A stretch of DNA of 64,000 bases from Sneathiella aquimaris. Its GTDB lineage: Bacteria; Pseudomonadota; Alphaproteobacteria; Sneathiellales; Sneathiellaceae. Location: NCBI RefSeq assembly GCF_026409565.1, contig NZ_CP112881.1, forward strand, positions 1,845,501 through 1,909,500, given 5' to 3'. Below the pieces are notes generated by a model. It was not told the DNA's origin. It ran no database searches and saw nothing but the letters and a program-made list of their open reading frames with translations. Of this stretch, positions 1-64,000 are shown piece after piece. Made by a program: the position numbers and the translations under genes. How positions within the stretch are numbered: position 1 is the first letter of the stretch; every line of letters starts with the position of its first letter.

Positions 1-338
1 GTCAGTTTATAGGTGTTTTCATGGCGGGCCCCATAATCAGATATACGAATTTCAACGGCAATCCCGAGATTTTTCAGATGATCTTCGGCGTCCACCATGC
101 GTTCATCCGTAACCGCCCAGCCCATAAGCCCTGTAAACAGGCCCATGTCCGAACCCTGACTTTCGTGGGTAGGCTCTAACGATCCATTGGGATCATACTC
201 AATCAGCACAGTCGAAAAATCACCGTTCATATAATCCCGGGCGAGGGCGCCGATCCGGTGCGCCGCCGCAACATGAGAGCTGGATGCCCCACGCATAACA
301 GGACCAATGACATCGTTGAAGATTGAAGGATAGATCAT
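1..338 (-). CDS. L-serine dehydratase, iron-sulfur type, beta-domain (partial, C-terminus beyond window)
   Basis: The first 112 residues read MIYPSIFNDVIGPVMRG followed by ASSSHVAAAHRIGALARDY, which matches the opening of the beta (small) domain of Fe-S dependent L-serine ammonia-lyases. That enzyme converts L-serine to pyruvate and ammonia in the cytoplasm. In these enzymes a GPSSSH-type loop lies near the N-terminus; here it reads GASSSH. The reading frame is open to base 1, so the Fe-S alpha part is outside the window. The gene lies 101 bases downstream of the hydroxyproline catabolic genes on the same strand and may belong to the same amino-acid degradation block. A specialised dehydratase for another hydroxy-amino acid is possible. 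Confidence 0.75.
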   Translation of the reverse strand, partial: MIYPSIFNDVIGPVMRGASSSHVAAAHRIGALARDYMNGDFSTVLIEYDPNGSLEPTHESQGSDMGLFTGLMGWAVTDERMVDAEDHLKNLGIAVEIRISDYGARHENTYKL

Positions 339-439
339 TTTAACCTGCCTTTTGACGGCCTGTACGGCCTTGTTCTGTTTAAGTTACTTCTGTTTTTCAA
401 CGCTGGGCACACATCGATTGGCATTGTTTTAATGTCGCA

Positions 440-1480
440 TCAATGCTTGTCTTTGAGCATGGGCCAGGTATCGCCAATTCGATATCCTTCTGGCCATGGG
501 TCTGTCGGGTCCAGCATTAACTGGTGTGTTCCTGTAATCCACGCCTGACCTGACAACTCTGGAATAATAGCATCTTTATCACCAACTTTGGTTGTTTTGA
601 CGATGCGCCCCCCGAAAGTTGAATTAATGATTGATCGGGCAAGATAGTTTTCTCCTACCGTCATCAGGCCGCGGGCATGCAATACGGCCATACGGGCGGA
701 CACGGCGGTTCCGGTGGGGGATCGATCAATTTTTCCAGGTTGAATGACAACAGCATTTTTCACAGATTTTATGCCGTCTTCCACTGTCATAGGGGCGTGG
801 ATCTGACAAAAGGAAAAATGTGTCCAGTCCGGGTTTGTTGGATGGCTGAAGGTCAGCTGTTCGTTGGCGGCCCGAGTAATTCGAATGCCGACTTCCGCCA
901 TGTCCCGTGCTTCATCAGGGGTGATTTCAAAGCCAAGTGCCTTGGCATCGACCATAACAAAACTGTCACCACCAAAAGCAGTATCAACGGTCAATGTACC
1001 AAGCCCCGGTACTTCCAGGGTGGCATCCAGTCGATCCGCAAAAGACGGGACATTCTGAACCGATACCTTCGTCACCTTACCATTTTTACAACTTGCGGTA
1101 ACATGCACCAACCCCCCTGGCGCTTCCAGTGTCATTTCAGTTATGGGTTCCTGCATGGGCAGAATGCCACTTTCCAACAACACAGTCGAAACACAGATAG
1201 AGTTAGATCCGGACATTGGCGGAGTGTCTTCAGGCTCCATAATAATCCAGCCCATTTGTGCGTCTGGATTTTTGGGCGGGACCAAAAGATTGACATGCCG
1301 AAACACCCCGCCGCGTGGTTCATTCAATACAAAATTCCGAAGGGTCTCATCTTTTGCGATGAACCGTGACTGTTCCCAAAGGGTATCGCCCGGCGGAGGC
1401 GCAACGCCTCCGACGATGACATCGCCGACTTCTCCTTCGGCATGGCAGGACACTACATGAATTGTTTTTGACGATTGCAT
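440..1480 (-). CDS. Proline racemase family protein, Ser/Thr active-site variant; probable trans-3-hydroxy-L-proline dehydratase
   Basis: A 346-residue proline racemase-fold protein. The first catalytic position is Ser90 ([14 protein letters not shown]) and the second is Thr256 ([12 protein letters not shown]), so neither position is Cys as in true racemases and epimerases. From family knowledge, Cys/Cys marks proline racemase and 4-hydroxyproline epimerase, whereas Thr in the second position marks trans-3-hydroxy-L-proline dehydratases, which remove water rather than epimerise. The Ser/Thr pair here therefore points to a dehydratase or a related activity. It sits four bases downstream of the canonical Cys/Cys epimerase in the hydroxyproline operon. 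A dehydratase product (delta1-pyrroline-2-carboxylate) would need a reductase that I do not see nearby. Substrate is inferred. Confidence 0.8.
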
Positions 1481-1484
1481 AAAA

Positions 1485-2486
1485 TTACCTCACCACAAAG
1501 CCATGGGCGTACGGATCACGATCATCGATATAGATCGTGTTGGTGCCTGTCATTCGCGCCCAACCAGCGATTGACGGGATAATGGCGTCAAAGGAGCCGA
1601 CCTGTGCGCGGGCTTCAACGCGGCCTTTCATGATCGACCCGATAATACTTTCGTGGATAAATTCCTGACCGACTTCCAGTTTTCCATGGGTGGCCCATTG
1701 TGCCATGCGCGAAGAGGTCCCGGTTCCGCAGGGCGAGCGGTCGATGGCTTTATCGCCATAAAACACTGCGTTGCGGGCTGTCGCTTCCGGTTGCGTTGGG
1801 GAACCAGTCCAAAGGACATGGCTAAGGCCCTTAATTTCTGGTTTTTCAGGATGGATAAAATCATATTTTTCATTGAGTGCCTGGCGCAATTTAGGACTAA
1901 ACCCGATCAGTTCACCAGCCGTATAGTCATCAATGTCCTGAAAATTGGCCTGTCGATCGACAATGGCGTAAAAATTTCCCCCATAGGCGACGTCAACAAA
2001 AATCTCTCCTAAACCGTCGACTTCTGCACTCAGTCCTTCTTTGTACAAGAAGGCGGGAACATTGGTCAGGCGGACTTCCTCGACATACTCACCGTTCTGG
2101 GTGTATTCGGCAACCACCAGCCCGGCGGGTGTGTCGAGGCGCAGAATGCCGGGCACTTTGGGTGTCACAAGACCATTTTCGATCGCCATTGTAACGGTCC
2201 CGATTGTGCCATGTCCGCACATGGGCAAACAGCCGGATGTTTCAATAAACAGAATAGCAATATCGCAGTCTTCGCGGGTCGGGGGATAAAGAATAGAGCC
2301 GGACATCATGTCATGGCCGCGGGGCTCAAACATCAGCCCGGTTCTTATCCAGTCATATTCGTCTAGAAAATGTGCCCGCTTTTCCAGCATTGTTTCGCCT
2401 TGCAAGTCCGGGCCACCACCTGCAACGACACGCACCGGATTGCCGCATGTATGTCCATCAATGCAAAAAAATGTATGTCTTGCCAT
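1485..2486 (-). CDS. 4-hydroxyproline 2-epimerase
   Basis: A 333-residue proline racemase-family enzyme with both catalytic cysteines: Cys90 in [11 protein letters not shown] and Cys253 in [12 protein letters not shown]. This Cys/Cys arrangement is that of hydroxyproline 2-epimerase and proline racemase. It would interconvert trans-4-hydroxy-L-proline and cis-4-hydroxy-D-proline in the cytoplasm without cofactor. The epimerase reading is favoured over proline racemase because the neighbours encode the remaining hydroxyproline steps: D-amino-acid dehydrogenase, DapA-family deaminase and semialdehyde dehydrogenase. It lies 17 bases after the dehydrogenase gene in the same transcription unit. 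The ribosome-binding site before the ATG is weak, so translation may be coupled to the upstream gene. Confidence 0.9.
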
Positions 2487-2503
2487 TTCTTTATTTGTCT
2501 TTC

Positions 2504-3739
2504 TTAAAAGCGATCCGCTCGCAAAGAATTAATATCAATAGAAGGTTGTTTATTGTCGATGAGTTCTGACACAAGTTGCGCCGTTGCACTGGATTGCGTC
2601 AGACCCAAATGTCCATGGCCGAACGCATAGATTACGTTTCGGGCAGAGGGGGCTGGCCCGATCACAGGGAGGGTGTCTGGAATGGCAGGGCGTGCCCCCA
2701 TCCATTCAACGCCGTCAGATACTGTCAGGTTTGGAAGCAGTTTTGATGCTTTAGCCATCATGATTTTGCAACGTTTATAATTCGCGGCCCGACCAAGTTT
2801 GGCAATTTCCGAAGCGCCGCCCACACGAATACCATTGGAGAGCGGCACTACGACAAACCCATGATCTGAAAATACAAGGGTGTGATCCAGACTTTCAAAT
2901 GCGGTTTTTGGCAGCGTCGTATTGTAGCCGCGTTCTCCGATCAAGGGAACAGGATCGCCCAATTGTCGACTTAGCGTAGCGGACCAAGGCCCGGCAGCAA
3001 TGACTATTTTATCGGCCTGAAGGGTTTCGCCGTTTTTTAAAAGGACGCTTCCCTCTGAAACCCGTTTCACTTCCTCATATACGGTTTCGACGCCTTTTGA
3101 TGTCAGAAATCTGTGTATTGCCGCGCAAAAATCCATGGGGTTAGAAACAGACTGCCATTCGGTTGCGAAAATTCCGGCGACAAATGACGGACTGAGGCCG
3201 GGTTGAAATTGGTGTAACGCATCCCCTTCATAACAGTCATATGCAATATTATGGGTTTTGCGAAACTCCCATTTTTTCAAGTCAGCCTTATAAGACGCCT
3301 TACTTTGGTATAGATGCAACGCGCCATTGGTCCGCACCATAGAAGAAAGACCCGTCCGATTTAGCAGATCGGGGAAAGTGTCTTTGCTCAGATGCATCAG
3401 GGCCGCCTGAACATCAATACTTCTTTGAAACTGGGCAGGATGCGCCGCCTTTAAAAATTTCAGCAGCCAGTTCAGTGTAACTGGCAGGTCTTGTGGCACA
3501 ACAGCAAAAGGTCCTAAAGGGTCAAGGAACCATTTAAGGGCCTTTTTAATAATTCCAGGGGATGCCAGAGGTATAATATCAGAAAAAGCCAGACCGGCGG
3601 CGTTTCCTTGCGAGGCACCGGCGGCGATGCTGTCTTTTTCAATCAGCGTAACTTTTTTGCCAACGCTGACAAGCTTTTCAGCGATCGCTAGTCCGATGAT
3701 ACCGCCGCCAATAACGACAACTGTTTCTGGCTTCCCCAT
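2504..3739 (-). CDS. FAD-dependent D-amino-acid dehydrogenase (probable D-hydroxyproline dehydrogenase)
   Basis: A 411-residue DAO/DadA-type flavoprotein. The N-terminus carries the dinucleotide-binding signature VVVIGGGIIGLAIAEKL, followed by an ESD-type acidic strand end (TLIEKDSIAAGAS). The C-terminal part has GMGAR-like and GHGHLGLT segments that contact FAD in this family. In this operon it should oxidise cis-4-hydroxy-D-proline, made by the downstream epimerase, to delta1-pyrroline-4-hydroxy-2-carboxylate. Electrons probably pass to the respiratory chain as for DadA. It lies 11 bases after the aldehyde dehydrogenase gene. A general D-amino-acid dehydrogenase would look the same; the substrate is from context. 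Confidence 0.85.
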   Translation of the reverse strand: MGKPETVVVIGGGIIGLAIAEKLVSVGKKVTLIEKDSIAAGASQGNAAGLAFSDIIPLASPGIIKKALKWFLDPLGPFAVVPQDLPVTLNWLLKFLKAAHPAQFQRSIDVQAALMHLSKDTFPDLLNRTGLSSMVRTNGALHLYQSKASYKADLKKWEFRKTHNIAYDCYEGDALHQFQPGLSPSFVAGIFATEWQSVSNPMDFCAAIHRFLTSKGVETVYEEVKRVSEGSVLLKNGETLQADKIVIAAGPWSATLSRQLGDPVPLIGERGYNTTLPKTAFESLDHTLVFSDHGFVVVPLSNGIRVGGASEIAKLGRAANYKRCKIMMAKASKLLPNLTVSDGVEWMGARPAIPDTLPVIGPAPSARNVIYAFGHGHLGLTQSSATAQLVSELIDNKQPSIDINSLRADRF

Positions 3740-3750
3740 GGATCTTTTCC

Positions 3751-5181
3751 TTACGCCTGCATGTAGGACGTTTTGACGGTGCTATAGAATTCAGCAGCGT
3801 AGCGGCCCTGTTCGCGGGATCCATAGCTGGATCCTTTTGTCCCGCCAAAAGGAACGTGATAATCGACGCCTGCGGTTGGCAGGTTGACCATCACCATGCC
3901 TGCTTTGGCATTGGCTTTGAAATCCGTAGCGTATTTCAACGACGTTGTACAAATGCCCGCGGACAAACCAAATTCCGTGTCATTTGCCAGTTTCAACGCC
4001 TCCTCATAATCCTTTGCCTTGATGATGGTGGCAACAGGACCAAACACTTCTTCTTGATTGATCCGCATATGATTGGCGGTATCAACAAACAGGGCAGGGC
4101 TCATGAAATGGCCTGAGCCTTCAATTTTTTCGCCGCCACAGACTAGTGTTGCGCCTTCTTGTTGAGCAATCTGTACATATTCCAGATCTTTTTCAAGCTG
4201 ACGCTGATCAATAACCGGGCCAATTTGTGTACCGGCTTTGCGGGCGTCACCGACAGTGAGGGCCGAAACCGTTTTGCTCATGGCTGCGACAAATGCATCA
4301 TAAATGCCTTCCGTCACGATCAATCTGCTCGACGCTGTACACCGCTGCCCAGTCGAGAAAAACGCACCGTTCACGCAGGCACCCACAGCTATATCCAGAT
4401 CCGCATCATCCAGAACAACCATCGGGTTCTTACCGCCCATTTCAAGCTGCACTTTTTTGAGGTTCTTTGCGCAACCCTGCGCAACTTGCTGACCGGTCTG
4501 CACGGACCCTGTAAAGGAGATACCGGCAACTTTCGGATGGTCGATCATGACCGGACCAATTTTTGATCCTTTGCCGTTCACCAGGTTAAAGACACCTTTT
4601 GGCAGACCTGACCGATGAATGATATCGGCAAGTGCCCAGGCGCTGCCGGGGACAGCTTCCGCCGCCTTCATAACGACAGCGTTGCCATAACAAAGGGCAG
4701 GGGCTGACTTCCATGCGGGAATAGCAATCGGAAAGTTCCAAGGTGTGATAATACCAATAACACCAAGGGCTTCACGGCGAATATCGACTTCAACACCGGG
4801 ACGGACAGACTCAAGACGTTCCCCTGGAATACGCAAAGCTTCGCCGGCGAAAAACTTGAAAATCTGGCCAGCCCGGGCAACTTCACCAATGCCTTCGGGT
4901 AAAGTTTTACCCTCTTCGCGGGCGAGTAAATCCCCGAGCTCTTCTTTGCGTGCCAATATTTCGGTGCCAATAGCATCCAAAATGTCGAAACGTTGCTGAG
5001 GCGTGCTTTTGCTCCAACCCACCTGCGCCGCGGCGGCGGCGTCTATTGCCTGTTCAACTTCTTCTGTCGTGGCACTGGCGGCTTGACCGATCACATCATT
5101 GGTATCCGATGGATTGACGTTGGGGACGCTTTGCGTCCCCATTGTCCATTCACCGTCAATCAGGTTTGGAAAATTAGTCAT
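3751..5181 (-). CDS. 2-oxoglutarate semialdehyde dehydrogenase (aldehyde dehydrogenase family)
   Basis: A 476-residue NAD(P)-dependent aldehyde dehydrogenase. The general base Glu is in QLEMGGKNPMVVLDDAD and the catalytic Cys in FFSTGQRCTASSRLIV; GFTGS-type and PWNFPIAIPAWK motifs are also present. The KGSADH group, close to succinate-semialdehyde dehydrogenase in sequence, oxidises 2-oxoglutarate semialdehyde to 2-oxoglutarate, the last step of hydroxyproline breakdown that delivers carbon to the TCA cycle. The gene lies 12 bases after the DapA-family deaminase and before the dehydrogenase, which is the order expected for this pathway. Other semialdehyde substrates are possible from sequence alone. 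Confidence 0.88.
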   Translation of the reverse strand: MTNFPNLIDGEWTMGTQSVPNVNPSDTNDVIGQAASATTEEVEQAIDAAAAAQVGWSKSTPQQRFDILDAIGTEILARKEELGDLLAREEGKTLPEGIGEVARAGQIFKFFAGEALRIPGERLESVRPGVEVDIRREALGVIGIITPWNFPIAIPAWKSAPALCYGNAVVMKAAEAVPGSAWALADIIHRSGLPKGVFNLVNGKGSKIGPVMIDHPKVAGISFTGSVQTGQQVAQGCAKNLKKVQLEMGGKNPMVVLDDADLDIAVGACVNGAFFSTGQRCTASSRLIVTEGIYDAFVAAMSKTVSALTVGDARKAGTQIGPVIDQRQLEKDLEYVQIAQQEGATLVCGGEKIEGSGHFMSPALFVDTANHMRINQEEVFGPVATIIKAKDYEEALKLANDTEFGLSAGICTTSLKYATDFKANAKAGMVMVNLPTAGVDYHVPFGGTKGSSYGSREQGRYAAEFYSTVKTSYMQA

Positions 5182-5193
5182 TAATATTTTTCC

Positions 5194-6099
5194 TTAAGCT
5201 GCGAGCGTATATTTGGAAAGGTTTGGACGACAGGCGATCTGGTCGCGGATAATTTTCTCAACTTTAGCGCGGTGCTCGCCTTTCAGGATCTGGCGCGGGG
5301 CGCGAACGTGCTCTGTTGAGCCAATTGCGATGGCTTCGGCCAGTTTAATCTGCTGAACCAGCGCGGTTGAAACGTCTAGATCAAGCAGGGGACGTAACCA
5401 GCGATAAATCTCGCGTGCTTCAGTAATGCGCCCTTCCTGAACCAGATCGTAAATCCGCTGATTTTCTTCAGGGAATGCGATGGAAACACCGGAAACCCAA
5501 CCGTCGGCCCCCATCAGAAGCGCTTCAAGACCCAGATTATCAACACCTGTCAGAATGTTGTAACGGTCACCGCACATATTGACGATATCGGTCAGACGAC
5601 GGATGTCATCAGAACTTTCCTTAATCGCAACCATGCGATCGTCTTCTGCAAGTTCGACCATCATTTCTGGTGTTACATCAACCCGGTAGGCAACGCGGTT
5701 TGAATAGATCATGACAGGCAAATCACCCGCAGAGGAGATTGCTTTCAGGTTCGTGATCGTTTCATCACGGTCTGTGTGATAGATCGGGCTTGGAACAACC
5801 ATCAGGCCGTCTGCACCTGCTTTGCGGCCCATCTGTGCAAGATCGCATGCTTCACGGGTGCCTGCCTCGCTGACTGTCAGAAGAACAGGCTTGTCACCAC
5901 AGGCAGATTTCGCGATTTTCAATACATCAATGCGCTCTTCAGGGCTAAGCATTGAGCCTTCACCGAGGGTACCGCAAACAATTACGCCTGCATTGCCTGC
6001 ATCCATCTGCAAACCGATGCACCGTTCCATTTCAGCAACATCGATTGAACCGTCTTCATTAAATTTAGTCGTGACGGCAGGCATCATACCTTTCCACAT
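5194..6099 (-). CDS. DapA-family lyase, probable delta1-pyrroline-4-hydroxy-2-carboxylate deaminase
   Basis: A 301-residue TIM-barrel protein of the dihydrodipicolinate synthase/N-acetylneuraminate lyase family. The Schiff-base lysine is Lys160 (MVAIKESSDD) and the assisting tyrosine is Tyr132 (VMIYSNR); the CGTLGEG segment matches the family GTTGE loop. In hydroxyproline operons this family member deaminates and dehydrates delta1-pyrroline-4-hydroxy-2-carboxylate to 2-oxoglutarate semialdehyde. It stands between the ABC importer and the semialdehyde dehydrogenase genes. True DapA is unlikely because the neighbours are catabolic. Confidence 0.87.
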   Translation of the reverse strand: MWKGMMPAVTTKFNEDGSIDVAEMERCIGLQMDAGNAGVIVCGTLGEGSMLSPEERIDVLKIAKSACGDKPVLLTVSEAGTREACDLAQMGRKAGADGLMVVPSPIYHTDRDETITNLKAISSAGDLPVMIYSNRVAYRVDVTPEMMVELAEDDRMVAIKESSDDIRRLTDIVNMCGDRYNILTGVDNLGLEALLMGADGWVSGVSIAFPEENQRIYDLVQEGRITEAREIYRWLRPLLDLDVSTALVQQIKLAEAIAIGSTEHVRAPRQILKGEHRAKVEKIIRDQIACRPNLSKYTLAA

Positions 6100-6156
6100 A
6101 GTCGTATTCCTTTACTTGATTGTAATGAGGGTTTTTAAATTCAGTACTCGTTTGTC

Positions 6157-6879
6157 CTAGCGAACATTCGCCAGGAACTTCCGGGTGTGTTCACTCGTCG
6201 GATTTCCAAAGATCTGATCGGGTGGACCGATCTCTTCCATGATCCCCTGATGAAAATAGGCAACACGGTCTGAAACATCCCGAGCAAAGCCCATTTCATG
6301 GGTGACACAAATCATTGTCATGCCTTCTTCGGCGAGCATGCGCATTGTTTCAAGAACTTCACCCACCAATTCAGGGTCAAGGGCTGAAGTTGCTTCGTCA
6401 AACAGCATATATTCCGGCTCCATCGCCAAGGCACGGGCAATGGCAAGGCGTTGTTGTTGCCCGCCGGACAACGCTGACGGATAGGCATCGAGTTTGTCGC
6501 CCAGGCCAACATGCTTCAGTTGTTTTTCCGCAATCGCGACGGCTTCTTTTTTCGACTTCTTTTTTACAATACGCGGGGCGAGGGCGACATTTTCGACGGC
6601 CGTTAAATGCGGAAAGGAATTCCATTGTTGGAAAACCATTCCCATATTTTGCCGTAGCTGATTGATGTCGACGCCTTTTTCATGGACGGAAACACCATCG
6701 ACGCGAACTTCGCCCTTCTGGATGTCTTCAAGTGCATTGATGCAATATAGAAGCGTTGATTTACCGGAGCCGGATGAACCGATAACACTGAGAACCTCGC
6801 CTTTTTTGACCGTCAGATCGATCCCTTTCAGGACATGGAGGTTTCCGAAAAATTTGTGGAGTCCTTTGATCTCAATCAT
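6157..6879 (-). CDS. Amino-acid ABC transporter, ATP-binding protein
   Basis: A 240-residue ATPase of the GlnQ/HisP type that would energise uptake through the two permeases upstream. Visible motifs are Walker A (IGSSGSGKSTLL), the Q-loop region (MVFQQWNSFPHLT), the signature ALSGGQQQRLAIARAL, Walker B (MLFDEATSALDPE) and the switch histidine (CVTHEMGFA). I place the start at the ATG that overlaps the permease stop codon (ATGA), nine bases inside a longer GTG-initiated frame; the four-base overlap is typical of coupled ABC genes. The substrate is inferred to be hydroxyproline or proline from the operon. Confidence 0.92.
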   Translation of the reverse strand: MIEIKGLHKFFGNLHVLKGIDLTVKKGEVLSVIGSSGSGKSTLLYCINALEDIQKGEVRVDGVSVHEKGVDINQLRQNMGMVFQQWNSFPHLTAVENVALAPRIVKKKSKKEAVAIAEKQLKHVGLGDKLDAYPSALSGGQQQRLAIARALAMEPEYMLFDEATSALDPELVGEVLETMRMLAEEGMTMICVTHEMGFARDVSDRVAYFHQGIMEEIGPPDQIFGNPTSEHTRKFLANVR

Positions 6880-7538
6880 GAGGCCCACCTTTCTTCTAAT
6901 TTAGATGAATATTTTGAAAGCGGATAGGAAAGTGCAAAGTAAAATGCCCCGGCACATGCCAAAATGATGAAGGGTTCCTGCGTGCGGGTAATCAGGATTT
7001 GTGATGCTCTTAGCAGTTCAACATATCCAAGCACGGACACCAATGCGCTGTCCTTCACCACACTCAAGGCGACCCCAACCCATGACGGAAATACAGCGCG
7101 CAGACCAATTGGCCAAACGACATACCGCAGATCCTGCCAGTAGCTCATGCCAAGGGACCGGGCGGCGCGGCGCATTGGTGTGCCAACGGCTTCAATACCC
7201 CCGCGTGCAACATTTGCAACCAGAGCGGCGGTGTAGATACTGAGCACAAACGCCCCCGACGCAAATGGATCCAAATTCCAGCCGATGATTGGAAAAAAAT
7301 TGTAGAACAGGATCAGTTGAATGATCAGCGGAACACTTCTGAAAATGTCTAGTATTGTTCCGATCGTAACCTGCGCAGCCCAACGCGAGGCTGACAAAGC
7401 CCAACCAAAAAAGCATCCAAGAATGGTACCAATGGTAATGGACACAACAGAAATCATTAACGTTCTGCCAGCAGCTTCTCCAAGAAAAAGGAGGTCGCTT
7501 ACCTGAAAGTCTGTGAAGAAAGAAATATCGTTACTCAT
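6876..7538 (-). CDS. Amino-acid ABC transporter permease (second)
   Basis: A 220-residue inner-membrane permease of the HisMQ/GlnP type. It has several hydrophobic segments and the EAA-like cytoplasmic loop (EAVGTPMRRAARSLGMSYWQDLRYVVWP) that contacts the ATPase. It forms a heterodimer with the preceding permease, 16 bases upstream, and its stop overlaps the start of the ATPase gene. Substrate inferred from context: hydroxyproline or a related imino acid. Confidence 0.9.
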   Translation of the reverse strand: MSNDISFFTDFQVSDLLFLGEAAGRTLMISVVSITIGTILGCFFGWALSASRWAAQVTIGTILDIFRSVPLIIQLILFYNFFPIIGWNLDPFASGAFVLSIYTAALVANVARGGIEAVGTPMRRAARSLGMSYWQDLRYVVWPIGLRAVFPSWVGVALSVVKDSALVSVLGYVELLRASQILITRTQEPFIILACAGAFYFALSYPLSKYSSKLEERWAS

Positions 7539-7554
7539 GAAAAGGCTCCTTTCT

Positions 7555-8214
7555 TCAATATTTGAATAAACGGCGGGCTGCGAGTTTCGAGCCGCCCAAA
7601 ATGATTTTCACGATGACGTAATAGATGACGGCCGTTACGGCGAAATATTCGAAAATCCGATAGGTCTTCGATGCAAAGAATTGTGTTTCGCCAGAAAGTT
7701 CACGAAAACCAACGAGCATACCGAGTGAGCTCATCAGAACAGCCCAAACCATTTGGTTGGTCATCGGGTGGTAAACAATTCGAAGGACTTGCGGGATAAT
7801 GATGCGAATATAGGTTTGGGTGGCAGTCATGCCCAGTGAACGAGCCGCCCGAATTTGAGTGTTCGGCACTGCCTGAAATCCACCTCTGAAATTCTCGGCC
7901 AGATAACCTGCGTTATTGAAGGCAAGCCCAACAAGAACAATGAAGTACGGGCTTAAGTGAATGCCGAACGCACCAATGCCAAATCCAAAGAAGAATAGTT
8001 GGAACAAAGCTGGTGTGTTGCGTGCGATTTCGACCCATGCCGTGGCAAACATTCTGATCGGGGCTGGTGCGGAAATTCTTGCAATGGCAAGAAGTAATCC
8101 GATGACGATCCCCAGGATCATAGAAAGGATAGCCACTTCCAGTGTCAGCAGGCCAGCGTTTAACAGATCAGGGAGTTGCCGGAAAACAGGGCGCCAGTGA
8201 AAATTATAATCCAC
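7555..8214 (-). CDS. Amino-acid ABC transporter permease (first)
   Basis: A 219-residue HisMQ-type permease. The EAA loop is visible as FQAVPNTQIRAARSLGMTATQTYIRIIIP, and the first transmembrane stretch is LTLEVAILSMILGIVIGLLL. It is transcribed after the binding-protein gene, with a 71-base gap that contains a GC-rich inverted repeat. Together with the second permease it would form the channel of the importer serving the hydroxyproline operon. Confidence 0.9.
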   Translation of the reverse strand: MDYNFHWRPVFRQLPDLLNAGLLTLEVAILSMILGIVIGLLLAIARISAPAPIRMFATAWVEIARNTPALFQLFFFGFGIGAFGIHLSPYFIVLVGLAFNNAGYLAENFRGGFQAVPNTQIRAARSLGMTATQTYIRIIIPQVLRIVYHPMTNQMVWAVLMSSLGMLVGFRELSGETQFFASKTYRIFEYFAVTAVIYYVIVKIILGGSKLAARRLFKY

Positions 8215-8234
8215 GATTACACACTCCAGTTTAT

Positions 8235-8269
8235 CCCCCCATTAATCTTTTTTCAGGATCAAAGGGGGG
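8235..8269 (-). promoter_or_regulatory. Intercistronic stem-loop between binding-protein and permease genes
   Basis: Six Cs at 8235-8240 pair with six Gs at 8264-8269 around a 23-base AT-rich loop. It lies in the gap between the stop of the binding-protein gene and the start of the first permease. No U-tract follows in the transcribed direction, so it is not a classic terminator. Hairpins at this place in ABC operons commonly protect the binding-protein mRNA and lower downstream expression; that role is inferred. Confidence 0.45.
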
Positions 8270-8285
8270 ACGGGTTAGGGGAGGA

Positions 8286-9101
8286 TTAGTACATGACGCC
8301 TGGAATGCGGAGTTCTGGTGCTTCACCACCAACAAAAGTATTCCAATGCTGCTGGTAACGGCCAGAACGAACCTGATGGGTGACAAACAGGTTCAGGTAG
8401 TTCAACCAAGTCACGTCTTTACGTGGTCCAACAACAGACGTGTAATCCGTTGTCCATGGCATACGTGGGCCGGGAATAATTGTGTCATACTTTTCGGCGA
8501 TTGGTTTAACCGCTGTGTTGGTTGTAATACCGACATCTGCTTTACCTTGCGCAACAGCAAGGAAAACCTCGTTTTCGCTCTGGTAGCCCTGATAGTCTTT
8601 TTCCCAGCCGCGTTCTTTGGCAATTTTCAGGTATTCCTGTTCAGGAACCGTACCAACTGCAGCCGCAACCCGCTTACCGGCAAGATCTTCAAATGTTTTT
8701 ACACCTGAGTCTTTACCGACAACAGCCTGTGCATAATAAATAGCATAAGGAATTGTGAAACCAACGGTTTTAGCCCGTGCCAGAGAATCTGATGTTCCAC
8801 CGAACACCACGTCCGCGCGGTTTGTGACGATACTTGGCAGTCTTTCTGCCCAAGTGACGGGCAGGATTTCGAAGTCCACCTCGAGAGCTGCGGCAAGATC
8901 TTTACAATATTCAACGTCAAAACCCGCAGGTTCGTTGTTTGCATCGCGATAGCCGATAGGCGGGAAATCCAAAACAACGCCACAACGAAGGACGCCATTA
9001 TCGATAACATCGTCAAGTTTATCCGCTTGCGCCGGTGCCTGTGACAGGCAAACGGCAAGACTGGCCCCGAATGCCATTGTCTTCATAAAACGACCCAACA
9101 T
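8286..9101 (-). CDS. Periplasmic amino-acid-binding protein of the ABC importer (SBP_bac_3)
   Basis: A 271-residue exported solute-binding protein. The N-terminus has a Sec signal (MLGRFMKTMAFGASLAVCLS, then AQAPAQA-type cleavage). Family features are the opening strand GVLRCGVVLDFPPIGYRDANNEPAGFDVEYCKDLA and the central VAAAVGT segment. It would capture the substrate in the periplasm and deliver it to the two permeases. A good ribosome-binding site (GGAGG) precedes the ATG. It is the first gene of the minus-strand operon and lies opposite the GntR regulator, so its promoter is in the shared 200-base gap. Confidence 0.92.
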   Translation of the reverse strand: MLGRFMKTMAFGASLAVCLSQAPAQADKLDDVIDNGVLRCGVVLDFPPIGYRDANNEPAGFDVEYCKDLAAALEVDFEILPVTWAERLPSIVTNRADVVFGGTSDSLARAKTVGFTIPYAIYYAQAVVGKDSGVKTFEDLAGKRVAAAVGTVPEQEYLKIAKERGWEKDYQGYQSENEVFLAVAQGKADVGITTNTAVKPIAEKYDTIIPGPRMPWTTDYTSVVGPRKDVTWLNYLNLFVTHQVRSGRYQQHWNTFVGGEAPELRIPGVMY

Positions 9102-9188
9102 AAAAATACCTCCAAAAAATTTTTAGTAACAAAACCGATATCGGAGATTTTTTTCCCTTCTCATATCGGCGGTAGAGATTTTATATGA

Positions 9189-9206
9189 TATATTGGATCC
9201 AATATA
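9189..9206. promoter_or_regulatory. Perfect 18-bp palindromic operator, probably for the GntR/FCD regulator
   Basis: TATATTGGATCCAATATA is an exact palindrome centred between 9197 and 9198. FCD-type GntR regulators bind short palindromes with TTG...CAA half-sites, and this one lies 83 bases upstream of the binding-protein start and about 100 bases upstream of the divergent regulator. A single site could control both directions. A shorter 10-bp palindrome, CCGATATCGG, lies at 9135-9144 in the leader of the transporter gene and could be a second site or an RNA hairpin. Confidence 0.7.
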
Positions 9207-9307
9207 AAATATAAATTTTACAAAATCGTCATTTTGTTCTGTCAGATTTGACAGGTTTCACTTAGTTGACTATTGAAAAGGTCAGGAAAAACAAGGAGTT
9301 TCAGGTT

Positions 9308-9988
9308 TTGTACGCAGGTATGAAAGATCGGGCGATTGATCTTGGTAAAATAGCATCTTCTTCAGATATTATCTTTGATGCCCTAAGAGATGAGATCATT
9401 AACGGGAATTTGAAAGCAGGCGAGTCGATCCGGCAGGAGTATATTGCCAAGATTTTCAACGTGAGCCGAATCCCTGTTCGGGAAGCCCTGAAGCGGCTTG
9501 AAGCGCAAGGGTTGGTGAAAAACGAACGCTATAAGGGCGCAATCGTTTCTTCTCTCAGTGATGACGAAATAGCGGAGATTTTCGAGATTCGCCGAAATCT
9601 GGAACCATTGGTTCTTAAATATTCGATCGAGAATATGACCCAGGAGACTTTGGAACTTGCCCGGAAGTATTGCGACGCATTTGGGGCTGAAGAAGATTCG
9701 TCCAAATGGGGAGACCTGAACCGCCAGTTTCATGAAACCCTGTATCGTGACTGCCAGCGACCCTATCATTTAAAAATTATTGGAGAAGCAATTGACCGCA
9801 TCGATAGTTACATTCGGGCCCAATTGGTCCTGACCAAAGGGATGGGAACGGCGATCAAAGAACATACCGAAATTCTGAACGCCTGCGAAAAAGGGGATGC
9901 TGACCGCGCCGCAGCCTTAACCCACAAACATATTGCAGACTCCTACAGCTCGTTAATGGGTTATCTGCGGAAAAAAAGTAAAGACTGA
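9308..9988 (+). CDS. GntR-family transcriptional regulator, FCD (FadR) subfamily
   Basis: A regulator with an N-terminal winged helix (IFDALRDEIINGNLKAGESI, then VSRIPVREALKRLEAQGLV) and a C-terminal FCD ligand domain (EIFEIRRNLEP, FHETLYRDC, EHTEILNACEKGD). It faces the hydroxyproline operon and most likely represses it until a pathway metabolite binds. Start choice: a TTG at 9308 has a good AAGGAG nine bases upstream; the frame is open further upstream to a TTG at 9266, and an ATG at 9320 is another option but is 21 bases from that site. The exact start is therefore uncertain by a few residues. Confidence 0.88.
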   Translation: MYAGMKDRAIDLGKIASSSDIIFDALRDEIINGNLKAGESIRQEYIAKIFNVSRIPVREALKRLEAQGLVKNERYKGAIVSSLSDDEIAEIFEIRRNLEPLVLKYSIENMTQETLELARKYCDAFGAEEDSSKWGDLNRQFHETLYRDCQRPYHLKIIGEAIDRIDSYIRAQLVLTKGMGTAIKEHTEILNACEKGDADRAAALTHKHIADSYSSLMGYLRKKSKD

Positions 9989-10074
9989 TAAACCCGCTTC
10001 CGTCGTTTTTTCGTGGATCATTGCCGGCTCTTTTCCACGGAGGCGGATTGACGCCTCATTTACGGCCTGTAACA

Positions 10075-10107
10075 CAAAAAAAGGCTCCAGCATTACCGGA
10101 GCCTTTT
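10075..10107. terminator. Bidirectional rho-independent terminator
   Basis: GGCTCC and GGAGCC form a short stem around AGCATTACC-like loop bases, flanked by an A-run on the left and TTTTC on the right. It separates the convergent GntR and chemoreceptor genes. A second small hairpin (GAGGCG...CGCCTC, about 10040-10057) precedes it. Confidence 0.75.
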
Positions 10108-10140
10108 CTCGCCAGGTTGTAATTCTAGACAGGCTATTGC

Positions 10141-11796
10141 TTAACCGGTTCTGACATTCTGAACAAACTCAGATACCTGATATCTCAGATGCTCAGCCTG
10201 TTGAGAAAGCTCTCTTGAGGCGGACAGTACATCTTGTGACGACTGATCGGATTGGGTCGCTGCCGTCGTGACGTTATTGATCGAAGAAGAAACCTCTTGA
10301 GTACCCATGGCTGCTTTTTGGACACTTGAAGAAATTTCCTGTGTCGCTGCCCCTTGTTCTTCCACCGCAGATGCAATCGCAGACGCAATACCATCAACTT
10401 TAGTAATCGTCTGTGTAATGCCCTGAATGGCGGCAACGGCCTCGGCTGTTGATCCCTGTACTTTAGAAATTTGATCAGAGATTTGCTCAGTTGCTTTTGC
10501 GGTTTGGGAGGCGAGGTTTTTAACCTCAGACGCTACAACCGCAAAGCCTTTACCCGCATCACCCGCACGGGCCGCTTCAATTGTCGCGTTCAAGGCGAGA
10601 AGGTTTGTCTGTTCGGCAATATCCTGAATAAGGGAAATGACTTCACCAATACTTTGCGCCCCTTCGTCCAGTCCCTGAATAAGAACATTGGCCTTGTTCG
10701 CTTCTTCAACGGCCTGATTAGTAACATTTGAAGACTGTGAAACCTGTTGGCTGATTTCACGGATTGAAGCGGACAATTCCTCAGCGGCAGAAGCAACAGA
10801 TTGCACGTTATTGGTAGCACTGGTCGAGGCTTCCGATACGGCGTTGGCCTGTGCTGTGGTTTCTCGTGAATTGTCCGTCATGCTTTGGGCTGTTGATTGC
10901 ATTTCAGTGGCTGCAGACGCCACGCCATCAACCACGCCGCCGACTGACTGCTCAAACGTACCGACCAGAGAAAGAAGGGCGTCACGTTTTTCCTGCTCTG
11001 CCTGTTCCTTGTCCCGTTCCTGTTGGAGGGCCCGCTCTTCACGCCGTTTCTCGGCATTGATGCGTTCCTGTTCAGCCAGTTTATTGGCCTCAATCTGTTC
11101 TGCTTCAAGCTGGCGCTTCTGAATGGCAGATTGTTTGAAAACCTGAATGGCATTGGCCATGTGGCCGATTTCATCCTGACGATCAAGTTCACCGATTTCA
11201 ATATCCAGATTACCGGAAACCAGCTCTTTCATTTCCACGGTCATTTTAGCCAAAGGAACAGTCAGTTTTCTGAACGAAACAATGACGACTGTTGATAGGG
11301 CACCGAGAATAATCAAAGTTGCGACCACGGCAGAAACAGCAAAGCTAATAAGTTGACTGTTAATCCATTCGTTTGACAAATGCAAAACGAGGGATCCGAT
11401 TTTTTCTTCCTGACCGTCGTCCGATTGAATAATATCGCGCCGGCTGCTGGTTACATCCGCATTTTCAGGAAGTTCTCCGTATGAAAACAGCCTTTCCCCT
11501 TTAGGATCCAGAACTTCAACAAACTGAAAATCTTCGTCCTGTGCTAAATCTTCCAGCAGGCTTTGCGCGGCTTCATTATTCAAATCCCACATTGGCCCAA
11601 CAATCGCTGCTGCCTGAAGGGTGGTGATGATATCAGCGCGATACTGTATCTGAGACTTTTGATTGGTCTGAAATACGTATACACCCAGAGTTGCCGCAAC
11701 GATCAGGACAAACAGCGTAAGGCCAATCACTGCAGACAGAATTTTTGCCTGCAGCGAGAGTTGACCGCTGGATTTTTCTTCAATGACATCAGTCAT
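10141..11796 (-). CDS. Methyl-accepting chemotaxis protein
   Basis: A 551-residue chemoreceptor. There is a transmembrane helix near residues 19-40, a periplasmic sensor region of about 110 residues, a second transmembrane helix near 150-173, a HAMP domain, a charged coiled coil rich in Gln/Glu/Arg, and a methyl-accepting signalling domain with the conserved hairpin tip ([20 protein letters not shown]). It would send ligand information to CheA/CheW. It is the second gene of a two-gene unit behind a solitary binding protein with a 44-base gap, which suggests that the binding protein presents the ligand to the receptor. Confidence 0.93.
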
Positions 11797-11840
11797 GTCT
11801 GTTTCCGTTCTTTCTTAAAATCCACGAAGGCTAATACTGA

Positions 11841-12584
11841 TTAGCCTTTGACATACTTGGCGATGATTTGATCATATTCGCCGCTTGCTTTGATCTCTTT
11901 CAAACCAGCGTTGAAGTCATCTCTGATCTTCGCGTCTTTAAACGCGACTGAATACGCAGTTGGCTTAAAAATGGTGTGGTAGGTGACGTCTTTAAGTTTA
12001 ACCTGATCCGCAATTTTCTTGTTGTAGAACTGAAAAATCCGAATATCACCAACAACAACGTCTGTACGGCCGGTCATCAGAAGTTTGTTCTGGGTCGCCT
12101 GATCAGCTACTTCACGATAGTTTTTGTTGCCGGACGCCATTTTAGCGAAATCGTCGCCGAGATAGATTGACGCGTTTGCAAAGGCCACAACCTTGTGGGC
12201 ATTCAAATCGCCAATAGAGCCCAGGTTCAGACCACTGTCTTTCAAGGTTGTTGCCACATTCTGGTAGGAGATATGGCTGTCAGAATATTCACCTTTTACG
12301 CCAGAATCTGGGGTCAACGTGTTCGCTGCATCAATCTTTCCATCTTGAAAATCTTTACCAACCCGACCAAAAGGCACAAACCGTACAACAATGGTATGCC
12401 CTTTTTTCGCGAGTGCAGCCCGCACAATATCCACTTCAATACCAGAATTCGATTCCTTAATTCCATATGGAGGAAGGACACCCTGACCGACTTTAATTTC
12501 AGCAGCTTGAGCGGCACCAAATGCACCAGACAGAAGCGCTGTGCCAAGAAGGGAGAAACTCAATTTTTTTAAGGAAAATGTCAT
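11841..12584 (-). CDS. Solitary periplasmic solute-binding protein (SBP_bac_3) paired with a chemoreceptor
   Basis: A 247-residue exported protein: Sec signal MTFSLKKLSFSLLGTALLSG ending AAQAA, then an amino-acid-binding-protein-like fold (IKVGQGVLPPYGIKESNSGIEVDIVRAALAKKG). No permease or ATPase accompanies it. It lies directly before the chemoreceptor on the same strand, so a sensory role is more likely than transport, though it could serve a transporter elsewhere. The ligand cannot be read from the sequence. Confidence 0.85.
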   Translation of the reverse strand: MTFSLKKLSFSLLGTALLSGAFGAAQAAEIKVGQGVLPPYGIKESNSGIEVDIVRAALAKKGHTIVVRFVPFGRVGKDFQDGKIDAANTLTPDSGVKGEYSDSHISYQNVATTLKDSGLNLGSIGDLNAHKVVAFANASIYLGDDFAKMASGNKNYREVADQATQNKLLMTGRTDVVVGDIRIFQFYNKKIADQVKLKDVTYHTIFKPTAYSVAFKDAKIRDDFNAGLKEIKASGEYDQIIAKYVKG

Positions 12585-12957
12585 CGGAGTAATTCTTTCG
12601 TTTTAGATCCATAAACTATTCAGCCAGCATATTAGGTAAATACTTAATAATTTTTAAATATCTCAAGATTGTTTGTGCCGGCTATTGGCGATCGTGATTT
12701 GAACGGCTTGATTTCAGGTCAACACCCATTGGCAGATCAATAAGGTTCGCGAAGTTTATATTAAGGTATTAACCATGGAACATTTCGGCGGTGGAACCTG
12801 CGCGGTGCCCGCTTGATTATCGCTTGTGGGATGAATGGTGTTTGAAATAAGAACAAGAAGATCCGTGTCTTTCAGCTTTTCGTTTCTCTACACTTTTTGT
12901 TTGAAATACCCGTTTTATAGATCATAGTGCAGCGCGTATGTTGCTTGGAGGATGACA
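12585..12957. other. Intergenic region, promoters only
   Basis: About 370 bases between the divergent binding-protein and VOC genes. It contains AT-rich stretches (12630-12665) suitable for a promoter of the minus-strand unit and a TTAA-N4-TTAAC element near 12760-12775 that does not have CtrA spacing. No convincing coding frame or RNA gene was seen. Confidence 0.4.
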
Positions 12958-13386
12958 ATGACTGAACAAACCCTGCGACCGTTTCATTTGGCCTTTCCTG
13001 TCGATGATCTGGAAAAAGCTCGCGCATTTTATACTACTGTCATGGGCTGTAGTGAGGGGCGAAGTTCCGACGACTGGATTGATTTTAATTTCTTCGGTCA
13101 CCAGATTGTTGCTCATCTTGCACCAGAAGAGGCTGGCAATGTTGCTGTGAACGCTGTTGATGGCCATGGTGTTCCTGTTCGCCATTTTGGGATTGTTATG
13201 ACGATGGAGGATTGGCGTTCCATGGCTGACCGTTTGATCGAGAGAGGGACAGATTTTGTGATAGAGCCTTACACGCGCTTTAAAGGGGAGCCGGGTGAGC
13301 AGGCGACCATGTTTTTTTATGATCCCGCCGGGAATGCGCTTGAGTTGAAAGCCTTTAAAAATATGGAACAACTATTTGCAAAATAA
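12958..13386 (+). CDS. VOC-family (glyoxalase/dioxygenase-like) protein
   Basis: A 142-residue single protein with paired beta-alpha-beta-beta-beta modules: [23 protein letters not shown] opens the first, [18 protein letters not shown] the second, and [17 protein letters not shown] closes it. These carry the His and Glu positions used for metal binding in the VOC superfamily. The start is set at the second ATG because GGAGG lies six bases before it; the first ATG is too close to that site. It resembles uncharacterised VOC proteins annotated as glyoxalases or extradiol dioxygenases. No operon partner is close. Confidence 0.8.
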
Positions 13387-13576
13387 GAAGCCCGACTGTG
13401 CTTGGGCTTGGTTGTTCAGATAACATGTACATCCAGAGACAAGAAACGCTCTTCTCTTCTTTCTTTTCTTTGGGGCGAAGGAGAGTTGTCAAAATCCAAA
13501 ATGCCAATAAAGTGTCTTATCGGCTTTCATGCCACCTAATTCGTGACCAATTCGGCACTCTTTAAGAGATTTGTAA

Positions 13577-14449
13577 ATGATCCAGAATGAAACCCGATAT
13601 GGTGTGTGGCTGATGGTATTGACCACTTTTATCTTTGCAACACAGGACGGATTGTCCCGCTATCTGGCGGAAGCCACCAATACCACGACGATTGTTATGA
13701 TCCGATATTGGTTCTTTGCTTTTTTTGTGATTGCCATTGCCCGCCGGCAAAAAGGGTCTATTCGAGCTGCCGCTGCGACTCGCCAGCCCATACTTCAAGC
13801 CTTCCGAGGGGCTCTTCTTGCTTGTGAAATTATTGTTATGGTATTGGCCTTTGTCTATTTGGGCTTGGTTGAAAGTCATGCCGTATTTGCGGTTTACCCA
13901 TTGTTAATCGGCGCGTTGTCCGGCCCGGTTCTGGGAGAACATGTCGGGTGGCGCCGATGGACTGCGATTGCTGTCGGATTTGTCGGCGTGTTGATCGTGT
14001 TGCAACCGGACAGCGGTGTATTTTCGCCCTATGCGGCGATCCCATTTGTCGCCGCGCTGATGTTTGCCGTATATGGATTGTTGAACCGGTATGTTGCCCG
14101 TCAGGATGACGCTGCAACCAGTTTCTTCTGGACTGGTACAGTCGGCGCGGTGGTTACAACCGGGATCGGAGTTTTCTTTTGGGAACCTTTGGTCGGATGG
14201 GACTGGGGTTTAATGGCAATTCTTTGCGTGACAGGGGCCGCAGGGCATTTTTGTATGATTAAGGCGTATGAAGTCGCTGAAGCCTCCGCCATTCAGCCAT
14301 TTGCCTATTTACAATTGGTCTTTGCAACGGCAATCGGGCTTTTCGTATTTGGTGAAACTATCAGACTAAACGTCGCTGTTGGAACCCTTTTAATTGTCGC
14401 AGCGGGGCTGTTTACTCTTTGGCGCGAAAAGGTGAAAAAAGCGGCATGA
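13577..14449 (+). CDS. EamA/DMT-family membrane transporter
   Basis: A 290-residue inner-membrane protein with about ten hydrophobic segments arranged as two EamA repeats (each around 140 residues). The first begins YGVWLMVLTTFIFATQDGLSRYL. The family exports metabolites, often amino acids or nucleotides; the substrate is unknown. Its stop codon overlaps the start of the next gene (ATGA), so it is coupled to a small unknown protein and an HTTM-like membrane protein. Confidence 0.87.
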   Translation: MIQNETRYGVWLMVLTTFIFATQDGLSRYLAEATNTTTIVMIRYWFFAFFVIAIARRQKGSIRAAAATRQPILQAFRGALLACEIIVMVLAFVYLGLVESHAVFAVYPLLIGALSGPVLGEHVGWRRWTAIAVGFVGVLIVLQPDSGVFSPYAAIPFVAALMFAVYGLLNRYVARQDDAATSFFWTGTVGAVVTTGIGVFFWEPLVGWDWGLMAILCVTGAAGHFCMIKAYEVAEASAIQPFAYLQLVFATAIGLFVFGETIRLNVAVGTLLIVAAGLFTLWREKVKKAA

Positions 14450-14922
14450 TAAAGGACATAGTCTATTCCCTTAGGCTTTTGTTGCCGGCTGTCATTCCTT
14501 CCTGGCGTTTTTTTGATATTATTGCCCCATCTCCTCGCATTGAATACCGTCTTTTGGCTGACGCCAAGTTGCAAGAGGCGGCGCAGGCAGAAAACGATCC
14601 CGACTGGAGGGAATTTCGGCCGCGACCCGATAATGTTTCAGTTGGACGAATGATGCGCCGAATGGTGTGGAACCCCAGCTGGAACCAGAGCTTGTTTCTT
14701 GTCAGTTGCGCTGAGCGTCTGGCTGCCTACGGGTCTTCTCACGCGGAAACAGAAATTCAAACGAATATCGGTGTGGCGCTGAAAGAAGAGGGGGCTAATC
14801 CTGAGGGATATCCGTTCTTTCAATTTCGCCTGATTTTTATCAGTCGGGCAGAGGAAAGGATCACCAAAGAAGTCGAGTTTCTTTCTCCTGTCTATTCCTG
14901 TTTCAAGGCGTATTCAGTATGA
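14446..14922 (+). CDS. Conserved-looking hypothetical protein, partner of HTTM-like protein
   Basis: A 158-residue protein that I do not recognise by name. It has a hydrophobic N-terminal stretch (YSLRLLLPAVIPSWRFFDII) that could be a membrane-associated helix, then a soluble region rich in Arg and Trp (VGRMMRRMVWNPSWNQSL) and a beta-rich end (PFFQFRLIFISR). The start ATG overlaps the DMT stop, and its own stop overlaps the start of the HTTM-like gene, so all three are translationally coupled. It probably works with that membrane protein. Confidence 0.7.
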   Translation: MIKDIVYSLRLLLPAVIPSWRFFDIIAPSPRIEYRLLADAKLQEAAQAENDPDWREFRPRPDNVSVGRMMRRMVWNPSWNQSLFLVSCAERLAAYGSSHAETEIQTNIGVALKEEGANPEGYPFFQFRLIFISRAEERITKEVEFLSPVYSCFKAYSV

Positions 14923-15620
14923 CGCTGGATTTAGCGGTACGGACGACTGAAATATTACTTGGTTTGGCATTTTTGCAGCAAAGCGTGGAATATTTGTCGT
15001 CTAACCGTCGACTGCGCCTGTTGTTTCTTGCGCGGATTGGGGGGTGTCTTCTGTTGATTTTAGGGGTCCAAACAGGGTGGATCCTTGTTGGTCTTGCTGT
15101 TCTTTCGCTGGGGATGCTGTACCGCTTTGACGGTCCCTATAATGGGGGCAGTGATCGTATGAGCCTGTTGGTTCTGGCCTGTTTGCTTCTCGTTCATTTT
15201 TTGCCGGAAAGTCATTGGCAGGAGCTGGCTTTTGGCTATCTTGCTGTCCAACTGGTTTTGTCATATGTCATTTCAGGCTGGGTAAAAATTGTCAATCCTG
15301 CGTGGCGAAATGGGCGGGCGCTTCAGGATGTTTTTCTCTATTCAGCCTATCCGGTCAGCGAGTCCCTCCGCGCGCTCGCCGCAAGGCCCACGTTGTTATT
15401 TTTGGCGTCCTGGATGGTGATATTGTTTGAACTGATTTTTCCGCTCAGTCTTCTTACACAGCCCAGTCTGATCGCGGGCTTGCTGATCGCCGCGCTGTTT
15501 CATTTTTCAAATGCCTGTTTTTTTGGGTTGAACCGATTTTTCTGGATCTGGTTAGCTGCCTATCCATCGATTATCTGGTTGCAGGGCCGCTTATTCGGAG
15601 GCAGTGCCCTGTTGGGGTGA
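14919..15620 (+). CDS. HTTM-like multi-pass membrane protein
   Basis: A 233-residue protein with six or seven hydrophobic helices. The segments RFDGPYNGGSDRMSLLVL and SGWVKIVNPAWRNGRALQDV resemble the horizontally transferred transmembrane (HTTM) domain, which is related to the membrane part of vitamin K-dependent gamma-glutamyl carboxylases; the second half has the matching WMVILFELIFPL and FHFSNACFFGLNRFFWIWL motifs. No extra C-terminal domain is present. Function is unknown. It is the third gene of a tightly overlapped trio. Confidence 0.7.
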   Translation: MTLDLAVRTTEILLGLAFLQQSVEYLSSNRRLRLLFLARIGGCLLLILGVQTGWILVGLAVLSLGMLYRFDGPYNGGSDRMSLLVLACLLLVHFLPESHWQELAFGYLAVQLVLSYVISGWVKIVNPAWRNGRALQDVFLYSAYPVSESLRALAARPTLLFLASWMVILFELIFPLSLLTQPSLIAGLLIAALFHFSNACFFGLNRFFWIWLAAYPSIIWLQGRLFGGSALLG

Positions 15621-15631
15621 CGCGACAGCCG

Positions 15632-16420
15632 TTAAGAACTTTCGCTGTCAATCAAGACAACATCCACACCACAGAAATGAAAGCGGTCTTCTGCGGTTTC
15701 CAACTGCTCTTGCCTGGCCCGTTGAAGAACGGACTTTCGGCTATGGGTGATCAGATGAATTTCCGAAAAATATTCCTTTGCATCGGGGGGACAGTTCTCA
15801 AACTCTAACGTGCCGTGGTCGAGTGCAATAGAAGCGGGCTTGTCAGGTGCCTGTTTTTTGGTGGTGATCAGGAAACGCCGCCATTGATCAGCTTTCTTGA
15901 TGGGATCATGGCATCTGAAAGAAAATTTTACGATGTCTTCCACCACGGCCTGATACACATGCTTTTGCCAGTTCGGCCCGGCCCATTCATAACCGTCCAT
16001 CCGTCTGCGACCTTCTTTGTGATGATCCAGCTCTACCATTGTCAGGCCTGTTTTTCGTGGGTCCAGCTGGATGAGGTCTGCTTTTTCGCCCTGTCGTTCA
16101 GCAATAATATCAATGAATTGCAGATTTAATAACTGTTTCCGAAGGGCTGTGTCTTCACAGTCAAAAATAGCCATATAACCGCCAAGGCCGTTGTTTTTTT
16201 TAAGAAATCTGGAAACCGCAGTATTTTTCTCAATGGGGGCGACCAGTTCAATGAAACTCGCCCCTATGACAAATAGGGAGTTTTCCAAACCATAGTCAGG
16301 CAACGTACTTCTATGGCAAGGCGAAAGACCTAATACCCGCGCCAGGATACCTTCGGAGAGCCGTATATTTTCGGTTGCCAGGCATACCTGTCTTAATCTT
16401 GTATAGGTTTTGTGTTCCAT
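15632..16420 (-). CDS. Two-module VOC (glyoxalase-like) protein
   Basis: A 262-residue protein with two related halves. The N-terminal module starts YTRLRQVCLATENIRLSEGILARVLGL and includes SFIELVAPIEKNTAVSRFL, a pattern seen in glyoxalase-like VOC domains that bind bulky substrates. The second module ends FSEIHLITHSRKSVLQRA. Catalytic role unknown. The gene is divergent from an HxlR-type regulator with a 123-base gap that holds an imperfect inverted repeat (CAG-TTTCA-type arms near 16452 and 16487), so it is the likely target of that regulator. Confidence 0.7.
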   Translation of the reverse strand: MEHKTYTRLRQVCLATENIRLSEGILARVLGLSPCHRSTLPDYGLENSLFVIGASFIELVAPIEKNTAVSRFLKKNNGLGGYMAIFDCEDTALRKQLLNLQFIDIIAERQGEKADLIQLDPRKTGLTMVELDHHKEGRRRMDGYEWAGPNWQKHVYQAVVEDIVKFSFRCHDPIKKADQWRRFLITTKKQAPDKPASIALDHGTLEFENCPPDAKEYFSEIHLITHSRKSVLQRARQEQLETAEDRFHFCGVDVVLIDSESS

Positions 16421-16543
16421 TCCGTTTTCCTTATGGAAATAAGGTGACCAGATTTCATAAAATATGCAATCGTTTTTAACGAATTTTGAAACTGGAACGG
16501 GGATGTAGTATCATTGTCCAAATAAGTTTTTTGGGAGCAATGT

Positions 16544-17008
16544 ATGCGTTGGGAAGAATTGAGTGAGCAAAACTGTTCAGTCGCACGGTCGTTGGCCGTC
16601 TTTGGTGATCGATGGACTCTTTTGATCCTAAGGAACTGTTTTCTTGGCGTGAAAAGATTTGATGATTTTCTGGAAGACCTTGATTTGTCGCGAACGATCC
16701 TGACCGATCGCCTGAATAAGCTGGTCGAACAGGGGGTTTTAAAGAAAGTCCCCTATCAGGAAAAACCTGTGCGGTATGACTACAAGCTTACTGAAAAAGG
16801 ATTGGATCTGCATTCCGTGATAATGGCAATTGTCGCCTGGGGAGATAGGCACTACGCCGTCGACGGGGAACCTCCCGTGATCCGGACCCATACCAAATGC
16901 GGGAAGGATTTTAATACTGTCACAGTCTGTACAGAATGCGGCGAGCCTGTAACCGCCCATGACGTCAAGGTGCGCAGCAACCCAAAAGCGGGTCTAAAGC
17001 GGGCTTGA
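16544..17008 (+). CDS. HxlR-family winged-helix transcriptional regulator
   Basis: A 154-residue regulator. The HxlR signature begins with a conserved Cys (EQNCSVARSLAVFGDRWTLLILRNCFLG) and continues LSRTILTDRLNKLVEQGVLKKVPYQ. Regulators of this type often sense electrophiles or redox state through the N-terminal Cys. The C-terminal extension has CGK and VCTECGEPV, a possible CxxC-type metal site. GGGAG lies six bases before the chosen ATG. Probable targets are the divergent VOC gene and possibly the following oxidoreductase genes. Confidence 0.87.
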   Translation: MRWEELSEQNCSVARSLAVFGDRWTLLILRNCFLGVKRFDDFLEDLDLSRTILTDRLNKLVEQGVLKKVPYQEKPVRYDYKLTEKGLDLHSVIMAIVAWGDRHYAVDGEPPVIRTHTKCGKDFNTVTVCTECGEPVTAHDVKVRSNPKAGLKRA

Positions 17009-17070
17009 TTGCACGATAACCGCGCCCTTGATTTTACATCACTTCTGATTTGGTTGAGGCCGGTCCTGCA

Positions 17071-17685
17071 TCAGGAGTTTTTTTGGCGAATGATTTCTCG
17101 CTCCACAGCGTCCATCCGGTCTTTTCCAAAAAACATTTCTTCCCCGACAAATATGGTCGGGCAACCAAATACCCCCATTTTCGCCGACTTTTGGGTATTG
17201 GCCATCAGTTGATCCTTTACGTCCTGATCCTGAATACGGTTCAGGATGTGATTTGCGTCAAAACCGTTTTCTGTCAGGGCGGCGGCAATGACTTCCGGAT
17301 CCCCCATGTTTCGATTGTTTTCCCACATATCGTTCAGTATTGCATCCAGATAAGGCATCAGGAAGCCTTCCTGTTCCGCGACAATGGCACCGCGCATCAA
17401 CGGGACCGTATTGATCGGAAAATGGTCGTTCATTCGGAATGTGTTAAGGTCATGATCGCGGATAAATCGCATCATTTCCAACCGATTATATTCAGGCTTA
17501 TTTTTTACATCCTTGTACGTGATAAAAGGCGCCTGATTGTTTGTCAGTTTGAAAAGGCCTCCCAAAAGAACTGGAAAATACTCGAAAGTTACATTCTGGC
17601 GTTCTTCAATACCCGGTATCAGTTTATGGCTCATATAGCAGTTCGGGCTGGCAACATCGATATGAAGTGAAACAGTAATAGTCAT
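17071..17685 (-). CDS. DsbA-like/2-hydroxychromene-2-carboxylate isomerase family protein
   Basis: A 204-residue thioredoxin-fold protein with a helical insert, of the GST-kappa/HCCA isomerase type: LHIDVASPNCYMSHKLIPGIEER at the active-site end, and GVFGCPTIFVGEEMFFGKDRM with the cis-proline loop near the C-terminus. In this family Ser, not the CxxC pair, binds glutathione. The substrate is not known. It follows the SDR gene on the same strand after a 55-base gap holding a pentanucleotide repeat. Confidence 0.82.
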   Translation of the reverse strand: MTITVSLHIDVASPNCYMSHKLIPGIEERQNVTFEYFPVLLGGLFKLTNNQAPFITYKDVKNKPEYNRLEMMRFIRDHDLNTFRMNDHFPINTVPLMRGAIVAEQEGFLMPYLDAILNDMWENNRNMGDPEVIAAALTENGFDANHILNRIQDQDVKDQLMANTQKSAKMGVFGCPTIFVGEEMFFGKDRMDAVEREIIRQKNS

Positions 17686-17705
17686 GGAAAGTTCCTCGTT
17701 TTTTT

Positions 17706-17725
17706 CTTTTCTTTTCTTTTCTTTT
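17706..17725. repeat. Pentanucleotide tandem repeat (CTTTT)4
   Basis: Four exact CTTTT units follow a T-run in the leader of the HCCA-isomerase-like gene. On the transcribed strand they read as AAAAG units just upstream of the GAGGAA ribosome-binding site. Slippage here would alter leader length by steps of five. Confidence 0.85.
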
Positions 17726-17740
17726 GAGTGTGATGGCGAT

Positions 17741-18469
17741 TTACCAGTTTTCAGACCATGGTCTTAAATCCAGTTCAAACGTCCACGCATCTTTAGGCTG
17801 GGTATGAATGTGCCAATAGTTTTCGGCGATGTGATCCGGGTCCAGAATACCTGCTTTTTCTTTCAGGGCATATCTTTCTGGAAAATTTGTACGGATAAAA
17901 TCGGTGTCGATGGCCCCGTCAACAATCACATGGGCAACGTGAATGCCTAAGGGGCCCAGTTCACGGGCGACAGACTGTGCCAATGCCTTTAAAGCATGTT
18001 TTGATCCGGCAAAGGCTGCATAATTTGCGCTGCCGCGAGTGCTGGCCGTCGCTCCGGTGAAAATCATGGTGCCCTGACCACGCGGCTTCATTCTTAAGGC
18101 GACCTCGCGGGCTGTCAGAAAGGCTGAAAAACAGCCCATTTCCCATATCTTGAAATATTTGCGTGCCGTTTCATCAAAAATTGAGGACGGAACATTTGCG
18201 CCAATATTAAAGATAAAGGCTTCGATTGGCCCAATGTCGCTTTCAATGGTCTTGACCAGGCTTTGCACATCCTCTTCTTTTCGGGCATCACATCCAAAAC
18301 CATGGGCCTGACCACCGTCCTCCACAATTTCGTCAATCAGGGGGGACAGTTTATCGCCATTTCGCCGAACACAGCAGGCAACATATCCCTCTTTTGCGAA
18401 ACGTTTGGCAATCGCGCCACCTGTTGCATCTCCTGCACCAATAATCAACGCCACTTTTTGCTGGGTCAT
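17741..18469 (-). CDS. Short-chain dehydrogenase/reductase
   Basis: A 242-residue SDR. The nucleotide-binding motif is the variant GAGDATGGAIAKRFAKEG, and NIGANVPSSIF stands where NNAG normally does. The catalytic Tyr and Lys of YxxxK are not intact: the segment reads ANYAAFAGSKHALKALAQSVARELG, with Lys at the K position but Phe where Tyr might be expected, and the Tyr four residues earlier. Substrate unknown. A GGGAG site precedes the ATG. It is co-oriented with the following isomerase-like gene. Confidence 0.85.
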   Translation of the reverse strand: MTQQKVALIIGAGDATGGAIAKRFAKEGYVACCVRRNGDKLSPLIDEIVEDGGQAHGFGCDARKEEDVQSLVKTIESDIGPIEAFIFNIGANVPSSIFDETARKYFKIWEMGCFSAFLTAREVALRMKPRGQGTMIFTGATASTRGSANYAAFAGSKHALKALAQSVARELGPLGIHVAHVIVDGAIDTDFIRTNFPERYALKEKAGILDPDHIAENYWHIHTQPKDAWTFELDLRPWSENW

Positions 18470-18548
18470 TTTTATCTCCCATCCTTTTTATTTTTATTAA
18501 GTTTATAAATTGGACTGACATGCGTCAATGGCGATTTGATCGGCTGGT

Positions 18549-19127
18549 TCAGTGAACAACATGATCGATCAATGTAAGGGCCATATCAATTGCAGCTTCA
18601 GCAATTGTGTCATCCATCTCAAATGTAATGTTAGAAACCCCGATATTGGCCGGTTCTGCCGAACGGGCGATTAAATCCGACGTGGTTTCTAACAGGATGG
18701 GCTCAATGATTTTTGGGGCGGCGATATCCCGAAGGGCGCGGCGCACCGTATGTCGGTTGCTGGTGGACGCCAGTATGTAACCGTCCGACAGAATGCATTC
18801 AGGTCGGATTAAAATGGAAAGATGTTCTTTGGAATACGCGCGGTAACGCAGAAGATGGTCTTTTAACGCCGCGCGCGTTTCTTGCTTGGAGCGGGCGGCC
18901 CGCAGTGCATTTCTTGTTTGGTCAAACAGCGCTTCATAACCAACGGCCATAAATGAGAAGGCAAGAGAGCCAATATCTGGAAAATGGCGGTACACTGTTC
19001 CGCGCCCCAATCCGGAATGTTTGACGATATCAGACATGGTTGGCAAGCCGGGCTGGTCCGTGCGCGTTGCACGGTGAAAAGCTTCCATTATCCGTTGTCT
19101 GTTCTGGACGGCGTCGCTCCGGGCCAT
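18549..19127 (-). CDS. TetR-family transcriptional regulator
   Basis: A 192-residue regulator with the N-terminal helix-turn-helix TMSDIVKHSGLGRGTVYRHFPDIGSLAFSF. The start is placed at an ATG with GAGGAG nine bases upstream; the frame is open 25 codons further, but that part would run through the operator region. It is divergent from the nitronate monooxygenase gene, with a long inverted repeat between them, so it most likely represses itself and that gene. Confidence 0.87.
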   Translation of the reverse strand: MARSDAVQNRQRIMEAFHRATRTDQPGLPTMSDIVKHSGLGRGTVYRHFPDIGSLAFSFMAVGYEALFDQTRNALRAARSKQETRAALKDHLLRYRAYSKEHLSILIRPECILSDGYILASTSNRHTVRRALRDIAAPKIIEPILLETTSDLIARSAEPANIGVSNITFEMDDTIAEAAIDMALTLIDHVVH

Positions 19128-19159
19128 CGTCAGGTTCTCCTCGATAAACGAAATCTTAT

Positions 19160-19202
19160 GTGGACAAATGTCCGTTTTCATATTATACGGACATTTGTCC
19201 AC
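19160..19202. promoter_or_regulatory. Inverted-repeat operator between TetR regulator and nitronate monooxygenase
   Basis: GTGGACAAATGTCCG (19160-19174) is repeated in exact inversion as CGGACATTTGTCCAC (19188-19202), with 13 bases between. Each arm is itself nearly palindromic (GGACA..TGTCC), so two dimers could bind. The spacer holds a TATAAT-like hexamer for the minus strand, and TGGACA-N17-TATACG reads as a promoter for the plus strand, so binding would block both. Confidence 0.8.
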
Positions 19203-19254
19203 TTAGGAAGAAAATAATTCATCGGCCCTTTTGCCAGTAAAATAGGAGATATCT

Positions 19255-20220
19255 GTGTCTTTACCGCCCATTCTTCAAAAGAACCTCTCCGTCCCGGTTA
19301 TCGGGTCACCGTTATTCATTATTTCAAACCCTGATCTGGTCATTGCGCAGTGTAAAGCGGGTGTGGTTGGATCTTTTCCGGCCCTCAATGCCCGTCCTGC
19401 AGAAGTGCTTGAAGAATGGTTGATCAAGATTACTGAAGAACTGGATGCTTATAATCAGGCGAACCCAGACAATCCAGCCGCGCCGTTTGCAGTTAATCAG
19501 ATTGTGCATAAATCCAATGATCGTTTGATGCATGATGTTGAAATGTGTGTGAAATATAAAGTTCCCATCGTCATTACTTCTTTGGGGGCCCGTGAGGACG
19601 TGAACGAGGCTATTCACTCCTATGGCGGTATTGTTATTCACGATGTGATTAATAACTTCTTTGCGAAAAAAGCGATCCAGAAAGGCGCAGACGGCGTAAT
19701 TGCAGTGGCTTCTGGTGCCGGTGGTCATGCGGGCACGTTGTCTCCATTTGCGTTGATCCAGGAAATTCGCGAATGGTTTGATGGTCTTGTCTTGCTGGGC
19801 GGTTCTATTGGAACAGGGGACGCCGTTCTTGCTGCACAGGCGATGGGTGCTGATTTGGCCTATATCGGGTCGACCTTTATTGCGACGAAAGAAGCCAATG
19901 CCCTGGAAGGTTATAAGCAGTGTCTGGTCGATAGTAGTGCTGATGATATCGTATATACCAATCTGTTTACTGGTGTACACGGGAACTATTTGAAACCATC
20001 GATCATCAATGCGGGCATGGATCCGGACAACCTGCCGGAAAGTGACCCAAGTAAAATGAATTTTGGTTCAGGCGGCGGCTCGAAATCAAAGGCCTGGAAG
20101 GACATTTGGGGCTGTGGTCAGGGGATCAGTGCCATTAAGGAAATTCAGTCTGCCGGTGACGTGGTCGCCCGTCTTGCAAAAGAATATCAGGCCGCAAAAG
20201 ACCGCATTTCGGTTGGCTGA
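19255..20220 (+). CDS. Nitronate monooxygenase (FMN-dependent)
   Basis: A 321-residue TIM-barrel flavoprotein of the nitronate monooxygenase/2-nitropropane dioxygenase group. The opening VPVIGSPLFIISNPDLVIAQ, the FMN phosphate-binding stretch VASGAGGHAGTLSPFALI and LLGGSIGTGDAVLAAQAMGADLAYIGSTF are family hallmarks. It would oxidise toxic alkyl nitronates to carbonyl compounds and nitrite in the cytoplasm. A GTG start is used, with AGGAG seven bases before it. The divergent TetR gene and the shared operator suggest induction by a small molecule. Confidence 0.88.
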   Translation: MSLPPILQKNLSVPVIGSPLFIISNPDLVIAQCKAGVVGSFPALNARPAEVLEEWLIKITEELDAYNQANPDNPAAPFAVNQIVHKSNDRLMHDVEMCVKYKVPIVITSLGAREDVNEAIHSYGGIVIHDVINNFFAKKAIQKGADGVIAVASGAGGHAGTLSPFALIQEIREWFDGLVLLGGSIGTGDAVLAAQAMGADLAYIGSTFIATKEANALEGYKQCLVDSSADDIVYTNLFTGVHGNYLKPSIINAGMDPDNLPESDPSKMNFGSGGGSKSKAWKDIWGCGQGISAIKEIQSAGDVVARLAKEYQAAKDRISVG

Positions 20221-20243
20221 ACTTTGGGACAGTGCTGATACTG

Positions 20244-20275
20244 AAAAAGCCTCTCGGATTGAGAGGCTTTTTTTT
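20244..20275 (+). terminator. Rho-independent terminator after nitronate monooxygenase
   Basis: AAGCCTCTC and GAGAGGCTT form the stem around GGATT and are followed by a run of eight Ts. It also has an A-run on the left and could act on the convergent flagellar rod gene. Confidence 0.85.
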
Positions 20276-20321
20276 AGGCTCCAGCCAGAGGTCGGAACAG
20301 GGATAGTCACAGCAATTGAGG

Positions 20322-20714
20322 CTAGGATTTGATGTCCAGCAATGTTGCCTGTATTTCGTCCCATGTAATAATGGAGGCGATATTTGCTTCATATGAACGC
20401 TGGGCAATCTGGCTCTTTACCAGATTTGTTGCGAGATCGACATTGGGTGTTTCCACATATCCTTCATCAGAAGCCAAAGAGTGATTTGGTTGATAGGATA
20501 GGCTTGTGGCCGGGTCCTTGGGCTTGACGACGACTTCTGGGCCGCCTGTGGGTCCTGAAATCTGGAAGGCATCCAGGGCTTTATAAGCCGCTTTGTCGCC
20601 AGTTTCTCCGGGTGTGCCAACTGTCTGGGAATTGGCAATGTTGCTTGCACTGGTTGCGACATGCCGGGTTGCGGCGCGCATTCCTGCCAAAGCTGATCCG
20701 ATAACTGAATCCAT
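20322..20714 (-). CDS. FlgC-like flagellar basal-body rod-family protein (orphan paralogue)
   Basis: A 130-residue protein with the N-terminal rod motif (VIGSALAGMRAATRHVATSASNIANSQTVG) and the C-terminal Flg_bbr_C motif (GYVETPNVDLATNLVKSQIAQRSYEANIASI). The size and the xVETPNV segment match FlgC, but the window has a full flgC in the flgB operon, so this is a second copy. GGAG lies seven bases before the ATG; a TTG two codons upstream is less likely. It stands alone with its own CtrA box. It may be a rod component of altered specificity or a regulator of rod assembly. Confidence 0.82.
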   Translation of the reverse strand: MDSVIGSALAGMRAATRHVATSASNIANSQTVGTPGETGDKAAYKALDAFQISGPTGGPEVVVKPKDPATSLSYQPNHSLASDEGYVETPNVDLATNLVKSQIAQRSYEANIASIITWDEIQATLLDIKS

Positions 20715-20796
20715 TTTCAAACTCCATATGTATAAAATTTTAAATAAACTTTATACGAATATTGGTTTTCATTAATACTCTTTATAGGGGTTATTC

Positions 20797-20812
20797 GTTA
20801 ACAAAGTATTAA
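20797..20812 (-). promoter_or_regulatory. CtrA-type box upstream of the FlgC-like gene
   Basis: Read on the minus strand the site is TTAATACTTTGTTAAC, an exact TTAA-N7-TTAAC, the consensus bound by the cell-cycle regulator CtrA in alphaproteobacteria. It lies 82 bases before the FlgC-like start. A TATAAA hexamer follows after 10 bases. Confidence 0.7.
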
Positions 20813-20824
20813 TTTCTTATATGG

Positions 20825-21418
20825 CTATTCTGTTAAAATCAGGAATACAGTAAATACCAGTAAAGCAGCCATCGCGGCGTTAAACACTTTTCGGGATCGG
20901 GGAGAGGCGAGAAGGCGACGCAGCTGAGTTCCCAGAACAACCCACAAAAGGATGGGCGGAAGACCTGCAATAGCCTGCCCTCCAACCAATAGCGCAATAT
21001 CCAGATAGGACACACCGTTTCCTGTCGCAAAAGCGGCCGGAATTGTCCCCGCCATTATCCAGGCCTTTGGATTTATGTACTGGAAAAGGGCGGCCTCAAA
21101 AAAGGTGAGTGGTTTCGCGGTTGTGGTTTCGGACGTTTCGGCAGCCCAAAATATCCGCCAGGCCAGATACAGAAGGTAAAGACTACCGGCATATCGAAGG
21201 AAGTCTTGCAACAAGGGCACATGGTCAAAAACCTGACCTAGTCCAAAGCAGACCACGGCAAGCATAAACAGAAACCCAAAATATACGCCAAATATATGAG
21301 GAAGCGTCCGGCGAAACCCGAAATTTACGCCGGAAGTTGCCAGCATGATATTGTTTGGCCCCGGGGTTGCGGAATTAATCAGCGAATACGTAATCAGGGG
21401 GTAGATGGCAACAGTCAT
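20825..21418 (-). CDS. LysE-family amino-acid exporter
   Basis: A 197-residue inner-membrane protein with about six helices and the LysE/RhtB signature SATPGPNNIMLATSGVNFGFRRTLPHIFGVYFGF. It probably exports an amino acid or a derivative. The frame is open another 45 codons upstream, but the LysE fold begins at the chosen ATG. Its stop lies just inside the intergenic side of the CtrA box region. It is downstream of the EndoU and small acidic genes with a 101-base gap. Confidence 0.87.
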   Translation of the reverse strand: MTVAIYPLITYSLINSATPGPNNIMLATSGVNFGFRRTLPHIFGVYFGFLFMLAVVCFGLGQVFDHVPLLQDFLRYAGSLYLLYLAWRIFWAAETSETTTAKPLTFFEAALFQYINPKAWIMAGTIPAAFATGNGVSYLDIALLVGGQAIAGLPPILLWVVLGTQLRRLLASPRSRKVFNAAMAALLVFTVFLILTE

Positions 21419-21519
21419 CAGCACTTTTTCGTTTAAAGTCAGTTGAAGGCAGGCATTTGCGGGTTTGAAGACGCTGGTAAGTTCGTACGTGAATGTCTGA
21501 CATTTTTCAGTGAACAGGT

Positions 21520-21825
21520 CTAGTGAGTTTCTCGCCAGAGTTCCAGAATGCATAGAAATTCATTGATGCTCCCCGAGCAGGCAATGTCCTCATCAAACTG
21601 ATGGGTCAGTTCGAATTTATTCTTGTAAAACAATATGGTATAGAGGTTACCTGAAGCTTCATATTGAGCAAGTGCCGAGCTTTCCAGACCTTTAAGGATA
21701 TGCTCTTCAACGGCCGCTCTGTCCTGAACTTCAGTTTCAAAAAAGTCGCAAAGAAGGGCAGCGTCTGCGTCACACTGCAGGGTCGGTTTCATTTCAGGGC
21801 CATGGTCGATGCGCTTACAGATCAT
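21520..21825 (-). CDS. Small acidic hypothetical protein, candidate partner of the EndoU protein
   Basis: A 101-residue acidic protein I do not recognise. It has an alpha/beta pattern: AALLCDFFETEVQDRAAVEEHIL helical, NLYTILFYKNKFELTHQF as two strands, then INEFLCILELWRETH. No signal peptide or membrane segment, so it is cytoplasmic. GAGG stands just before the ATG, and the gene starts seven bases after the EndoU stop, so the two are cotranscribed. Small size, acidity and position behind a nuclease domain are what immunity proteins show; this role is an inference. Confidence 0.6.
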   Translation of the reverse strand: MICKRIDHGPEMKPTLQCDADAALLCDFFETEVQDRAAVEEHILKGLESSALAQYEASGNLYTILFYKNKFELTHQFDEDIACSGSINEFLCILELWRETH

Positions 21826-21832
21826 CAAACCC

Positions 21833-22345
21833 TCATTGTTGGTATATCGGATAAGCTGTGATGATACGCCCGTCCTTCAGCAGGTACCCTTCGATTTTAA
21901 AGCCCAGCCCGGAAGGACCACGCCATTTTCTGCCGGTCCCGAGCTCATTGTTTCGATAGGCGTGAAGGATCCCGTTAATCAGGGTGTCGCGGGTCAGGCT
22001 GGACGGAAAGAGGCTGGAAAATTTTTCTTTCCATTGGTTTCGTTTGCGATCGAAAATTTCAACAAGCGCCGTATAAACCCCTGCTTTATCAGGGCCGGCT
22101 AGTACTTTCTTGATCCGGCTGCGGGCTGGGTCGGTGCGGGGAGATAAGTGATGAAAGCCGGTGGGTTTATCTTTGCGGTTAATTTCCCCATCAAACACAT
22201 GAACAAGGTTGATTTGCGGATCTGTGGTCGACCAGAGTTCGCGTTCAAAGGCGAAAACCGTTGACGTGAAGCCAAGAAGGAAAAGCCCAATGATGAAACC
22301 CTGTAGGGCATAGGCAAAGGGGTTTTGTCCGCTAACCACCGGCAC
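21833..22345 (-). CDS. Exported EndoU-type nuclease domain protein
   Basis: A 170-residue protein with an N-terminal hydrophobic signal (ALQGFIIGLFLLGFTSTVFA) and a bacterial EndoU-like domain: VHVFDGEINRKDKPTGFHHL supplies His49 and His65/66, SLFPSSLTRDTLINGILHAY matches the middle helix region and KDGRIITAYPIYQQ the end (TAYP). EndoU domains are metal-independent RNases, usually found as the C-terminal toxin of large polymorphic or contact-dependent systems. Here the domain is alone and exported. The GTG start lies inside fliP (14-base overlap). A Lys such as Lys150 could complete the His-His-Lys site. The domain call is from pattern, not from a search. Confidence 0.68.
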   Translation of the reverse strand: MPVVSGQNPFAYALQGFIIGLFLLGFTSTVFAFERELWSTTDPQINLVHVFDGEINRKDKPTGFHHLSPRTDPARSRIKKVLAGPDKAGVYTALVEIFDRKRNQWKEKFSSLFPSSLTRDTLINGILHAYRNNELGTGRKWRGPSGLGFKIEGYLLKDGRIITAYPIYQQ

Positions 22346-23135
22346 CCGTCACGAAGCTTTCCACCAGGCTCTTGGAAACCAAATTCCAGCCATCAACAAG
22401 AACGAAGAAGATCAACTTGAAGGGCAGGGCAATCATAACCGGCGGCAACATCATCATACCCATGGACATCAGGATGGAAGCGACAACCATATCGATCACC
22501 AGAAAGGGCACAAATAGTAAGAAGCCGATTTCAAATGCACGTTTTAGTTCACTGATCATGAAAGCCGGGATCAGCACTTTTAGCGGAATTTCTTCCGGCG
22601 TCGTGACTTCTTCTTCGGCGCTTAGATCCATGAAAAGAAGAACGTCTTTTTCCCGAGCGTGTTTCAGCATGAAATTCCGGAACGGGATAGCCGTTCTTTC
22701 AAAGGCGGTTGTTTCGTCAATCTCTTCATTGATCAGGGGTAAAAGCCCTTTTTCATAGGCTTCCTCTAGCGTAGGAGCCATGATGAAACCGGTTAAAAAC
22801 AGCGCTAAGGAAATCATCACAACATTTGGTGGTGTTGTCTGAATTCCAATCGCACTTCGAAGCAGTGAAAGTACAACAATTAATCGGGTAAACGAGGTGG
22901 TAACAATCAGGATTGCTGGCGCAAGACTAAGAACTGTCATCAGGACAACAAGCTGGACGATCCGCCCGGTCAAAGGCCCCGCTTCATCACCAAGATCCAG
23001 AGAAAGGGTTTGCGCGATGGCTTCTGCTGGTACGAACCAGACAATAAGGCCGAGCAGGGCGGTGATAGAGAACGAAAGATATCGCAATCGATGCCCATTT
23101 ATATGGGCAAGCCCGGAAAGCATTCGTTTTGTCAT
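22332..23135 (-). CDS. fliP: Flagellar type III export protein FliP
   Basis: A 267-residue inner-membrane protein of the export gate. Recognisable segments are LVVLMTVLSLAPAILIVTTSFTRLIVVLSLLRSAIG, NVVMISLALFLTGFIMAP and AFEIGFLLFVPFLVIDMVVASILMSMGMMMLPP. FliP forms the FliPQR channel through which rod and hook subunits leave. It overlaps fliO by four bases and the EndoU gene by 14 bases. Confidence 0.96.
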   Translation of the reverse strand: MTKRMLSGLAHINGHRLRYLSFSITALLGLIVWFVPAEAIAQTLSLDLGDEAGPLTGRIVQLVVLMTVLSLAPAILIVTTSFTRLIVVLSLLRSAIGIQTTPPNVVMISLALFLTGFIMAPTLEEAYEKGLLPLINEEIDETTAFERTAIPFRNFMLKHAREKDVLLFMDLSAEEEVTTPEEIPLKVLIPAFMISELKRAFEIGFLLFVPFLVIDMVVASILMSMGMMMLPPVMIALPFKLIFFVLVDGWNLVSKSLVESFVTGAGG

Positions 23136-23512
23136 TTAGATTGCTCAACCCGTTTATGCAAAGGTGGAAGTTTAGGGGCCAATGGCTCCTGCTGTTCGGT
23201 TTCTGTTGTGAACGGGCTCGGCCGATTTTCCTGGTCGGGTCGACGCTTGATGGGGATATTCTGCTCGATCACCAAATCCCGCTCCGGACCAAGCAGGAGA
23301 AGATGCTCCTGATCATCGCGGCGCACCAAAACCAACTTTCGTTTTGCGTCAACAGAGGTAACCTGAGTGACCCCCAGGCGTTTTTTCTCGCCCCGTTTTC
23401 CGTCTGCTTTTGCCACCATACCAAATTTCCGGGCAATAAGGGTCAGGAGTCCGATAAGTCCTAAAACGAGGATCAGGACGGCTATATATTTAATATAAGG
23501 AAGGAGTTCCAT
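23132..23512 (-). CDS. fliO: Flagellar export chaperone-like protein FliO
   Basis: A 126-residue protein with one transmembrane helix near the N-terminus (IAVLILVLGLIGLLTLI) and a cytoplasmic beta domain (VTQVTSVDAKRKLVLVRRDDQEHLLLLGPERDLVI) typical of FliO, which helps assemble the FliP ring. It has a Pro-rich tail. GAGG stands just before the ATG. First gene of the fliO-fliP-EndoU unit. Confidence 0.88.
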   Translation of the reverse strand: MELLPYIKYIAVLILVLGLIGLLTLIARKFGMVAKADGKRGEKKRLGVTQVTSVDAKRKLVLVRRDDQEHLLLLGPERDLVIEQNIPIKRRPDQENRPSPFTTETEQQEPLAPKLPPLHKRVEQSK

Positions 23513-23586
23513 GGTCCTCTAGCTCTATCGGTTGGCGAAACAATCTTTACGTTACAAAGGGTACCTTGCGAAAATTGAATTGGAAA

Positions 23587-23886
23587 CTATTCTTTGTTTT
23601 TTTCTGTTGTTCCTTCCAGATTATCGACAGTGGTGGACAATTCATCATATTTCAGTCGAATTTCGGCGGCCAGTAAATCCAACGCTTCCAGCACCTCTTT
23701 AAGGCTTTCGGTGAGTTGGCTCTTGTCCGGGTTATCCTGGGCTTTGACCTTTTCGTGAAGGTCCAGCAATCGCTCCGGAAAAAGTGAGATATCAATGGAC
23801 GCCCCCATTTTGGATTGCTCCAAATGATTCAGGATTTCCTGTTTCAACGAGCCGATTGACTGTTCGATGGAGGGTTCAGACGTCAT
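23587..23886 (-). CDS. Small coiled-coil protein next to FlhB-like gene
   Basis: A 99-residue acidic protein, predicted mostly helical (SIEQSIGSLKQEILNHLEQ, LTESLKEVLEALDLLAAEIRLKYDELSTTVDNLEG). I do not recognise it. Its start overlaps the end of the FlhB-like gene by four bases (ATGA), so they are coupled. Position suggests a flagellar accessory role such as a chaperone or cytoplasmic adaptor. Confidence 0.7.
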   Translation of the reverse strand: MTSEPSIEQSIGSLKQEILNHLEQSKMGASIDISLFPERLLDLHEKVKAQDNPDKSQLTESLKEVLEALDLLAAEIRLKYDELSTTVDNLEGTTEKNKE

Positions 23887-24209
23887 TTGGGCTCACTTAC
23901 ATTAAACTCCGGGCGGGGGACAGGCGCCCCTTGTTCCCGATAAAGATACGATAAAATTTCGGAAACGGCGGCAAAGGCTTCCAAAGGAATAGGAGTGTCT
24001 ATGTTGACTTCTTTCAGGATTTGGGCAAGGTCTGCATCCTCTCGAACCTTGATGCCATTTTCAAAAGCTATCTGAAGAATTTGTTCTGCGACCGCACCCT
24101 GACCGGTTGCCGTGACGACCGGAGCATTAGAGGTGCCCTTTTCGTGATTGAGCGCGACAGCGATTTGTCTTTTTTCGACAGTTCCATCAGTGTCCGGTTT
24201 ATCAGGCAT
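23883..24209 (-). CDS. FlhB C-terminal-domain protein (FlhX/FhlB-like)
   Basis: A 108-residue protein equivalent to the cytoplasmic domain of FlhB after the NPTH cleavage site: IAVALNHEKGTSNAPVVTATGQGAVAEQI, then VREDADLAQILKEVNIDTPIPLEAFAAVSEILSYLYRE, which aligns with the PPLARALF...EHYRAVAEVIGYV end of the full FlhB at 27725-28792. The NPTH residues themselves are absent. Such short homologues can replace the FlhB tail and influence export switching. The ATG chosen has GGAG five bases upstream; a longer frame exists but without a site. Confidence 0.82.
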   Translation of the reverse strand: MPDKPDTDGTVEKRQIAVALNHEKGTSNAPVVTATGQGAVAEQILQIAFENGIKVREDADLAQILKEVNIDTPIPLEAFAAVSEILSYLYREQGAPVPRPEFNVSEPK

Positions 24210-24484
24210 TTGCGCTCCACCATCCAAGTCTCCAGAAAGAAAAGTAGAAGTAAAATAGAGCAAAGTCAAATGGTCGCTAGTAATATGAAAAATAAATAGA
24301 ATTTGCCTCGTAAGTTGTTTGTAGGTGGGGGAGTGGGGAACAAGCCATCTGCCGAATATTGGACGTGGTCACTTTCGGCCCGAACAGTCAGAAAAGGTCT
24401 TTGATGACCGTTTTGTCAACGACTGGAACGTGCGTTCAAAAAAAGAATCACAATTCGTTCTTGCAAGTTTTTAAGGGAATGATT

Positions 24485-24559
24485 ATGTTCCGCCACAGAA
24501 TTGCCGCAGTGGACGCCGAAGTCCTGATACTCTGTCGCAATATTTTGAAATTTCAGTGA
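24485..24559 (+). CDS. Candidate 24-residue small ORF ending in a terminator-like hairpin
   Basis: ATG at 24485 is preceded by AAGGGA at a workable distance, and the frame reads MFRHRIAAVDAEVLILCRN to a TGA inside the stem-loop TGAGGG-TACC-CCCTCA plus five Ts. The arrangement could equally mark a small RNA with an intrinsic terminator. Only ribosome-site and hairpin position support it, so confidence is low. Confidence 0.25.
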   Translation: MFRHRIAAVDAEVLILCRNILKFQ

Positions 24560-24577
24560 GGGTACCCCCTCATTTTT
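24557..24577 (+). terminator. Possible rho-independent terminator
   Basis: Six-base stem TGAGGG/CCCTCA, loop TACC, then TTTTTG. It has no annotated gene directly upstream on the plus strand, which is why a small transcript is suspected. Confidence 0.5.
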
Positions 24578-24674
24578 GCAAAAGACAATTTGTCCGACCA
24601 AAACGCGCTAACAGGCGGGCTGCACGATTGTGCGGTGTCGGGGATTGTCTCACTTTCGTCCGAGGACGTCACGC

Positions 24675-24695
24675 GCTACCTGCTTTTCAGGTAGC
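24675..24695 (+). promoter_or_regulatory. Stem-loop in the leader of the DJ-1-like gene
   Basis: GCTACCTG and CAGGTAGC form a perfect eight-base stem with loop CTTTT, 23 bases before the ATG. It lacks a T-tract and lies in the likely 5' leader. It may stabilise the mRNA or bind a regulator. Confidence 0.45.
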
Positions 24696-24718
24696 TGCCA
24701 GAAAGGAATATATGAATT

Positions 24719-25285
24719 ATGCAGTTTGAAAATGCGCTTATCGGTAAAAAAGTTGCCATTCTTGTTGCGAACGGTTTCGAAGAATCCCACATGACAGGTT
24801 TGCACAAAAACCTGGTCGATACCGGAGCTGAGATTAAAATCGTTTCCCCTGAAAAAGGTGTTGTAAACAGCTGGCACGACGGTAACTGGGGGCATTTCTT
24901 TCCTGCTAATTCTCATCTGCCAACTTCTATGTCTCATCATTTTGATGCTGTGATTGTTCCAGGAGGCTCCCGCCATGTCGCGCGCCTTTCTGCAGACCCA
25001 CAGACAGCCCGTTTCATGCGGGGTTTCATGGAAGACAATAAGCCTGTCGCATTGTTTGATGATGCTGCAAAAATTATCGCAGTGGATGATCTTCTTGAAA
25101 ACCGGACCGTTGCTGTCTCTGACGCGATCAAAGAATTGATGGTAGAAAAAGAAGCAACTGTTACAGAGGCAGACATTGCTGTTGATTCTATGCTTTGCAC
25201 AGGAAAAACAGAAATCTTGCCTTTGGTAGAAAAATTTGTTGAATGCATTCAGAGCTACGAGCCGGAAGCATGGGAAGCCGCCTGA
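24719..25285 (+). CDS. DJ-1/PfpI-family protein lacking the nucleophilic cysteine
   Basis: A 188-residue protein with the class I glutamine amidotransferase-like fold: KKVAILVANGFEESHMTGLHKNLVDTGAEIKIVSP and FDAVIVPGGSRHVARL. In active members the segment after the next strand has a Cys at a nucleophile elbow (AxCHG); here it reads KPVALFDDAAKIIA, with Asp in place of Cys. It resembles the C-terminal domain of large catalases, which also lacks the Cys. A non-enzymatic or stress-related role is likely. It has its own terminator and stands alone. Confidence 0.8.
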   Translation: MQFENALIGKKVAILVANGFEESHMTGLHKNLVDTGAEIKIVSPEKGVVNSWHDGNWGHFFPANSHLPTSMSHHFDAVIVPGGSRHVARLSADPQTARFMRGFMEDNKPVALFDDAAKIIAVDDLLENRTVAVSDAIKELMVEKEATVTEADIAVDSMLCTGKTEILPLVEKFVECIQSYEPEAWEAA

Positions 25286-25308
25286 TTGGTTTAACCAGAT
25301 ACTTAGTG

Positions 25309-25341
25309 AAAAAGCCTTCTGTTTTCAGAAGGCTTTTTTTT
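25309..25341 (+). terminator. Rho-independent terminator after the DJ-1-like gene
   Basis: AAGCCTTCTG and CAGAAGGCTT pair around a TTTT loop, followed by a run of eight Ts. It insulates the flagellar operon that starts 130 bases further on. Confidence 0.9.
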
Positions 25342-25402
25342 GCGAAAATGGAAAGCCAGGTCGTGGTATAGGGGGCATCCCGTCCGAGATGAATATGTGA
25401 AG

Positions 25403-25418
25403 TTAACAGTTTGTTAAC
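25403..25418 (+). promoter_or_regulatory. CtrA-type box at the head of the flgB operon
   Basis: TTAACAGTTTGTTAAC matches TTAA-N7-TTAAC exactly and lies 55 bases before flgB. A TAAAGT hexamer follows after 10 bases, the same spacing as at the box upstream of the FlgC-like gene. CtrA controls early class II flagellar genes in several alphaproteobacteria. No other promoter is needed before cckA, the last gene of the unit. Confidence 0.75.
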
Positions 25419-25473
25419 CGTTGAAGCCTAAAGTAAGAGCAGATCAGTTTGTGATGAGTGAATTGGGCTTTTT

Positions 25474-25881
25474 ATGAGTTTACAGGATATACCTTTATTT
25501 GCAGCGCTAACAGAGCGCATGAAATGGTTGACCAGCCGCCAAAAGGTGCTGTCCCAGAACATTGCGAATGCTGATACTCCGAACTATGAAGCCAGAGACC
25601 TGAAGCCTTTAAAATTCAAGGACATGGTCGCCCATCCTGACAACATGAAAGTCACGATCGCCAGCACGAATAAAAGCCATATGCAGCTTGAACGGGGCAG
25701 CGATAGCGATTTCGTCAATAAGAAGGTGAAGAAGCCGTACGAGGTCTCTCCAACAGGCAACGGTGTTGTTCTGGAAGAGCAGATGATGTCGTTGGCGGAA
25801 ACACAGATACAATATCAAATGACCACGACCCTTTATAAAAAGCATTTGAACATGCTTAAAACCGCCCTAGGGCGTCAGTAA
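25474..25881 (+). CDS. flgB: Flagellar basal-body rod protein FlgB
   Basis: A 135-residue rod protein. The N-terminal rod motif is WLTSRQKVLSQNIANADTPNYEARDLKPLKF and the C-terminal region has the SLAETQIQYQMTTTLYKKHLNMLKTALG motif. It forms the most proximal rod ring next to FliE and MS-ring. First gene of the operon, directly after a CtrA box; ribosome site before the ATG is poor. Confidence 0.95.
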   Translation: MSLQDIPLFAALTERMKWLTSRQKVLSQNIANADTPNYEARDLKPLKFKDMVAHPDNMKVTIASTNKSHMQLERGSDSDFVNKKVKKPYEVSPTGNGVVLEEQMMSLAETQIQYQMTTTLYKKHLNMLKTALGRQ

Positions 25882-25895
25882 GCCGGAGCTTTATT

Positions 25896-26303
25896 ATGGA
25901 TTTGCTTAAAGCGTTGAATATTTCTTCTTCCGGCATGAAGGCGCAAGGGGAAAGAATGCGGATTATCTCCGAAAACCTGGCCAATAAGGACAGTGTCGGC
26001 AGGACCGCTGATGATGACCCGTATCGTCGTAAAACGGTTAGTTTCAGTAACGAGCTGGATCGCGAACTGGGCGCACGTCTGGTTTCAGTCGATAAAATCG
26101 TTGAAGATGGCTCGGCTTTTGGTGAAAAATTTGATCCTAACCATCCAGCAGCGAATGCAGACGGGTATGTAAAAACACCCAATGTGAATGCCTTGGTTGA
26201 AGTAATGGATATGAAAGAAACCCAACGGTCTTATCAAGCCAATCTTGGGGTGATTGATGCTTCCAAGAAAATGATTATGCAAACGCTTGAAATCTTGCGC
26301 TAA
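25896..26303 (+). CDS. flgC: Flagellar basal-body rod protein FlgC
   Basis: A 135-residue rod protein with ISSSGMKAQGERMRIISENLANKDSVGR at the N-terminus and DGYVKTPNVNALVEVMDMKETQRSYQANLGVI at the C-terminus. It is the usual FlgC partner of FlgB in the proximal rod. GGAG stands eight bases before the ATG. Fourteen bases separate it from flgB. Confidence 0.95.
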   Translation: MDLLKALNISSSGMKAQGERMRIISENLANKDSVGRTADDDPYRRKTVSFSNELDRELGARLVSVDKIVEDGSAFGEKFDPNHPAANADGYVKTPNVNALVEVMDMKETQRSYQANLGVIDASKKMIMQTLEILR

Positions 26304-26324
26304 TAGGACATAGGAGAACGAAAA

Positions 26325-26654
26325 ATGGTTGATACAACTCCGATGTCCGCGATGCAGGCTTATGGAAAAGCATTGGACAACCTGTCTAATGTTAAGGCAG
26401 GCGGGGCCGCCGTCGGGACAGATGAAGTTCCGACAGGCCCGAGTTTTTCCGAATTAATGCAGGAAGCCGGCAATGAAGCTATTTCTGAAGGCATGGCCGC
26501 AGAAACGGTAAGTTTGAAATCGCTGACCGGTGATACGGGGCTTGCAGATATCGTAACGGCCGTCAGTAGTGCAGAAGCGACACTCGAAACCGTGGTTTCT
26601 GTCCGTGATCGTGTGATTCAGGCTTATCAAGACATCATTAAAATGCCAATCTAA
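26325..26654 (+). CDS. fliE: Flagellar hook-basal body protein FliE
   Basis: A 109-residue protein; the C-terminal FliE domain reads GPSFSELMQEAGNEAI, then LADIVTAVSSAEATLETVVSVRDRVIQAYQDIIKMPI. FliE joins the MS-ring to the FlgB rod ring and is one of the first exported subunits. A GGAGAA site lies seven bases before the ATG. Confidence 0.93.
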   Translation: MVDTTPMSAMQAYGKALDNLSNVKAGGAAVGTDEVPTGPSFSELMQEAGNEAISEGMAAETVSLKSLTGDTGLADIVTAVSSAEATLETVVSVRDRVIQAYQDIIKMPI

Positions 26655-26684
26655 TCTCCTGAGCTTTTTGCAGGAGGAGAAACC

Positions 26685-26948
26685 ATGACACCCACCGATG
26701 TTGTAGATGTTGCCAGAGAGGGCATCTGGGTGTTGCTAATCGTTGCGTCGCCGGTGATGCTGGTGGCATTGAGCGTTGGTTTGGTCGTTGCATTGGTTCA
26801 GGCGCTCACACAGATTCAAGAAATGACGCTGGCCTTTGTGCCGAAAATTCTTGCAATTTTCCTGACATTGATCGTGTTTTTCCCATTTATGATTTCAGCG
26901 ATGATTGACTTGATGGAACAAATTACACAACGCATAGCCTCTCTTTAG
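26685..26948 (+). CDS. fliQ: Flagellar export gate protein FliQ
   Basis: An 87-residue protein with two transmembrane helices (LLIVASPVMLVALSVGLVVALVQALTQIQEMTLAFVPKI and LTLIVFFPFMISAMIDL). The ALTQIQEMTL motif is typical. Four copies join FliP and FliR in the export gate. GGAGGAG precedes the ATG. Confidence 0.95.
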   Translation: MTPTDVVDVAREGIWVLLIVASPVMLVALSVGLVVALVQALTQIQEMTLAFVPKILAIFLTLIVFFPFMISAMIDLMEQITQRIASL

Positions 26949-26958
26949 GGGTGGGCGG

Positions 26959-27720
26959 ATGCTGAACGAGTTTCTCACAGTCAATATTTTTGCCTTTTTA
27001 CTGGTTTTTGCACGCATCGGAACCGCTTTTCTGATCGTCCCCGGCATTGGTGAGGGATTTGTTGCACCGCGTGTCAGGCTGAGTATTGCACTCGCGGTTA
27101 CGTTTCTGGTCACACAATTTGTTGTCGATCGGCTGCCAGAACAACCCGTATCCGTTATTGCATTGTTCCTGCTTCTGTTAGGTGAGATCGTTATTGGCTT
27201 GATTATTGGCGGGGCTCTTCGTCTGGCGATCAGTGGGTTGCATACGGCCGGTACAATCATCGCACAGCAGGCCGGTCTGGCTGCGGCCCAGTTTTTTGAT
27301 CCAGCCCAAATGACACAAGGGGCGGTGACCAGCAGTTTTCTGACCATCATGGCGATGACACTGATTTTCGTAACAGACCTGCACCATCTGTTTTTACAAG
27401 GGACTTATTCAAGCTACATTCTGTTTCCAGTGGGGGTTGTTCCGCCGCTTGGGGATGTTGCTGAACTGGTGATTGGCTTTGTGTCTGGTAGTTTCGCACT
27501 GGGATTTCAGATATCAGCGCCGTTTCTGGTATACGGTCTGACCTTTTATTTTGGCGTGGGGCTGATTAACCGGCTGATGCCACAGGTACAGATCTTCTTC
27601 GTTGCAATGCCTTTGCAGATTGGTCTTGCTTTCGCTGTATTGTCGATAACGCTGAGCGGCAGTATGATGTTGTTCCTAAACTATTATGAGGAAACGCTGA
27701 TGCGTTTCCTTGGAGAATAG
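26959..27720 (+). CDS. fliR: Flagellar export gate protein FliR
   Basis: A 253-residue membrane protein with about six helices; ARIGTAFLIVPGIGEGFVAPRVRLSIALAVTF and QISAPFLVYGLTFYFGVGLINRLMPQVQIFFVAMPLQI are conserved FliR segments. It forms the FliPQR pore. It starts ten bases after fliQ and ends four bases before the flhB start. Confidence 0.95.
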   Translation: MLNEFLTVNIFAFLLVFARIGTAFLIVPGIGEGFVAPRVRLSIALAVTFLVTQFVVDRLPEQPVSVIALFLLLLGEIVIGLIIGGALRLAISGLHTAGTIIAQQAGLAAAQFFDPAQMTQGAVTSSFLTIMAMTLIFVTDLHHLFLQGTYSSYILFPVGVVPPLGDVAELVIGFVSGSFALGFQISAPFLVYGLTFYFGVGLINRLMPQVQIFFVAMPLQIGLAFAVLSITLSGSMMLFLNYYEETLMRFLGE

Positions 27721-27724
27721 CGGA

Positions 27725-28792
27725 ATGGCAGACGATCAAGACGAATCCCAAAAGACCGAGGAGCCGACCTCCAAGAAGCTGGAGGATGCCCATAAAAAAG
27801 GCCAGGTTCCCAAATCCCAAGAGGTCGGTCATTTGTTTATGACCATGGGAATTGCCTTGGTTGCCGTCATTTTTATTGGGGGTTTAGGAACGGGGCTCTC
27901 CTATGATCTCTACAAATTTCTAGAGCAACCCCACAACATCTCCTTAAGCGGTTTAAACCTGCGGGATACCTTTGGTGCGTTGGGTTGGGCTGTCGTCGGG
28001 GTTATGGCCCCTGTTCTTGGTGTTCTGATGCTGGCGGGATTTCTTGGAAATGTGGTCCAGCATCGCCCTGTCCTGTCGACTGAACGCATAAAGCCCCAGT
28101 TTAGTAAAATCTCCCTGTTCAAGGGCGTCGGACGGCTTTTCTCAATGAAATCAATGGCCGAATTCCTGAAAGGTATGCTGAAGATCATTTTGGTCGGCAG
28201 TCTGGCCTTTTGGTTGGTGATGCCTGAAATGGACGAATTGCCTGTATTGATGTCCTATGAGGTTTCGGGGGTGTTGGCGGTCCTGAAAAAGCAGATCCTT
28301 AGTTTGCTGCTTGGTGTCGCCTCCCTGATGGCCGTGATCGCCGGCGCTGACTATATGTATCAACGCTATAATCACAGTAAAGACCTCCGCATGACCAAGC
28401 AGGAGATCAAAGACGAGAACAAACAGTCGGAAGGTGATCCTATGATCAAATCCAGACTGAGGTCTTTGCGGATGCAGCGGTCCCGTCAGCGGATGATGCA
28501 GGCTGTCCCGTCTTCTGATGTGGTTGTGACAAACCCGACCCACTACGCGGTTGCGTTGCGGTACGATCCGGAAATCGACGCGGCGCCAATTGTTCTGGCG
28601 ATGGGGTCGGATAATATCGCATTGAAAATTCGTGAAATCGCGAACGAGAATGAAATACCCATTGTGGAAAATCCGCCGCTTGCTAGGGCGTTGTTTGCTT
28701 CCTGTGATATTGACGAGCAAATTCCATTTGAACATTACAGGGCGGTTGCCGAGGTAATCGGTTATGTCCTAAAACTAAAAAAAATGAAGTAG
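27725..28792 (+). CDS. flhB: Flagellar export switch protein FlhB
   Basis: A 355-residue protein with four transmembrane helices and a cytoplasmic domain carrying the autocleavage motif NPTH (VVVTNPTHYAVALRYD). It controls the change from rod/hook to filament export. The ATG follows GGAG in the end of fliR; a frame open five codons earlier has no site. The C-terminal domain is duplicated in a shorter protein at 23883-24209. Confidence 0.96.
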   Translation: MADDQDESQKTEEPTSKKLEDAHKKGQVPKSQEVGHLFMTMGIALVAVIFIGGLGTGLSYDLYKFLEQPHNISLSGLNLRDTFGALGWAVVGVMAPVLGVLMLAGFLGNVVQHRPVLSTERIKPQFSKISLFKGVGRLFSMKSMAEFLKGMLKIILVGSLAFWLVMPEMDELPVLMSYEVSGVLAVLKKQILSLLLGVASLMAVIAGADYMYQRYNHSKDLRMTKQEIKDENKQSEGDPMIKSRLRSLRMQRSRQRMMQAVPSSDVVVTNPTHYAVALRYDPEIDAAPIVLAMGSDNIALKIREIANENEIPIVENPPLARALFASCDIDEQIPFEHYRAVAEVIGYVLKLKKMK

Positions 28793-28804
28793 GAAAACGA
28801 GCGT

Positions 28805-31312
28805 ATGAGGCCCGAATATAAACCAGGAAGAGTGAGAGATCGGCGTTTTTTCCTAGGCGTTGATGCTCGGCAATTGGCAGCAGCGTACTTCCTCGTTGCG
28901 ACCCTGATTATTATTGCAGCGATCCTGGGGCAGGAGTTGAGTTTCCTGAACTTGATGATCCTGAGTGCCATGGTTCTGGCGGCAATGGGGATTGGACTCT
29001 GGTATTTGATCTTTCATGGTTTGCGCCGGGCCGCGTCCGGAGATTTGGATCTCATCGCTGAGTTTGTTTCTTCCAGCCCGGAAGGCAGGCTTGTAACGAC
29101 AAAAGACGGCGCTTTTGTCCTGGCCAACGATGCCTATTACGATGTTATGCGGCTGAGCAAAAAAGAACAGACCAAAACCCTTCTTGAAGTTATGGAGGGG
29201 AATTTCGCCGCCCGGGAACAGCTTAAATCCCTTCAGAATGCAGCAATCAAAGGGGGTAATGCGGGAATTCGGGTTGAAATGAAGACCAATAAAGGTCAGT
29301 GGCTTGCTGTTTTGGCGCACACGATCAAATCCATACCCGATTGTCTGATCTGGTATGTTGCGGAAACGACGGTCCAGCATAAAATTGAAGAGGTAGAGCG
29401 GAGCGAGCGTGAAAAGCTATCTGAATATTTCAACAATGCACCAGTGGGCTTTTATTCGCTGGATGATCGGGGACGAATTCAGTTTGTAAACCGCATTCTT
29501 GCCGATTGGCTGGGATATCATCAGCGGGAGTTGTCAGAGGGAACCCTGGATTTTGCGGATGTCATCATTAAAGGTGATGAACGGCAGCTGAACCTAATGG
29601 ATAACCTCAATGATACGGGGCACCGGTATGAGGGCGAACTGCAGTTGCGCCGGCGCGATGGTACTGTTTTGCCTGTTCATATCACGCAGACACTGGCTCG
29701 GGATGAAAATGGCAAAGTCATTGGCTCCCGCAGTGTGGTTCGGGAATTGCTGCAGGAACGTTTGTGGCGCGAGCGGGTGGAAAGTGCTGAACAGCATTTC
29801 CGCCGGTTTTTTGAAGCTGCCCCGATTGGTATTATTTTGTTGGATCAGCAGGGGATTGTTGTCGAGGCAAACCCGGCCTTTCGGGTGATGACCGATACGG
29901 TAGTTGATAACGCCATCGGCAGTCACGTTACAAAATTGGTAGCAGAGCAGGATCATGACGTTCTCAATGAAAAGCTGAAAGAAGCATCTGCCAGTGATTT
30001 CGAGCTTAAACCGACAGAAATGAAACTGAGCGACGGTGAACGAGTTGCAAATTTCTATATAAGTTCTGTTGCAGGAACCGAAGGGAACACGGATAGCCTG
30101 CTTATTCATATTATCGAGACCTCTGCGCAGCGGCAGCTGGAAGTTCAGTTTGCTCAAAGTCAGAAAATGCAGGCTGTTGGTCAGTTGGCCGGTGGTATCG
30201 CCCATGACTTTAACAATCTGTTGACCGCAATGATCGGATTTTGTGATTTGCTGCTATTGCGGCATCAGGTGGGCGATCAGTCTTACTCCGATATTAGCCA
30301 GATAAAACAAAATGCAATTCGGGCCGCCGGTCTTGTTCGCCAGCTTTTGGCCTTTTCCCGTCAACAAACTCTGCGCCCTAAAGTTACGGATCTAACGGAA
30401 GTGCTGGCGGAACTGTCTAACCTTTTAAGGCGCCTGATCGGTGAAGCAATTGAGTTGGAGATCAAGCACGCGCGCGATTTATGGCTGGTTAAGGTGGACC
30501 AGAGCCAGTTTGAGCAGGTGGTCATAAATCTGGCGGTGAACGCAAGAGACGCCATGTCCGGTGAGGGAAAACTTTCGTTCAAGACGGAAAATTATGTAGT
30601 TCGTGAACGGGGAAGAGATGCCCACGAACTGGTGCCGCCCGGCGATTACATTAAGATCAGCGTAACTGATACAGGCTCAGGGATCCCTGAAGAAGTCATC
30701 GAAAAAATCTTCGACCCATTCTTTACAACCAAGAAAGTAGGGGAAGGAACAGGGCTTGGACTGAGTACCGTCTACGGCATTATCAAACAAACTGGTGGTT
30801 TCATTTTCGCCGAAAATAACGAGGATAGAGGAACGACTTTTAATATCTTTCTACCAAAACATATTGAGGCCATCGACGGGATCAAGGCTGAAGAGGAAAG
30901 CCCCCAGAAAGTGCATAGAGACCTTTCTGGTGTCGGAACTGTTCTGTTGGTTGAGGATGAAGACCCTGTGCGGTTGTTCGCGTCCCGCGCCTTGCAGAAT
31001 AAAGGCTATGAGGTTTTACAGGCAGATTGCGGTGAAAGCGCTCTGGAGTTATTTGAAAATCATGAAGGGCATATCGACCTGCTGATTACGGATGTTGTGA
31101 TGCCAAGCATGGATGGCCCCACACTGGTCAAAAATATTACAAAGAAAATGCCTGATTTGAAGATTATTTTTATCTCAGGCTATGCGGAAGATGCCTTTCG
31201 AAAAGACCTTGATTTTGACATCAACAAAATTGAATTCCTACCGAAACCTTTCACCCTTAAAGAAATTGCTGAGAAAGTAAAAGAAGTGCTTTCGAATACC
31301 GATGAAACTTAA
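28805..31312 (+). CDS. cckA: Cell-cycle hybrid histidine kinase CckA
   Basis: An 835-residue kinase: two N-terminal transmembrane helices (about 25-75), PAS-like domains (about 85-190, 205-320, 330-440), the phosphoacceptor helix with [19 protein letters not shown], an ATPase domain with [10 protein letters not shown] and [22 protein letters not shown], and a C-terminal receiver with [15 protein letters not shown]. This is the CckA layout; in alphaproteobacteria it phosphorylates CtrA and CpdR through ChpT. It starts 13 bases after flhB, a common alphaproteobacterial order, so it is probably read from the flgB promoter as well as any own promoter. Confidence 0.93.
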
Positions 31313-31334
31313 ATTATTTCATTGGGAAAATCGA

Positions 31335-31901
31335 TCAAGCCATTGTTATGGTTCTAATAATTCCATGCCAATCGGGCGTACTGGCTCCGGTTTTGCTCAC
31401 CGCTTGGGATCCGAAATACAGATTGGTAATGATGGTCGCCTGCTGCGATGCGAGGCTTTTATCCGTCATTTTTTCCTGAAGGTTTAAAGTGAGCGCGTTT
31501 TGGATACGTGCCCACATACTGGAAGTTATTTTAGCGACATCACTATCAATGGGTCCCAGTTCAACCATCGCATTGCAGATTAAACAACCCCGCCGGTTCT
31601 TTAAGGGGGCCCGGTCGTCGATATTGTTATTGAACATAGTAAGAATGCGTTCCATAGGCGGTCCTAAACGGACATCTGTAAGGCGGTTGACCGTTTGACC
31701 CACATAGCATTCGTCATATCGTTTTAGCGCTTCCAGATACACAGATCGTTTATCGCCGTAGGCCTTGTAAAAAGATCCACGGGTAAGACCCATTGCTTTC
31801 AGAAGATCAGGCAAATTTGTTGCACTGAAACCGTTTTCCCAAAAAATCTGCAAGGCACCCTCTAGGGCTGTGTCATTATTAAATTCTCTCGGTCGGGCCA
31901 T
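31335..31901 (-). CDS. TetR/AcrR-family transcriptional regulator
   Basis: A 188-residue regulator starting MARPREFNNDTALEGALQIFWENGF with the helix-turn-helix LPDLLKAMGLTRGSFYKAYGDKRSVYLEAL. The C-terminal part includes RRGCLICNAMVELGP, a Cys-pair seen in a subgroup of TetR regulators that respond to electrophiles. GGAGG lies before the ATG. It is divergent from the YHS-domain gene, with a palindrome in the gap. Confidence 0.88.
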   Translation of the reverse strand: MARPREFNNDTALEGALQIFWENGFSATNLPDLLKAMGLTRGSFYKAYGDKRSVYLEALKRYDECYVGQTVNRLTDVRLGPPMERILTMFNNNIDDRAPLKNRRGCLICNAMVELGPIDSDVAKITSSMWARIQNALTLNLQEKMTDKSLASQQATIITNLYFGSQAVSKTGASTPDWHGIIRTITMA

Positions 31902-31953
31902 TTGTCCTCCACCTTTTTACAGGGATCACGAAACACTCACGCTTTTGTGTTTT

Positions 31954-31967
31954 GTACCAATTGGTTC
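31954..31967. promoter_or_regulatory. Candidate TetR operator
   Basis: GTACCAATTGGTTC contains the perfect 10-bp palindrome ACCAATTGGT. It lies 53 bases before the TetR start and 115 bases before the YHS gene, and a TATAT-rich stretch follows. TetR operators often contain ACCA..TGGT cores. Confidence 0.5.
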
Positions 31968-32081
31968 CTTATTATATATCTCGTTCTGTCGGAAGGCAAG
32001 TTTCCCCTCAAGGCTCTTGGACCCGAAAATTAAATGAAACTCATTCTTGCACGTGAGTGCGTGATCAATAGGAGAAAAAGA

Positions 32082-32555
32082 ATGTTTAAACTGTTACGGA
32101 ATATTGCTGTTGGTGCAGTCTTATCCACAATTCTTTTCGCGACGGCCATGGCTGCCGGTGTCGATGTCAACGCCACAACTACAGGATTGGCGATGCGCGG
32201 CTATGATCCGGTATCCTATTTCCAGGGCGCCCCGGCAGAAGGTGATTTGGCTCATACTGCTGAATTCAATGGTGCAACTTACCGATTTGCAAGCGAAGCA
32301 AACAAAGAAAAATTCGTCGCTGCTCCTGAAAAATATGCGCCTGCTTACGGTGGATATTGTGCCTTTGGCACAGCAATGGGTTTCAAATTTGATGGCGATC
32401 CAAAAATCTGGAAAATCGTTGACAACAAATTGTACCTGAACCTGTCCAAAAAAGTACAGGGTCGCTGGGAAAGCGAGTTGAACGAGCTTATTGAGCAGGC
32501 CGATAACAAATGGGTCAACATCAAAGACAAAGCTCCTGAAGAACTCGCAAACTGA
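32082..32555 (+). CDS. Exported YHS-domain protein
   Basis: A 157-residue protein with a Sec signal (MFKLLRNIAVGAVLSTILFA ending MAAG) and a YHS domain: GLAMRGYDPVSYFQGAPAEGD, YRFASEANKEKFVAAPEKYAPAYGGYCAFGTAMG. YHS domains are thought to bind metals through the Cys (Cys93). It may hold copper or another metal in the periplasm. AGGAG precedes the ATG. It lies 96 bases before the bufferin precursor, but a hairpin terminator lies between, so partial cotranscription only. Confidence 0.85.
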   Translation: MFKLLRNIAVGAVLSTILFATAMAAGVDVNATTTGLAMRGYDPVSYFQGAPAEGDLAHTAEFNGATYRFASEANKEKFVAAPEKYAPAYGGYCAFGTAMGFKFDGDPKIWKIVDNKLYLNLSKKVQGRWESELNELIEQADNKWVNIKDKAPEELAN

Positions 32556-32569
32556 TCTTACGAAAAAGT

Positions 32570-32605
32570 GAAGCGGAAGTGAGTGTATCTTCTGCTTCCT
32601 TTTTC
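32570..32605 (+). terminator. Terminator-like hairpin after the YHS gene
   Basis: GAAGCGGAAG and CTTCTGCTTC form a ten-base stem with one G-U pair, loop TGAGTGTAT, and a CTTTTTC tail. It would reduce read-through into the bufferin-like operon. Confidence 0.6.
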
Positions 32606-32651
32606 TTATGTTTGTATTGTTATTCAATGTCTTTTGATTAGGAACAGAACT

Positions 32652-32966
32652 ATGTCATCAAATAAATTGACCTCTCTTGCGCTTGCGGGTGCTGTTGCAA
32701 CGGCTCTAACCGCGTCTGCTTTTTCTGCGACAACTGCAAATGCGGCGGGTAAAGAAAAATGTTACGGTGTGTCTTTAGCTGGTGAAAATGATTGCGCCGC
32801 GGGTCCTGGAACAACCTGCGCCGGAACTTCGAAAGTAGATTATCAAGGAAATGCCTGGAAGCTGGTCCCTAAAGGCACATGCACCTCTATCGAAGTGCCT
32901 AAAATGGCGGATGGTTCTGATCGTAAAGGATCACTGGAAGCGTTGAAACGCGACCTGCCATCCTAG
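32652..32966 (+). CDS. Bufferin-type precursor peptide (DUF2282, BufA1-like)
   Basis: A 104-residue exported protein. The Sec signal covers about residues 1-32 ([20 protein letters not shown], ending ANAA). The mature part has four Cys at 37, 48, 56 and 77 ([34 protein letters not shown]), the DUF2282 pattern of bufferins, copper-binding RiPPs whose cysteines are modified by an MNIO enzyme. In Caulobacter the products protect against copper. It is followed by the enzyme, partner and DoxX genes after a strong hairpin. Copper specificity is inferred from the family. Confidence 0.87.
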
Positions 32967-32978
32967 GATCAAAGACAA

Positions 32979-33007
32979 TCAGGAAGGCGTTTATGGCGCC
33001 TTCCTGA
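32979..33007 (+). promoter_or_regulatory. Strong hairpin between precursor and modifying-enzyme genes
   Basis: TCAGGAAGGCG and CGCCTTCCTGA form a perfect 11-base stem with a seven-base loop, 13 bases after the precursor stop. The tail CTTAAATTGC is not a U-tract, so it is more likely a processing/attenuation hairpin that keeps precursor mRNA above enzyme mRNA than a full terminator. Confidence 0.7.
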
Positions 33008-33049
33008 CTTAAATTGCTTCTATACACTGATACGAAATGGAGCTGAGCA

Positions 33050-33928
33050 GTGACGGTTTCTCGTTTAAATACCCTGCCGTTCAGTGTGGGAGCCAGTTTT
33101 AAACCACAGCATTTTGACGACATACTGCAAAAGGCTGATCGCGAAATGTGGTTTGAAATTCATGCTGAAAATTATATGTCCCGCGGCGGACCATCCTTGC
33201 AGATGCTCGAACGTCTGCGGTCAGATTTCGACATTTCAGTTCATGGGGTAGGATTATCAATCGGTTCCGCCCGTGGTCTTGATAAGGATCATCTGACGCG
33301 CCTTGGAACTTTATGTGATCGGTTTGAGCCTGCGTCGTTTTCCGAACATCTTGCCTGGAGCAGTCATACCGCTGGTTTTTTGAACGATTTACTGCCTGTA
33401 CCGTATAATTCTGAAACATTAACGCAGATATGCGAGCATATTGATCAGGTTCAGACGGCACTGGGGCGGACGATGCTTCTTGAAAACCCGTCATCCTACC
33501 TTGAGTTTAAAAACAGCAGCTACGAAGAAACGGCATTTCTGAAGGAAATCTCTGAGCGAACAGGATGCGGACTTCTTCTGGATATCAACAATGTGTACGT
33601 TTCAGCCGTTAATCTGGGGTTTGATGCAACCCGCTATCTGGACAATTTCCCTAAACAAAAGATCGGTGAAATCCATCTTGCGGGTCATTCTTTGGAACAA
33701 AGTGACAGCGCGGAAACCCTACTGGTAGATGCTCATGATCGGCCCGTGGCGGATCCTGTCTGGTCTTTATACAGATCATTTATCCTGGAAAACGGCGCGA
33801 TCCCGACCTTGATTGAATGGGACAATGATATTCCTGACTGGGATATATTATCAGCAGAGGTCAGAAAGGCTCAAACTATTCTGAATGGCTTGCCTAAGGT
33901 TGAGGATGGAAACAGTCATGTCGCTTGA
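33050..33928 (+). CDS. MNIO-family enzyme (DUF692), bufferin maturase BufB-like
   Basis: A 292-residue TIM-barrel iron enzyme. Metal-ligand segments are visible in order: WFEIHAENYMSRGG, SVHGVGLSIGSARG, SFSEHLAWS, LLENPSSYLEF, LLLDINNVYVSAVNLG and IGEIHLAGHSLEQS. MNIO enzymes (multinuclear non-heme iron, oxidative) alter Cys residues of small precursors, here presumably those of the preceding peptide. A GTG start is used with GGAG nine bases upstream. Its stop overlaps the next gene. Confidence 0.9.
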   Translation: MTVSRLNTLPFSVGASFKPQHFDDILQKADREMWFEIHAENYMSRGGPSLQMLERLRSDFDISVHGVGLSIGSARGLDKDHLTRLGTLCDRFEPASFSEHLAWSSHTAGFLNDLLPVPYNSETLTQICEHIDQVQTALGRTMLLENPSSYLEFKNSSYEETAFLKEISERTGCGLLLDINNVYVSAVNLGFDATRYLDNFPKQKIGEIHLAGHSLEQSDSAETLLVDAHDRPVADPVWSLYRSFILENGAIPTLIEWDNDIPDWDILSAEVRKAQTILNGLPKVEDGNSHVA

Positions 33929-34676
33929 TGATCTACAGCAAGACTTTTCTGTGGCCCTTCTGGATCCGGACAAACCAATCCCCGAGGTAATTGATCCGTT
34001 AGCGCAGTATGACATCGAGAAGCGGTTTTCTGTCTATCGTAACAATGTTTTATCCAGTTTGATTGACGCCTTGCGTGTGGCATTTGCGACGATTGATAAG
34101 CTGGTAGGGGAAGAGTTTTTTGATGCAATGGCAGCGGTCTTTGTGCGCGTAAATCCGCCCCGGTCGCCGATCCTTGCTTTATATGGTGAGGCGTTTCCTG
34201 ATTTTTTGACGGCGTTTCCGCCGGTCGAGGAATTACCGTATTTGCCTGATGTCGCACGGTTAGAACTGGCCCGCCGGCAGGTATATCATGAAGCCGACGG
34301 GATATCTCTGGCAGGCGATTTTTTAACGCAATTTTCCGCCGAGGAATTGCCGTCTGTCAGGTTTGATTTGCATCCGGCCCACCGAACGTTATCGTTTGCG
34401 TATCCGGCGTATTCCATTTGGCAAACGAACTGGAATACAACCGGCGAGACGATCGATCTTTCTGGTTTGACGGGGGAGGACTGTCTTGTCTATCGGGAAG
34501 GATCATCCGTTCTCCAGCGGAAGCTTTGCCCCGGTGGGGCCCAGTTTATCGCGGATTTGGCGCGGGGGGACACACTTGGAGAAAGTGCAGAAAAAGCAGG
34601 TTCCATTGATGGGTTTGATCTGGCCGATTGCTTGGCCAGTATTATCGAAAGTCGGCTGGTCGTAGCTGCAAACTGA
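33918..34676 (+). CDS. MNIO partner protein (DUF2063, BufC-like)
   Basis: A 252-residue protein. The N-terminal DUF2063 region reads LDDLQQDFSVALLDPD, RFSVYRNNVLSSLIDALRVAFATIDKLVGEEFF and PYLPDVARLELARRQVYHEAD; the rest is a beta-rich domain. In bufferin and related systems this protein binds the precursor and delivers it to the MNIO enzyme. Its start overlaps the enzyme gene by 11 bases, so translation is coupled. Confidence 0.88.
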   Translation: MSLDDLQQDFSVALLDPDKPIPEVIDPLAQYDIEKRFSVYRNNVLSSLIDALRVAFATIDKLVGEEFFDAMAAVFVRVNPPRSPILALYGEAFPDFLTAFPPVEELPYLPDVARLELARRQVYHEADGISLAGDFLTQFSAEELPSVRFDLHPAHRTLSFAYPAYSIWQTNWNTTGETIDLSGLTGEDCLVYREGSSVLQRKLCPGGAQFIADLARGDTLGESAEKAGSIDGFDLADCLASIIESRLVVAAN

Positions 34677-34679
34677 CGG

Positions 34680-35276
34680 ATGAATGTCATGAGTAATATC
34701 GTACAATCCCTTTTTGGATTGCATAACAGAGTTTTTGAATTAGTCGAACGAAGTCTGGCTAACTGGCTGCCGGGTCTTGCGGCAAGAGTTGTTTTTTCGA
34801 GTGTGCTGCTGGTATTTTTCTGGCAATCAGCGGCCACAAAACTGGATGGTGGGCTGTTTTCACCGTCCGCGGGCGCCTATGCACAGATCTTCCCGAAAAC
34901 ACTGGAAGCGCTTGATTATGACACAGACAGAATGTCGGCCATTCATTCCCTGATAGTTCTGGCGGGAACCTATGCTGAATTTATTTTACCGCTTCTTATT
35001 CTGGTTGGCTTGATGACCCGCCTCGCATCCGCTGGCATGATCGGGTTTATCACCGTGATGAGCATTGTAGATATTTACGGTCACGGCCTTGACGAGAAAA
35101 GTATCGGTGGTTTGTTTGATCGTTTTCAGGACAGTGTGATCGCTGATCAACGGTTGCTATGGGTCTTTCCGCTTGTCTATCTTGTTATTAAAGGGGCGGG
35201 GATGATTTCAGTGGATGCACTGTTCAAAAAAATTCTGCCTTATTCAAGCAACAAAGCTGTGGCTTCTCACAGCTAG
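34680..35276 (+). CDS. DoxX-family membrane protein (BufD-like)
   Basis: A 198-residue membrane protein with about four helices (AARVVFSSVLLVFFWQSAATKL, LIVLAGTYAEFILPLLILVGLM, AGMIGFITVMSIVDIYG) of the DoxX type. Such a gene closes many bufferin operons; its role, perhaps supplying electrons or thiols, is not settled. The start three bases after the stop of the previous gene indicates coupling; an in-frame ATG three codons later is an alternative. Confidence 0.85.
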   Translation: MNVMSNIVQSLFGLHNRVFELVERSLANWLPGLAARVVFSSVLLVFFWQSAATKLDGGLFSPSAGAYAQIFPKTLEALDYDTDRMSAIHSLIVLAGTYAEFILPLLILVGLMTRLASAGMIGFITVMSIVDIYGHGLDEKSIGGLFDRFQDSVIADQRLLWVFPLVYLVIKGAGMISVDALFKKILPYSSNKAVASHS

Positions 35277-35322
35277 GTATAATGATGGTCGGTTTCCCCT
35301 GACCGGTCCATCGTTTGAGGGA

Positions 35323-35358
35323 GGAAACGCCCGGTTTTCGCCGGGCGTTTCCAATTTT
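35323..35358. terminator. Terminator after the bufferin-like operon
   Basis: GGAAACGCCCGG and CCGGGCGTTTCC form a perfect 12-base stem with loop TTTTCG, then AATTTTTG. The oxidoreductase gene converges on it from the other side. Confidence 0.8.
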
Positions 35359-35379
35359 TGTATTACCTTGAACTTGAAA

Positions 35380-36396
35380 TCAATAGTCGTCCTCTCCTAA
35401 AAGCACGACACATTTTCCATCCACCTTACGGTCAATCACGGCATCCATCGCTTCGTGAAATTGTGCAAGTGAATAACGCTTACCGATTTCCGGGTTGAGG
35501 GCCCCTTTATCATACAGATCAAGGACCCCACGGATCATGTGGTCTAAATCGTCGATAAAGTCTTCGCGTTTTGTACCGGGGGTCCAGCCAAAGAAATGAC
35601 CAATATTAAACCCCATTGCTGAAATATTCTTCAGGAGGAGGCGATTGGCCGGGATGTCTGGAATGGTACCGCTGGCATATCCGATTGTGAGCAGGCGTCC
35701 TTCCCAGGCCATACATCTTAACGAGGCGAGCGTTACATCTCCGCCAATGCTGTCATAAACAACATTGGCACCACGCCCTTCAGTTATTTCAAGGACCTTG
35801 TCTCGAAAATCCTCTTGTCGGTGATCGATGACAAAGTCGGCCCCATGGCGACGGGCTGACAAACAATGCGCCTCACCCCCCGCAACGGCAATAACGGTTG
35901 CCCCCATGGCCTTGCCGATTTCGACAGCGGCCATACCAACCGCCCCAGCGGCCCCGTGAACCAGGAGCGTTTCTCCCGCCTGCAAGGATGCCCGGCGTGT
36001 CAGTGCCCCGTAAGAGGTCGTATAGGAAAGCACCAAAGCGGCAGCGACGGCAGGGTCAATACTATGGGGGATTTTGTGGCAACAGATATCCTGCACCAGA
36101 TTATATCCGGCGCATCCACCGCCATCCCCGCTTATCATGACCGCATCGCCAACCTGTACCCGTGAAACGCCTTCACCAATTTCATGAACAACCCCGGCTG
36201 TTTCTGGACTGGGTATGAAGGGAAGAGGGGGTTTTCGCTGATATTTACCAGCGATATTCAGCGAGGCTGCAAAGCTGATCCCGGTGGCTGTGTTTCTGAC
36301 AACAACCTCTCCCGGACCGGCCACAGGGATTGGGAGGGTTTCCAGATGGGCTTTGTCCCGGTAATGGCCGAATTCCCGAACAACAATGGCACGCAT
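35380..36396 (-). CDS. NADPH:quinone oxidoreductase family protein (zinc-free MDR)
   Basis: A 338-residue medium-chain dehydrogenase/reductase. The N-terminal GroES-like domain lacks the zinc ligands; the Rossmann part has LVHGAAGAVGMAAVEIGKAMGATVIAVAG, as in quinone oxidoreductases and crotonyl-CoA-like reductases. It would use NADPH to reduce quinones or enones. GGAGAG stands before the ATG. It is monocistronic. Confidence 0.87.
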   Translation of the reverse strand: MRAIVVREFGHYRDKAHLETLPIPVAGPGEVVVRNTATGISFAASLNIAGKYQRKPPLPFIPSPETAGVVHEIGEGVSRVQVGDAVMISGDGGGCAGYNLVQDICCHKIPHSIDPAVAAALVLSYTTSYGALTRRASLQAGETLLVHGAAGAVGMAAVEIGKAMGATVIAVAGGEAHCLSARRHGADFVIDHRQEDFRDKVLEITEGRGANVVYDSIGGDVTLASLRCMAWEGRLLTIGYASGTIPDIPANRLLLKNISAMGFNIGHFFGWTPGTKREDFIDDLDHMIRGVLDLYDKGALNPEIGKRYSLAQFHEAMDAVIDRKVDGKCVVLLGEDDY

Positions 36397-36598
36397 GAAG
36401 TCTCTCCTTTTTGCAGATATGCACAGAGTATTGTTTTGTTGCAGTATAGCGGGCCTTGAATAAGGAGCAAATAAAAGAGAAAGTGTGTAAACAGGTGTTT
36501 TAAAGCAGGATCAATGCAGCGCCCGTAATATTCATCACTGTTTTTGATACCAATTGATAACCATATGAAATTCAAACGACATATGGAGTTACAGTTCA

Positions 36599-36715
36599 AT
36601 GAAAATACTAATGGTTCTCGGTACCGTATTCCTGCTGGCAGCCTGTAATCACACGCCACAGAATATTGATAATTCCTATCGTACGAACAATCATGGCGAT
36701 CTAGCAAAACCTTAA
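36599..36715 (+). CDS. Small lipoprotein of 38 residues
   Basis: The frame starts MKILMVLGTVFLLAACNHTP: a short positively charged start, a hydrophobic core, and a lipobox LAAC with Cys16, the lipidation site. The mature peptide has about 23 residues (NIDNSYRTNNHGDLAKP at the end). GGAG lies ten bases before the ATG. It is too short for usual gene finders. The +2 residue is Asn, so the final membrane is uncertain. Function unknown; entericidin-like small lipoproteins are comparable in size but not in sequence. Confidence 0.6.
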   Translation: MKILMVLGTVFLLAACNHTPQNIDNSYRTNNHGDLAKP

Positions 36716-36789
36716 TTTTGTCATGCCGGCGCAATGATGGCAGGATAGATGGAGAATTCTGAACATTCAATGTAAGCAATGGAAACAGA

Positions 36790-37323
36790 ATGAAACGATT
36801 AACGTTGTTGCGGCACGCCAAATCCAGCTGGAATGATGGGGTAATCAGGGATTTCGAGCGGCCTTTATCGCCTCGCGGGATCAAGGCTGCCCCCCTTATT
36901 GGGCAATATCTTATAGATCAAAATCTGGTGCCAGAGCTCATCCTTTGCTCTCCTGCCAAACGCACCCGTGAAACACTTGCCCGTACGATGCCGCGCCTTT
37001 CGGACGAAACAAAAGTCCTATTTGACCCGATGATTTATTCCGCAGGCATGGGGGGAAGCATCCTTGACCTTTTACCGACGGTAGCAGAGGCTTATGGTCA
37101 TGTGCTGATCATTGGCCATAACCCCACAATGCAGGAGCTCGCCCTGACGCTAACTAACTGGCAAGAGGGCACAGAGCCTTTACGGCAAAAACTAACCCGC
37201 AAATTTTCGACCTGTGCTGTTGCCAGTCTGGAGTTTGACATTCCCTGCTGGAACAAGGTTAAAAATTCGGGCGGGCTGATCACGCATTTCATGACCCCAA
37301 AGATGCTGACTGTAACGGGTTAA
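36790..37323 (+). CDS. Histidine phosphatase family protein (SixA-like)
   Basis: A 177-residue protein with the phosphohistidine motif LTLLRHAKSSWND (RHA in place of RHG, as in SixA), PLSPRGIKAAPLIG, CSPAKRTRETLART and the second His in LIIGHNPTMQELAL. SixA-type enzymes remove phosphate from histidine of phosphotransfer proteins. The real target here is unknown. It lies 75 bases after the small lipoprotein. Confidence 0.88.
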   Translation: MKRLTLLRHAKSSWNDGVIRDFERPLSPRGIKAAPLIGQYLIDQNLVPELILCSPAKRTRETLARTMPRLSDETKVLFDPMIYSAGMGGSILDLLPTVAEAYGHVLIIGHNPTMQELALTLTNWQEGTEPLRQKLTRKFSTCAVASLEFDIPCWNKVKNSGGLITHFMTPKMLTVTG

Positions 37324-37400
37324 ATTTTCGCGCTTTGTTTTAACCGGTTTTCTGTTAGCGTGTCCCTAACCTGATAAACAGACATAGAAACTGTGACCTC

Positions 37401-38309
37401 ATGAATATTACAACGCGCATTCCTGACAACAACAAATTAAAATTGGGGGCTGGTGATGGTTTTTTGCTCGCCGCTTCCTGTGCATGGGGCATCAATTTCC
37501 CGATTGCTAAATCTGTCCTTCTTTACATGGATCCGATGGTCTTTTCCGCGACCCGGTACCTTGTCGCCGCGTCCTTTCTTTTTGTGCTGCTGATCTTCCA
37601 ACGTGAGAGACTGGCGATAACGACGAAGGAGTTTTTCGAACTGGCGATTATCGGATTTCTGGGAATTACCCTATTTCAGGGGGGCTGGGCATACGGTCTT
37701 AATCTCACCAGTGCTTCGAAGGCCTCAATTCTGGTGGCGACCGCCCCCGTCTTCGGTGCGCTTATCGGTTCTTTTCGGGGAGAAAGGACATCACTTGTTG
37801 GCTGGGCTGGTATTTTTCTGTCCATGATCGGTGTTGTAATTCTGATCAATAACAGCCTGACAGAAATTACGATTGGTGCAGGCAGCATGGTTGGGGACCT
37901 GCTGATCATCGGCGCTGCCGCGATCTGGTCAATTTATACCTTGATCTCCAGGCCGATGGTTATTAGGCGGGGGCCAATTTTTGTTACTGCCTATGGCATG
38001 GCTTTCGGCGCTCTGTTCCTGACGGCCATTAGTGTGAAACCACTGCTAGAGCAGGATTGGAGTGCCATCCCCGCGATCGGGTGGGTTGCCTGGGCAAGTA
38101 CAGCCTTCCTCGGCGCGGCGCTTGCATTTGTCTGGTATTGCGCTGGTATTAGCAGGCTTGGAATGGCCAAAGGCATGTCCTACAGCTTCTTCATTCCTGC
38201 CGTCGCGATAGCAACCTCACTTTTGTTCTTTGGCGAACATATGTCCCTTGTACAGCTCTTTGGCGCAGCCATTATTCTGCTTGGCGTCAAATTCACCCGA
38301 ACAGGCTAA
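37401..38309 (+). CDS. EamA/DMT-family membrane transporter
   Basis: A 302-residue membrane protein with ten hydrophobic segments in two EamA repeats (FLLAASCAWGINFPIAKSVLLYMDP opens the first, GDLLIIGAAAIWSIYTLISRPM the second). Likely exports a metabolite; substrate not apparent. It is 77 bases after the phosphatase gene. It is the second DMT protein in the window and not closely similar to the first by eye. Confidence 0.87.
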   Translation: MNITTRIPDNNKLKLGAGDGFLLAASCAWGINFPIAKSVLLYMDPMVFSATRYLVAASFLFVLLIFQRERLAITTKEFFELAIIGFLGITLFQGGWAYGLNLTSASKASILVATAPVFGALIGSFRGERTSLVGWAGIFLSMIGVVILINNSLTEITIGAGSMVGDLLIIGAAAIWSIYTLISRPMVIRRGPIFVTAYGMAFGALFLTAISVKPLLEQDWSAIPAIGWVAWASTAFLGAALAFVWYCAGISRLGMAKGMSYSFFIPAVAIATSLLFFGEHMSLVQLFGAAIILLGVKFTRTG

Positions 38310-38662
38310 ACTATCAAAAGAGGATTGCACCAACCACAATAGACGATTGTGCCGGGCCATTGACGTATGTCTCCTCATGGGGCGCTGAACCTTTAAGACT
38401 GATTGCGCTTGAAGGGGAAGGCGGGATCTCGTCTTGTTCCTATGTCGTGGTCGGCAGATGACAGCAAAGGTTCATTTAGCGATTCCAGAGAATCGTATCG
38501 GGGTTTGTCGTTAATCTGATTCGGATTTTTGAGAACAAAAGAAAAACAGATTAAAATTAATATTTAAAAACAGTGAGTTAAAAATTACTTGCCAATAAGA
38601 ACAAAACATGTACATTCCATTTATTGCATCCGGGGCAGACCTATGAAATAAGTGAGGGATGA
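38310..38662. promoter_or_regulatory. recA upstream region with two imperfect SOS-like boxes
   Basis: About 350 bases without a gene. GAAC-N7-AAAC stands at 38533-38547 and GAAC-N7-GTAC at 38599-38613, each one mismatch from GAAC-N7-GAAC, a LexA site in some alphaproteobacteria. An AT-rich block (38549-38590) lies between. The proximal box is 50 bases before recA. The match is imperfect, so the assignment is tentative. Confidence 0.35.
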
Positions 38663-39733
38663 ATGGTACAAACAGCATTGAAACTCGTCGAAGCAGGTGG
38701 CATGGATAAGAAAAAAGCGCTGGAAGCAGCAATGAGCCAGATTGATCGGGCCTATGGTAAAGGTTCTGTCATGAAACTGGGTCAACAGGAAGCATTGGAC
38801 ATTGCAGCGATCCCGACCGGGTCAGTAGGCCTGGATATTGCTCTGGGAATTGGCGGATTGCCAAAGGGCCGGATTATTGAAATTTATGGTCCGGAAAGCT
38901 CTGGTAAAACAACCCTGGCTTTGCACGTGGTTGCAGAGGCCCAGAAAAAAGGTGGAACATGTGCGTTCGTGGATGCAGAACACGCGCTGGATCCTGTTTA
39001 TGCGGGCAAGCTGGGCGTTGATATCGATGAATTATTGATTTCACAGCCTGATACAGGCGAACAGTCTCTGGAAATTGCGGACACATTGGTCCGTTCCGGG
39101 GCGGTTGATGTTCTGGTGATCGATAGTGTGGCTGCGCTGGTACCACAGGCGGAACTGGAAGGCGAAATGGGTGATACCCATGTTGGCTTGCAGGCACGCT
39201 TGATGAGTCAGGCTCTTCGCAAACTGACCGGTTCCATTTCAAGATCCAATTGTATGGTGATTTTCATCAATCAGATTCGGATGAAAATCGGCGTAATGTT
39301 TGGTAGCCCTGAAACAACAACAGGCGGAAATGCTCTTAAATTTTACGCGTCTGTGCGTTTGGATATTCGCCGGATCGGGCAAATCAAGAACAAGGATGAA
39401 ATTGTTGGTAACCAGACCCGGGTGAAGGTTGTTAAAAACAAGGTTGCACCTCCTTTCAAAGTGATTGAATTTGACATTATGTACGGTGAAGGAATTTCCA
39501 AAACAGGTGAAATACTTGATTTGGGTGTGAAAGCCGAAGTCGTTGAAAAATCCGGCTCCTGGTATTCCTATGACAGTGTTCGTATTGGTCAGGGGCGTGA
39601 ACAGGCAAAAGCCTTCTTGAAAGAAAACAAGGAAATGGCCCTTGAGATCGAAAAGAAAATTTTGACTCATGCCGGTGTTTTGTCTGATGAATTTCAGGGC
39701 ACTCCGGAAGCCGAGGATGACGGAGAAGCATAA
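38663..39733 (+). CDS. recA: Recombinase RecA
   Basis: A 356-residue RecA. Walker A is GPESSGKT (residues 76-83), Walker B region [17 protein letters not shown]-binding loops [22 protein letters not shown] and [34 protein letters not shown]. It pairs strands in recombination repair and stimulates LexA self-cleavage. GAGGG lies five bases before the ATG. The C-terminal tail is acidic (EDDGEA), as usual. Confidence 0.98.
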
Positions 39734-39783
39734 GCATAAGCATAAGCCTCTCCATACACGCCATCCTTGATCAAGGATGATGT

Positions 39784-39822
39784 TGAAAAAAAAGCCGGTC
39801 CTGTGGGAGCCGGCTTTTTTTG
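39784..39822 (+). terminator. Rho-independent terminator after recA
   Basis: AAAGCCGG(TCC) and (GGA)GCCGGCTTT form the stem with one bulge, followed by seven Ts. Confidence 0.85.
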
Positions 39823-39880
39823 TGTCAGATAGGGGGAGTATGTTAGAATGCATTAAAACAATAATAAGAAAGGCACGTTT

Positions 39881-40300
39881 ATGTCCGTCGAAGAACTGCA
39901 ATCAATCATCGGAACCTGGAAACTCAAGGATTGGCATTCCCGAAAAAATGGCGAATTTTATGCTTATCCAATGGAAAAGGATGTAAAGGGGCAGCTTATC
40001 TATACGCCCTGCGGCCGCATGTCCGGGTTTTTGATGCGCGCTGATTTTAAAGGCCGGCCCCCGCGGAGTGATGCTTCCGCTGCGATCAGTTTATCCTACG
40101 GAGGAAATTGGTATATCGAAGGGCCGGAAGTCTGCCACGACGTGGATCTGTCCACCATACCGGGCTGGATCGGTACGACATTGCGCAGAACCATGATCTG
40201 GCAAGGAGACGATCTACTTCTAAAAACAGGGCCGGAAACTGGAAAAGACGGTCATGATTATGAAAACCTGCTGCTTTGGAAACGTTTGGATGCGTGCTGA
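39881..40300 (+). CDS. Lipocalin-like domain protein
   Basis: A 139-residue cytoplasmic beta-rich protein with the lipocalin-like pattern ELQSIIGTWKLKDWHSRKNGEFYAYPMEKDVKGQLIYTPCGRMSGFLMR. Similar proteins are usually uncharacterised. Its stop overlaps the start of the VOC gene (TGATG), so both are likely expressed together. Confidence 0.7.
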   Translation: MSVEELQSIIGTWKLKDWHSRKNGEFYAYPMEKDVKGQLIYTPCGRMSGFLMRADFKGRPPRSDASAAISLSYGGNWYIEGPEVCHDVDLSTIPGWIGTTLRRTMIWQGDDLLLKTGPETGKDGHDYENLLLWKRLDAC

Positions 40301-40668
40301 TGATTGATCATGTATCGATTGCTGTTCGGGACCTTGATAAAGCAAAACGCTTTTATACCGCGCTTTTTGCACCCTTAGGGTTCTCCATGCTTGTTGAACG
40401 GGAAACTACCGCGGGTTTTGGGAAGGCCTATCCCGAATTCTGGCTGAACGAACGGCTGGATATGAGACCGATATCAAAAGAAACGGGTTCTCATATTTGC
40501 CTGCGGGTTAAGGGAGCCGAGAATGTTAAGGAATTTCATGAGATAGCCATCGCACAAGGGGGCGAAAGTGCCGGACTGCCGGGAATACGGCAGGCCGCTC
40601 AGACCAAGTATTTTGGTGCGTTCATCTTTGATCCCGACGGGAATAAGATCGAGGCGGTCAGTTTTTAG
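40300..40668 (+). CDS. VOC-family (glyoxalase-like) protein
   Basis: A 122-residue VOC protein: IDHVSIAVRDLDKAKRFYTALFAPLGF opens the first module, SHICLRVKGAENVKEFHEIAIAQGG the second, and FIFDPDGNKIEAVSF closes it. Resembles small glyoxalase/extradiol-like enzymes. The ATG overlaps the stop of the preceding gene; an earlier frame start lies inside that gene. Confidence 0.8.
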   Translation: MIDHVSIAVRDLDKAKRFYTALFAPLGFSMLVERETTAGFGKAYPEFWLNERLDMRPISKETGSHICLRVKGAENVKEFHEIAIAQGGESAGLPGIRQAAQTKYFGAFIFDPDGNKIEAVSF

Positions 40669-40743
40669 TCCTTTTGTATTTCTGACATGCTGAACGTACG
40701 AAATCGTTCTTTATTCATACGGATTGTTCTACATGATCAAAAC

Positions 40744-40774
40744 AAAAAAAGCCGGCATTGCTGCCGGCTTTTTC
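40744..40774. terminator. Bidirectional terminator between VOC gene and icd
   Basis: AAGCCGGCA and TGCCGGCTT pair around a TTGC loop, with an A-run on the left and T-run on the right; it serves the convergent genes. Confidence 0.88.
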
Positions 40775-40792
40775 CGTTTGATCAGCAAGGGG

Positions 40793-42007
40793 TTAAGCCA
40801 TTGCTTTTTTCAGGTTTGAATCAATCGCGTCCAGGAACTGGTTTGTTGTCAACCAGGACTGATCTGGCCCTACGAGTAACGCAAGGTCTTTTGTCATTTC
40901 GCCACCTTCAACCGTTGCAACACACACTTTTTCAAGTGTTTCTGCAAACTTGGCAAGCTCAGCATTGTCGTCCAGTTTGGCACGGTGCAGAAGGCCGCGT
41001 GTCCAAGCAAAGATAGAGGCAATCGGATTGGTTGATGTCTCATTGCCTTTCTGATGTTCGCGGTAATGGCGTGTGACCGTACCGTGCGCCGCTTCGGCTT
41101 CAACAGTCTGTCCATCCGGTGTCATCAGAACAGAGGTCATAAGACCAAGAGAACCGAAGCCCTGAGCAACCGTATCGGACTGAACGTCACCATCGTAGTT
41201 TTTACAAGCCCATACGAATTTACCGTTCCATTTCATCGCACACGCGACCATGTCATCGATCAGACGATGTTCGTAGGTGATACCCGCTTCTTCAAATTTG
41301 TCTTTGAACTCGCTATCAAAAACTTCTTCGAACAAATCCTTAAACCGTCCGTCATATTTTTTCATGATGGTGTTTTTTGTGGACAGGTAAACAGGCCAGC
41401 CGCGGTTTAGACCATAGTTCATGCAGGCCCGTGCGAAACCACGAATGGATTCATCAAGGTTATACATGCCCATGGCAACACCAGACGCAGGGAAATCAAA
41501 GATTTCGAATTCCTGTTCTTCGCTGCCGTCGGCCGGTGTGTATTTCATGGTCAGTTTACCAGGGCCCGGGATCAGCATATCCGTTGCACGGTACTGGTCA
41601 CCAAAGGCATGACGTCCAATAACAATCGGATCTGTCCAGCCTGGCACCAGCCGAGGAACGTTGGAGCAGATGATTGGTTCACGGAAGACAGTGCCGCCGA
41701 GAATGTTCCGGATTGTGCCGTTTGGAGAGCGGTACATTTCCTTCAGGTCAAATTCTTCAACACGCTGTTCGTCAGGTGTAATGGTCGCACATTTTACGCC
41801 AACACCGTACTTCTTGATGGCTTCAGCGGCATCAACGGTAATCTGGTCGTTGGTCGCATCGCGGGATTCCATACCAAGATCATAATATTTCAGATCAATG
41901 TCCAAATAAGGAAGGATGAGTTTCTCTTTAATGAATTCCCAGATAATCCGGGTCATTTCGTCTCCGTCCAGTTCAACTACTGGATTAGCGACTTGAATCT
42001 TTGGCAT
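40793..42007 (-). CDS. icd: NADP-dependent isocitrate dehydrogenase
   Basis: A 404-residue enzyme of the eukaryote-like homodimeric group: [46 protein letters not shown] (isocitrate binding), [29 protein letters not shown] and [15 protein letters not shown]. It decarboxylates isocitrate to 2-oxoglutarate in the TCA cycle, making NADPH. The start is set 24 codons inside a longer frame where the family begins (MPKIQVANP). Confidence 0.95.
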
Positions 42008-42108
42008 GTCTAGATCCTTCTTTGCCTGATAAATTTTCGAATGATGGGCGCAAAATAGCATTGCCTGCGTATGGTGCAAGTTGCGTATGGTAAAAAAGTG
42101 TAATTTTC

Positions 42109-42693
42109 TTACATTTTTGAGATATCTGGCTGTATTTCTGCATCAGGGGAGCGTTGAAGCGCCGGTAAAATTTCTTCCAGACTGTTTACAACCTCAAAAA
42201 GTTCAAAAACTTCCTTCTCGACGAATCCCTGATCTATCATATGGTTCATCAAATCGATAAACGGACCCCAATAGTCCTGAAAGTTTACAAGAATGATCGG
42301 TTTGTCATGAAGTTTGAGTTGACGCCAGGTGATCATCTCAAACGTTTCATCAAGGGTTCCGATGCCACCGGGCAGAACGACAAAGGCGTCAGACCGCTCA
42401 AACATCATCTGTTTGCGGCTATGCATGCTGTCCACGACATGAAGTTCTGTCAAATTTTCGTGACTGACTTCAATATCATGTAGATGACCCGGAATAATCC
42501 CTATAACATTTCCATTGGCTTCAAGAGTTGCGTCTGCAATGATACCCATGAGACCGACATGTCCACCGCCATAGACGAGTTGGATGTTGTTGCCACCGAG
42601 TTGATGCCCCAGATCTTTCGCTGCTTTACTAAAGGCTGTATTTACAGGCATTCTGGAGCCACAGTAAACACATAATGAAGAGATTTTTGTCAT
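42109..42693 (-). CDS. LOG-family protein (TIGR00730-type nucleoside 5'-monophosphate phosphoribohydrolase)
   Basis: A 194-residue protein with the LOG motifs [19 protein letters not shown] and [13 protein letters not shown], flanked by [16 protein letters not shown]. Members release the base from nucleoside monophosphates; in plants and some bacteria the product is cytokinin. The true start is the ATG before [12 protein letters not shown]; the frame upstream is open but would run into the divergent gene. Its ATG overlaps the start codon of that gene. Confidence 0.9.
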
Positions 42694-43090
42694 GAAGGTT
42701 TCCACTCGGTTTAAACGAAAATTCGTCGTTTTTCTTACCGCTTTTATTTGCGTTGCTGCAGCTGTTACGTCAAGTCCTGTTTTTGCGGGCAAAGCTGATG
42801 TGATTGATGTTGTCATAAAAAAGACGGAAGCCGATATGTATCGTTTTTCTGTGACGGTACGGCATGATGATGCAGGATGGGACCATTATGCAGATCGGTG
42901 GGATGTGCTGGATGAAAAGGGAACAATATTGGGAACCCGCGTTCTTATGCATCCTCATGATCATGAGCAGCCCTTTACCCGGTCCATGAAAATTTCCATT
43001 CCGATGCATGTCAAAGTTGTAAAAGTTCGCGCACGGGATAAAAAAGACGGTTATGGGGGCGAAGTGATTACCAAAAAACTCCCAGACTGA
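42692..43090 (+). CDS. Hypothetical periplasmic protein with His-rich loop
   Basis: A 132-residue exported protein: signal peptide with KRKFVVFLTAFICVAAAVTS and cleavage near VFAG, then a beta-rich domain (VIKKTEADMYRFSVTVRHDDAGWDHYADRWDVLD, TRVLMHPHDHEQPFTRSMK). The HPHDHE stretch may bind metal. No known domain name comes to mind. Start codon overlaps by two bases with that of the divergent LOG gene. Followed by two cytochrome genes on the same strand. Confidence 0.75.
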   Translation: MKVSTRFKRKFVVFLTAFICVAAAVTSSPVFAGKADVIDVVIKKTEADMYRFSVTVRHDDAGWDHYADRWDVLDEKGTILGTRVLMHPHDHEQPFTRSMKISIPMHVKVVKVRARDKKDGYGGEVITKKLPD

Positions 43091-43157
43091 TAAAGGGTGC
43101 GCGGATTGCACGTTAAGACCAAGATCCACGTTTATTATAACAAGCAAAGGGAATGCT

Positions 43158-43628
43158 ATGAAACGAGAAACAGTTAGATTGGCTTTAGTAAGTATTTTGG
43201 GTGCTTCCATTACTGTTGGAGCCGCTGTCGCGCATTCAGAAACCACGGGGATCCCGGAAGCCGACGCGCGAATTGCCAAGATGAAAATGCTTGGTGAAAA
43301 TATGAAAGCAATCGCTGCCGTGGCAAAGGGGGAGGCTGCCTACAGCCCTGACCTTAACAAAAATGCGGCAAAGATTGCCAGTATTGGCAAGGAAATGCCG
43401 ACGCTGTTTCCGGCAGGTTCAGGGGGAGAGAAAACCCGGTCAAAACCAGAAATCTGGATCAATAAAGAGGCATTCTCAAAATCAATTACCGCTTTTCAGA
43501 TGGCCTCTGAGAATTTACAAACTGCCGTTGCAACTGGCGATCAGGGAAAAATTGGCCAAGCATTGGGGGCGACAGGAAAAACCTGCGGCGGATGCCATAA
43601 ACCATTTCGGACACCAAAAGATCATTAA
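43158..43628 (+). CDS. Cytochrome c prime/c556 (class II cytochrome c)
   Basis: A 156-residue exported four-helix-bundle cytochrome. The signal peptide ends near VAHSE; the heme motif CGGCH is near the C-terminus (143-147), as in class II cytochromes, and a Met in KMKMLGENMK may be the sixth ligand. It could carry electrons or bind nitric oxide in the periplasm. It precedes the diheme cytochrome by 15 bases. Confidence 0.9.
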   Translation: MKRETVRLALVSILGASITVGAAVAHSETTGIPEADARIAKMKMLGENMKAIAAVAKGEAAYSPDLNKNAAKIASIGKEMPTLFPAGSGGEKTRSKPEIWINKEAFSKSITAFQMASENLQTAVATGDQGKIGQALGATGKTCGGCHKPFRTPKDH

Positions 43629-43643
43629 GGTCGGATCTGATCC

Positions 43644-44516
43644 GTGAGCAAAATATCCAGAGTCATGATCTGTTCAATTTTTGGATGGATCATGCTTGGC
43701 TCAAATGGTCTGGCCCAGTCAATTGAAGAAGGGGCGTACCTGACCGCCGCTGCGGGGTGCAAAGCCTGCCATACACAACCAAAAGGCGCCGGTCAGGAGT
43801 ATGCTGGTGGCCGGGCGCTTGATACTCCTTTTGGAACATTCTATACCCCCAACATCACTTTTGATCCCGACACAGGTATTGGACGCTGGTCTGATGCTGA
43901 TTTCGTCAAGGCGTTGAAAAAGGGGATTAGTCCGGAAGGCTTTCACTATTTTCCAGCGTTCCCGTATACCAGTTATACCAATATGACGGATCGGGACGCT
44001 CGTTCCATCTATGCATATTTAAAAAGCCTGCCCCCCGTACAGGCCCCAAATAAGCCTCATGATATAGGGGCTCCTTTTTCGTGGCGTTGGTTGCAGTGGG
44101 GGTGGAAAATCCTGTTTTTTAAAGAAGGAGGCAGTTCCGTCCCGGTAATTCAGTCGTCAGCAGATCGAGGGAATTATTTGGTAAACGCCTTAGGCCATTG
44201 CGGGGAATGTCATACGCCCAGAAATGCACTGGGCGGGATTGATCGCGATCTGTATCTTGCGGGCAGTGCAAGCGGTGGTGAGGGGGAACTTGTTCCGAAC
44301 ATCACCCCGGACAAAGAAACCGGAATAGGGGATTGGTCCAAACTGGACATGGTCAGTTTTCTGGAAACAGGTATGAAACCGAATTTCGATGATGTGCAGG
44401 GAACCATGGAAGATGTCATTACCCATGGAACATCCAAGCTGACGAAAGAAGATCGTACAGCTATTGCTGATTTTCTGTTTTCGGTCGCGCCCGTAAAAAA
44501 CAAAGTGAAAAAATAG
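43644..44516 (+). CDS. Diheme cytochrome c
   Basis: A 290-residue exported protein with two class I heme motifs: CKACH at 39-43 and CGECH at 186-190, each in a domain of about 130 residues (GGRALDTPFGTFYTPNITFDPDTGIG, and LVPNITPDKETGIGDWS). The layout is that of membrane-associated electron-transfer subunits that partner periplasmic dehydrogenases such as alcohol/aldehyde dehydrogenases. GTG start. Cotranscribed with the c556-type cytochrome. Confidence 0.9.
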   Translation: MSKISRVMICSIFGWIMLGSNGLAQSIEEGAYLTAAAGCKACHTQPKGAGQEYAGGRALDTPFGTFYTPNITFDPDTGIGRWSDADFVKALKKGISPEGFHYFPAFPYTSYTNMTDRDARSIYAYLKSLPPVQAPNKPHDIGAPFSWRWLQWGWKILFFKEGGSSVPVIQSSADRGNYLVNALGHCGECHTPRNALGGIDRDLYLAGSASGGEGELVPNITPDKETGIGDWSKLDMVSFLETGMKPNFDDVQGTMEDVITHGTSKLTKEDRTAIADFLFSVAPVKNKVKK

Positions 44517-44612
44517 TCGAAAATCTTGAGGATAGACGCGCAAAATCAGTCTGTTGCGTCAATCGCGTCTAAGGTCCATACTGTTTCAAAATGGTAAACG
44601 GGTGAGGGTGCT

Positions 44613-45779
44613 GTGCGGGTTTTCGGAATTCTGGTTACATTATTGGTCATTGCGGGTTTGGGGCTTTTCTTCTGGCTATACGGGGATGGTGAACCTGAAC
44701 TTGCAAATAAGGAAACACCAACCGCTTCCCCTGATAAGAAAAAAGAGGAGAGGGTTAAACCGGCAACTGATACGGCTGAACAGTCATCGCCCAAATCGAC
44801 CGCGAATACAGAGTTGCCGTCTAAACCCGACCCTCAAGACCTGAATAAAAAACCTGTTATCATCACAAAGGAAGACAGTAAACCGAATACCCCTTCGGGT
44901 ATCGCGGCTATGGCAGCCCCCGCATTTGATGTTGTACGGGTAGATAAGAATTGCGGGTTGCTGGTTGCAGGAACTTCTGAGCCAACAGCCATTGTTCGAA
45001 TTTTTGTCGGGGATACAGAAATTGGCAAGACACAGGCCAGCCGGCGAGGCGAATGGATTTACCTGGCAACAGACCCCTTGCCAATGGGCCCGCAACAGAT
45101 CAACGCAATAGCCGTTAATCCAAATGGTCAGGAAGTGGAAACAGCCCGCATGGTCATCATGCAGGTGCCCGACTGTACCAAAGCGATTGAAGAACGGGCG
45201 CCCGCCATTGCCTTGTTGACACCAAAATCAGAGGATAAGAAAGAAGCTTTTAACAAGCGTATTTCGAAGCTTCTTCAGTTGCCTGAACCACAAGGGGATC
45301 GCACAGCAGCCAAAGATCTTTCCGTTGGCGCCATCGACTATAATGATAAAGGCGATGTCGCCCTTTCTGGCAAAGGAAAGCCTGGCAATGATGTGCAGGT
45401 CTATCTGGAGAACAAGCCTGTCGGAACAGCAACGGTGGATGAAAAAGGGAATTGGCGACTGGTTCCGAAAAAAGAAATCGAAGCCGGGAAATATACCTTG
45501 CGGGCAGATCAAACCGATCCAAAAGGGAAAGTAATTTCCCGTGTCGAAATACCGTTTAAACGGGAAGCTGCGGATGATGTAATTCTTGCAAAAGGTGGTC
45601 TTGAAATTCGGGCGATTGTTCAACCTGGGAACAGTCTCTGGCGGATTGCCCGCCGCATGTATGGCGAAGGCACTCATTACACCACAATTTATCAGGCCAA
45701 TCAGGAACAGATTAAAGATCCAGATCTGATTTTCCCGGGCCAGATCTTTAAATTGCCGTCAGAAGAAACCACAAATTAA
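44613..45779 (+). CDS. LysM peptidoglycan-binding protein with membrane anchor
   Basis: A 388-residue protein: N-terminal helix (FGILVTLLVIAGLGLFFWLYG), a Lys/Pro/Thr-rich linker (residues 30-95), two Ig-like/bacterial beta domains (CGLLVAGTSEPTAIVRIFVGDTEIG; DVALSGKGKPGNDVQVYLENKPVGTATVDEKGNWRLVP) and a C-terminal LysM (GNSLWRIARRMYGEG...DLIFPGQIFKLP). It likely sits in the periplasm and binds peptidoglycan. Starts with GTG after GAGGG. Confidence 0.85.
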   Translation: MRVFGILVTLLVIAGLGLFFWLYGDGEPELANKETPTASPDKKKEERVKPATDTAEQSSPKSTANTELPSKPDPQDLNKKPVIITKEDSKPNTPSGIAAMAAPAFDVVRVDKNCGLLVAGTSEPTAIVRIFVGDTEIGKTQASRRGEWIYLATDPLPMGPQQINAIAVNPNGQEVETARMVIMQVPDCTKAIEERAPAIALLTPKSEDKKEAFNKRISKLLQLPEPQGDRTAAKDLSVGAIDYNDKGDVALSGKGKPGNDVQVYLENKPVGTATVDEKGNWRLVPKKEIEAGKYTLRADQTDPKGKVISRVEIPFKREAADDVILAKGGLEIRAIVQPGNSLWRIARRMYGEGTHYTTIYQANQEQIKDPDLIFPGQIFKLPSEETTN

Positions 45780-45878
45780 TCTGAACACGGAACGATCAGC
45801 GTTGGTGCCGGGTTACAGGGTGCCTCTATGGAAGTGCGCCCTGATGCCTCCATTTTAAAAAAAGTTGTTATTTTCGTT

Positions 45879-46439
45879 TCAAACAGGGCCTGAGATTTTG
45901 GTCTCGACTTTACCGTCGTCTCCTGCAGGTTCTCTGGTGGGAGCGCGGGATACGCCTGCATTTGGGGCGACGTTAAAATCCCGAGGGGTTGTATCAGATG
46001 GATGCTGCCATCCAACTTCCTTGGCGAGCTCAATATAGGGGCGAACCTGCAGCATGGACATGATGACGGAGTTGAGCAATGCAAGGCCTGTCAGATCTTC
46101 TTCCAGCAGGTGGTCAATCATCAGGTAGATGTGGTGCCGTTTGGGTTCCAGAACAAATTTGATGTGGGGGTCGCCTGTTTCCCAAGCAACCAGATGAAGC
46201 AATCTTTCCCGGAAATTCGGTTTTTCGGCCGTATAGGGTAAGGGCCCCAGCTCTCCAAGAATACGAATTCGGTGATTGTTTTCGATGAGATCCAGTTTGG
46301 CCGAAAAATGCATTCGATCCCAAACAAATCGAAAAGATAACGGGGCCTTGGGAGCAACCCAAATCTGCTTTTCACTTCCTTCATTAATAAGATTGTCAAA
46401 TTTTGTGCTGCTTTTCAGCTCAATTTGTTGTTCAACCAT
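45879..46439 (-). CDS. Conserved-looking hypothetical cytoplasmic protein
   Basis: A 186-residue protein. The core has an alternating strand pattern (LSFRFVWDRMHFSAKLDLIENNHRIRILGELG, IKFVLEPKRHHIYLMIDHLLEEDLTGLALLNSVIMSMLQVRPYIELAKEVGW) and the C-terminal 45 residues are Pro/Asp-rich and probably disordered. I do not recognise the family. It is convergent with the LysM gene and divergent from the Atm1 gene. Confidence 0.6.
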   Translation of the reverse strand: MVEQQIELKSSTKFDNLINEGSEKQIWVAPKAPLSFRFVWDRMHFSAKLDLIENNHRIRILGELGPLPYTAEKPNFRERLLHLVAWETGDPHIKFVLEPKRHHIYLMIDHLLEEDLTGLALLNSVIMSMLQVRPYIELAKEVGWQHPSDTTPRDFNVAPNAGVSRAPTREPAGDDGKVETKISGPV

Positions 46440-46589
46440 CTTTTTTAACCCAATACTTAATAAATAGGAGTCTGCGTCACACCCATGGGGTATGACTTTA
46501 GCGATAAGTGGTTAATATTCTGGTAACTGAAAGGGACAATCTATAGGGTAATTCTACGCTATTTCTGACCGGGGAAATATTGAAAGCAT

Positions 46590-48431
46590 ATGAAGAATAC
46601 CAATTTTGATAGCCATAGTGAAACTGAAAAAAGAAGCCATTTTTCAACGGCGATAACGTTGCTTGGATATATTTGGACAAAAGACCGAATGGACCTCAAA
46701 ATCAGGGTTCTGATTGCTTTTACCTTTCTTCTGGCTGCAGAATTTGCATCCATATTTTCGCCCTATATTCTCAAATTTCTTGTTGATGATCTAACGCGCG
46801 ATGGAAAGCCCAGTGATTATTTGCTGGTGGTACCGATTGCCCTGATCATTGCTTATGGCGCAGCGCGCGTTTTTCAACAGGCTTTCGGCGAGTTAAGAGA
46901 CGCCATTTTTTCCAAAGTTGGGCAGAACGCAATTCGGCAGGTTGCCTTGCAGACCTTTCGTCATTTGCACAGGCTTTCTTTGCGGTTTCATATGGATCGT
47001 CAAACCGGAGGATTAAGCCGGGTTATTGAGCGGGGAACAAAAGGGATCGATTTCCTGCTGCGCTTCATGTTGTTCAATATCATTCCAACCGTTCTTAAAA
47101 TTATAATCATCTGTGGGATTATGTGGGTGGAATACGGGATCGCCATGTCGTTGATTACGGCGGTCACATTGTTTGGCTATATTTATTTTACGTTGGCTGT
47201 CACCGAATGGCGTCTGAAGTACCGGCGCCGTATGAACGAAAAAGACAGCGAAGCGAACACCAAAGCAATCGACAGCCTGCTGAACTTTGAAACTGTAAAA
47301 TACTTTGGCAATGAAGATCATGAAAGCAGCCGTTTTGACAAGGCGATAGCCGGTTATGAAAAGGCTGCCGTGCAAAGTCAGACGACCCTTGCATATTTGA
47401 ATATCGGTCAGGGTTTCATCATCAGTATCGGGATGGTTCTTGTCTTGTATATCTCTGCGAGTGGCGTCGTTGCGGGAACAATGACGGTTGGCGATTTCGT
47501 CGCAGCGCATGCGTTTTTGATGTTGCTTGTTCAACCGCTGAATTTTCTGGGTTTTGTTTACCGTGAAATCAAGCAAAGCCTGGTTGATATGGAAAAAATG
47601 TTCGAGCTACTGAGTGTCGGGCGGGAAATTGACGACAAACAGGGGGCAGAGCCTTTGCCGGAAGGGGCCGGTGAGATCGCGTTTAATGCCGTCAATTTCG
47701 GCTATGAGGAAAACCGCCAAATTCTACATGATGTCTCGTTTAAGGTGAAGGCCGGACAGAAGGTGGCGATTGTTGGTCCTTCCGGGGCGGGAAAATCTAC
47801 AATTTCCCGGATCCTTTTCCGTTTTTATGATGTGAATAGTGGCACCGTGACGATTGACGGCAAAAACATACAGGATGTAACGCAACGATCGTTGCGGGCG
47901 GCCATCGGCATCGTCCCGCAGGATACGGTGCTGTTCAATGATACGATCCTGTATAATGTTGGATACGGCCGACCGGAGGCGAGCGAGGCTGAAATTCGTG
48001 AGGCAGCCCGCCTTGCCAGCATTGATAAATTCATTGAAAAACTGCCAGAGGGTTACGATACTATGGTGGGGGAGCGTGGATTAAAACTGTCTGGCGGAGA
48101 AAAACAACGCGTTGCCATTGCAAGGACGATTTTGAAAGGGCCTCGAATTCTCCTGTTTGACGAAGCGACATCAGCATTGGATTCCCACACAGAACGCGAA
48201 ATCCAGGAAAGCTTGAAAGAGGTTTCCAAAGACAGGACAACGCTTGTTATTGCTCATCGGTTATCGACGGTCGTGGATGCGGATGAGATTATTGTTCTGG
48301 ACGCCGGACGGATTGTCGAAAAAGGGAGCCATCAGGCCTTGCTGGACCAAAATGGTCAATATGCAGATATGTGGGCGCGTCAGCAAGAGGTCGCCGACTA
48401 TCAGGAAAAATTGGAGCAGGCGATGACCTGA
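46590..48431 (+). CDS. Atm1-type ABC exporter
   Basis: A 613-residue half-transporter: six-helix membrane domain (residues about 20-335, LLGYIWTKDRMDLKIRVLIAFTF; TGGLSRVIERGTKGIDFLLRFMLFNIIPT is the Atm1/ABCB7 signature) and an ATPase (Walker A GPSGAGKST, signature LKLSGGEKQRVAIAR, Walker B ILLFDEATSALD). Bacterial Atm1 exports glutathione-metal complexes and aids heavy-metal tolerance. No other gene is in its operon. Confidence 0.92.
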   Translation: MKNTNFDSHSETEKRSHFSTAITLLGYIWTKDRMDLKIRVLIAFTFLLAAEFASIFSPYILKFLVDDLTRDGKPSDYLLVVPIALIIAYGAARVFQQAFGELRDAIFSKVGQNAIRQVALQTFRHLHRLSLRFHMDRQTGGLSRVIERGTKGIDFLLRFMLFNIIPTVLKIIIICGIMWVEYGIAMSLITAVTLFGYIYFTLAVTEWRLKYRRRMNEKDSEANTKAIDSLLNFETVKYFGNEDHESSRFDKAIAGYEKAAVQSQTTLAYLNIGQGFIISIGMVLVLYISASGVVAGTMTVGDFVAAHAFLMLLVQPLNFLGFVYREIKQSLVDMEKMFELLSVGREIDDKQGAEPLPEGAGEIAFNAVNFGYEENRQILHDVSFKVKAGQKVAIVGPSGAGKSTISRILFRFYDVNSGTVTIDGKNIQDVTQRSLRAAIGIVPQDTVLFNDTILYNVGYGRPEASEAEIREAARLASIDKFIEKLPEGYDTMVGERGLKLSGGEKQRVAIARTILKGPRILLFDEATSALDSHTEREIQESLKEVSKDRTTLVIAHRLSTVVDADEIIVLDAGRIVEKGSHQALLDQNGQYADMWARQQEVADYQEKLEQAMT

Positions 48432-48542
48432 CCCTCGGTTGCTTAACCCGGAACCGTTGCCTAAACGGATATTTTGGTTCTTTTTATCCGGTACATACGG
48501 TATACGGCTATTATATAAAGAGTAATTCGAAAGACGAGAAAT

Positions 48543-49241
48543 ATGGATACACTGAAAACAGTAATGGTGCCGATTAACCGCGAAGGGTATCGGTTCGTTG
48601 CTATCTTTGCCGCCATTACCCTGCTTTTGTTCCTTTTCACCTGGTCGTTTCTGGGGTGGATCGGGGTTATATTGACATTGTGGTGCGTCTACTTTTTTCG
48701 CGATCCCGATAGGCATGTGCCAACTCGCGAAGGGTTGATTGTCAGCCCGGCCGACGGTGTTGTTCAATTGATTGAACGTGCAGTCCCACCTGAAGAACTG
48801 GGAATGGGTTCAGACCCTTTGCTTCGGATTAGCGTTTTCCTGAATGTTTTCAATGTACATGTTAATCGTATCCCGTTGGGCGGTACAATTGTTAAGCAGG
48901 TTTACCGTCCGGGAAAATTCCTGAACGCTGCTTTGGACAAGGCATCTGAAGAAAATGAACGCCATGCTGTTCATTTGAAAACGGAAGACGGAAAAGACAT
49001 CGTCTTTGTTCAGATCGCAGGCCTGGTCGCACGCCGCATCCTTTGCCATCTGGTGGATGGACAGGAAGTAAAAACAGGAGAGCGTTTTGGTCTGATCCGG
49101 TTTGGTAGCCGGACTGATATTTTTCTGCCAGAAGGGGTGGAGCCTCTCGTCGGCGTCGGTCAGAATATGGTCGGTGGTGAAACGGTTATTGCTGACTTAA
49201 AAGCAGAAAATGAAACACCTGTAGTGGTTGAGGTTCGATAA
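48543..49241 (+). CDS. psd: Phosphatidylserine decarboxylase proenzyme
   Basis: A 232-residue protein: an N-terminal hydrophobic region ([27 protein letters not shown]), the substrate site [30 protein letters not shown], and the self-cleavage motif in [13 protein letters not shown] (Gly-Ser). The cleaved Ser becomes the pyruvoyl group. It makes phosphatidylethanolamine; pssA follows directly with no spacer. Confidence 0.94.
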
Positions 49242-50096
49242 ATGGCATTTAGTCGGCGCAGACGGTTTAGGGAATTACCGATTAATTCTTTAATTCCTAA
49301 TATGTTGACCACACTTGCGCTTTGCGCGGGACTGACGTCTGTTCGCTTTGCACTGGAAGAAAAATGGGAAATGGCTGTTGTGGCCATTCTTGTCGCCGGT
49401 GTACTGGACGGACTGGACGGTCGAATGGCGCGGCTTTTGAAAGGAAGTTCAAAATTCGGTGCTGAACTGGATAGCCTTTCAGATTTTGTCAGTTTTGGCG
49501 TGGCGCCGGCGATTGTTCTTTATCTTTGGACCCTTGATGCGGGCCTAGGGAGCTTTGGCTGGATCGTATCACTTGTATATACGGTTTCCTGCGGGCTTCG
49601 GCTTGCCCGGTTTAATGCCATGCTGGAAGAAGACGTTCCTGCCTGGGAATCCCGGTATTTTACCGGGATCGCCGCGCCGGGCGGCGCATCAATTTCGCTT
49701 TTGTTCATGGTCGTTAGTTTTTACTCCGATGCCGAGATTTTCAAATCCGGTGTTTTGAACGGGGCCTGGTTGTTGTTCATGGCGTTTCTGATGGCTAGTC
49801 GAATTCCGACTTTTTCCATAAAACGCGCCCGTATCGCCCGCCGGTATATCATGCCGTTTCTGATCCTGGTCGGTGGTATGGCAGCTGTTATGGTAAGCTA
49901 CCCATGGGAGTTTTTAACAGGTGTCGCCCTTGTCTATCTTGGGACAATTCCTTTTGCGGTTGCAACCCATCGCCGGCTTGAAAAAGAAGAAGCCCTTAAG
50001 GCTGAAAAGGCTGCAAACCCTGCTGATGGTAATATGGTAGGGGACGCAGAGACGAAAAATACTGATACCACTACGACGGATACGGACAAGAAGTAA
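49242..50096 (+). CDS. pssA: CDP-diacylglycerol-serine O-phosphatidyltransferase
   Basis: A 284-residue membrane enzyme with the CDP-alcohol phosphotransferase motif DGLDGRMARLLKGSSKFGAELDSLSDFVSFG. It makes phosphatidylserine from CDP-diacylglycerol and serine, which the preceding decarboxylase converts. The last 45 residues (from about EKEEALKAEKAANP) form a charged tail rich in Thr/Asp that is not part of the fold. Confidence 0.94.
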   Translation: MAFSRRRRFRELPINSLIPNMLTTLALCAGLTSVRFALEEKWEMAVVAILVAGVLDGLDGRMARLLKGSSKFGAELDSLSDFVSFGVAPAIVLYLWTLDAGLGSFGWIVSLVYTVSCGLRLARFNAMLEEDVPAWESRYFTGIAAPGGASISLLFMVVSFYSDAEIFKSGVLNGAWLLFMAFLMASRIPTFSIKRARIARRYIMPFLILVGGMAAVMVSYPWEFLTGVALVYLGTIPFAVATHRRLEKEEALKAEKAANPADGNMVGDAETKNTDTTTTDTDKK

Positions 50097-50165
50097 TCAG
50101 GGGTTGGCAGTCTTCAGCAGCTTATTGTAAAGATTGCGCGATCTTAAAAAGACGATAAAAGAGAA

Positions 50166-50196
50166 GGGCGGCTGAATTACTCAGCCGCCCTTTTTT
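50166..50196. terminator. Terminator between pssA and the RND pump gene
   Basis: GGGCGGCTGA and TCAGCCGCCC form a perfect ten-base stem around ATTAC, then six Ts. Convergent genes share it; the pump gene stop lies at its right edge. Confidence 0.88.
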
Positions 50197-53100
50197 CATT
50201 CAGCGGGCTGAGCCGCTTGATTAATTTGCTTCTGGCGTAGTGCCTTCTTCCTTTTTCGGCTCTCAAAGAAAGAGCCTACATTGGCACCAACCATCAACAG
50301 GCTTGGGGTCACAATCAGTGTAAGGGCGGTTGCGAAGGTCAGACCAAAGGCAACGGCCGTCGACAGCTGAACCCACCACTGGGAGGAGGGGGCTCCAGTG
50401 ACCACCTCGCGGGTGAAGAAGTCTATGTTGACCTGCATTGCCATTGGCAGCAATCCAAAGATCGTTGTTACCGTTGTCAGCATAACCGGGCGCAAACGTT
50501 GAGCCCCAGTTCGCAGGATGGCTTCCATTGCATCCATACCTTGTCGCCTTAAATGGGCGAAGGTGTCGATGAGAACAATATTATTATTCACCACAATACC
50601 GGCTAGTGAAATAACACCAACCCCCGTCATGACGATGCCAAAGGGTTGGCCGGTGACGATCAAGCCAACAAAAACGCCAATCGTAGACATTATTACCGCA
50701 GTGAGGATCAGAAACGCGTGATAGAAGCTGTTAAACTGGGTAACCAGAATAATCGCCATCATGAACAGTGCCACACCAAAAGCTTTCCCTAGGAAAGCCT
50801 GTGCTTTTTTCTGTTCTTCGTCTTCACCTTTAAAGGTGAAATTCACCGCTGGATCAATATTGGCTTTGTTGATCAGCCAGTTCTGGATTTCCTGAACTTT
50901 GTTGTCAACAAGCACCCCTTCTCGAACGTTTGCTTTGACGGTCATAACCCGCTTCGAGTCAACACGCTTGATGGTGCCGACCTTTTGCTGTGCCGTTCGG
51001 GTGACGAAGTTGGAAATAGGGACCATGCCCTGCGCGGTATTAACCCGCAGATTATCCAGCTGTTCCAAACTGCGATAACTCATCGGAAAACGGAGGCGAA
51101 TTTCGACTTCGTCATCAACTTCCTGAGGGCGATATTCATGGGCTTTGATCCCGTTTGTGACAAGTTGGATGGTTTTACCAACCGTTGTCACATCCGCACC
51201 AAACCGTCCCGCCTGAGCCCGGTCAACTTCGATTTCCCATTCAATGCCGGGGATGGCACGACTGTCTTCCAAGTCGATGAGGTCATCAACATTTTGCTCC
51301 AGATGGTCCCGAATTTTTGCGATTTCCGGGGCCAGTTTTTCTGGAAAACGTGATGAAAGCTCGATCTGAATATGCTTTCCGGTAGGAGGACCATTATCGG
51401 GTTTGCGCACTTCAACGGCAATACCGGCAATATGTTTGGTTTTTTTCCGGATATCCTCAAATACTTCCGCCGCTGGACGCCGTTCCTGCCAGTCCTTGAA
51501 TTCCATGTTGATGATGCCGATTACATCTTCGGACACATCCTGACCACTGCTACCACCCCCTGTTTTTGTATAAACAGACGAGAAATCTTCTAATTTCAAG
51601 ATTTCGTTTTCAACGGCTTTAACCAGATCATCTTTTTCAATCGTTGACATGTTGCCGCGGGCATGAACATAGGCGAGGGCCATTTCTGGCTCAACATTCG
51701 GGAAAAATTCGACGCCGTTGCCGTGTTGGGAGTAGTAATATTGGACCCCTACCAAGCAGACAACCGCAACCATTACAATCTTCATTGGATTGCGAAGGGC
51801 AAAGGAAAGGGTTTTGATATAGAGCCCGGTGCCGCCGCCAATTGTACGAATATCACCACTTTCAGCCGCAGCAAGCGCACTGAGTGTCTTTGAATTAACG
51901 GACCCGGGCTTGCCAAAAACAGATCCCAGTGTTGGTACAAAAACCAACGCCATTAACAAGGATCCGGTCAGGGTCGTGATCAATGTGATTGGCAGGAATT
52001 TCATAAATTCACCTACCACACCCGGCCAGAAAAGAAGCGGCATGAACACGGCGAGGGTTGTTGCTGTTGAGGCAATAATGGGCCAGGCCATCCGTTTCGC
52101 GGCGAGGCCATAGGCTTCAACTTTATCAAAGCCTTCCGCCATTTTCCGGTCTGCAAACTCGGTAACAACGATGGCCCCATCGACCAGCATGCCCACGGCA
52201 AGGATCAGGCCAAACAGGACAACGATATTGACTGTGAAGCCAAAAAGATAAAGGTATAAAATCCCGATGAGAAACGATCCGGGGATCGACAAACCGACAA
52301 GACCGGCTGTGCGAACGCCCAAGGCGCTGATCACTACAACCATCACCAAGATAATGGCGCTAATGATGTTATTCTGCAAATCCTGCAGCATCGTCCGGAT
52401 ATCCTGGGACTTATCCTGACTGAAGGTAACCTGTAAGCCCTCTGGCCAGATTTTCTGTTCCTCACGGACCAACGCCTGCACATCCTCGATGGTATCAATG
52501 ATGTTTTCGCCAAGCCGTTTCTTTATTTCCAGAACAACTGCGGGTTTTCCGTTTAATCGTGCGTAGCTTTCTGCATCTTTGAAGGTTCGACGTATGTCAG
52601 TTACATCACCAAGCGTTACGACACCTTCGCCCGAGACTTTTAACGGGATTGAAAAAACGTCTTCAGCGGTTTCGAACAGTCCGGGGACCTTGATGGAAAA
52701 ACGTCCTTTTCCGGTATCCATGGAGCCAGCCGCGACCAGCTTATTGTTGAGTTGAACCGCATTGATAAGGTCGGAACTGGAAATGTTATAGCTTTCCAGT
52801 TTTACAGGATCGATAATAACTTCCAAAACCTCTTCCCGGTCACCACCGATATCAGCGGCCAAAACGCCCGGCAATCCTTCGATGTCATCCTGCAGGTCTT
52901 TGGCAATACGGATTAAGGAGCGGGTAGGCAGGTCGCCGGAAAGGGTCACAACCAAGACCGGGAACAAGCCCACATTGACTTCGTTTACCGAAGGATCATC
53001 CGTTTCTTCGGGAAGTTCCTTTTTTGCAATATCAACCTTTTCACGCACATCGTCCAAAGCGGAATCCGCATCGAACCCAGCTTCAAATTCCATCAGGACA

Positions 53101-53372
53101 GAAGCATGGCCTTCACCGGCCGTGGATTTCATCTCTTTGATGCCTTCAATGGATCGAAGTTCGATTTCCATTGGACGCACCAAAAGGCGTTCCGCATCTT
53201 CCGGAGAAATCCCTTCATGGGTCATCGACACATAAATAATCGGGATGTTGATGTCAGGATCAGCTTCTTTGGCAATATCCACATAGGCCACAAATCCGGC
53301 AACAAGGATCAGAACCAACGCACTGATGATCGTTCGGGATCGGTGGATGGCAGCATCAATAATGGCGTTCAT
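50196..53372 (-). CDS. RND-family efflux pump inner-membrane protein (AcrB-like)
   Basis: A 1058-residue protein with twelve transmembrane helices and two large periplasmic loops. It begins IIDAAIHRSRTIISALVLILVAGFVAYVDI, and has helix-4/10 segments VLFGLILAVGMLVDGAIVVTEFADR and TGVGVISLAGIVVNNNIVLIDTF with the proton-relay Asp near the former. It would pump substrates across the envelope with the adaptor made by the upstream gene. The TAATG overlap with that gene couples them. No outer-membrane factor is in the window. Confidence 0.93.
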   Translation of the reverse strand: MNAIIDAAIHRSRTIISALVLILVAGFVAYVDIAKEADPDINIPIIYVSMTHEGISPEDAERLLVRPMEIELRSIEGIKEMKSTAGEGHASVLMEFEAGFDADSALDDVREKVDIAKKELPEETDDPSVNEVNVGLFPVLVVTLSGDLPTRSLIRIAKDLQDDIEGLPGVLAADIGGDREEVLEVIIDPVKLESYNISSSDLINAVQLNNKLVAAGSMDTGKGRFSIKVPGLFETAEDVFSIPLKVSGEGVVTLGDVTDIRRTFKDAESYARLNGKPAVVLEIKKRLGENIIDTIEDVQALVREEQKIWPEGLQVTFSQDKSQDIRTMLQDLQNNIISAIILVMVVVISALGVRTAGLVGLSIPGSFLIGILYLYLFGFTVNIVVLFGLILAVGMLVDGAIVVTEFADRKMAEGFDKVEAYGLAAKRMAWPIIASTATTLAVFMPLLFWPGVVGEFMKFLPITLITTLTGSLLMALVFVPTLGSVFGKPGSVNSKTLSALAAAESGDIRTIGGGTGLYIKTLSFALRNPMKIVMVAVVCLVGVQYYYSQHGNGVEFFPNVEPEMALAYVHARGNMSTIEKDDLVKAVENEILKLEDFSSVYTKTGGGSSGQDVSEDVIGIINMEFKDWQERRPAAEVFEDIRKKTKHIAGIAVEVRKPDNGPPTGKHIQIELSSRFPEKLAPEIAKIRDHLEQNVDDLIDLEDSRAIPGIEWEIEVDRAQAGRFGADVTTVGKTIQLVTNGIKAHEYRPQEVDDEVEIRLRFPMSYRSLEQLDNLRVNTAQGMVPISNFVTRTAQQKVGTIKRVDSKRVMTVKANVREGVLVDNKVQEIQNWLINKANIDPAVNFTFKGEDEEQKKAQAFLGKAFGVALFMMAIILVTQFNSFYHAFLILTAVIMSTIGVFVGLIVTGQPFGIVMTGVGVISLAGIVVNNNIVLIDTFAHLRRQGMDAMEAILRTGAQRLRPVMLTTVTTIFGLLPMAMQVNIDFFTREVVTGAPSSQWWVQLSTAVAFGLTFATALTLIVTPSLLMVGANVGSFFESRKRKKALRQKQINQAAQPAE

Positions 53373-54472
53373 TACTGTGCTCCTGCTGTTTTAGTCTGGT
53401 AGGCGACTTTTTCACCTTCGCGGACATATTCCTGACCGACAGTGATCAGACGGGTTTCTTTCGGCAAGCCGCCAATCCACGCACCTGCAGTGCCGTCGGT
53501 GAGAACGGTTACCGGATAGAAAATAACGGTATTTTCTTCATTAACCGCCCGCACGCCAAGCTCACCCGCTTCGTTTAATGTTAAAAAGGCAGGGGAGATA
53601 AAATGAGCCATGACTTCTTCGGTCTTAAACGTGGTTTCCGCTGTCACGCCAGAGCGCAACCGCTTGTCGTCGTTTTGAACCAGAAGCTCAACGCGGAAAG
53701 TCCGGGTCGCAGGGTCAGACGTTTTCGAAATAAACCGAACCTTTCCCTTCACAATTTCGCCGGTTACCAGCTTGGCTGTGCCTTCGTCACCGACCTTAAT
53801 GCGATTAACATAGAGTTCTGAAATCTGACCGGTTACAAGGAACGGGTTTTCATCCACGATTGTCAGGATTGTTCCACCATCTTTTATGAAATCACCAATT
53901 TCCGCGGCTCTTTCATCGATGATGCCATCAAAGGGGGCTCGAATAATCAAATCTTCCAATAGAATTTTTACGGATTTTGCTTTTGCACGGGCGCTGTCCA
54001 GCAATGCTTTTGAACCGGCCAGTGTTGTGGCTGCACTGAAGCCTTTTTTGTTAAGGGCATTCGCCGCTTTATATTCGATTTCCCGTTGGCGGATCAGGGC
54101 TTCTGCCTCTGCCAGTTGTGCCAGTCTATCTTTAACGGCGAATTTGACCAGCACATCCCCTTCTTTGACCCTCTGCCCGCGTTCTACCAGGACTTCAACA
54201 ACCCGGCCGGGCGTTTCCGCCTTTAACTCAACAGTTCTGATGGCTTCGGTGCGCCCGCGGACGACCACTTCCTGAGCCCGCGGCTCTGCAACAAAAATCT
54301 TGGTCTGGACATTAACCGGACCGGTTTCTTTTGGCTGCAATGCAGAAGCAATTTCGGAGGATGGGTCCACGGCGACAGTCTCAACCATCGGTTCTTCTTT
54401 AAACTGACCGGATACAATCCAGCCTGTGACACCAACGGCGATGACGCCTGCAATAATTACTGAGCGGTTCAC
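53372..54472 (-). CDS. RND efflux periplasmic adaptor protein
   Basis: A 366-residue membrane-fusion protein. It begins with an anchor helix (SVIIAGVIAVGVTGWIVSG), followed by the lipoyl-like half motif VELKAETPGRVVEVLVERGQRVKEGDVLVKF, a coiled-coil hairpin of about 60 residues, and APFDGIIDERAAEIGDFIKDGGTILTIVD. It bridges the pump to an outer-membrane channel. It lies 38 bases after the PadR gene. Confidence 0.92.
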   Translation of the reverse strand: MNRSVIIAGVIAVGVTGWIVSGQFKEEPMVETVAVDPSSEIASALQPKETGPVNVQTKIFVAEPRAQEVVVRGRTEAIRTVELKAETPGRVVEVLVERGQRVKEGDVLVKFAVKDRLAQLAEAEALIRQREIEYKAANALNKKGFSAATTLAGSKALLDSARAKAKSVKILLEDLIIRAPFDGIIDERAAEIGDFIKDGGTILTIVDENPFLVTGQISELYVNRIKVGDEGTAKLVTGEIVKGKVRFISKTSDPATRTFRVELLVQNDDKRLRSGVTAETTFKTEEVMAHFISPAFLTLNEAGELGVRAVNEENTVIFYPVTVLTDGTAGAWIGGLPKETRLITVGQEYVREGEKVAYQTKTAGAQ

Positions 54473-54510
54473 AAGATTACCCCTTTACCTGTGTTGAACG
54501 GCACATCTTT

Positions 54511-55047
54511 TTATTCTGCAGCCTTTTGTTGTCTAACTGCGTCATCTTCCAAAAGATGCCTGTTGTCGTGTAAATACTGAATAGCGGCTTTTCGGATCGT
54601 TAATCCAAAACCGCATAAGAATTGTTCTGAATGCGGGCGTGTCTTATCACACCCTGCGGATATGTCTTCTATATACTTCTCATATGACAGCAAAATAGTA
54701 TCGATAAGAGTAGAAACGCAGCTTGCCGGCAACAAATCAGCGAACATTAACTTTGTAAGAGCTTCTGACCTGAATTTATCGGGTGCCGGGATGGTCTTCA
54801 GCTCTTCAATGAAGGTTTTTTGTCCTTCGGGCGTGATGGAATAAACCTTCTTGTTGGGCCTTTTGTCTTGTGTCTCTTCCCGACACGAAACAAGACCGTC
54901 CTTCGTCAGTTGCTGTAATGCGGGATAGATTGAACTAAAACCAGCATCAAAAACTTGACTGAAACGATTCTCAAAAGATTTTTTGATTTCGTAGCCAGAC
55001 GCATCCTCAAGTGTGAGAATGCCCAAGCACAGGGTTTTTACATTCAT
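54511..55047 (-). CDS. PadR-family transcriptional regulator
   Basis: A 178-residue regulator with the PadR winged helix (LCLGILTLEDASGYEIKKSFENRFSQVFDAGFSSIYPALQQLTKDGLVSC) and a Vir-like C-terminal helical domain. First gene of padR-adaptor-pump, so it probably controls the pump and itself. The upstream region has ATGTCG/CGACAT elements (about 55074 and 55122) that could serve as operator parts. Confidence 0.88.
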   Translation of the reverse strand: MNVKTLCLGILTLEDASGYEIKKSFENRFSQVFDAGFSSIYPALQQLTKDGLVSCREETQDKRPNKKVYSITPEGQKTFIEELKTIPAPDKFRSEALTKLMFADLLPASCVSTLIDTILLSYEKYIEDISAGCDKTRPHSEQFLCGFGLTIRKAAIQYLHDNRHLLEDDAVRQQKAAE

Positions 55048-55391
55048 CGAATACCACTACACACAATAAATTTTCGACATGAATTCCGGCTTTGATCCAT
55101 CAATGCGCCAAACGGATCTATATGTCGGATTGATATAATGGTCGCAGCATTACGATCTGATTAAAATCTGTCTGTGACACGCATCACGAAGCAGTGGTTG
55201 TTGTTGTTTTTATATGTGAATATTTGCTTTTTTAGTGTTTGGCTGCGGATCGACGGCAGGTCTTTCTCGAAAAACAGCAATGAAGATCGGGATATCGACA
55301 CAGCTTGTTATTCGCGCGGGGGCGATGTCGTACACACGAATCATCCCCAATCATCCTAATTGGAGGGGGCGCCTTCCTGTTATTCAGACCG
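55048..55391. other. Intergenic region with no supported gene
   Basis: About 340 bases upstream of the PadR operon. It contains ATGTCG/CGACAT inverted pieces (55074-55126) in the PadR promoter area and short frames without ribosome-binding sites. Nothing else is supported. Confidence 0.4.
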
Positions 55392-55571
55392 TCAAATATG
55401 TTTTAGGGGTGAAGCGAGGGGGCGTTCATTCTTTGTGCAAATAACCTTGATAAGAGAAGGTTCGTGATTTGCTACCTGAAAGCTTGTCGCGTTCGGCACT
55501 GTTTGCACCATGACAACGAACAGGACAGCAAGAAAACACAAAGTCAGGGTCGTCAATGTTTTCAGATACAT
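55392..55571 (-). CDS. Small hydrophobic-leader protein (hypothetical)
   Basis: A 59-residue frame: MYLKTLTTLTLCFLAVLFVV then a polar tail (KVICTKNERPLASPLKHI). The first 25 residues could be a signal or a transmembrane helix. GAGGAC lies six bases before the ATG. It stands alone and I recognise no family, so it may be a non-gene. Confidence 0.4.
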   Translation of the reverse strand: MYLKTLTTLTLCFLAVLFVVMVQTVPNATSFQVANHEPSLIKVICTKNERPLASPLKHI

Positions 55572-55681
55572 GATTTTGTCCTCGTTGAACAATTGATCCG
55601 GTCATCGGATTGTTAAACGATAGGGTCAAAACATGCCTAAAATGTGGCGAAATCGGGAAAATTATTGGAATAAAACAATTT

Positions 55682-55888
55682 TTAGTCTTGGTGGGCTTTC
55701 CGCCGGGCGCGCAGGGTTTTTATAACGGCGAGTTTTTCTTCATTGGACAAATGAATCCAGCCCCCAATTTCCAACCGTGTTCGAAAGCAGCCAACACAAT
55801 ATTCGTTGGACATATCCATTGAACAGACACCCGTGCAAGGGGACGGGATGTCTGGCAGATTGCCGCGTTTTATGACTGTTCTATGCAT
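55682..55888 (-). CDS. DUF1289-family small protein
   Basis: A 68-residue protein with SPCTGVCSMDMSNEYCVGCFRTRLEIGGWIHLSNEEKLAVI; the four Cys (C-x3-C, C-x2-C) and the WxxLSxxEK segment define DUF1289, whose members may bind an Fe-S or zinc centre. The start overlaps the stop of the SufU-like gene (TGATG), so it belongs to the hydroxylase maturation cluster. Confidence 0.85.
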   Translation of the reverse strand: MHRTVIKRGNLPDIPSPCTGVCSMDMSNEYCVGCFRTRLEIGGWIHLSNEEKLAVIKTLRARRKAHQD

Positions 55889-56322
55889 CACGGACCTTTC
55901 TTTTCTGTGTCAGATAGGATTTTCTCCAACGCATTCAACGGTAACATGACACATATATGGCGGCTTTTATGATCTTTTACGGGCTCAAAATACGCAAGCT
56001 TTTCCCACGTCAGTTCATTTTTGGTTGTCTCGCCCGACAGCAATGCCGTGACTTCGGCCCGTATTTTCTGGACATCTGAAAGGCTTAAGCCAATAGCATT
56101 TTCTGAGAGTAACGATGCAGAGGCCTGACACAGCATACAGGCCCTGTTTTCATGAGCAAGCTCGGTAATCCGGCCATCTTCAAGCTTGATCTGAATGGTT
56201 ATTCGGTCACCACATGTGGGGTTGTCCATGGTACTTTCAGCGTCAGGATGTTCAAGCGTGCCGGCACCATGGGCATTTGCAGCCAGTCGCATCAGGTTTT
56301 TTTGGTAGAGTTCTTCAATCAC
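55888..56322 (-). CDS. SufU/NifU-N-type iron-sulfur scaffold protein
   Basis: A 144-residue protein with the scaffold Cys residues in MDNPTCGDRITIQIKLEDG and ENRACMLCQASASLLSENAIG; a third ligand is in the RHICVMLPL end. It would assemble or carry Fe-S clusters, here presumably for the 2Fe-2S centres of the molybdenum hydroxylase. It starts seven bases after the molybdopterin-binding fusion gene. Confidence 0.85.
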   Translation of the reverse strand: MIEELYQKNLMRLAANAHGAGTLEHPDAESTMDNPTCGDRITIQIKLEDGRITELAHENRACMLCQASASLLSENAIGLSLSDVQKIRAEVTALLSGETTKNELTWEKLAYFEPVKDHKSRHICVMLPLNALEKILSDTEKKGP

Positions 56323-56329
56323 AATTTAC

Positions 56330-57961
56330 TCACTTCTTCAGGGCCGCAAGGTTTAGTAGAATTTCCGGTGTATCGATATCAGCGAAAATACTGGGACTAT
56401 CAATTTCCACCGTATGGACCTGACTTTCATTGTCATTAATCAAGGCTTTAGCGCCCATATCCCCGGAAATAACAGAAATTTCATCCGCATATTGGCTTGA
56501 AATCAGGACTGGGTTCCCCCGTTTTCCTGATACTGTTGGAATAACGATGGAGCGCCCTTCCTCAGGATCAAACTGATCGATCAGCTGGTTCAGAATTTCA
56601 AACGAAACAAAGGGCATATCCCCAAGACAAACAAGAACACCGTCGTAATTTTCGGATAATACTTGAAAACCCAGTTTGAGGGATGTGGACAATCCGTCTG
56701 CGAAATCAGGATTATGGACGCTTGGAATATCAATATCCCAGACACTTTTCATAACGCTATCCGCTTCATGGCCAGTGACCATCAGGACGTGGTCTGCCTT
56801 GCTGGCCAATGCCTGCTCTGCCACATGTCGGATCATGGGCTTACCCTCTATCAAGGCCAGCAATTTGTTGTTTTTTCCCATGCGTCTGGATTGTCCTGCC
56901 GCGAGAAGAAGGACTGCAATTTTTGTTTTTTTCATTTGAGTACTCGTTCGCTTTCCGGCACGAGGTTGCGGGCGGCTGGCGATTTCTTTTAATAGCCCGC
57001 CTTCACCCATTCCCATAATATCGTCGGCTGTAACAGAAAGGCCGGCAAGAAGGCGTTCCATAATCCAGTCGAACCCATTTAGCTTGGGCGAGCGGCTACA
57101 TCCGGGCAGTCCTATAATCTGGCAGTCGTCGGATTGTCCCAGCAGCAAAAGGTTTCCCGGGTCAACAGGCATACCGAAATGGTCAATCTGTCCGTTGGAT
57201 TTTGTAATGGCCGTTGGAATGATATCCCGGGTATCAGTGATCGCGGAGGCCCCGAAAATCATGACAAGGTCGCATCCTTTGTCCTTCAGACTGACGATGG
57301 CATCAGCAAGGGCATCTTCATGATGGTCACATTCCAGACGTTCCGAAATTTGATTGTTACAGGCTAAAAGACGGGCCTCCAGAACCTTTTCAGACTTTGC
57401 GACCAGCTTGTCGGACGTTCCTTTCAAGCGGGTCGAGATAACCCCGATTTTCCGGGACAGGAACGGGTGGACCGCTAGCAGGCGCGTGTCCTCCTGGTCG
57501 GCAAACTCGGTTGCCTGATCGATGGCTTCTGTTCGCGTTGAAAAGGGTATTATTTTTATGGTCGCCAGCATTTGGCCAGCATCCACTTTGTCATAATCTT
57601 TGACGGTGGCAACCGTAATGGAGGGATCAATCCGGTTGATCTTGTTCAGTAGGGTACGGTTGATACGGGCAATACCGGCTTTTTGCGCATACAGGTTGCT
57701 TCTGCCTGTAAAAGGTGGTTTAGCACTTACATTCTCGCCTGTGAAATGACCGGCCAGAATCTCTGCGGCCTCGTCTTCAATAATGTCACCAGGTTCAAGC
57801 TTCGCTGCAAGCACCGTTTCATGGCCGGCTGCTGCGATTTGTTTTAGCGTTTGCTGGTCCAGAAGGTGACCTTTTTTAAGCATGCCTTCTGGTCCCAAAT
57901 CAACAGCATGGGCAAGGATCGCCCCATCGGCGCTTGAAAGGGGTAAACGTGCAAAGATCAT
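56330..57961 (-). CDS. Fused molybdopterin-binding domain and MobA/MocA-like nucleotidyltransferase
   Basis: A 543-residue two-domain protein. Residues 1 to about 340 resemble the molybdopterin-binding (MoeA/MoCF) domain (DLVMIFGASAITDTRDIIPTAI; LPGCSRSPKLNGFDWI). From about 345 a GT-A type nucleotidyltransferase begins (VLLLAAGQSRRMGKNNKLLALIEGKPMIRHV; VLVCLGDMPFVSF), as in MocA, which makes the cytosine dinucleotide form of the cofactor. Such fusions accompany xanthine-oxidase-family enzymes. The start overlaps the XdhC stop by four bases. Confidence 0.87.
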   Translation of the reverse strand: MIFARLPLSSADGAILAHAVDLGPEGMLKKGHLLDQQTLKQIAAAGHETVLAAKLEPGDIIEDEAAEILAGHFTGENVSAKPPFTGRSNLYAQKAGIARINRTLLNKINRIDPSITVATVKDYDKVDAGQMLATIKIIPFSTRTEAIDQATEFADQEDTRLLAVHPFLSRKIGVISTRLKGTSDKLVAKSEKVLEARLLACNNQISERLECDHHEDALADAIVSLKDKGCDLVMIFGASAITDTRDIIPTAITKSNGQIDHFGMPVDPGNLLLLGQSDDCQIIGLPGCSRSPKLNGFDWIMERLLAGLSVTADDIMGMGEGGLLKEIASRPQPRAGKRTSTQMKKTKIAVLLLAAGQSRRMGKNNKLLALIEGKPMIRHVAEQALASKADHVLMVTGHEADSVMKSVWDIDIPSVHNPDFADGLSTSLKLGFQVLSENYDGVLVCLGDMPFVSFEILNQLIDQFDPEEGRSIVIPTVSGKRGNPVLISSQYADEISVISGDMGAKALINDNESQVHTVEIDSPSIFADIDTPEILLNLAALKK

Positions 57962-58647
57962 TTCGTCGGTTTTCCGCGAAGACAGGCTGTCATTTCCGCC
58001 ATGATGGAGATTGCAATCTCAGCAGGGGACTGCGCCCCGATATCCAATCCGACAGGGCCATGAATGCGGGCTAAATGATCGTCAGAAAAACCTTTCTTGG
58101 TCAACCTGTCCCGACGTTTGGCATTTGTCCGAGTGCTGCCCAAAGCGCCAATGTAAAAGACATCAGACGATAACGCGCTTTCCAAAGCCGGGTCATCAAG
58201 TTTAGCGTCATGGGTGAGGGTTACGATGGCAGAGCGGCGGTCCGGACGTAGTTCAGCTAACGCTTCATCAGGCCAGCGGTCGTCCAGTTTTATCTCGGGA
58301 AATCGAAAATCAGATCCAAAACTGCGGCGCGGGTCAATGACGGTGACATCATACGCCGCGGCGGCGGCCATAGGGGCTAGTTTTTGAGCAATATGAACGG
58401 CACCAACAATGAAGAGCCTAAGAGGAGGATTAAAAATATTAAGGAAGACAGGGCCATCCTCGGTCTCGACTTCCCGTGGTTTATCATTTCGGAGGGCCGT
58501 GCGGGCCTCGTTCAGTAAAACACTGTCTTCTGCCGTTTCAAACGGATGTAGAAGCTGGCTTTTCCCCGTGGATAATATGGTTGCCAGAACAACCTGCTGT
58601 TTTTTAAGTCTGGCTTGCTGAAGTTCCTGGAGTAACGTGATGTCCAT
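57958..58647 (-). CDS. XdhC-family protein (Rossmann domain)
   Basis: A 229-residue protein with the XdhC Rossmann fold: LFIVGAVHIAQKLAPMAAAAAYDVTVIDPR, then AIVTLTHDAKLDDPAL and FYIGALGSTRTNAKRRDRL. XdhC proteins sulfurate and insert the molybdenum cofactor. A second short XdhC-type protein (the N-terminal CoxI-like domain) precedes it by 11 bases, so the two halves are separate genes. Confidence 0.9.
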   Translation of the reverse strand: MDITLLQELQQARLKKQQVVLATILSTGKSQLLHPFETAEDSVLLNEARTALRNDKPREVETEDGPVFLNIFNPPLRLFIVGAVHIAQKLAPMAAAAAYDVTVIDPRRSFGSDFRFPEIKLDDRWPDEALAELRPDRRSAIVTLTHDAKLDDPALESALSSDVFYIGALGSTRTNAKRRDRLTKKGFSDDHLARIHGPVGLDIGAQSPAEIAISIMAEMTACLRGKPTK

Positions 58648-58658
58648 ATATCTTGCTC

Positions 58659-58997
58659 TTAATTTAGGGTCTCAACAAAGATCCGTATTTTACCGCCGCA
58701 GGCAAGTCCAACTTCCCAGGCCTCATCATTGGAAACGCCAAATTCAAGTGTCTTTGATCCCCCGGTTTCCATGAGAGCGAGAGCTTCCTGTATCACGGCC
58801 CCTTCAACACACCCGCCGCTGACGGACCCAACCATATTACCAGCCTGATCGATTGCCAATTGACTGCCCATTGGGCGCGGTGCGGATCCCCAAGTTTGAA
58901 TGACGGTCGCAAGGGCAACATTTTTCCCGTCTGTTTTCCAGCTTAATGCTGCTTGGATCACATCGTCTTTGTCGGCCAAGTCCAGTTGTGTGTTCAT
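58659..58997 (-). CDS. XdhC/CoxI N-terminal domain protein
   Basis: A 112-residue protein with VALATVIQTWGSAPRPMGSQLAIDQAGNMVGSVSGGCVEGAVIQEA, the XdhC_CoxI signature with the conserved Cys in GGCVEG. It begins at an ATG that overlaps the VWA stop (ATGA). It works with the following XdhC protein as a split pair. Confidence 0.9.
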   Translation of the reverse strand: MNTQLDLADKDDVIQAALSWKTDGKNVALATVIQTWGSAPRPMGSQLAIDQAGNMVGSVSGGCVEGAVIQEALALMETGGSKTLEFGVSNDEAWEVGLACGGKIRIFVETLN

Positions 58998-60211
58998 GTT
59001 CCATACCTTTCATTGGCGGATTGAGGGCGTTCAGGGGCGGATAATATCTCCGCAAGGTCGGCTAAACTTTGCAGATTATGAACCGTTCTGAAGATATCCA
59101 CGTGGGGCAGGATCATTTTAATCCCTTTTGCTTTTGGTTCAAACCCGTCATATCGCAGCAGAGGGTTTAGCCAGATCAATTGACGACAGGATTTATGAAG
59201 ACGCTCCATTTGTATCCCCAAATCATCACCGGTATCCCGGTCCAGTCCATCCGAAATGAACAGAGTCACAGCGCCCTGACCTAAAACCCGGCGGGACCAG
59301 AATTTGTTAAACTCGGCAATTGTCGCCCCAATCCGTGTTCCTCCGGACCAGTCTTCGACCCGTTCGCTGACGGCGTCCAAGGCCTCATCCACGTCCCGGT
59401 AGCGCATATATCGTGTAATATTGGTAAGACGGGTCCCGAAAACAAAGGTATGAACGCGATCGCGATCGTTGGTCAGCGCATGCATAAAATGCAGAAGCAT
59501 TCGGCTATATTGGGTCATCGATCCCGAAATATCACACAGAATAATAAGCGGGGGATGACGCCGGGCAGGCGATCTGAACCGCAAAGGAATGATGTCGCCG
59601 CCAGAACGCTGAGACGCCCGGAGTGTCCGCCGCATGTCGACTTTGCCAATTCGTTGGTTGGGTTTGAGCCGCCTTGTTTTTACTTCCCGAATAGGCAGCC
59701 GGAGTTTCTGAAGGGCTTTCTTCGCCTGCTCCAGTTCTTCCACGCTCATGCTTTCGAAGTCTTTTTCCTGCAACAGTTCGTTGTCTGAGGTGGTGAGTTC
59801 AGCATTGATCTCGATTTCCTCGCCTTGATCCTCTGTTGCGCTATCTGGTGCTTCTGATGGGGCAAGCGCCTGTGACAAACGTTTGGAAATTTCGTCTTCA
59901 TCGCCTTTCACTTTGTCCAGATAGGTGGTTGGCAGCATCATATCCATCATCTTCTTCAGGATGTCCGGATTGCGCCAGAAGATATGAAAAGCCTGATCAA
60001 ATAAGGGCCATTGATCGTGGCGGTTTACAAACACGGAATGCAGCGTCCAGTAAAAATCTTCGCGTCGTTCAAGTCCGGCACATTCCACAGCTTTAATGGC
60101 TTCAATCACGCGGCCGGGGCCCACAGGAATACCCGCTCGCCGCAAGGTGCGTGCGAAATGCAGGATATTCTCGGCAAAGGTGCCGTGTTCTGTAAAGCTG
60201 TGCTCTGTCAT
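58994..60211 (-). CDS. VWA-domain protein, CoxE-like
   Basis: A 405-residue protein: an N-terminal CoxE-type helical region (FAENILHFARTLRRAGIPVGPGRVIEAIKAVE), an acidic middle part, and a VWA domain with the MIDAS motif DISGSMTQYSRMLLHF plus TFVFGTRLTNITRYM. CoxE works with the MoxR-type ATPase in maturation of the CO-dehydrogenase-like active site. The start is set at the second in-frame Met where the family begins; the site is weak. It lies 258 bases after moxR. Confidence 0.88.
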   Translation of the reverse strand: MTEHSFTEHGTFAENILHFARTLRRAGIPVGPGRVIEAIKAVECAGLERREDFYWTLHSVFVNRHDQWPLFDQAFHIFWRNPDILKKMMDMMLPTTYLDKVKGDEDEISKRLSQALAPSEAPDSATEDQGEEIEINAELTTSDNELLQEKDFESMSVEELEQAKKALQKLRLPIREVKTRRLKPNQRIGKVDMRRTLRASQRSGGDIIPLRFRSPARRHPPLIILCDISGSMTQYSRMLLHFMHALTNDRDRVHTFVFGTRLTNITRYMRYRDVDEALDAVSERVEDWSGGTRIGATIAEFNKFWSRRVLGQGAVTLFISDGLDRDTGDDLGIQMERLHKSCRQLIWLNPLLRYDGFEPKAKGIKMILPHVDIFRTVHNLQSLADLAEILSAPERPQSANERYGT

Positions 60212-60469
60212 AGGGTCTTTATTCTGACGTTTAATGAAGCATCCTGGAAATGATCGCAATCACTATATCTTGTGTTTGGTTGATGAATGCCCGTTCTGCT
60301 GTGCAAGAACCGAACGCATATTCTTTTGTTATGGTTTATCCAAAACTCCGGCATTTTTGAGCCTACAGAGGCTGGATCAACTGATTTCAAAAATTTGTCG
60401 CGGACGGCGAAAAATGATAGGCATTGCTGCCGATATATGGGCTTGCAGAGGATCGGTAAACCGATCTGG

Positions 60470-61393
60470 TCAGGCACCTTTCTGTTCCATCTCGCTATTG
60501 ATCTGATCGATGATGCTGGCCGCTTCGCTGCCTTGTACGCGGGCGATATCATCTTGATATTTCAAGAGAACGCCCAGCGTGTCATTTATAACATCGGGAT
60601 CCAATGACATAACGTTCAGTTCGGTCAGGGCATTTGTCCAATCAAGGCTTTCTGCAATTCCGGGAAGTTTAAATAAGCCCGGATCCTGACGAAGTTTCTG
60701 GACAAAGGCGACGATCTGCTCCGAAAGCCGTGCATCGGCGCCCGGAAGCTTGCGTGCCAAGATTTCTTTTTCGCGCTCAGCATCAGGGTAATCGACCCAG
60801 TGATATAAACAGCGGCGTTTTAAGGCATCATGAATTTCCCGGGTTCTATTCGATGTTACAATAACGATGGGAGGTTCTTCGGCTTTGACAGTCCCCATTT
60901 CCGGGATTGTTACCTGAAAATCGGATAACACTTCCAAAAGATATGCTTCAAATGGCTCGTCAGTGCGGTCCAGTTCATCAATTAATAAAACTGGGGCACC
61001 GGATCCAGTATTTTCCAAAGCATTCAACAGCGGGCGTTTAATCAGAAATTTTTCGGAGAACAGATCATTGGCCAGCTTGTCTTTTTCTGCTGTATCTGTC
61101 GCTTCGGCCAGTCGAATTTCAATCATCTGACGGGCATAGTTCCATTCGTACACAGCAGAAGAGACATCTAGTCCTTCATAACATTGCAAACGGATCAGTG
61201 GTCTGTTCAGCTGTTCAGCCAGAACCTTGGCGATTTCAGTTTTTCCGACGCCGGCTTCTCCTTCCAAGAACAGGGGGCGGCCCATTTTTAATGACAGGAA
61301 CAGAACGGTGGCGAGGCTGCGATCAGCGACATAATTTGCATTTCTAAGTAAATCATGAACGGCATCGATAGAGTTTGGAAGCGGCGTGGGCAT
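60470..61393 (-). CDS. MoxR-family AAA ATPase, CoxD-like
   Basis: A 307-residue AAA protein with Walker A GEAGVGKT (residues 45-52), Walker B VLLIDELDRTDEPFEAYLLEVL and sensor region VIVTSNRTREIHDALKRRCLYHWVDYP. It acts as a chaperone-type ATPase with the VWA protein in assembling the active site. Separated from the medium subunit by a hairpin. Confidence 0.92.
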   Translation of the reverse strand: MPTPLPNSIDAVHDLLRNANYVADRSLATVLFLSLKMGRPLFLEGEAGVGKTEIAKVLAEQLNRPLIRLQCYEGLDVSSAVYEWNYARQMIEIRLAEATDTAEKDKLANDLFSEKFLIKRPLLNALENTGSGAPVLLIDELDRTDEPFEAYLLEVLSDFQVTIPEMGTVKAEEPPIVIVTSNRTREIHDALKRRCLYHWVDYPDAEREKEILARKLPGADARLSEQIVAFVQKLRQDPGLFKLPGIAESLDWTNALTELNVMSLDPDVINDTLGVLLKYQDDIARVQGSEAASIIDQINSEMEQKGA

Positions 61394-61478
61394 AATCTTT
61401 TGCGGTATCCTCTGACTGAAAATTTCAAGATCTTTCTTGACGGCCCGACGGTGTCACCCCGTTAACACCAAGTGCAGG

Positions 61479-61504
61479 AAAAGGGGAAGCGAACTTCCCC
61501 TTTT
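61479..61504 (-). terminator. Terminator-like hairpin between medium-subunit and moxR genes
   Basis: AAAAGGGGAAG and CTTCCCCTTTT pair with a four-base loop, TTCG on the transcribed strand. The T-run is short, so some transcription may pass into the maturation genes, giving more structural than maturation mRNA. Confidence 0.6.
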
Positions 61505-61523
61505 AAATTTTAAAACCCGTATC

Positions 61524-62312
61524 TTAGGACGCGGCGTCTGCTGCACGCGCCGCCATGACGGATATCAGGTTTGACCGATACTCGGCTGAGGCGTGGATAT
61601 CTGAGTTCAAACCGGATGGGTCTGTTTTAATGCCAGACACGGCGCTTCCACTGAAATTCCCATCAAGTGCGGCTTCCATATCACTCTGGCGGAAGACAGA
61701 AGGGCCTGCACCAGTGACAGCAACACGGCTTCCGGACGCTGTCTTGGCGACAAAGACACCAACAAGCGCAAACCGTGACGCCGGGTTTGGAAATTTGGCG
61801 TAGGCCGCTTTTTCCGGAGTTGGGAAAGTTACTTTGGTCACGATCTCGTTTTCTTCCAACGCGGTTTCAAACAGATCGACAAAGAAGGCTTCCGCGTCAA
61901 TGGACCGCTTGTTGGTATGAACCGTTGCGCCTAATGCGACCAACGCTGATGGATAATCAGCAGCTGGATCATTATTTGCAATGGATCCACCAATTGTACC
62001 GCGGTTGCGAACCTGCGCGTCGCCAATTCTGGACGCCAGATCAGCAAGGGCTGGGATTGCATTTTTAACATCGGTTGAGGTTGCAACTTCGGCATGGGTT
62101 ACCATGGCACCAATTGATACCTCGCCGCTATTTGCTGAAATCCCTTTCAGCTCGGCAATTCCACCAAGATCGACAAGTTTGTCTACTTGTGCCAGGCGCA
62201 GTTTAAGAGTAGGTAGCAAAGATTGCCCCCCTGCGAGGAATTTGTCATCCTCACCTGTCATCCCAGCGGCATCATTAATCCCCGAAGGGCGTTCATAATC
62301 GAATGAATACAT
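61524..62312 (-). CDS. Molybdenum hydroxylase FAD-binding (medium) subunit, CoxM-like
   Basis: A 262-residue flavoprotein subunit: FLAGGQSLLPTLKLRLAQVDKLVDLGGI and RNRGTIGGSIANNDPAADYPSALVALGATV are the FAD-binding motifs of CoxM/XdhB subunits. It passes electrons from the Fe-S subunit to the respiratory acceptor. It starts 15 bases after the large-subunit gene. Confidence 0.93.
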   Translation of the reverse strand: MYSFDYERPSGINDAAGMTGEDDKFLAGGQSLLPTLKLRLAQVDKLVDLGGIAELKGISANSGEVSIGAMVTHAEVATSTDVKNAIPALADLASRIGDAQVRNRGTIGGSIANNDPAADYPSALVALGATVHTNKRSIDAEAFFVDLFETALEENEIVTKVTFPTPEKAAYAKFPNPASRFALVGVFVAKTASGSRVAVTGAGPSVFRQSDMEAALDGNFSGSAVSGIKTDPSGLNSDIHASAEYRSNLISVMAARAADAAS

Positions 62313-62327
62313 AATCTATCTCCCTTC

Positions 62328-64000
62328 TCAGGCGTTTTGTGCGGCGCGCCAGACTTTTTCTGGTGTCGCCGGCATGTCTATCTCTTTACCAAGGGCGTTG
62401 GTAATCGCGTTCATCAAGGCTGCAGGCGCTGCAATCGCACCGGCTTCGCCGCACCCTTTTACGCCTAGTGGGTTGCTAGGGCAGGGGGTGTTTGTGGCTT
62501 CAACCTTGAAGTTTGGCAAGTCATCGGCCCGTGGCATACAATAATCCATGTAGGATCCGGTCAATAACTGACCACTGTCATCGTCATAAACGACGCCTTC
62601 CAGCAATGCCTGACCAATTCCTTGAGCAACACCACCATGCACCTGACCTTCAACGATCATTGGGTTGATGATGTTTCCGAAATCATCCGCAGCGGCCCAG
62701 TCGACGACGTCAACGACCCCGGTATTCGGATCAATTTCAACTTCGGCGATATGAGTACCTGCGGGGAAGGTGAAGTTCAACGGATCATAAAACGCATTCT
62801 CCGCCAAACCGGGCTCAAGATCTTCAGGATAGTTATGCGGAACGTAGGCTGCGAATGCAATTTCACCAATTGTCAATTGCTTGTCTGTTCCTGCGATTGA
62901 AAAGACACCATGCTCGTGCTCAATGTCATCGGCAGATGCTTCCATCAGATGCGCCGCAATTTTCTTCGCTTTGTCGACGATCTTGTCGGCCGCTTTCACA
63001 ATCGCAGAACCGCCAACGGCGAGTGAGCGGGACCCGTAGGTTCCCATACCAAACGGTACTTTTGTTGTGTCACCGTGAACAACTTCAACACTTTCAAAAG
63101 GCACGCCAAGTTTTTCGGCGATCAGCTGCGCGAAGGTCGTTTCATGACCTTGCCCGTGGCTGTGACTGCCTGTGAAGACTGTAACGGAACCTGTTGGATT
63201 AAAACGAACTTCCGCGCTTTCCCAAAGGCCAACTCCAGCACCCAGTGAACCAACCGCAGCAGACGGTGCGATACCGCAGGCCTCAATATAGGCGGCTGAA
63301 CCAATGCCCCGAAGTTTACCATTGGCAGCAGATTGCGCTTTACGGGCTTCAAAGCCGGAATAGTCAATCATGTCCTTGGCGGTTTTCATTGTCAGCGGAT
63401 AATCACCTGAGTCATAGGTCATGATGACAGGCGTTTCATACGGATAGGCATCCGGCTGAATGAAGTTTTTCATCCGCAGTTCTGTAGGATCCATATTCAG
63501 ATCACGGGCGGCGCGTTCCATCATCCGTTCAACCACATATGTGGCTTCAGGACGGCCAGCCCCACGATAGGCATCAACAGGGGTGGTATTGGTAAAACCA
63601 GCCTGAACCTCTGCATAAATACACGGCATCTTATACTGACCGTTCAGCAGGGTGGCATATAGATAGGTTGGAACCGCAGAGGCGAATGTGGACAGATAGG
63701 CGCCCATATTGGCTTTTGTTGCGACCCGGAACCCTAAAATATGGCCATCATTGTCAAACGCCATTTCAGCGTGTGTCGCATGATCACGGCCATGGGCGTC
63801 GGTCAAAAAGGCTTCTGAGCGATCAGAGGTCCATTTGATCGGGCGACCTACTTTTTTAGAGGCCCAAATGGTTGTTGTTTCTTCCGCGTAAACAAAAATC
63901 TTGCTGCCGAAACCACCGCCAACGTCCGGAGCAATTACCCGAAGTTTATTTTCAGGCGCAATCGCGACAAATGCAGACAGGATCAGGCGGGCAACATGAG
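62328..64000 (-). CDS. Molybdenum hydroxylase large subunit, form II CoxL-like (5' end outside window)
   Basis: The frame is open to the right edge; its first visible residues include [20 protein letters not shown]. The active-site loop reads [18 protein letters not shown], the form II signature; authentic carbon monoxide dehydrogenase (form I) has AYRCSFR with the Cys that bridges copper to molybdenum. The catalytic Glu is in [16 protein letters not shown]. Form II enzymes hydroxylate organic substrates of unknown identity, though some have been proposed to oxidise CO. L precedes M, the order known for form II (S-L-M); the small 2Fe-2S subunit should lie just beyond the window. Confidence 0.93.

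Follow-up and report, generated by a model that had tools for sequence, protein, structure and literature searches.

Bufferins have been described as a minimal four-gene system, with additional conserved genes found in extremely low proportions (PMC12452194). The closest described systems are the Buf1 operons, including those of Caulobacter and the gigPABT genes of Cupriavidus (PMC12452194, PMC10304878, PMC3511200). The cysteines of exported precursors are known targets of MNIO enzymes (PMC12452194), and a sigmaF motif, GTAACC-N16-CGAA, has been reported for Caulobacter. The YHS_seleno proteins (NF041384) form a separate family, for which a review describes a selenocysteine form with the motif GxU (PMC13188914); we found no biochemical function for NF041384 proteins in the literature. 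The bufferin landscape paper (PMC12452194) does not mention YHS, and no report of a YHS-bufferin pairing was found in the open-access literature. The combination analyzed in this work, in which a YHS_seleno gene precedes a bufferin operon, is therefore apparently previously undescribed.

The window is a stretch of 64,000 nucleotides from Sneathiella aquimaris. Its positions 32652-35276 contain a complete Buf1 bufferin operon, since DUF2282 precursor, BufB-type MNIO, DUF2063 partner and DoxX protein, all encoded on the forward strand, score above their curated cut-offs. The first gene, bufA (32652..32966), encodes a Buf1/DUF2282 bufferin precursor of 104 amino acids (PF10048; 90.1 bits against a Pfam cut-off of 22.4) with exactly four cysteines (Cys37, Cys48, Cys56 and Cys77), all C-terminal to a Sec-type signal peptide recognized by inspection; a PDB sequence search with this precursor returned no match. 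Next come bufB (33050..33928, with a GTG start), encoding an MNIO-family bufferin maturase, and bufC (33919..34676), encoding its DUF2063 partner (PF09836; 85 bits against 27.2 in Pfam). The bufB product matches the MbnB_TglH_ChrH family (PF05114; 342.3 bits against a Pfam cut-off of 25) and, as a BufB-type maturase, MNIO_BufB (NF050167; 376 bits against an NCBIfam cut-off of 310), and in alignments it resembles the solved MNIOs 3BWW, the TglH-type 8HCI and MbnB. The bufC reading frame is listed from 33885, and the ATG at 33919 is the more likely start. A DoxX-family membrane protein (34680..35276; PF07681, 32.1 bits against a Pfam cut-off of 23.6) completes the set, and an intrinsic-terminator-like hairpin 3′ of its gene (35323..35352, forward strand; 13-bp stem, AATTTTTGTA tail) closes the operon. 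The first-pass annotation had called this a complete bufferin set with a four-cysteine precursor, and our analysis bears it out. A second strong hairpin (32979..33007, forward strand; TCAGGAAGGCG/CGCCTTCCTGA, 11-13 bp, z = -4.31), with a weak T tail, lies between bufA and bufB, where it might determine how much precursor is made relative to enzyme. By analogy with the relatives studied in the literature, BufB and its DUF2063 partner would turn the two central cysteines of the precursor into thiooxazoles, and the modified peptide would be exported and would then buffer excess periplasmic copper, with DoxX presumably supporting this buffering in the membrane.

Directly upstream, on the same strand, a gene at 32082..32555 encodes an exported YHS_seleno-family protein that scores 34.7 bits for the YHS domain (PF04945; Pfam cut-off 30.3) and 141 bits for YHS_seleno_dom (NF041384; NCBIfam cut-off 70), and that contains a single cysteine, C93, in the sequence GGYCA. 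Two features of this region go beyond the list of the first-pass annotation. A gene for a TetR-family regulator (31335..31901, reverse strand; PF00440) with a CxxC motif is divergent from the YHS gene, and a terminator-like hairpin (32570..32608, forward strand; GAAGCGGAAG/CTTCTGCTTC, with a CTTTTTCTTA tail) lies between the YHS gene and bufA. This hairpin combines a 10-bp stem, a loop of 9 and a T-rich tail (fold z = -4.25); the simple terminator scan has a loop limit below 9, and the hairpin is therefore outside its list.

The first-pass annotation had suggested that the YHS protein may receive or deliver copper as part of an extended copper-buffering module. Under this copper relay, the YHS protein would bind copper and hand it to, or take it from, the mature bufferin. 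The presence of YHS domains in metal P-type ATPases speaks for it, and one such ATPase is encoded in this same genome (C1:2835387-2837756, corresponding to 2888-5257 of locus L086), with an N-terminal Cys-rich YHS domain carrying DPVCGM...FCSNGC ligands. The Cys-rich motif of that domain is absent from the window protein, which reads DPVSYF, has its only cysteine elsewhere and so departs from the ATPase-type pattern DPVCGM...FC...C. Over the region aligned, each of the 22 bufferin-linked YHS proteins has exactly one cysteine, at the position of the GGYCA cysteine, and none carries the ATPase-type motif; no histidine or methionine is conserved among them. With these ligand residues absent, we rejected the YHS protein as a classical copper-binding domain, and the proposed copper receipt or delivery, judged from sequence, finds little encouragement here. 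Structural comparisons were likewise uninformative. PDB searches found no solved YHS relative with a metal site, and the AlphaFold model of the window protein (mean pLDDT 77.8) had no PDB match at E <= 0.001; its weak fold matches, to YHS-like repeats of ciliary proteins and, over a 28-residue stretch, to a toluene monooxygenase hydroxylase, gave no functional hint. The GxU motif of the selenocysteine form corresponds to G91-x-C93 of the window protein, and this correspondence, together with the absence of the ATPase cysteine ligands, makes a reactive thiol more likely than a copper site. Proteins with a single cysteine can nevertheless bind Cu(I) as dimers, which counts against a thiol-only reading. 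A suspected in-frame TGA selenocysteine codon in one genome (G352) was discarded, the frame retaining GGFC and the stop lying upstream of the cysteine site.

The same alignment bears on the idea that the YHS protein is a second MNIO substrate, modified at its single cysteine. It is an exported cysteine protein encoded together with an MNIO and its partner, as the known targets of these enzymes would lead one to expect (PMC12452194). The cysteine at the C93 position, however, is conserved not only in 22 of 22 linked rows but also in 62 of 63 other rows, it is kept in most YHS homologues with no MNIO nearby, and it belongs to the conserved core of the family rather than to a precursor-like motif, making this explanation highly improbable.

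Linkage between the two families was surveyed in 385 genomes from the class of the window, the alphaproteobacteria, all searched for both. An MNIO was present in 148 of them, a YHS_seleno protein in 117 and both in 67, a co-occurrence enriched with an odds ratio of 3.1. At least 12 of the 67 genomes holding both, representing six family codes, have the YHS gene just upstream of the MNIO gene and on the same strand, against a chance expectation of about 0.03, a rough value that assumes 4-Mb genomes with 1.15 MNIO genes each. In a phylum-wide sample, three further genomes sharing one family code, whose gammaproteobacterial placement is inferred from their belonging to another class of the same phylum and from their relatives, have a YHS gene directly before the bufferin genes, and in two Legionella loci the YHS gene lies about 1 kb upstream of bufA. 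A Thalassobaculum plasmid shows the order YHS-DUF2282-DUF692-DUF2063-DoxX-sigma-NrsF. Both families are common in alphaproteobacteria, as a chance or passenger adjacency would require; the observed excess and the gammaproteobacterial cases, Legionella included, leave that explanation with a nearly negligible probability, and we reject it on the basis of the 385-genome survey. The linkage is real and recurrent. The survey of YHS genes beside DUF2282 genes that the first-pass annotation had proposed thus finds them near other bufferin operons as well, and two parts of its extended module, the complete operon and the recurrent YHS neighbor, stand, whereas the copper-carrying role suggested for the YHS protein lacks support. 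Linked cases are the minority in both families: the majority of YHS homologues have no bufferin neighbor, and the majority of bufferin operons lack a YHS gene.

Linked loci are scattered over several lineages in phylogenetic trees of both proteins. Mapped on a 90-protein YHS tree, the bufferin-linked label requires 10 changes (shuffled mean 19.8), and on a 55-protein MNIO tree it requires 8 (shuffled mean 17.4). Several origins of the linkage are plausible on this basis, with the well-supported branches alone forcing only at least two label changes on each tree. Within the genus of the window, a DUF2282 gene occurs in 8 of 24 genomes, and in 7 of these 8 a YHS gene lies upstream of it. Two YHS types, 68-72% and 44-47% identical to the window protein, occupy this same slot, and no window-like YHS protein (at least 50% identity) was found in the 16 bufferin-free genomes of the genus, some of which are incomplete. 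The one exception among the bufferin-carrying genomes, G013, has no YHS gene and a near-perfect sigmaF-type promoter: its operon agrees with the Caulobacter sigmaF promoter in 9 of 10 letters, at about position 4590 of locus L065.

No match of at least 8 of 10 positions to the sigmaF motif was found upstream of either the YHS gene or bufA in the window, and sigmaF/NrsF control of the window operon was rejected on this account. Four operons that lack a YHS gene match the motif at 9-10 of 10 positions upstream of bufA, against none of the 22 YHS-linked loci, a contrast that is only suggestive, as the loci compared are not independent of each other.

Beyond the genus, the closest homologues of the window YHS protein come from roseobacters and Hyphomicrobiales, and most of them have no bufferin genes next to them; of 80 YHS loci examined, 13 show a divergent TetR-YHS pair with no bufferin gene nearby. 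These pairs (L091-L093, L095, L098-L100, L106, L113, L119, L162, L163 and L165) come from Hyphomicrobiales, Roseibium and other alphaproteobacteria. Since TetR-YHS pairs exist alone, the window has the appearance of a TetR-YHS unit set before a bufferin operon. The CxxC of the regulator (Cys106/Cys109, in GCxxCNA) is invariant in 17 of 17 homologues, which makes it a candidate thiol or metal switch. Such findings invite the view that the TetR-YHS pair is an independent stress unit that shares a niche with bufferins and has no direct functional interaction with them. In keeping with this view, other YHS types go with other regulators, and the hairpin that follows the YHS gene in the window has counterparts 3′ of 52 of 82 such genes examined, for the most part genes that stand alone. 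It is consequently doubtful whether YHS and bufA are co-transcribed in the window, and the YHS gene may have a separate transcript. On the other hand, the YHS-bufferin gap is only 33-60 nt in some other loci, which look operonic, and the same upstream slot is filled by different YHS types in unrelated lineages. Taking both sides together, we consider mere co-regulation of neighbors unlikely, if still a serious contender.

Some other linked loci have regulators that differ from that of the window. Four YHS-bufferin loci, three gammaproteobacterial and one alphaproteobacterial, have an AraC/Cupin_6 regulator nearby whose best NCBIfam match is RclR, the reactive-chlorine regulator, and no RclR-type AraC regulator was found in the window locus. 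The RclR scores (88-115 bits) are far below the equivalog cut-off of 400, and HOCl sensing at these loci is therefore only a lead; the YHS-bufferin loci examined yielded no RclA-like reductase. In locus L171 (genome G410; positions 4923-9568), a thioredoxin gene lies between YHS and bufA, and the group has an AraC/Cupin_6 regulator and AhpF/AhpC as neighbors, an arrangement that suggests a locus serving both copper and peroxide stress. Two loci from the genus of the window have metal-linked neighbors. L060 has a CDF transporter and a CueR/CadR-like MerR regulator near its YHS-bufferin locus. In L062 (genome G022), a CDF transporter, an AraC/Cupin_6 regulator and a second YHS protein of divergent sequence are encoded downstream of DoxX (7339-9638). 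The CDF transporters and the MerR regulator keep a metal role in play and, with the recurrent adjacency itself, speak for the copper relay discussed above, which we nonetheless rate as distinctly unlikely given the residues of the YHS protein.

The reading that we favor, at somewhat short of an even chance, is that a Buf1 bufferin operon was joined to a TetR/YHS unit and thereby gained a periplasmic redox protein with a single cysteine. The YHS protein would most likely be periplasmic and act through a single reactive thiol, or a selenol in some relatives, and would probably handle the thiol-oxidizing side of the same stress, for instance by reducing or resolving oxidized thiols or disulfides, rather than carry copper. 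It is the selenocysteine-containing homologues and the neighboring regulators that point to such a thiol or redox role. The YHS gene would have been joined repeatedly to bufferin operons because both are needed under shared copper and oxidant stress, and in the window the divergent CxxC TetR probably switches it. The many solo YHS genes, the many bufferin operons lacking one and the hairpin before bufA count against this reading. The broader proposal, in which exported YHS proteins with one cysteine or selenocysteine constitute a widespread undescribed extension of bufferin operons, work with the bufferin on periplasmic thiol/disulfide chemistry or on the redox state of copper, and have been acquired on several independent occasions along with regulators that sense oxidants or metals, is put forward as tentative and rather doubtful in its full extent. 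If YHS is a repeatedly recruited fifth protein, it would provide a first entry point to the function of the large, uncharacterized YHS_seleno family, whose role the linkage opens to direct testing by deleting the gene in a culturable host; it would also suggest a coupling between copper buffering by thiooxazole peptides and thiol and oxidant defense.

Comparison with known systems helps to place the locus. In E. coli, the rcl system, with RclR and the copper(II) reductase RclA, ties copper to oxidant stress (PMC7527725). The four YHS-bufferin loci with AraC/Cupin_6 regulators resemble it through their sub-threshold RclR matches, whereas the window has a TetR and no AraC regulator. The YHS domain of metal P-type ATPases belongs to the same Pfam family as the window protein (PF04945) and differs from it in its cysteine ligands. 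The window protein fits the YHS_seleno family, with its cysteine at the published selenocysteine site, and is one of a minority of NF041384 members beside a bufferin operon, its nearest relatives beyond the genus standing mostly alone. Unlike the Caulobacter-type operons, the window has neither adjacent sigmaF/NrsF genes nor the upstream GTAACC-N16-CGAA motif. With the Buf1 operons of Caulobacter and Cupriavidus it shares the four-gene core in the same order, namely a DUF2282 precursor with four cysteines and a signal peptide, a BufB MNIO, a DUF2063 protein and DoxX, and it departs from them in the YHS gene placed directly upstream and in the divergent TetR regulator.
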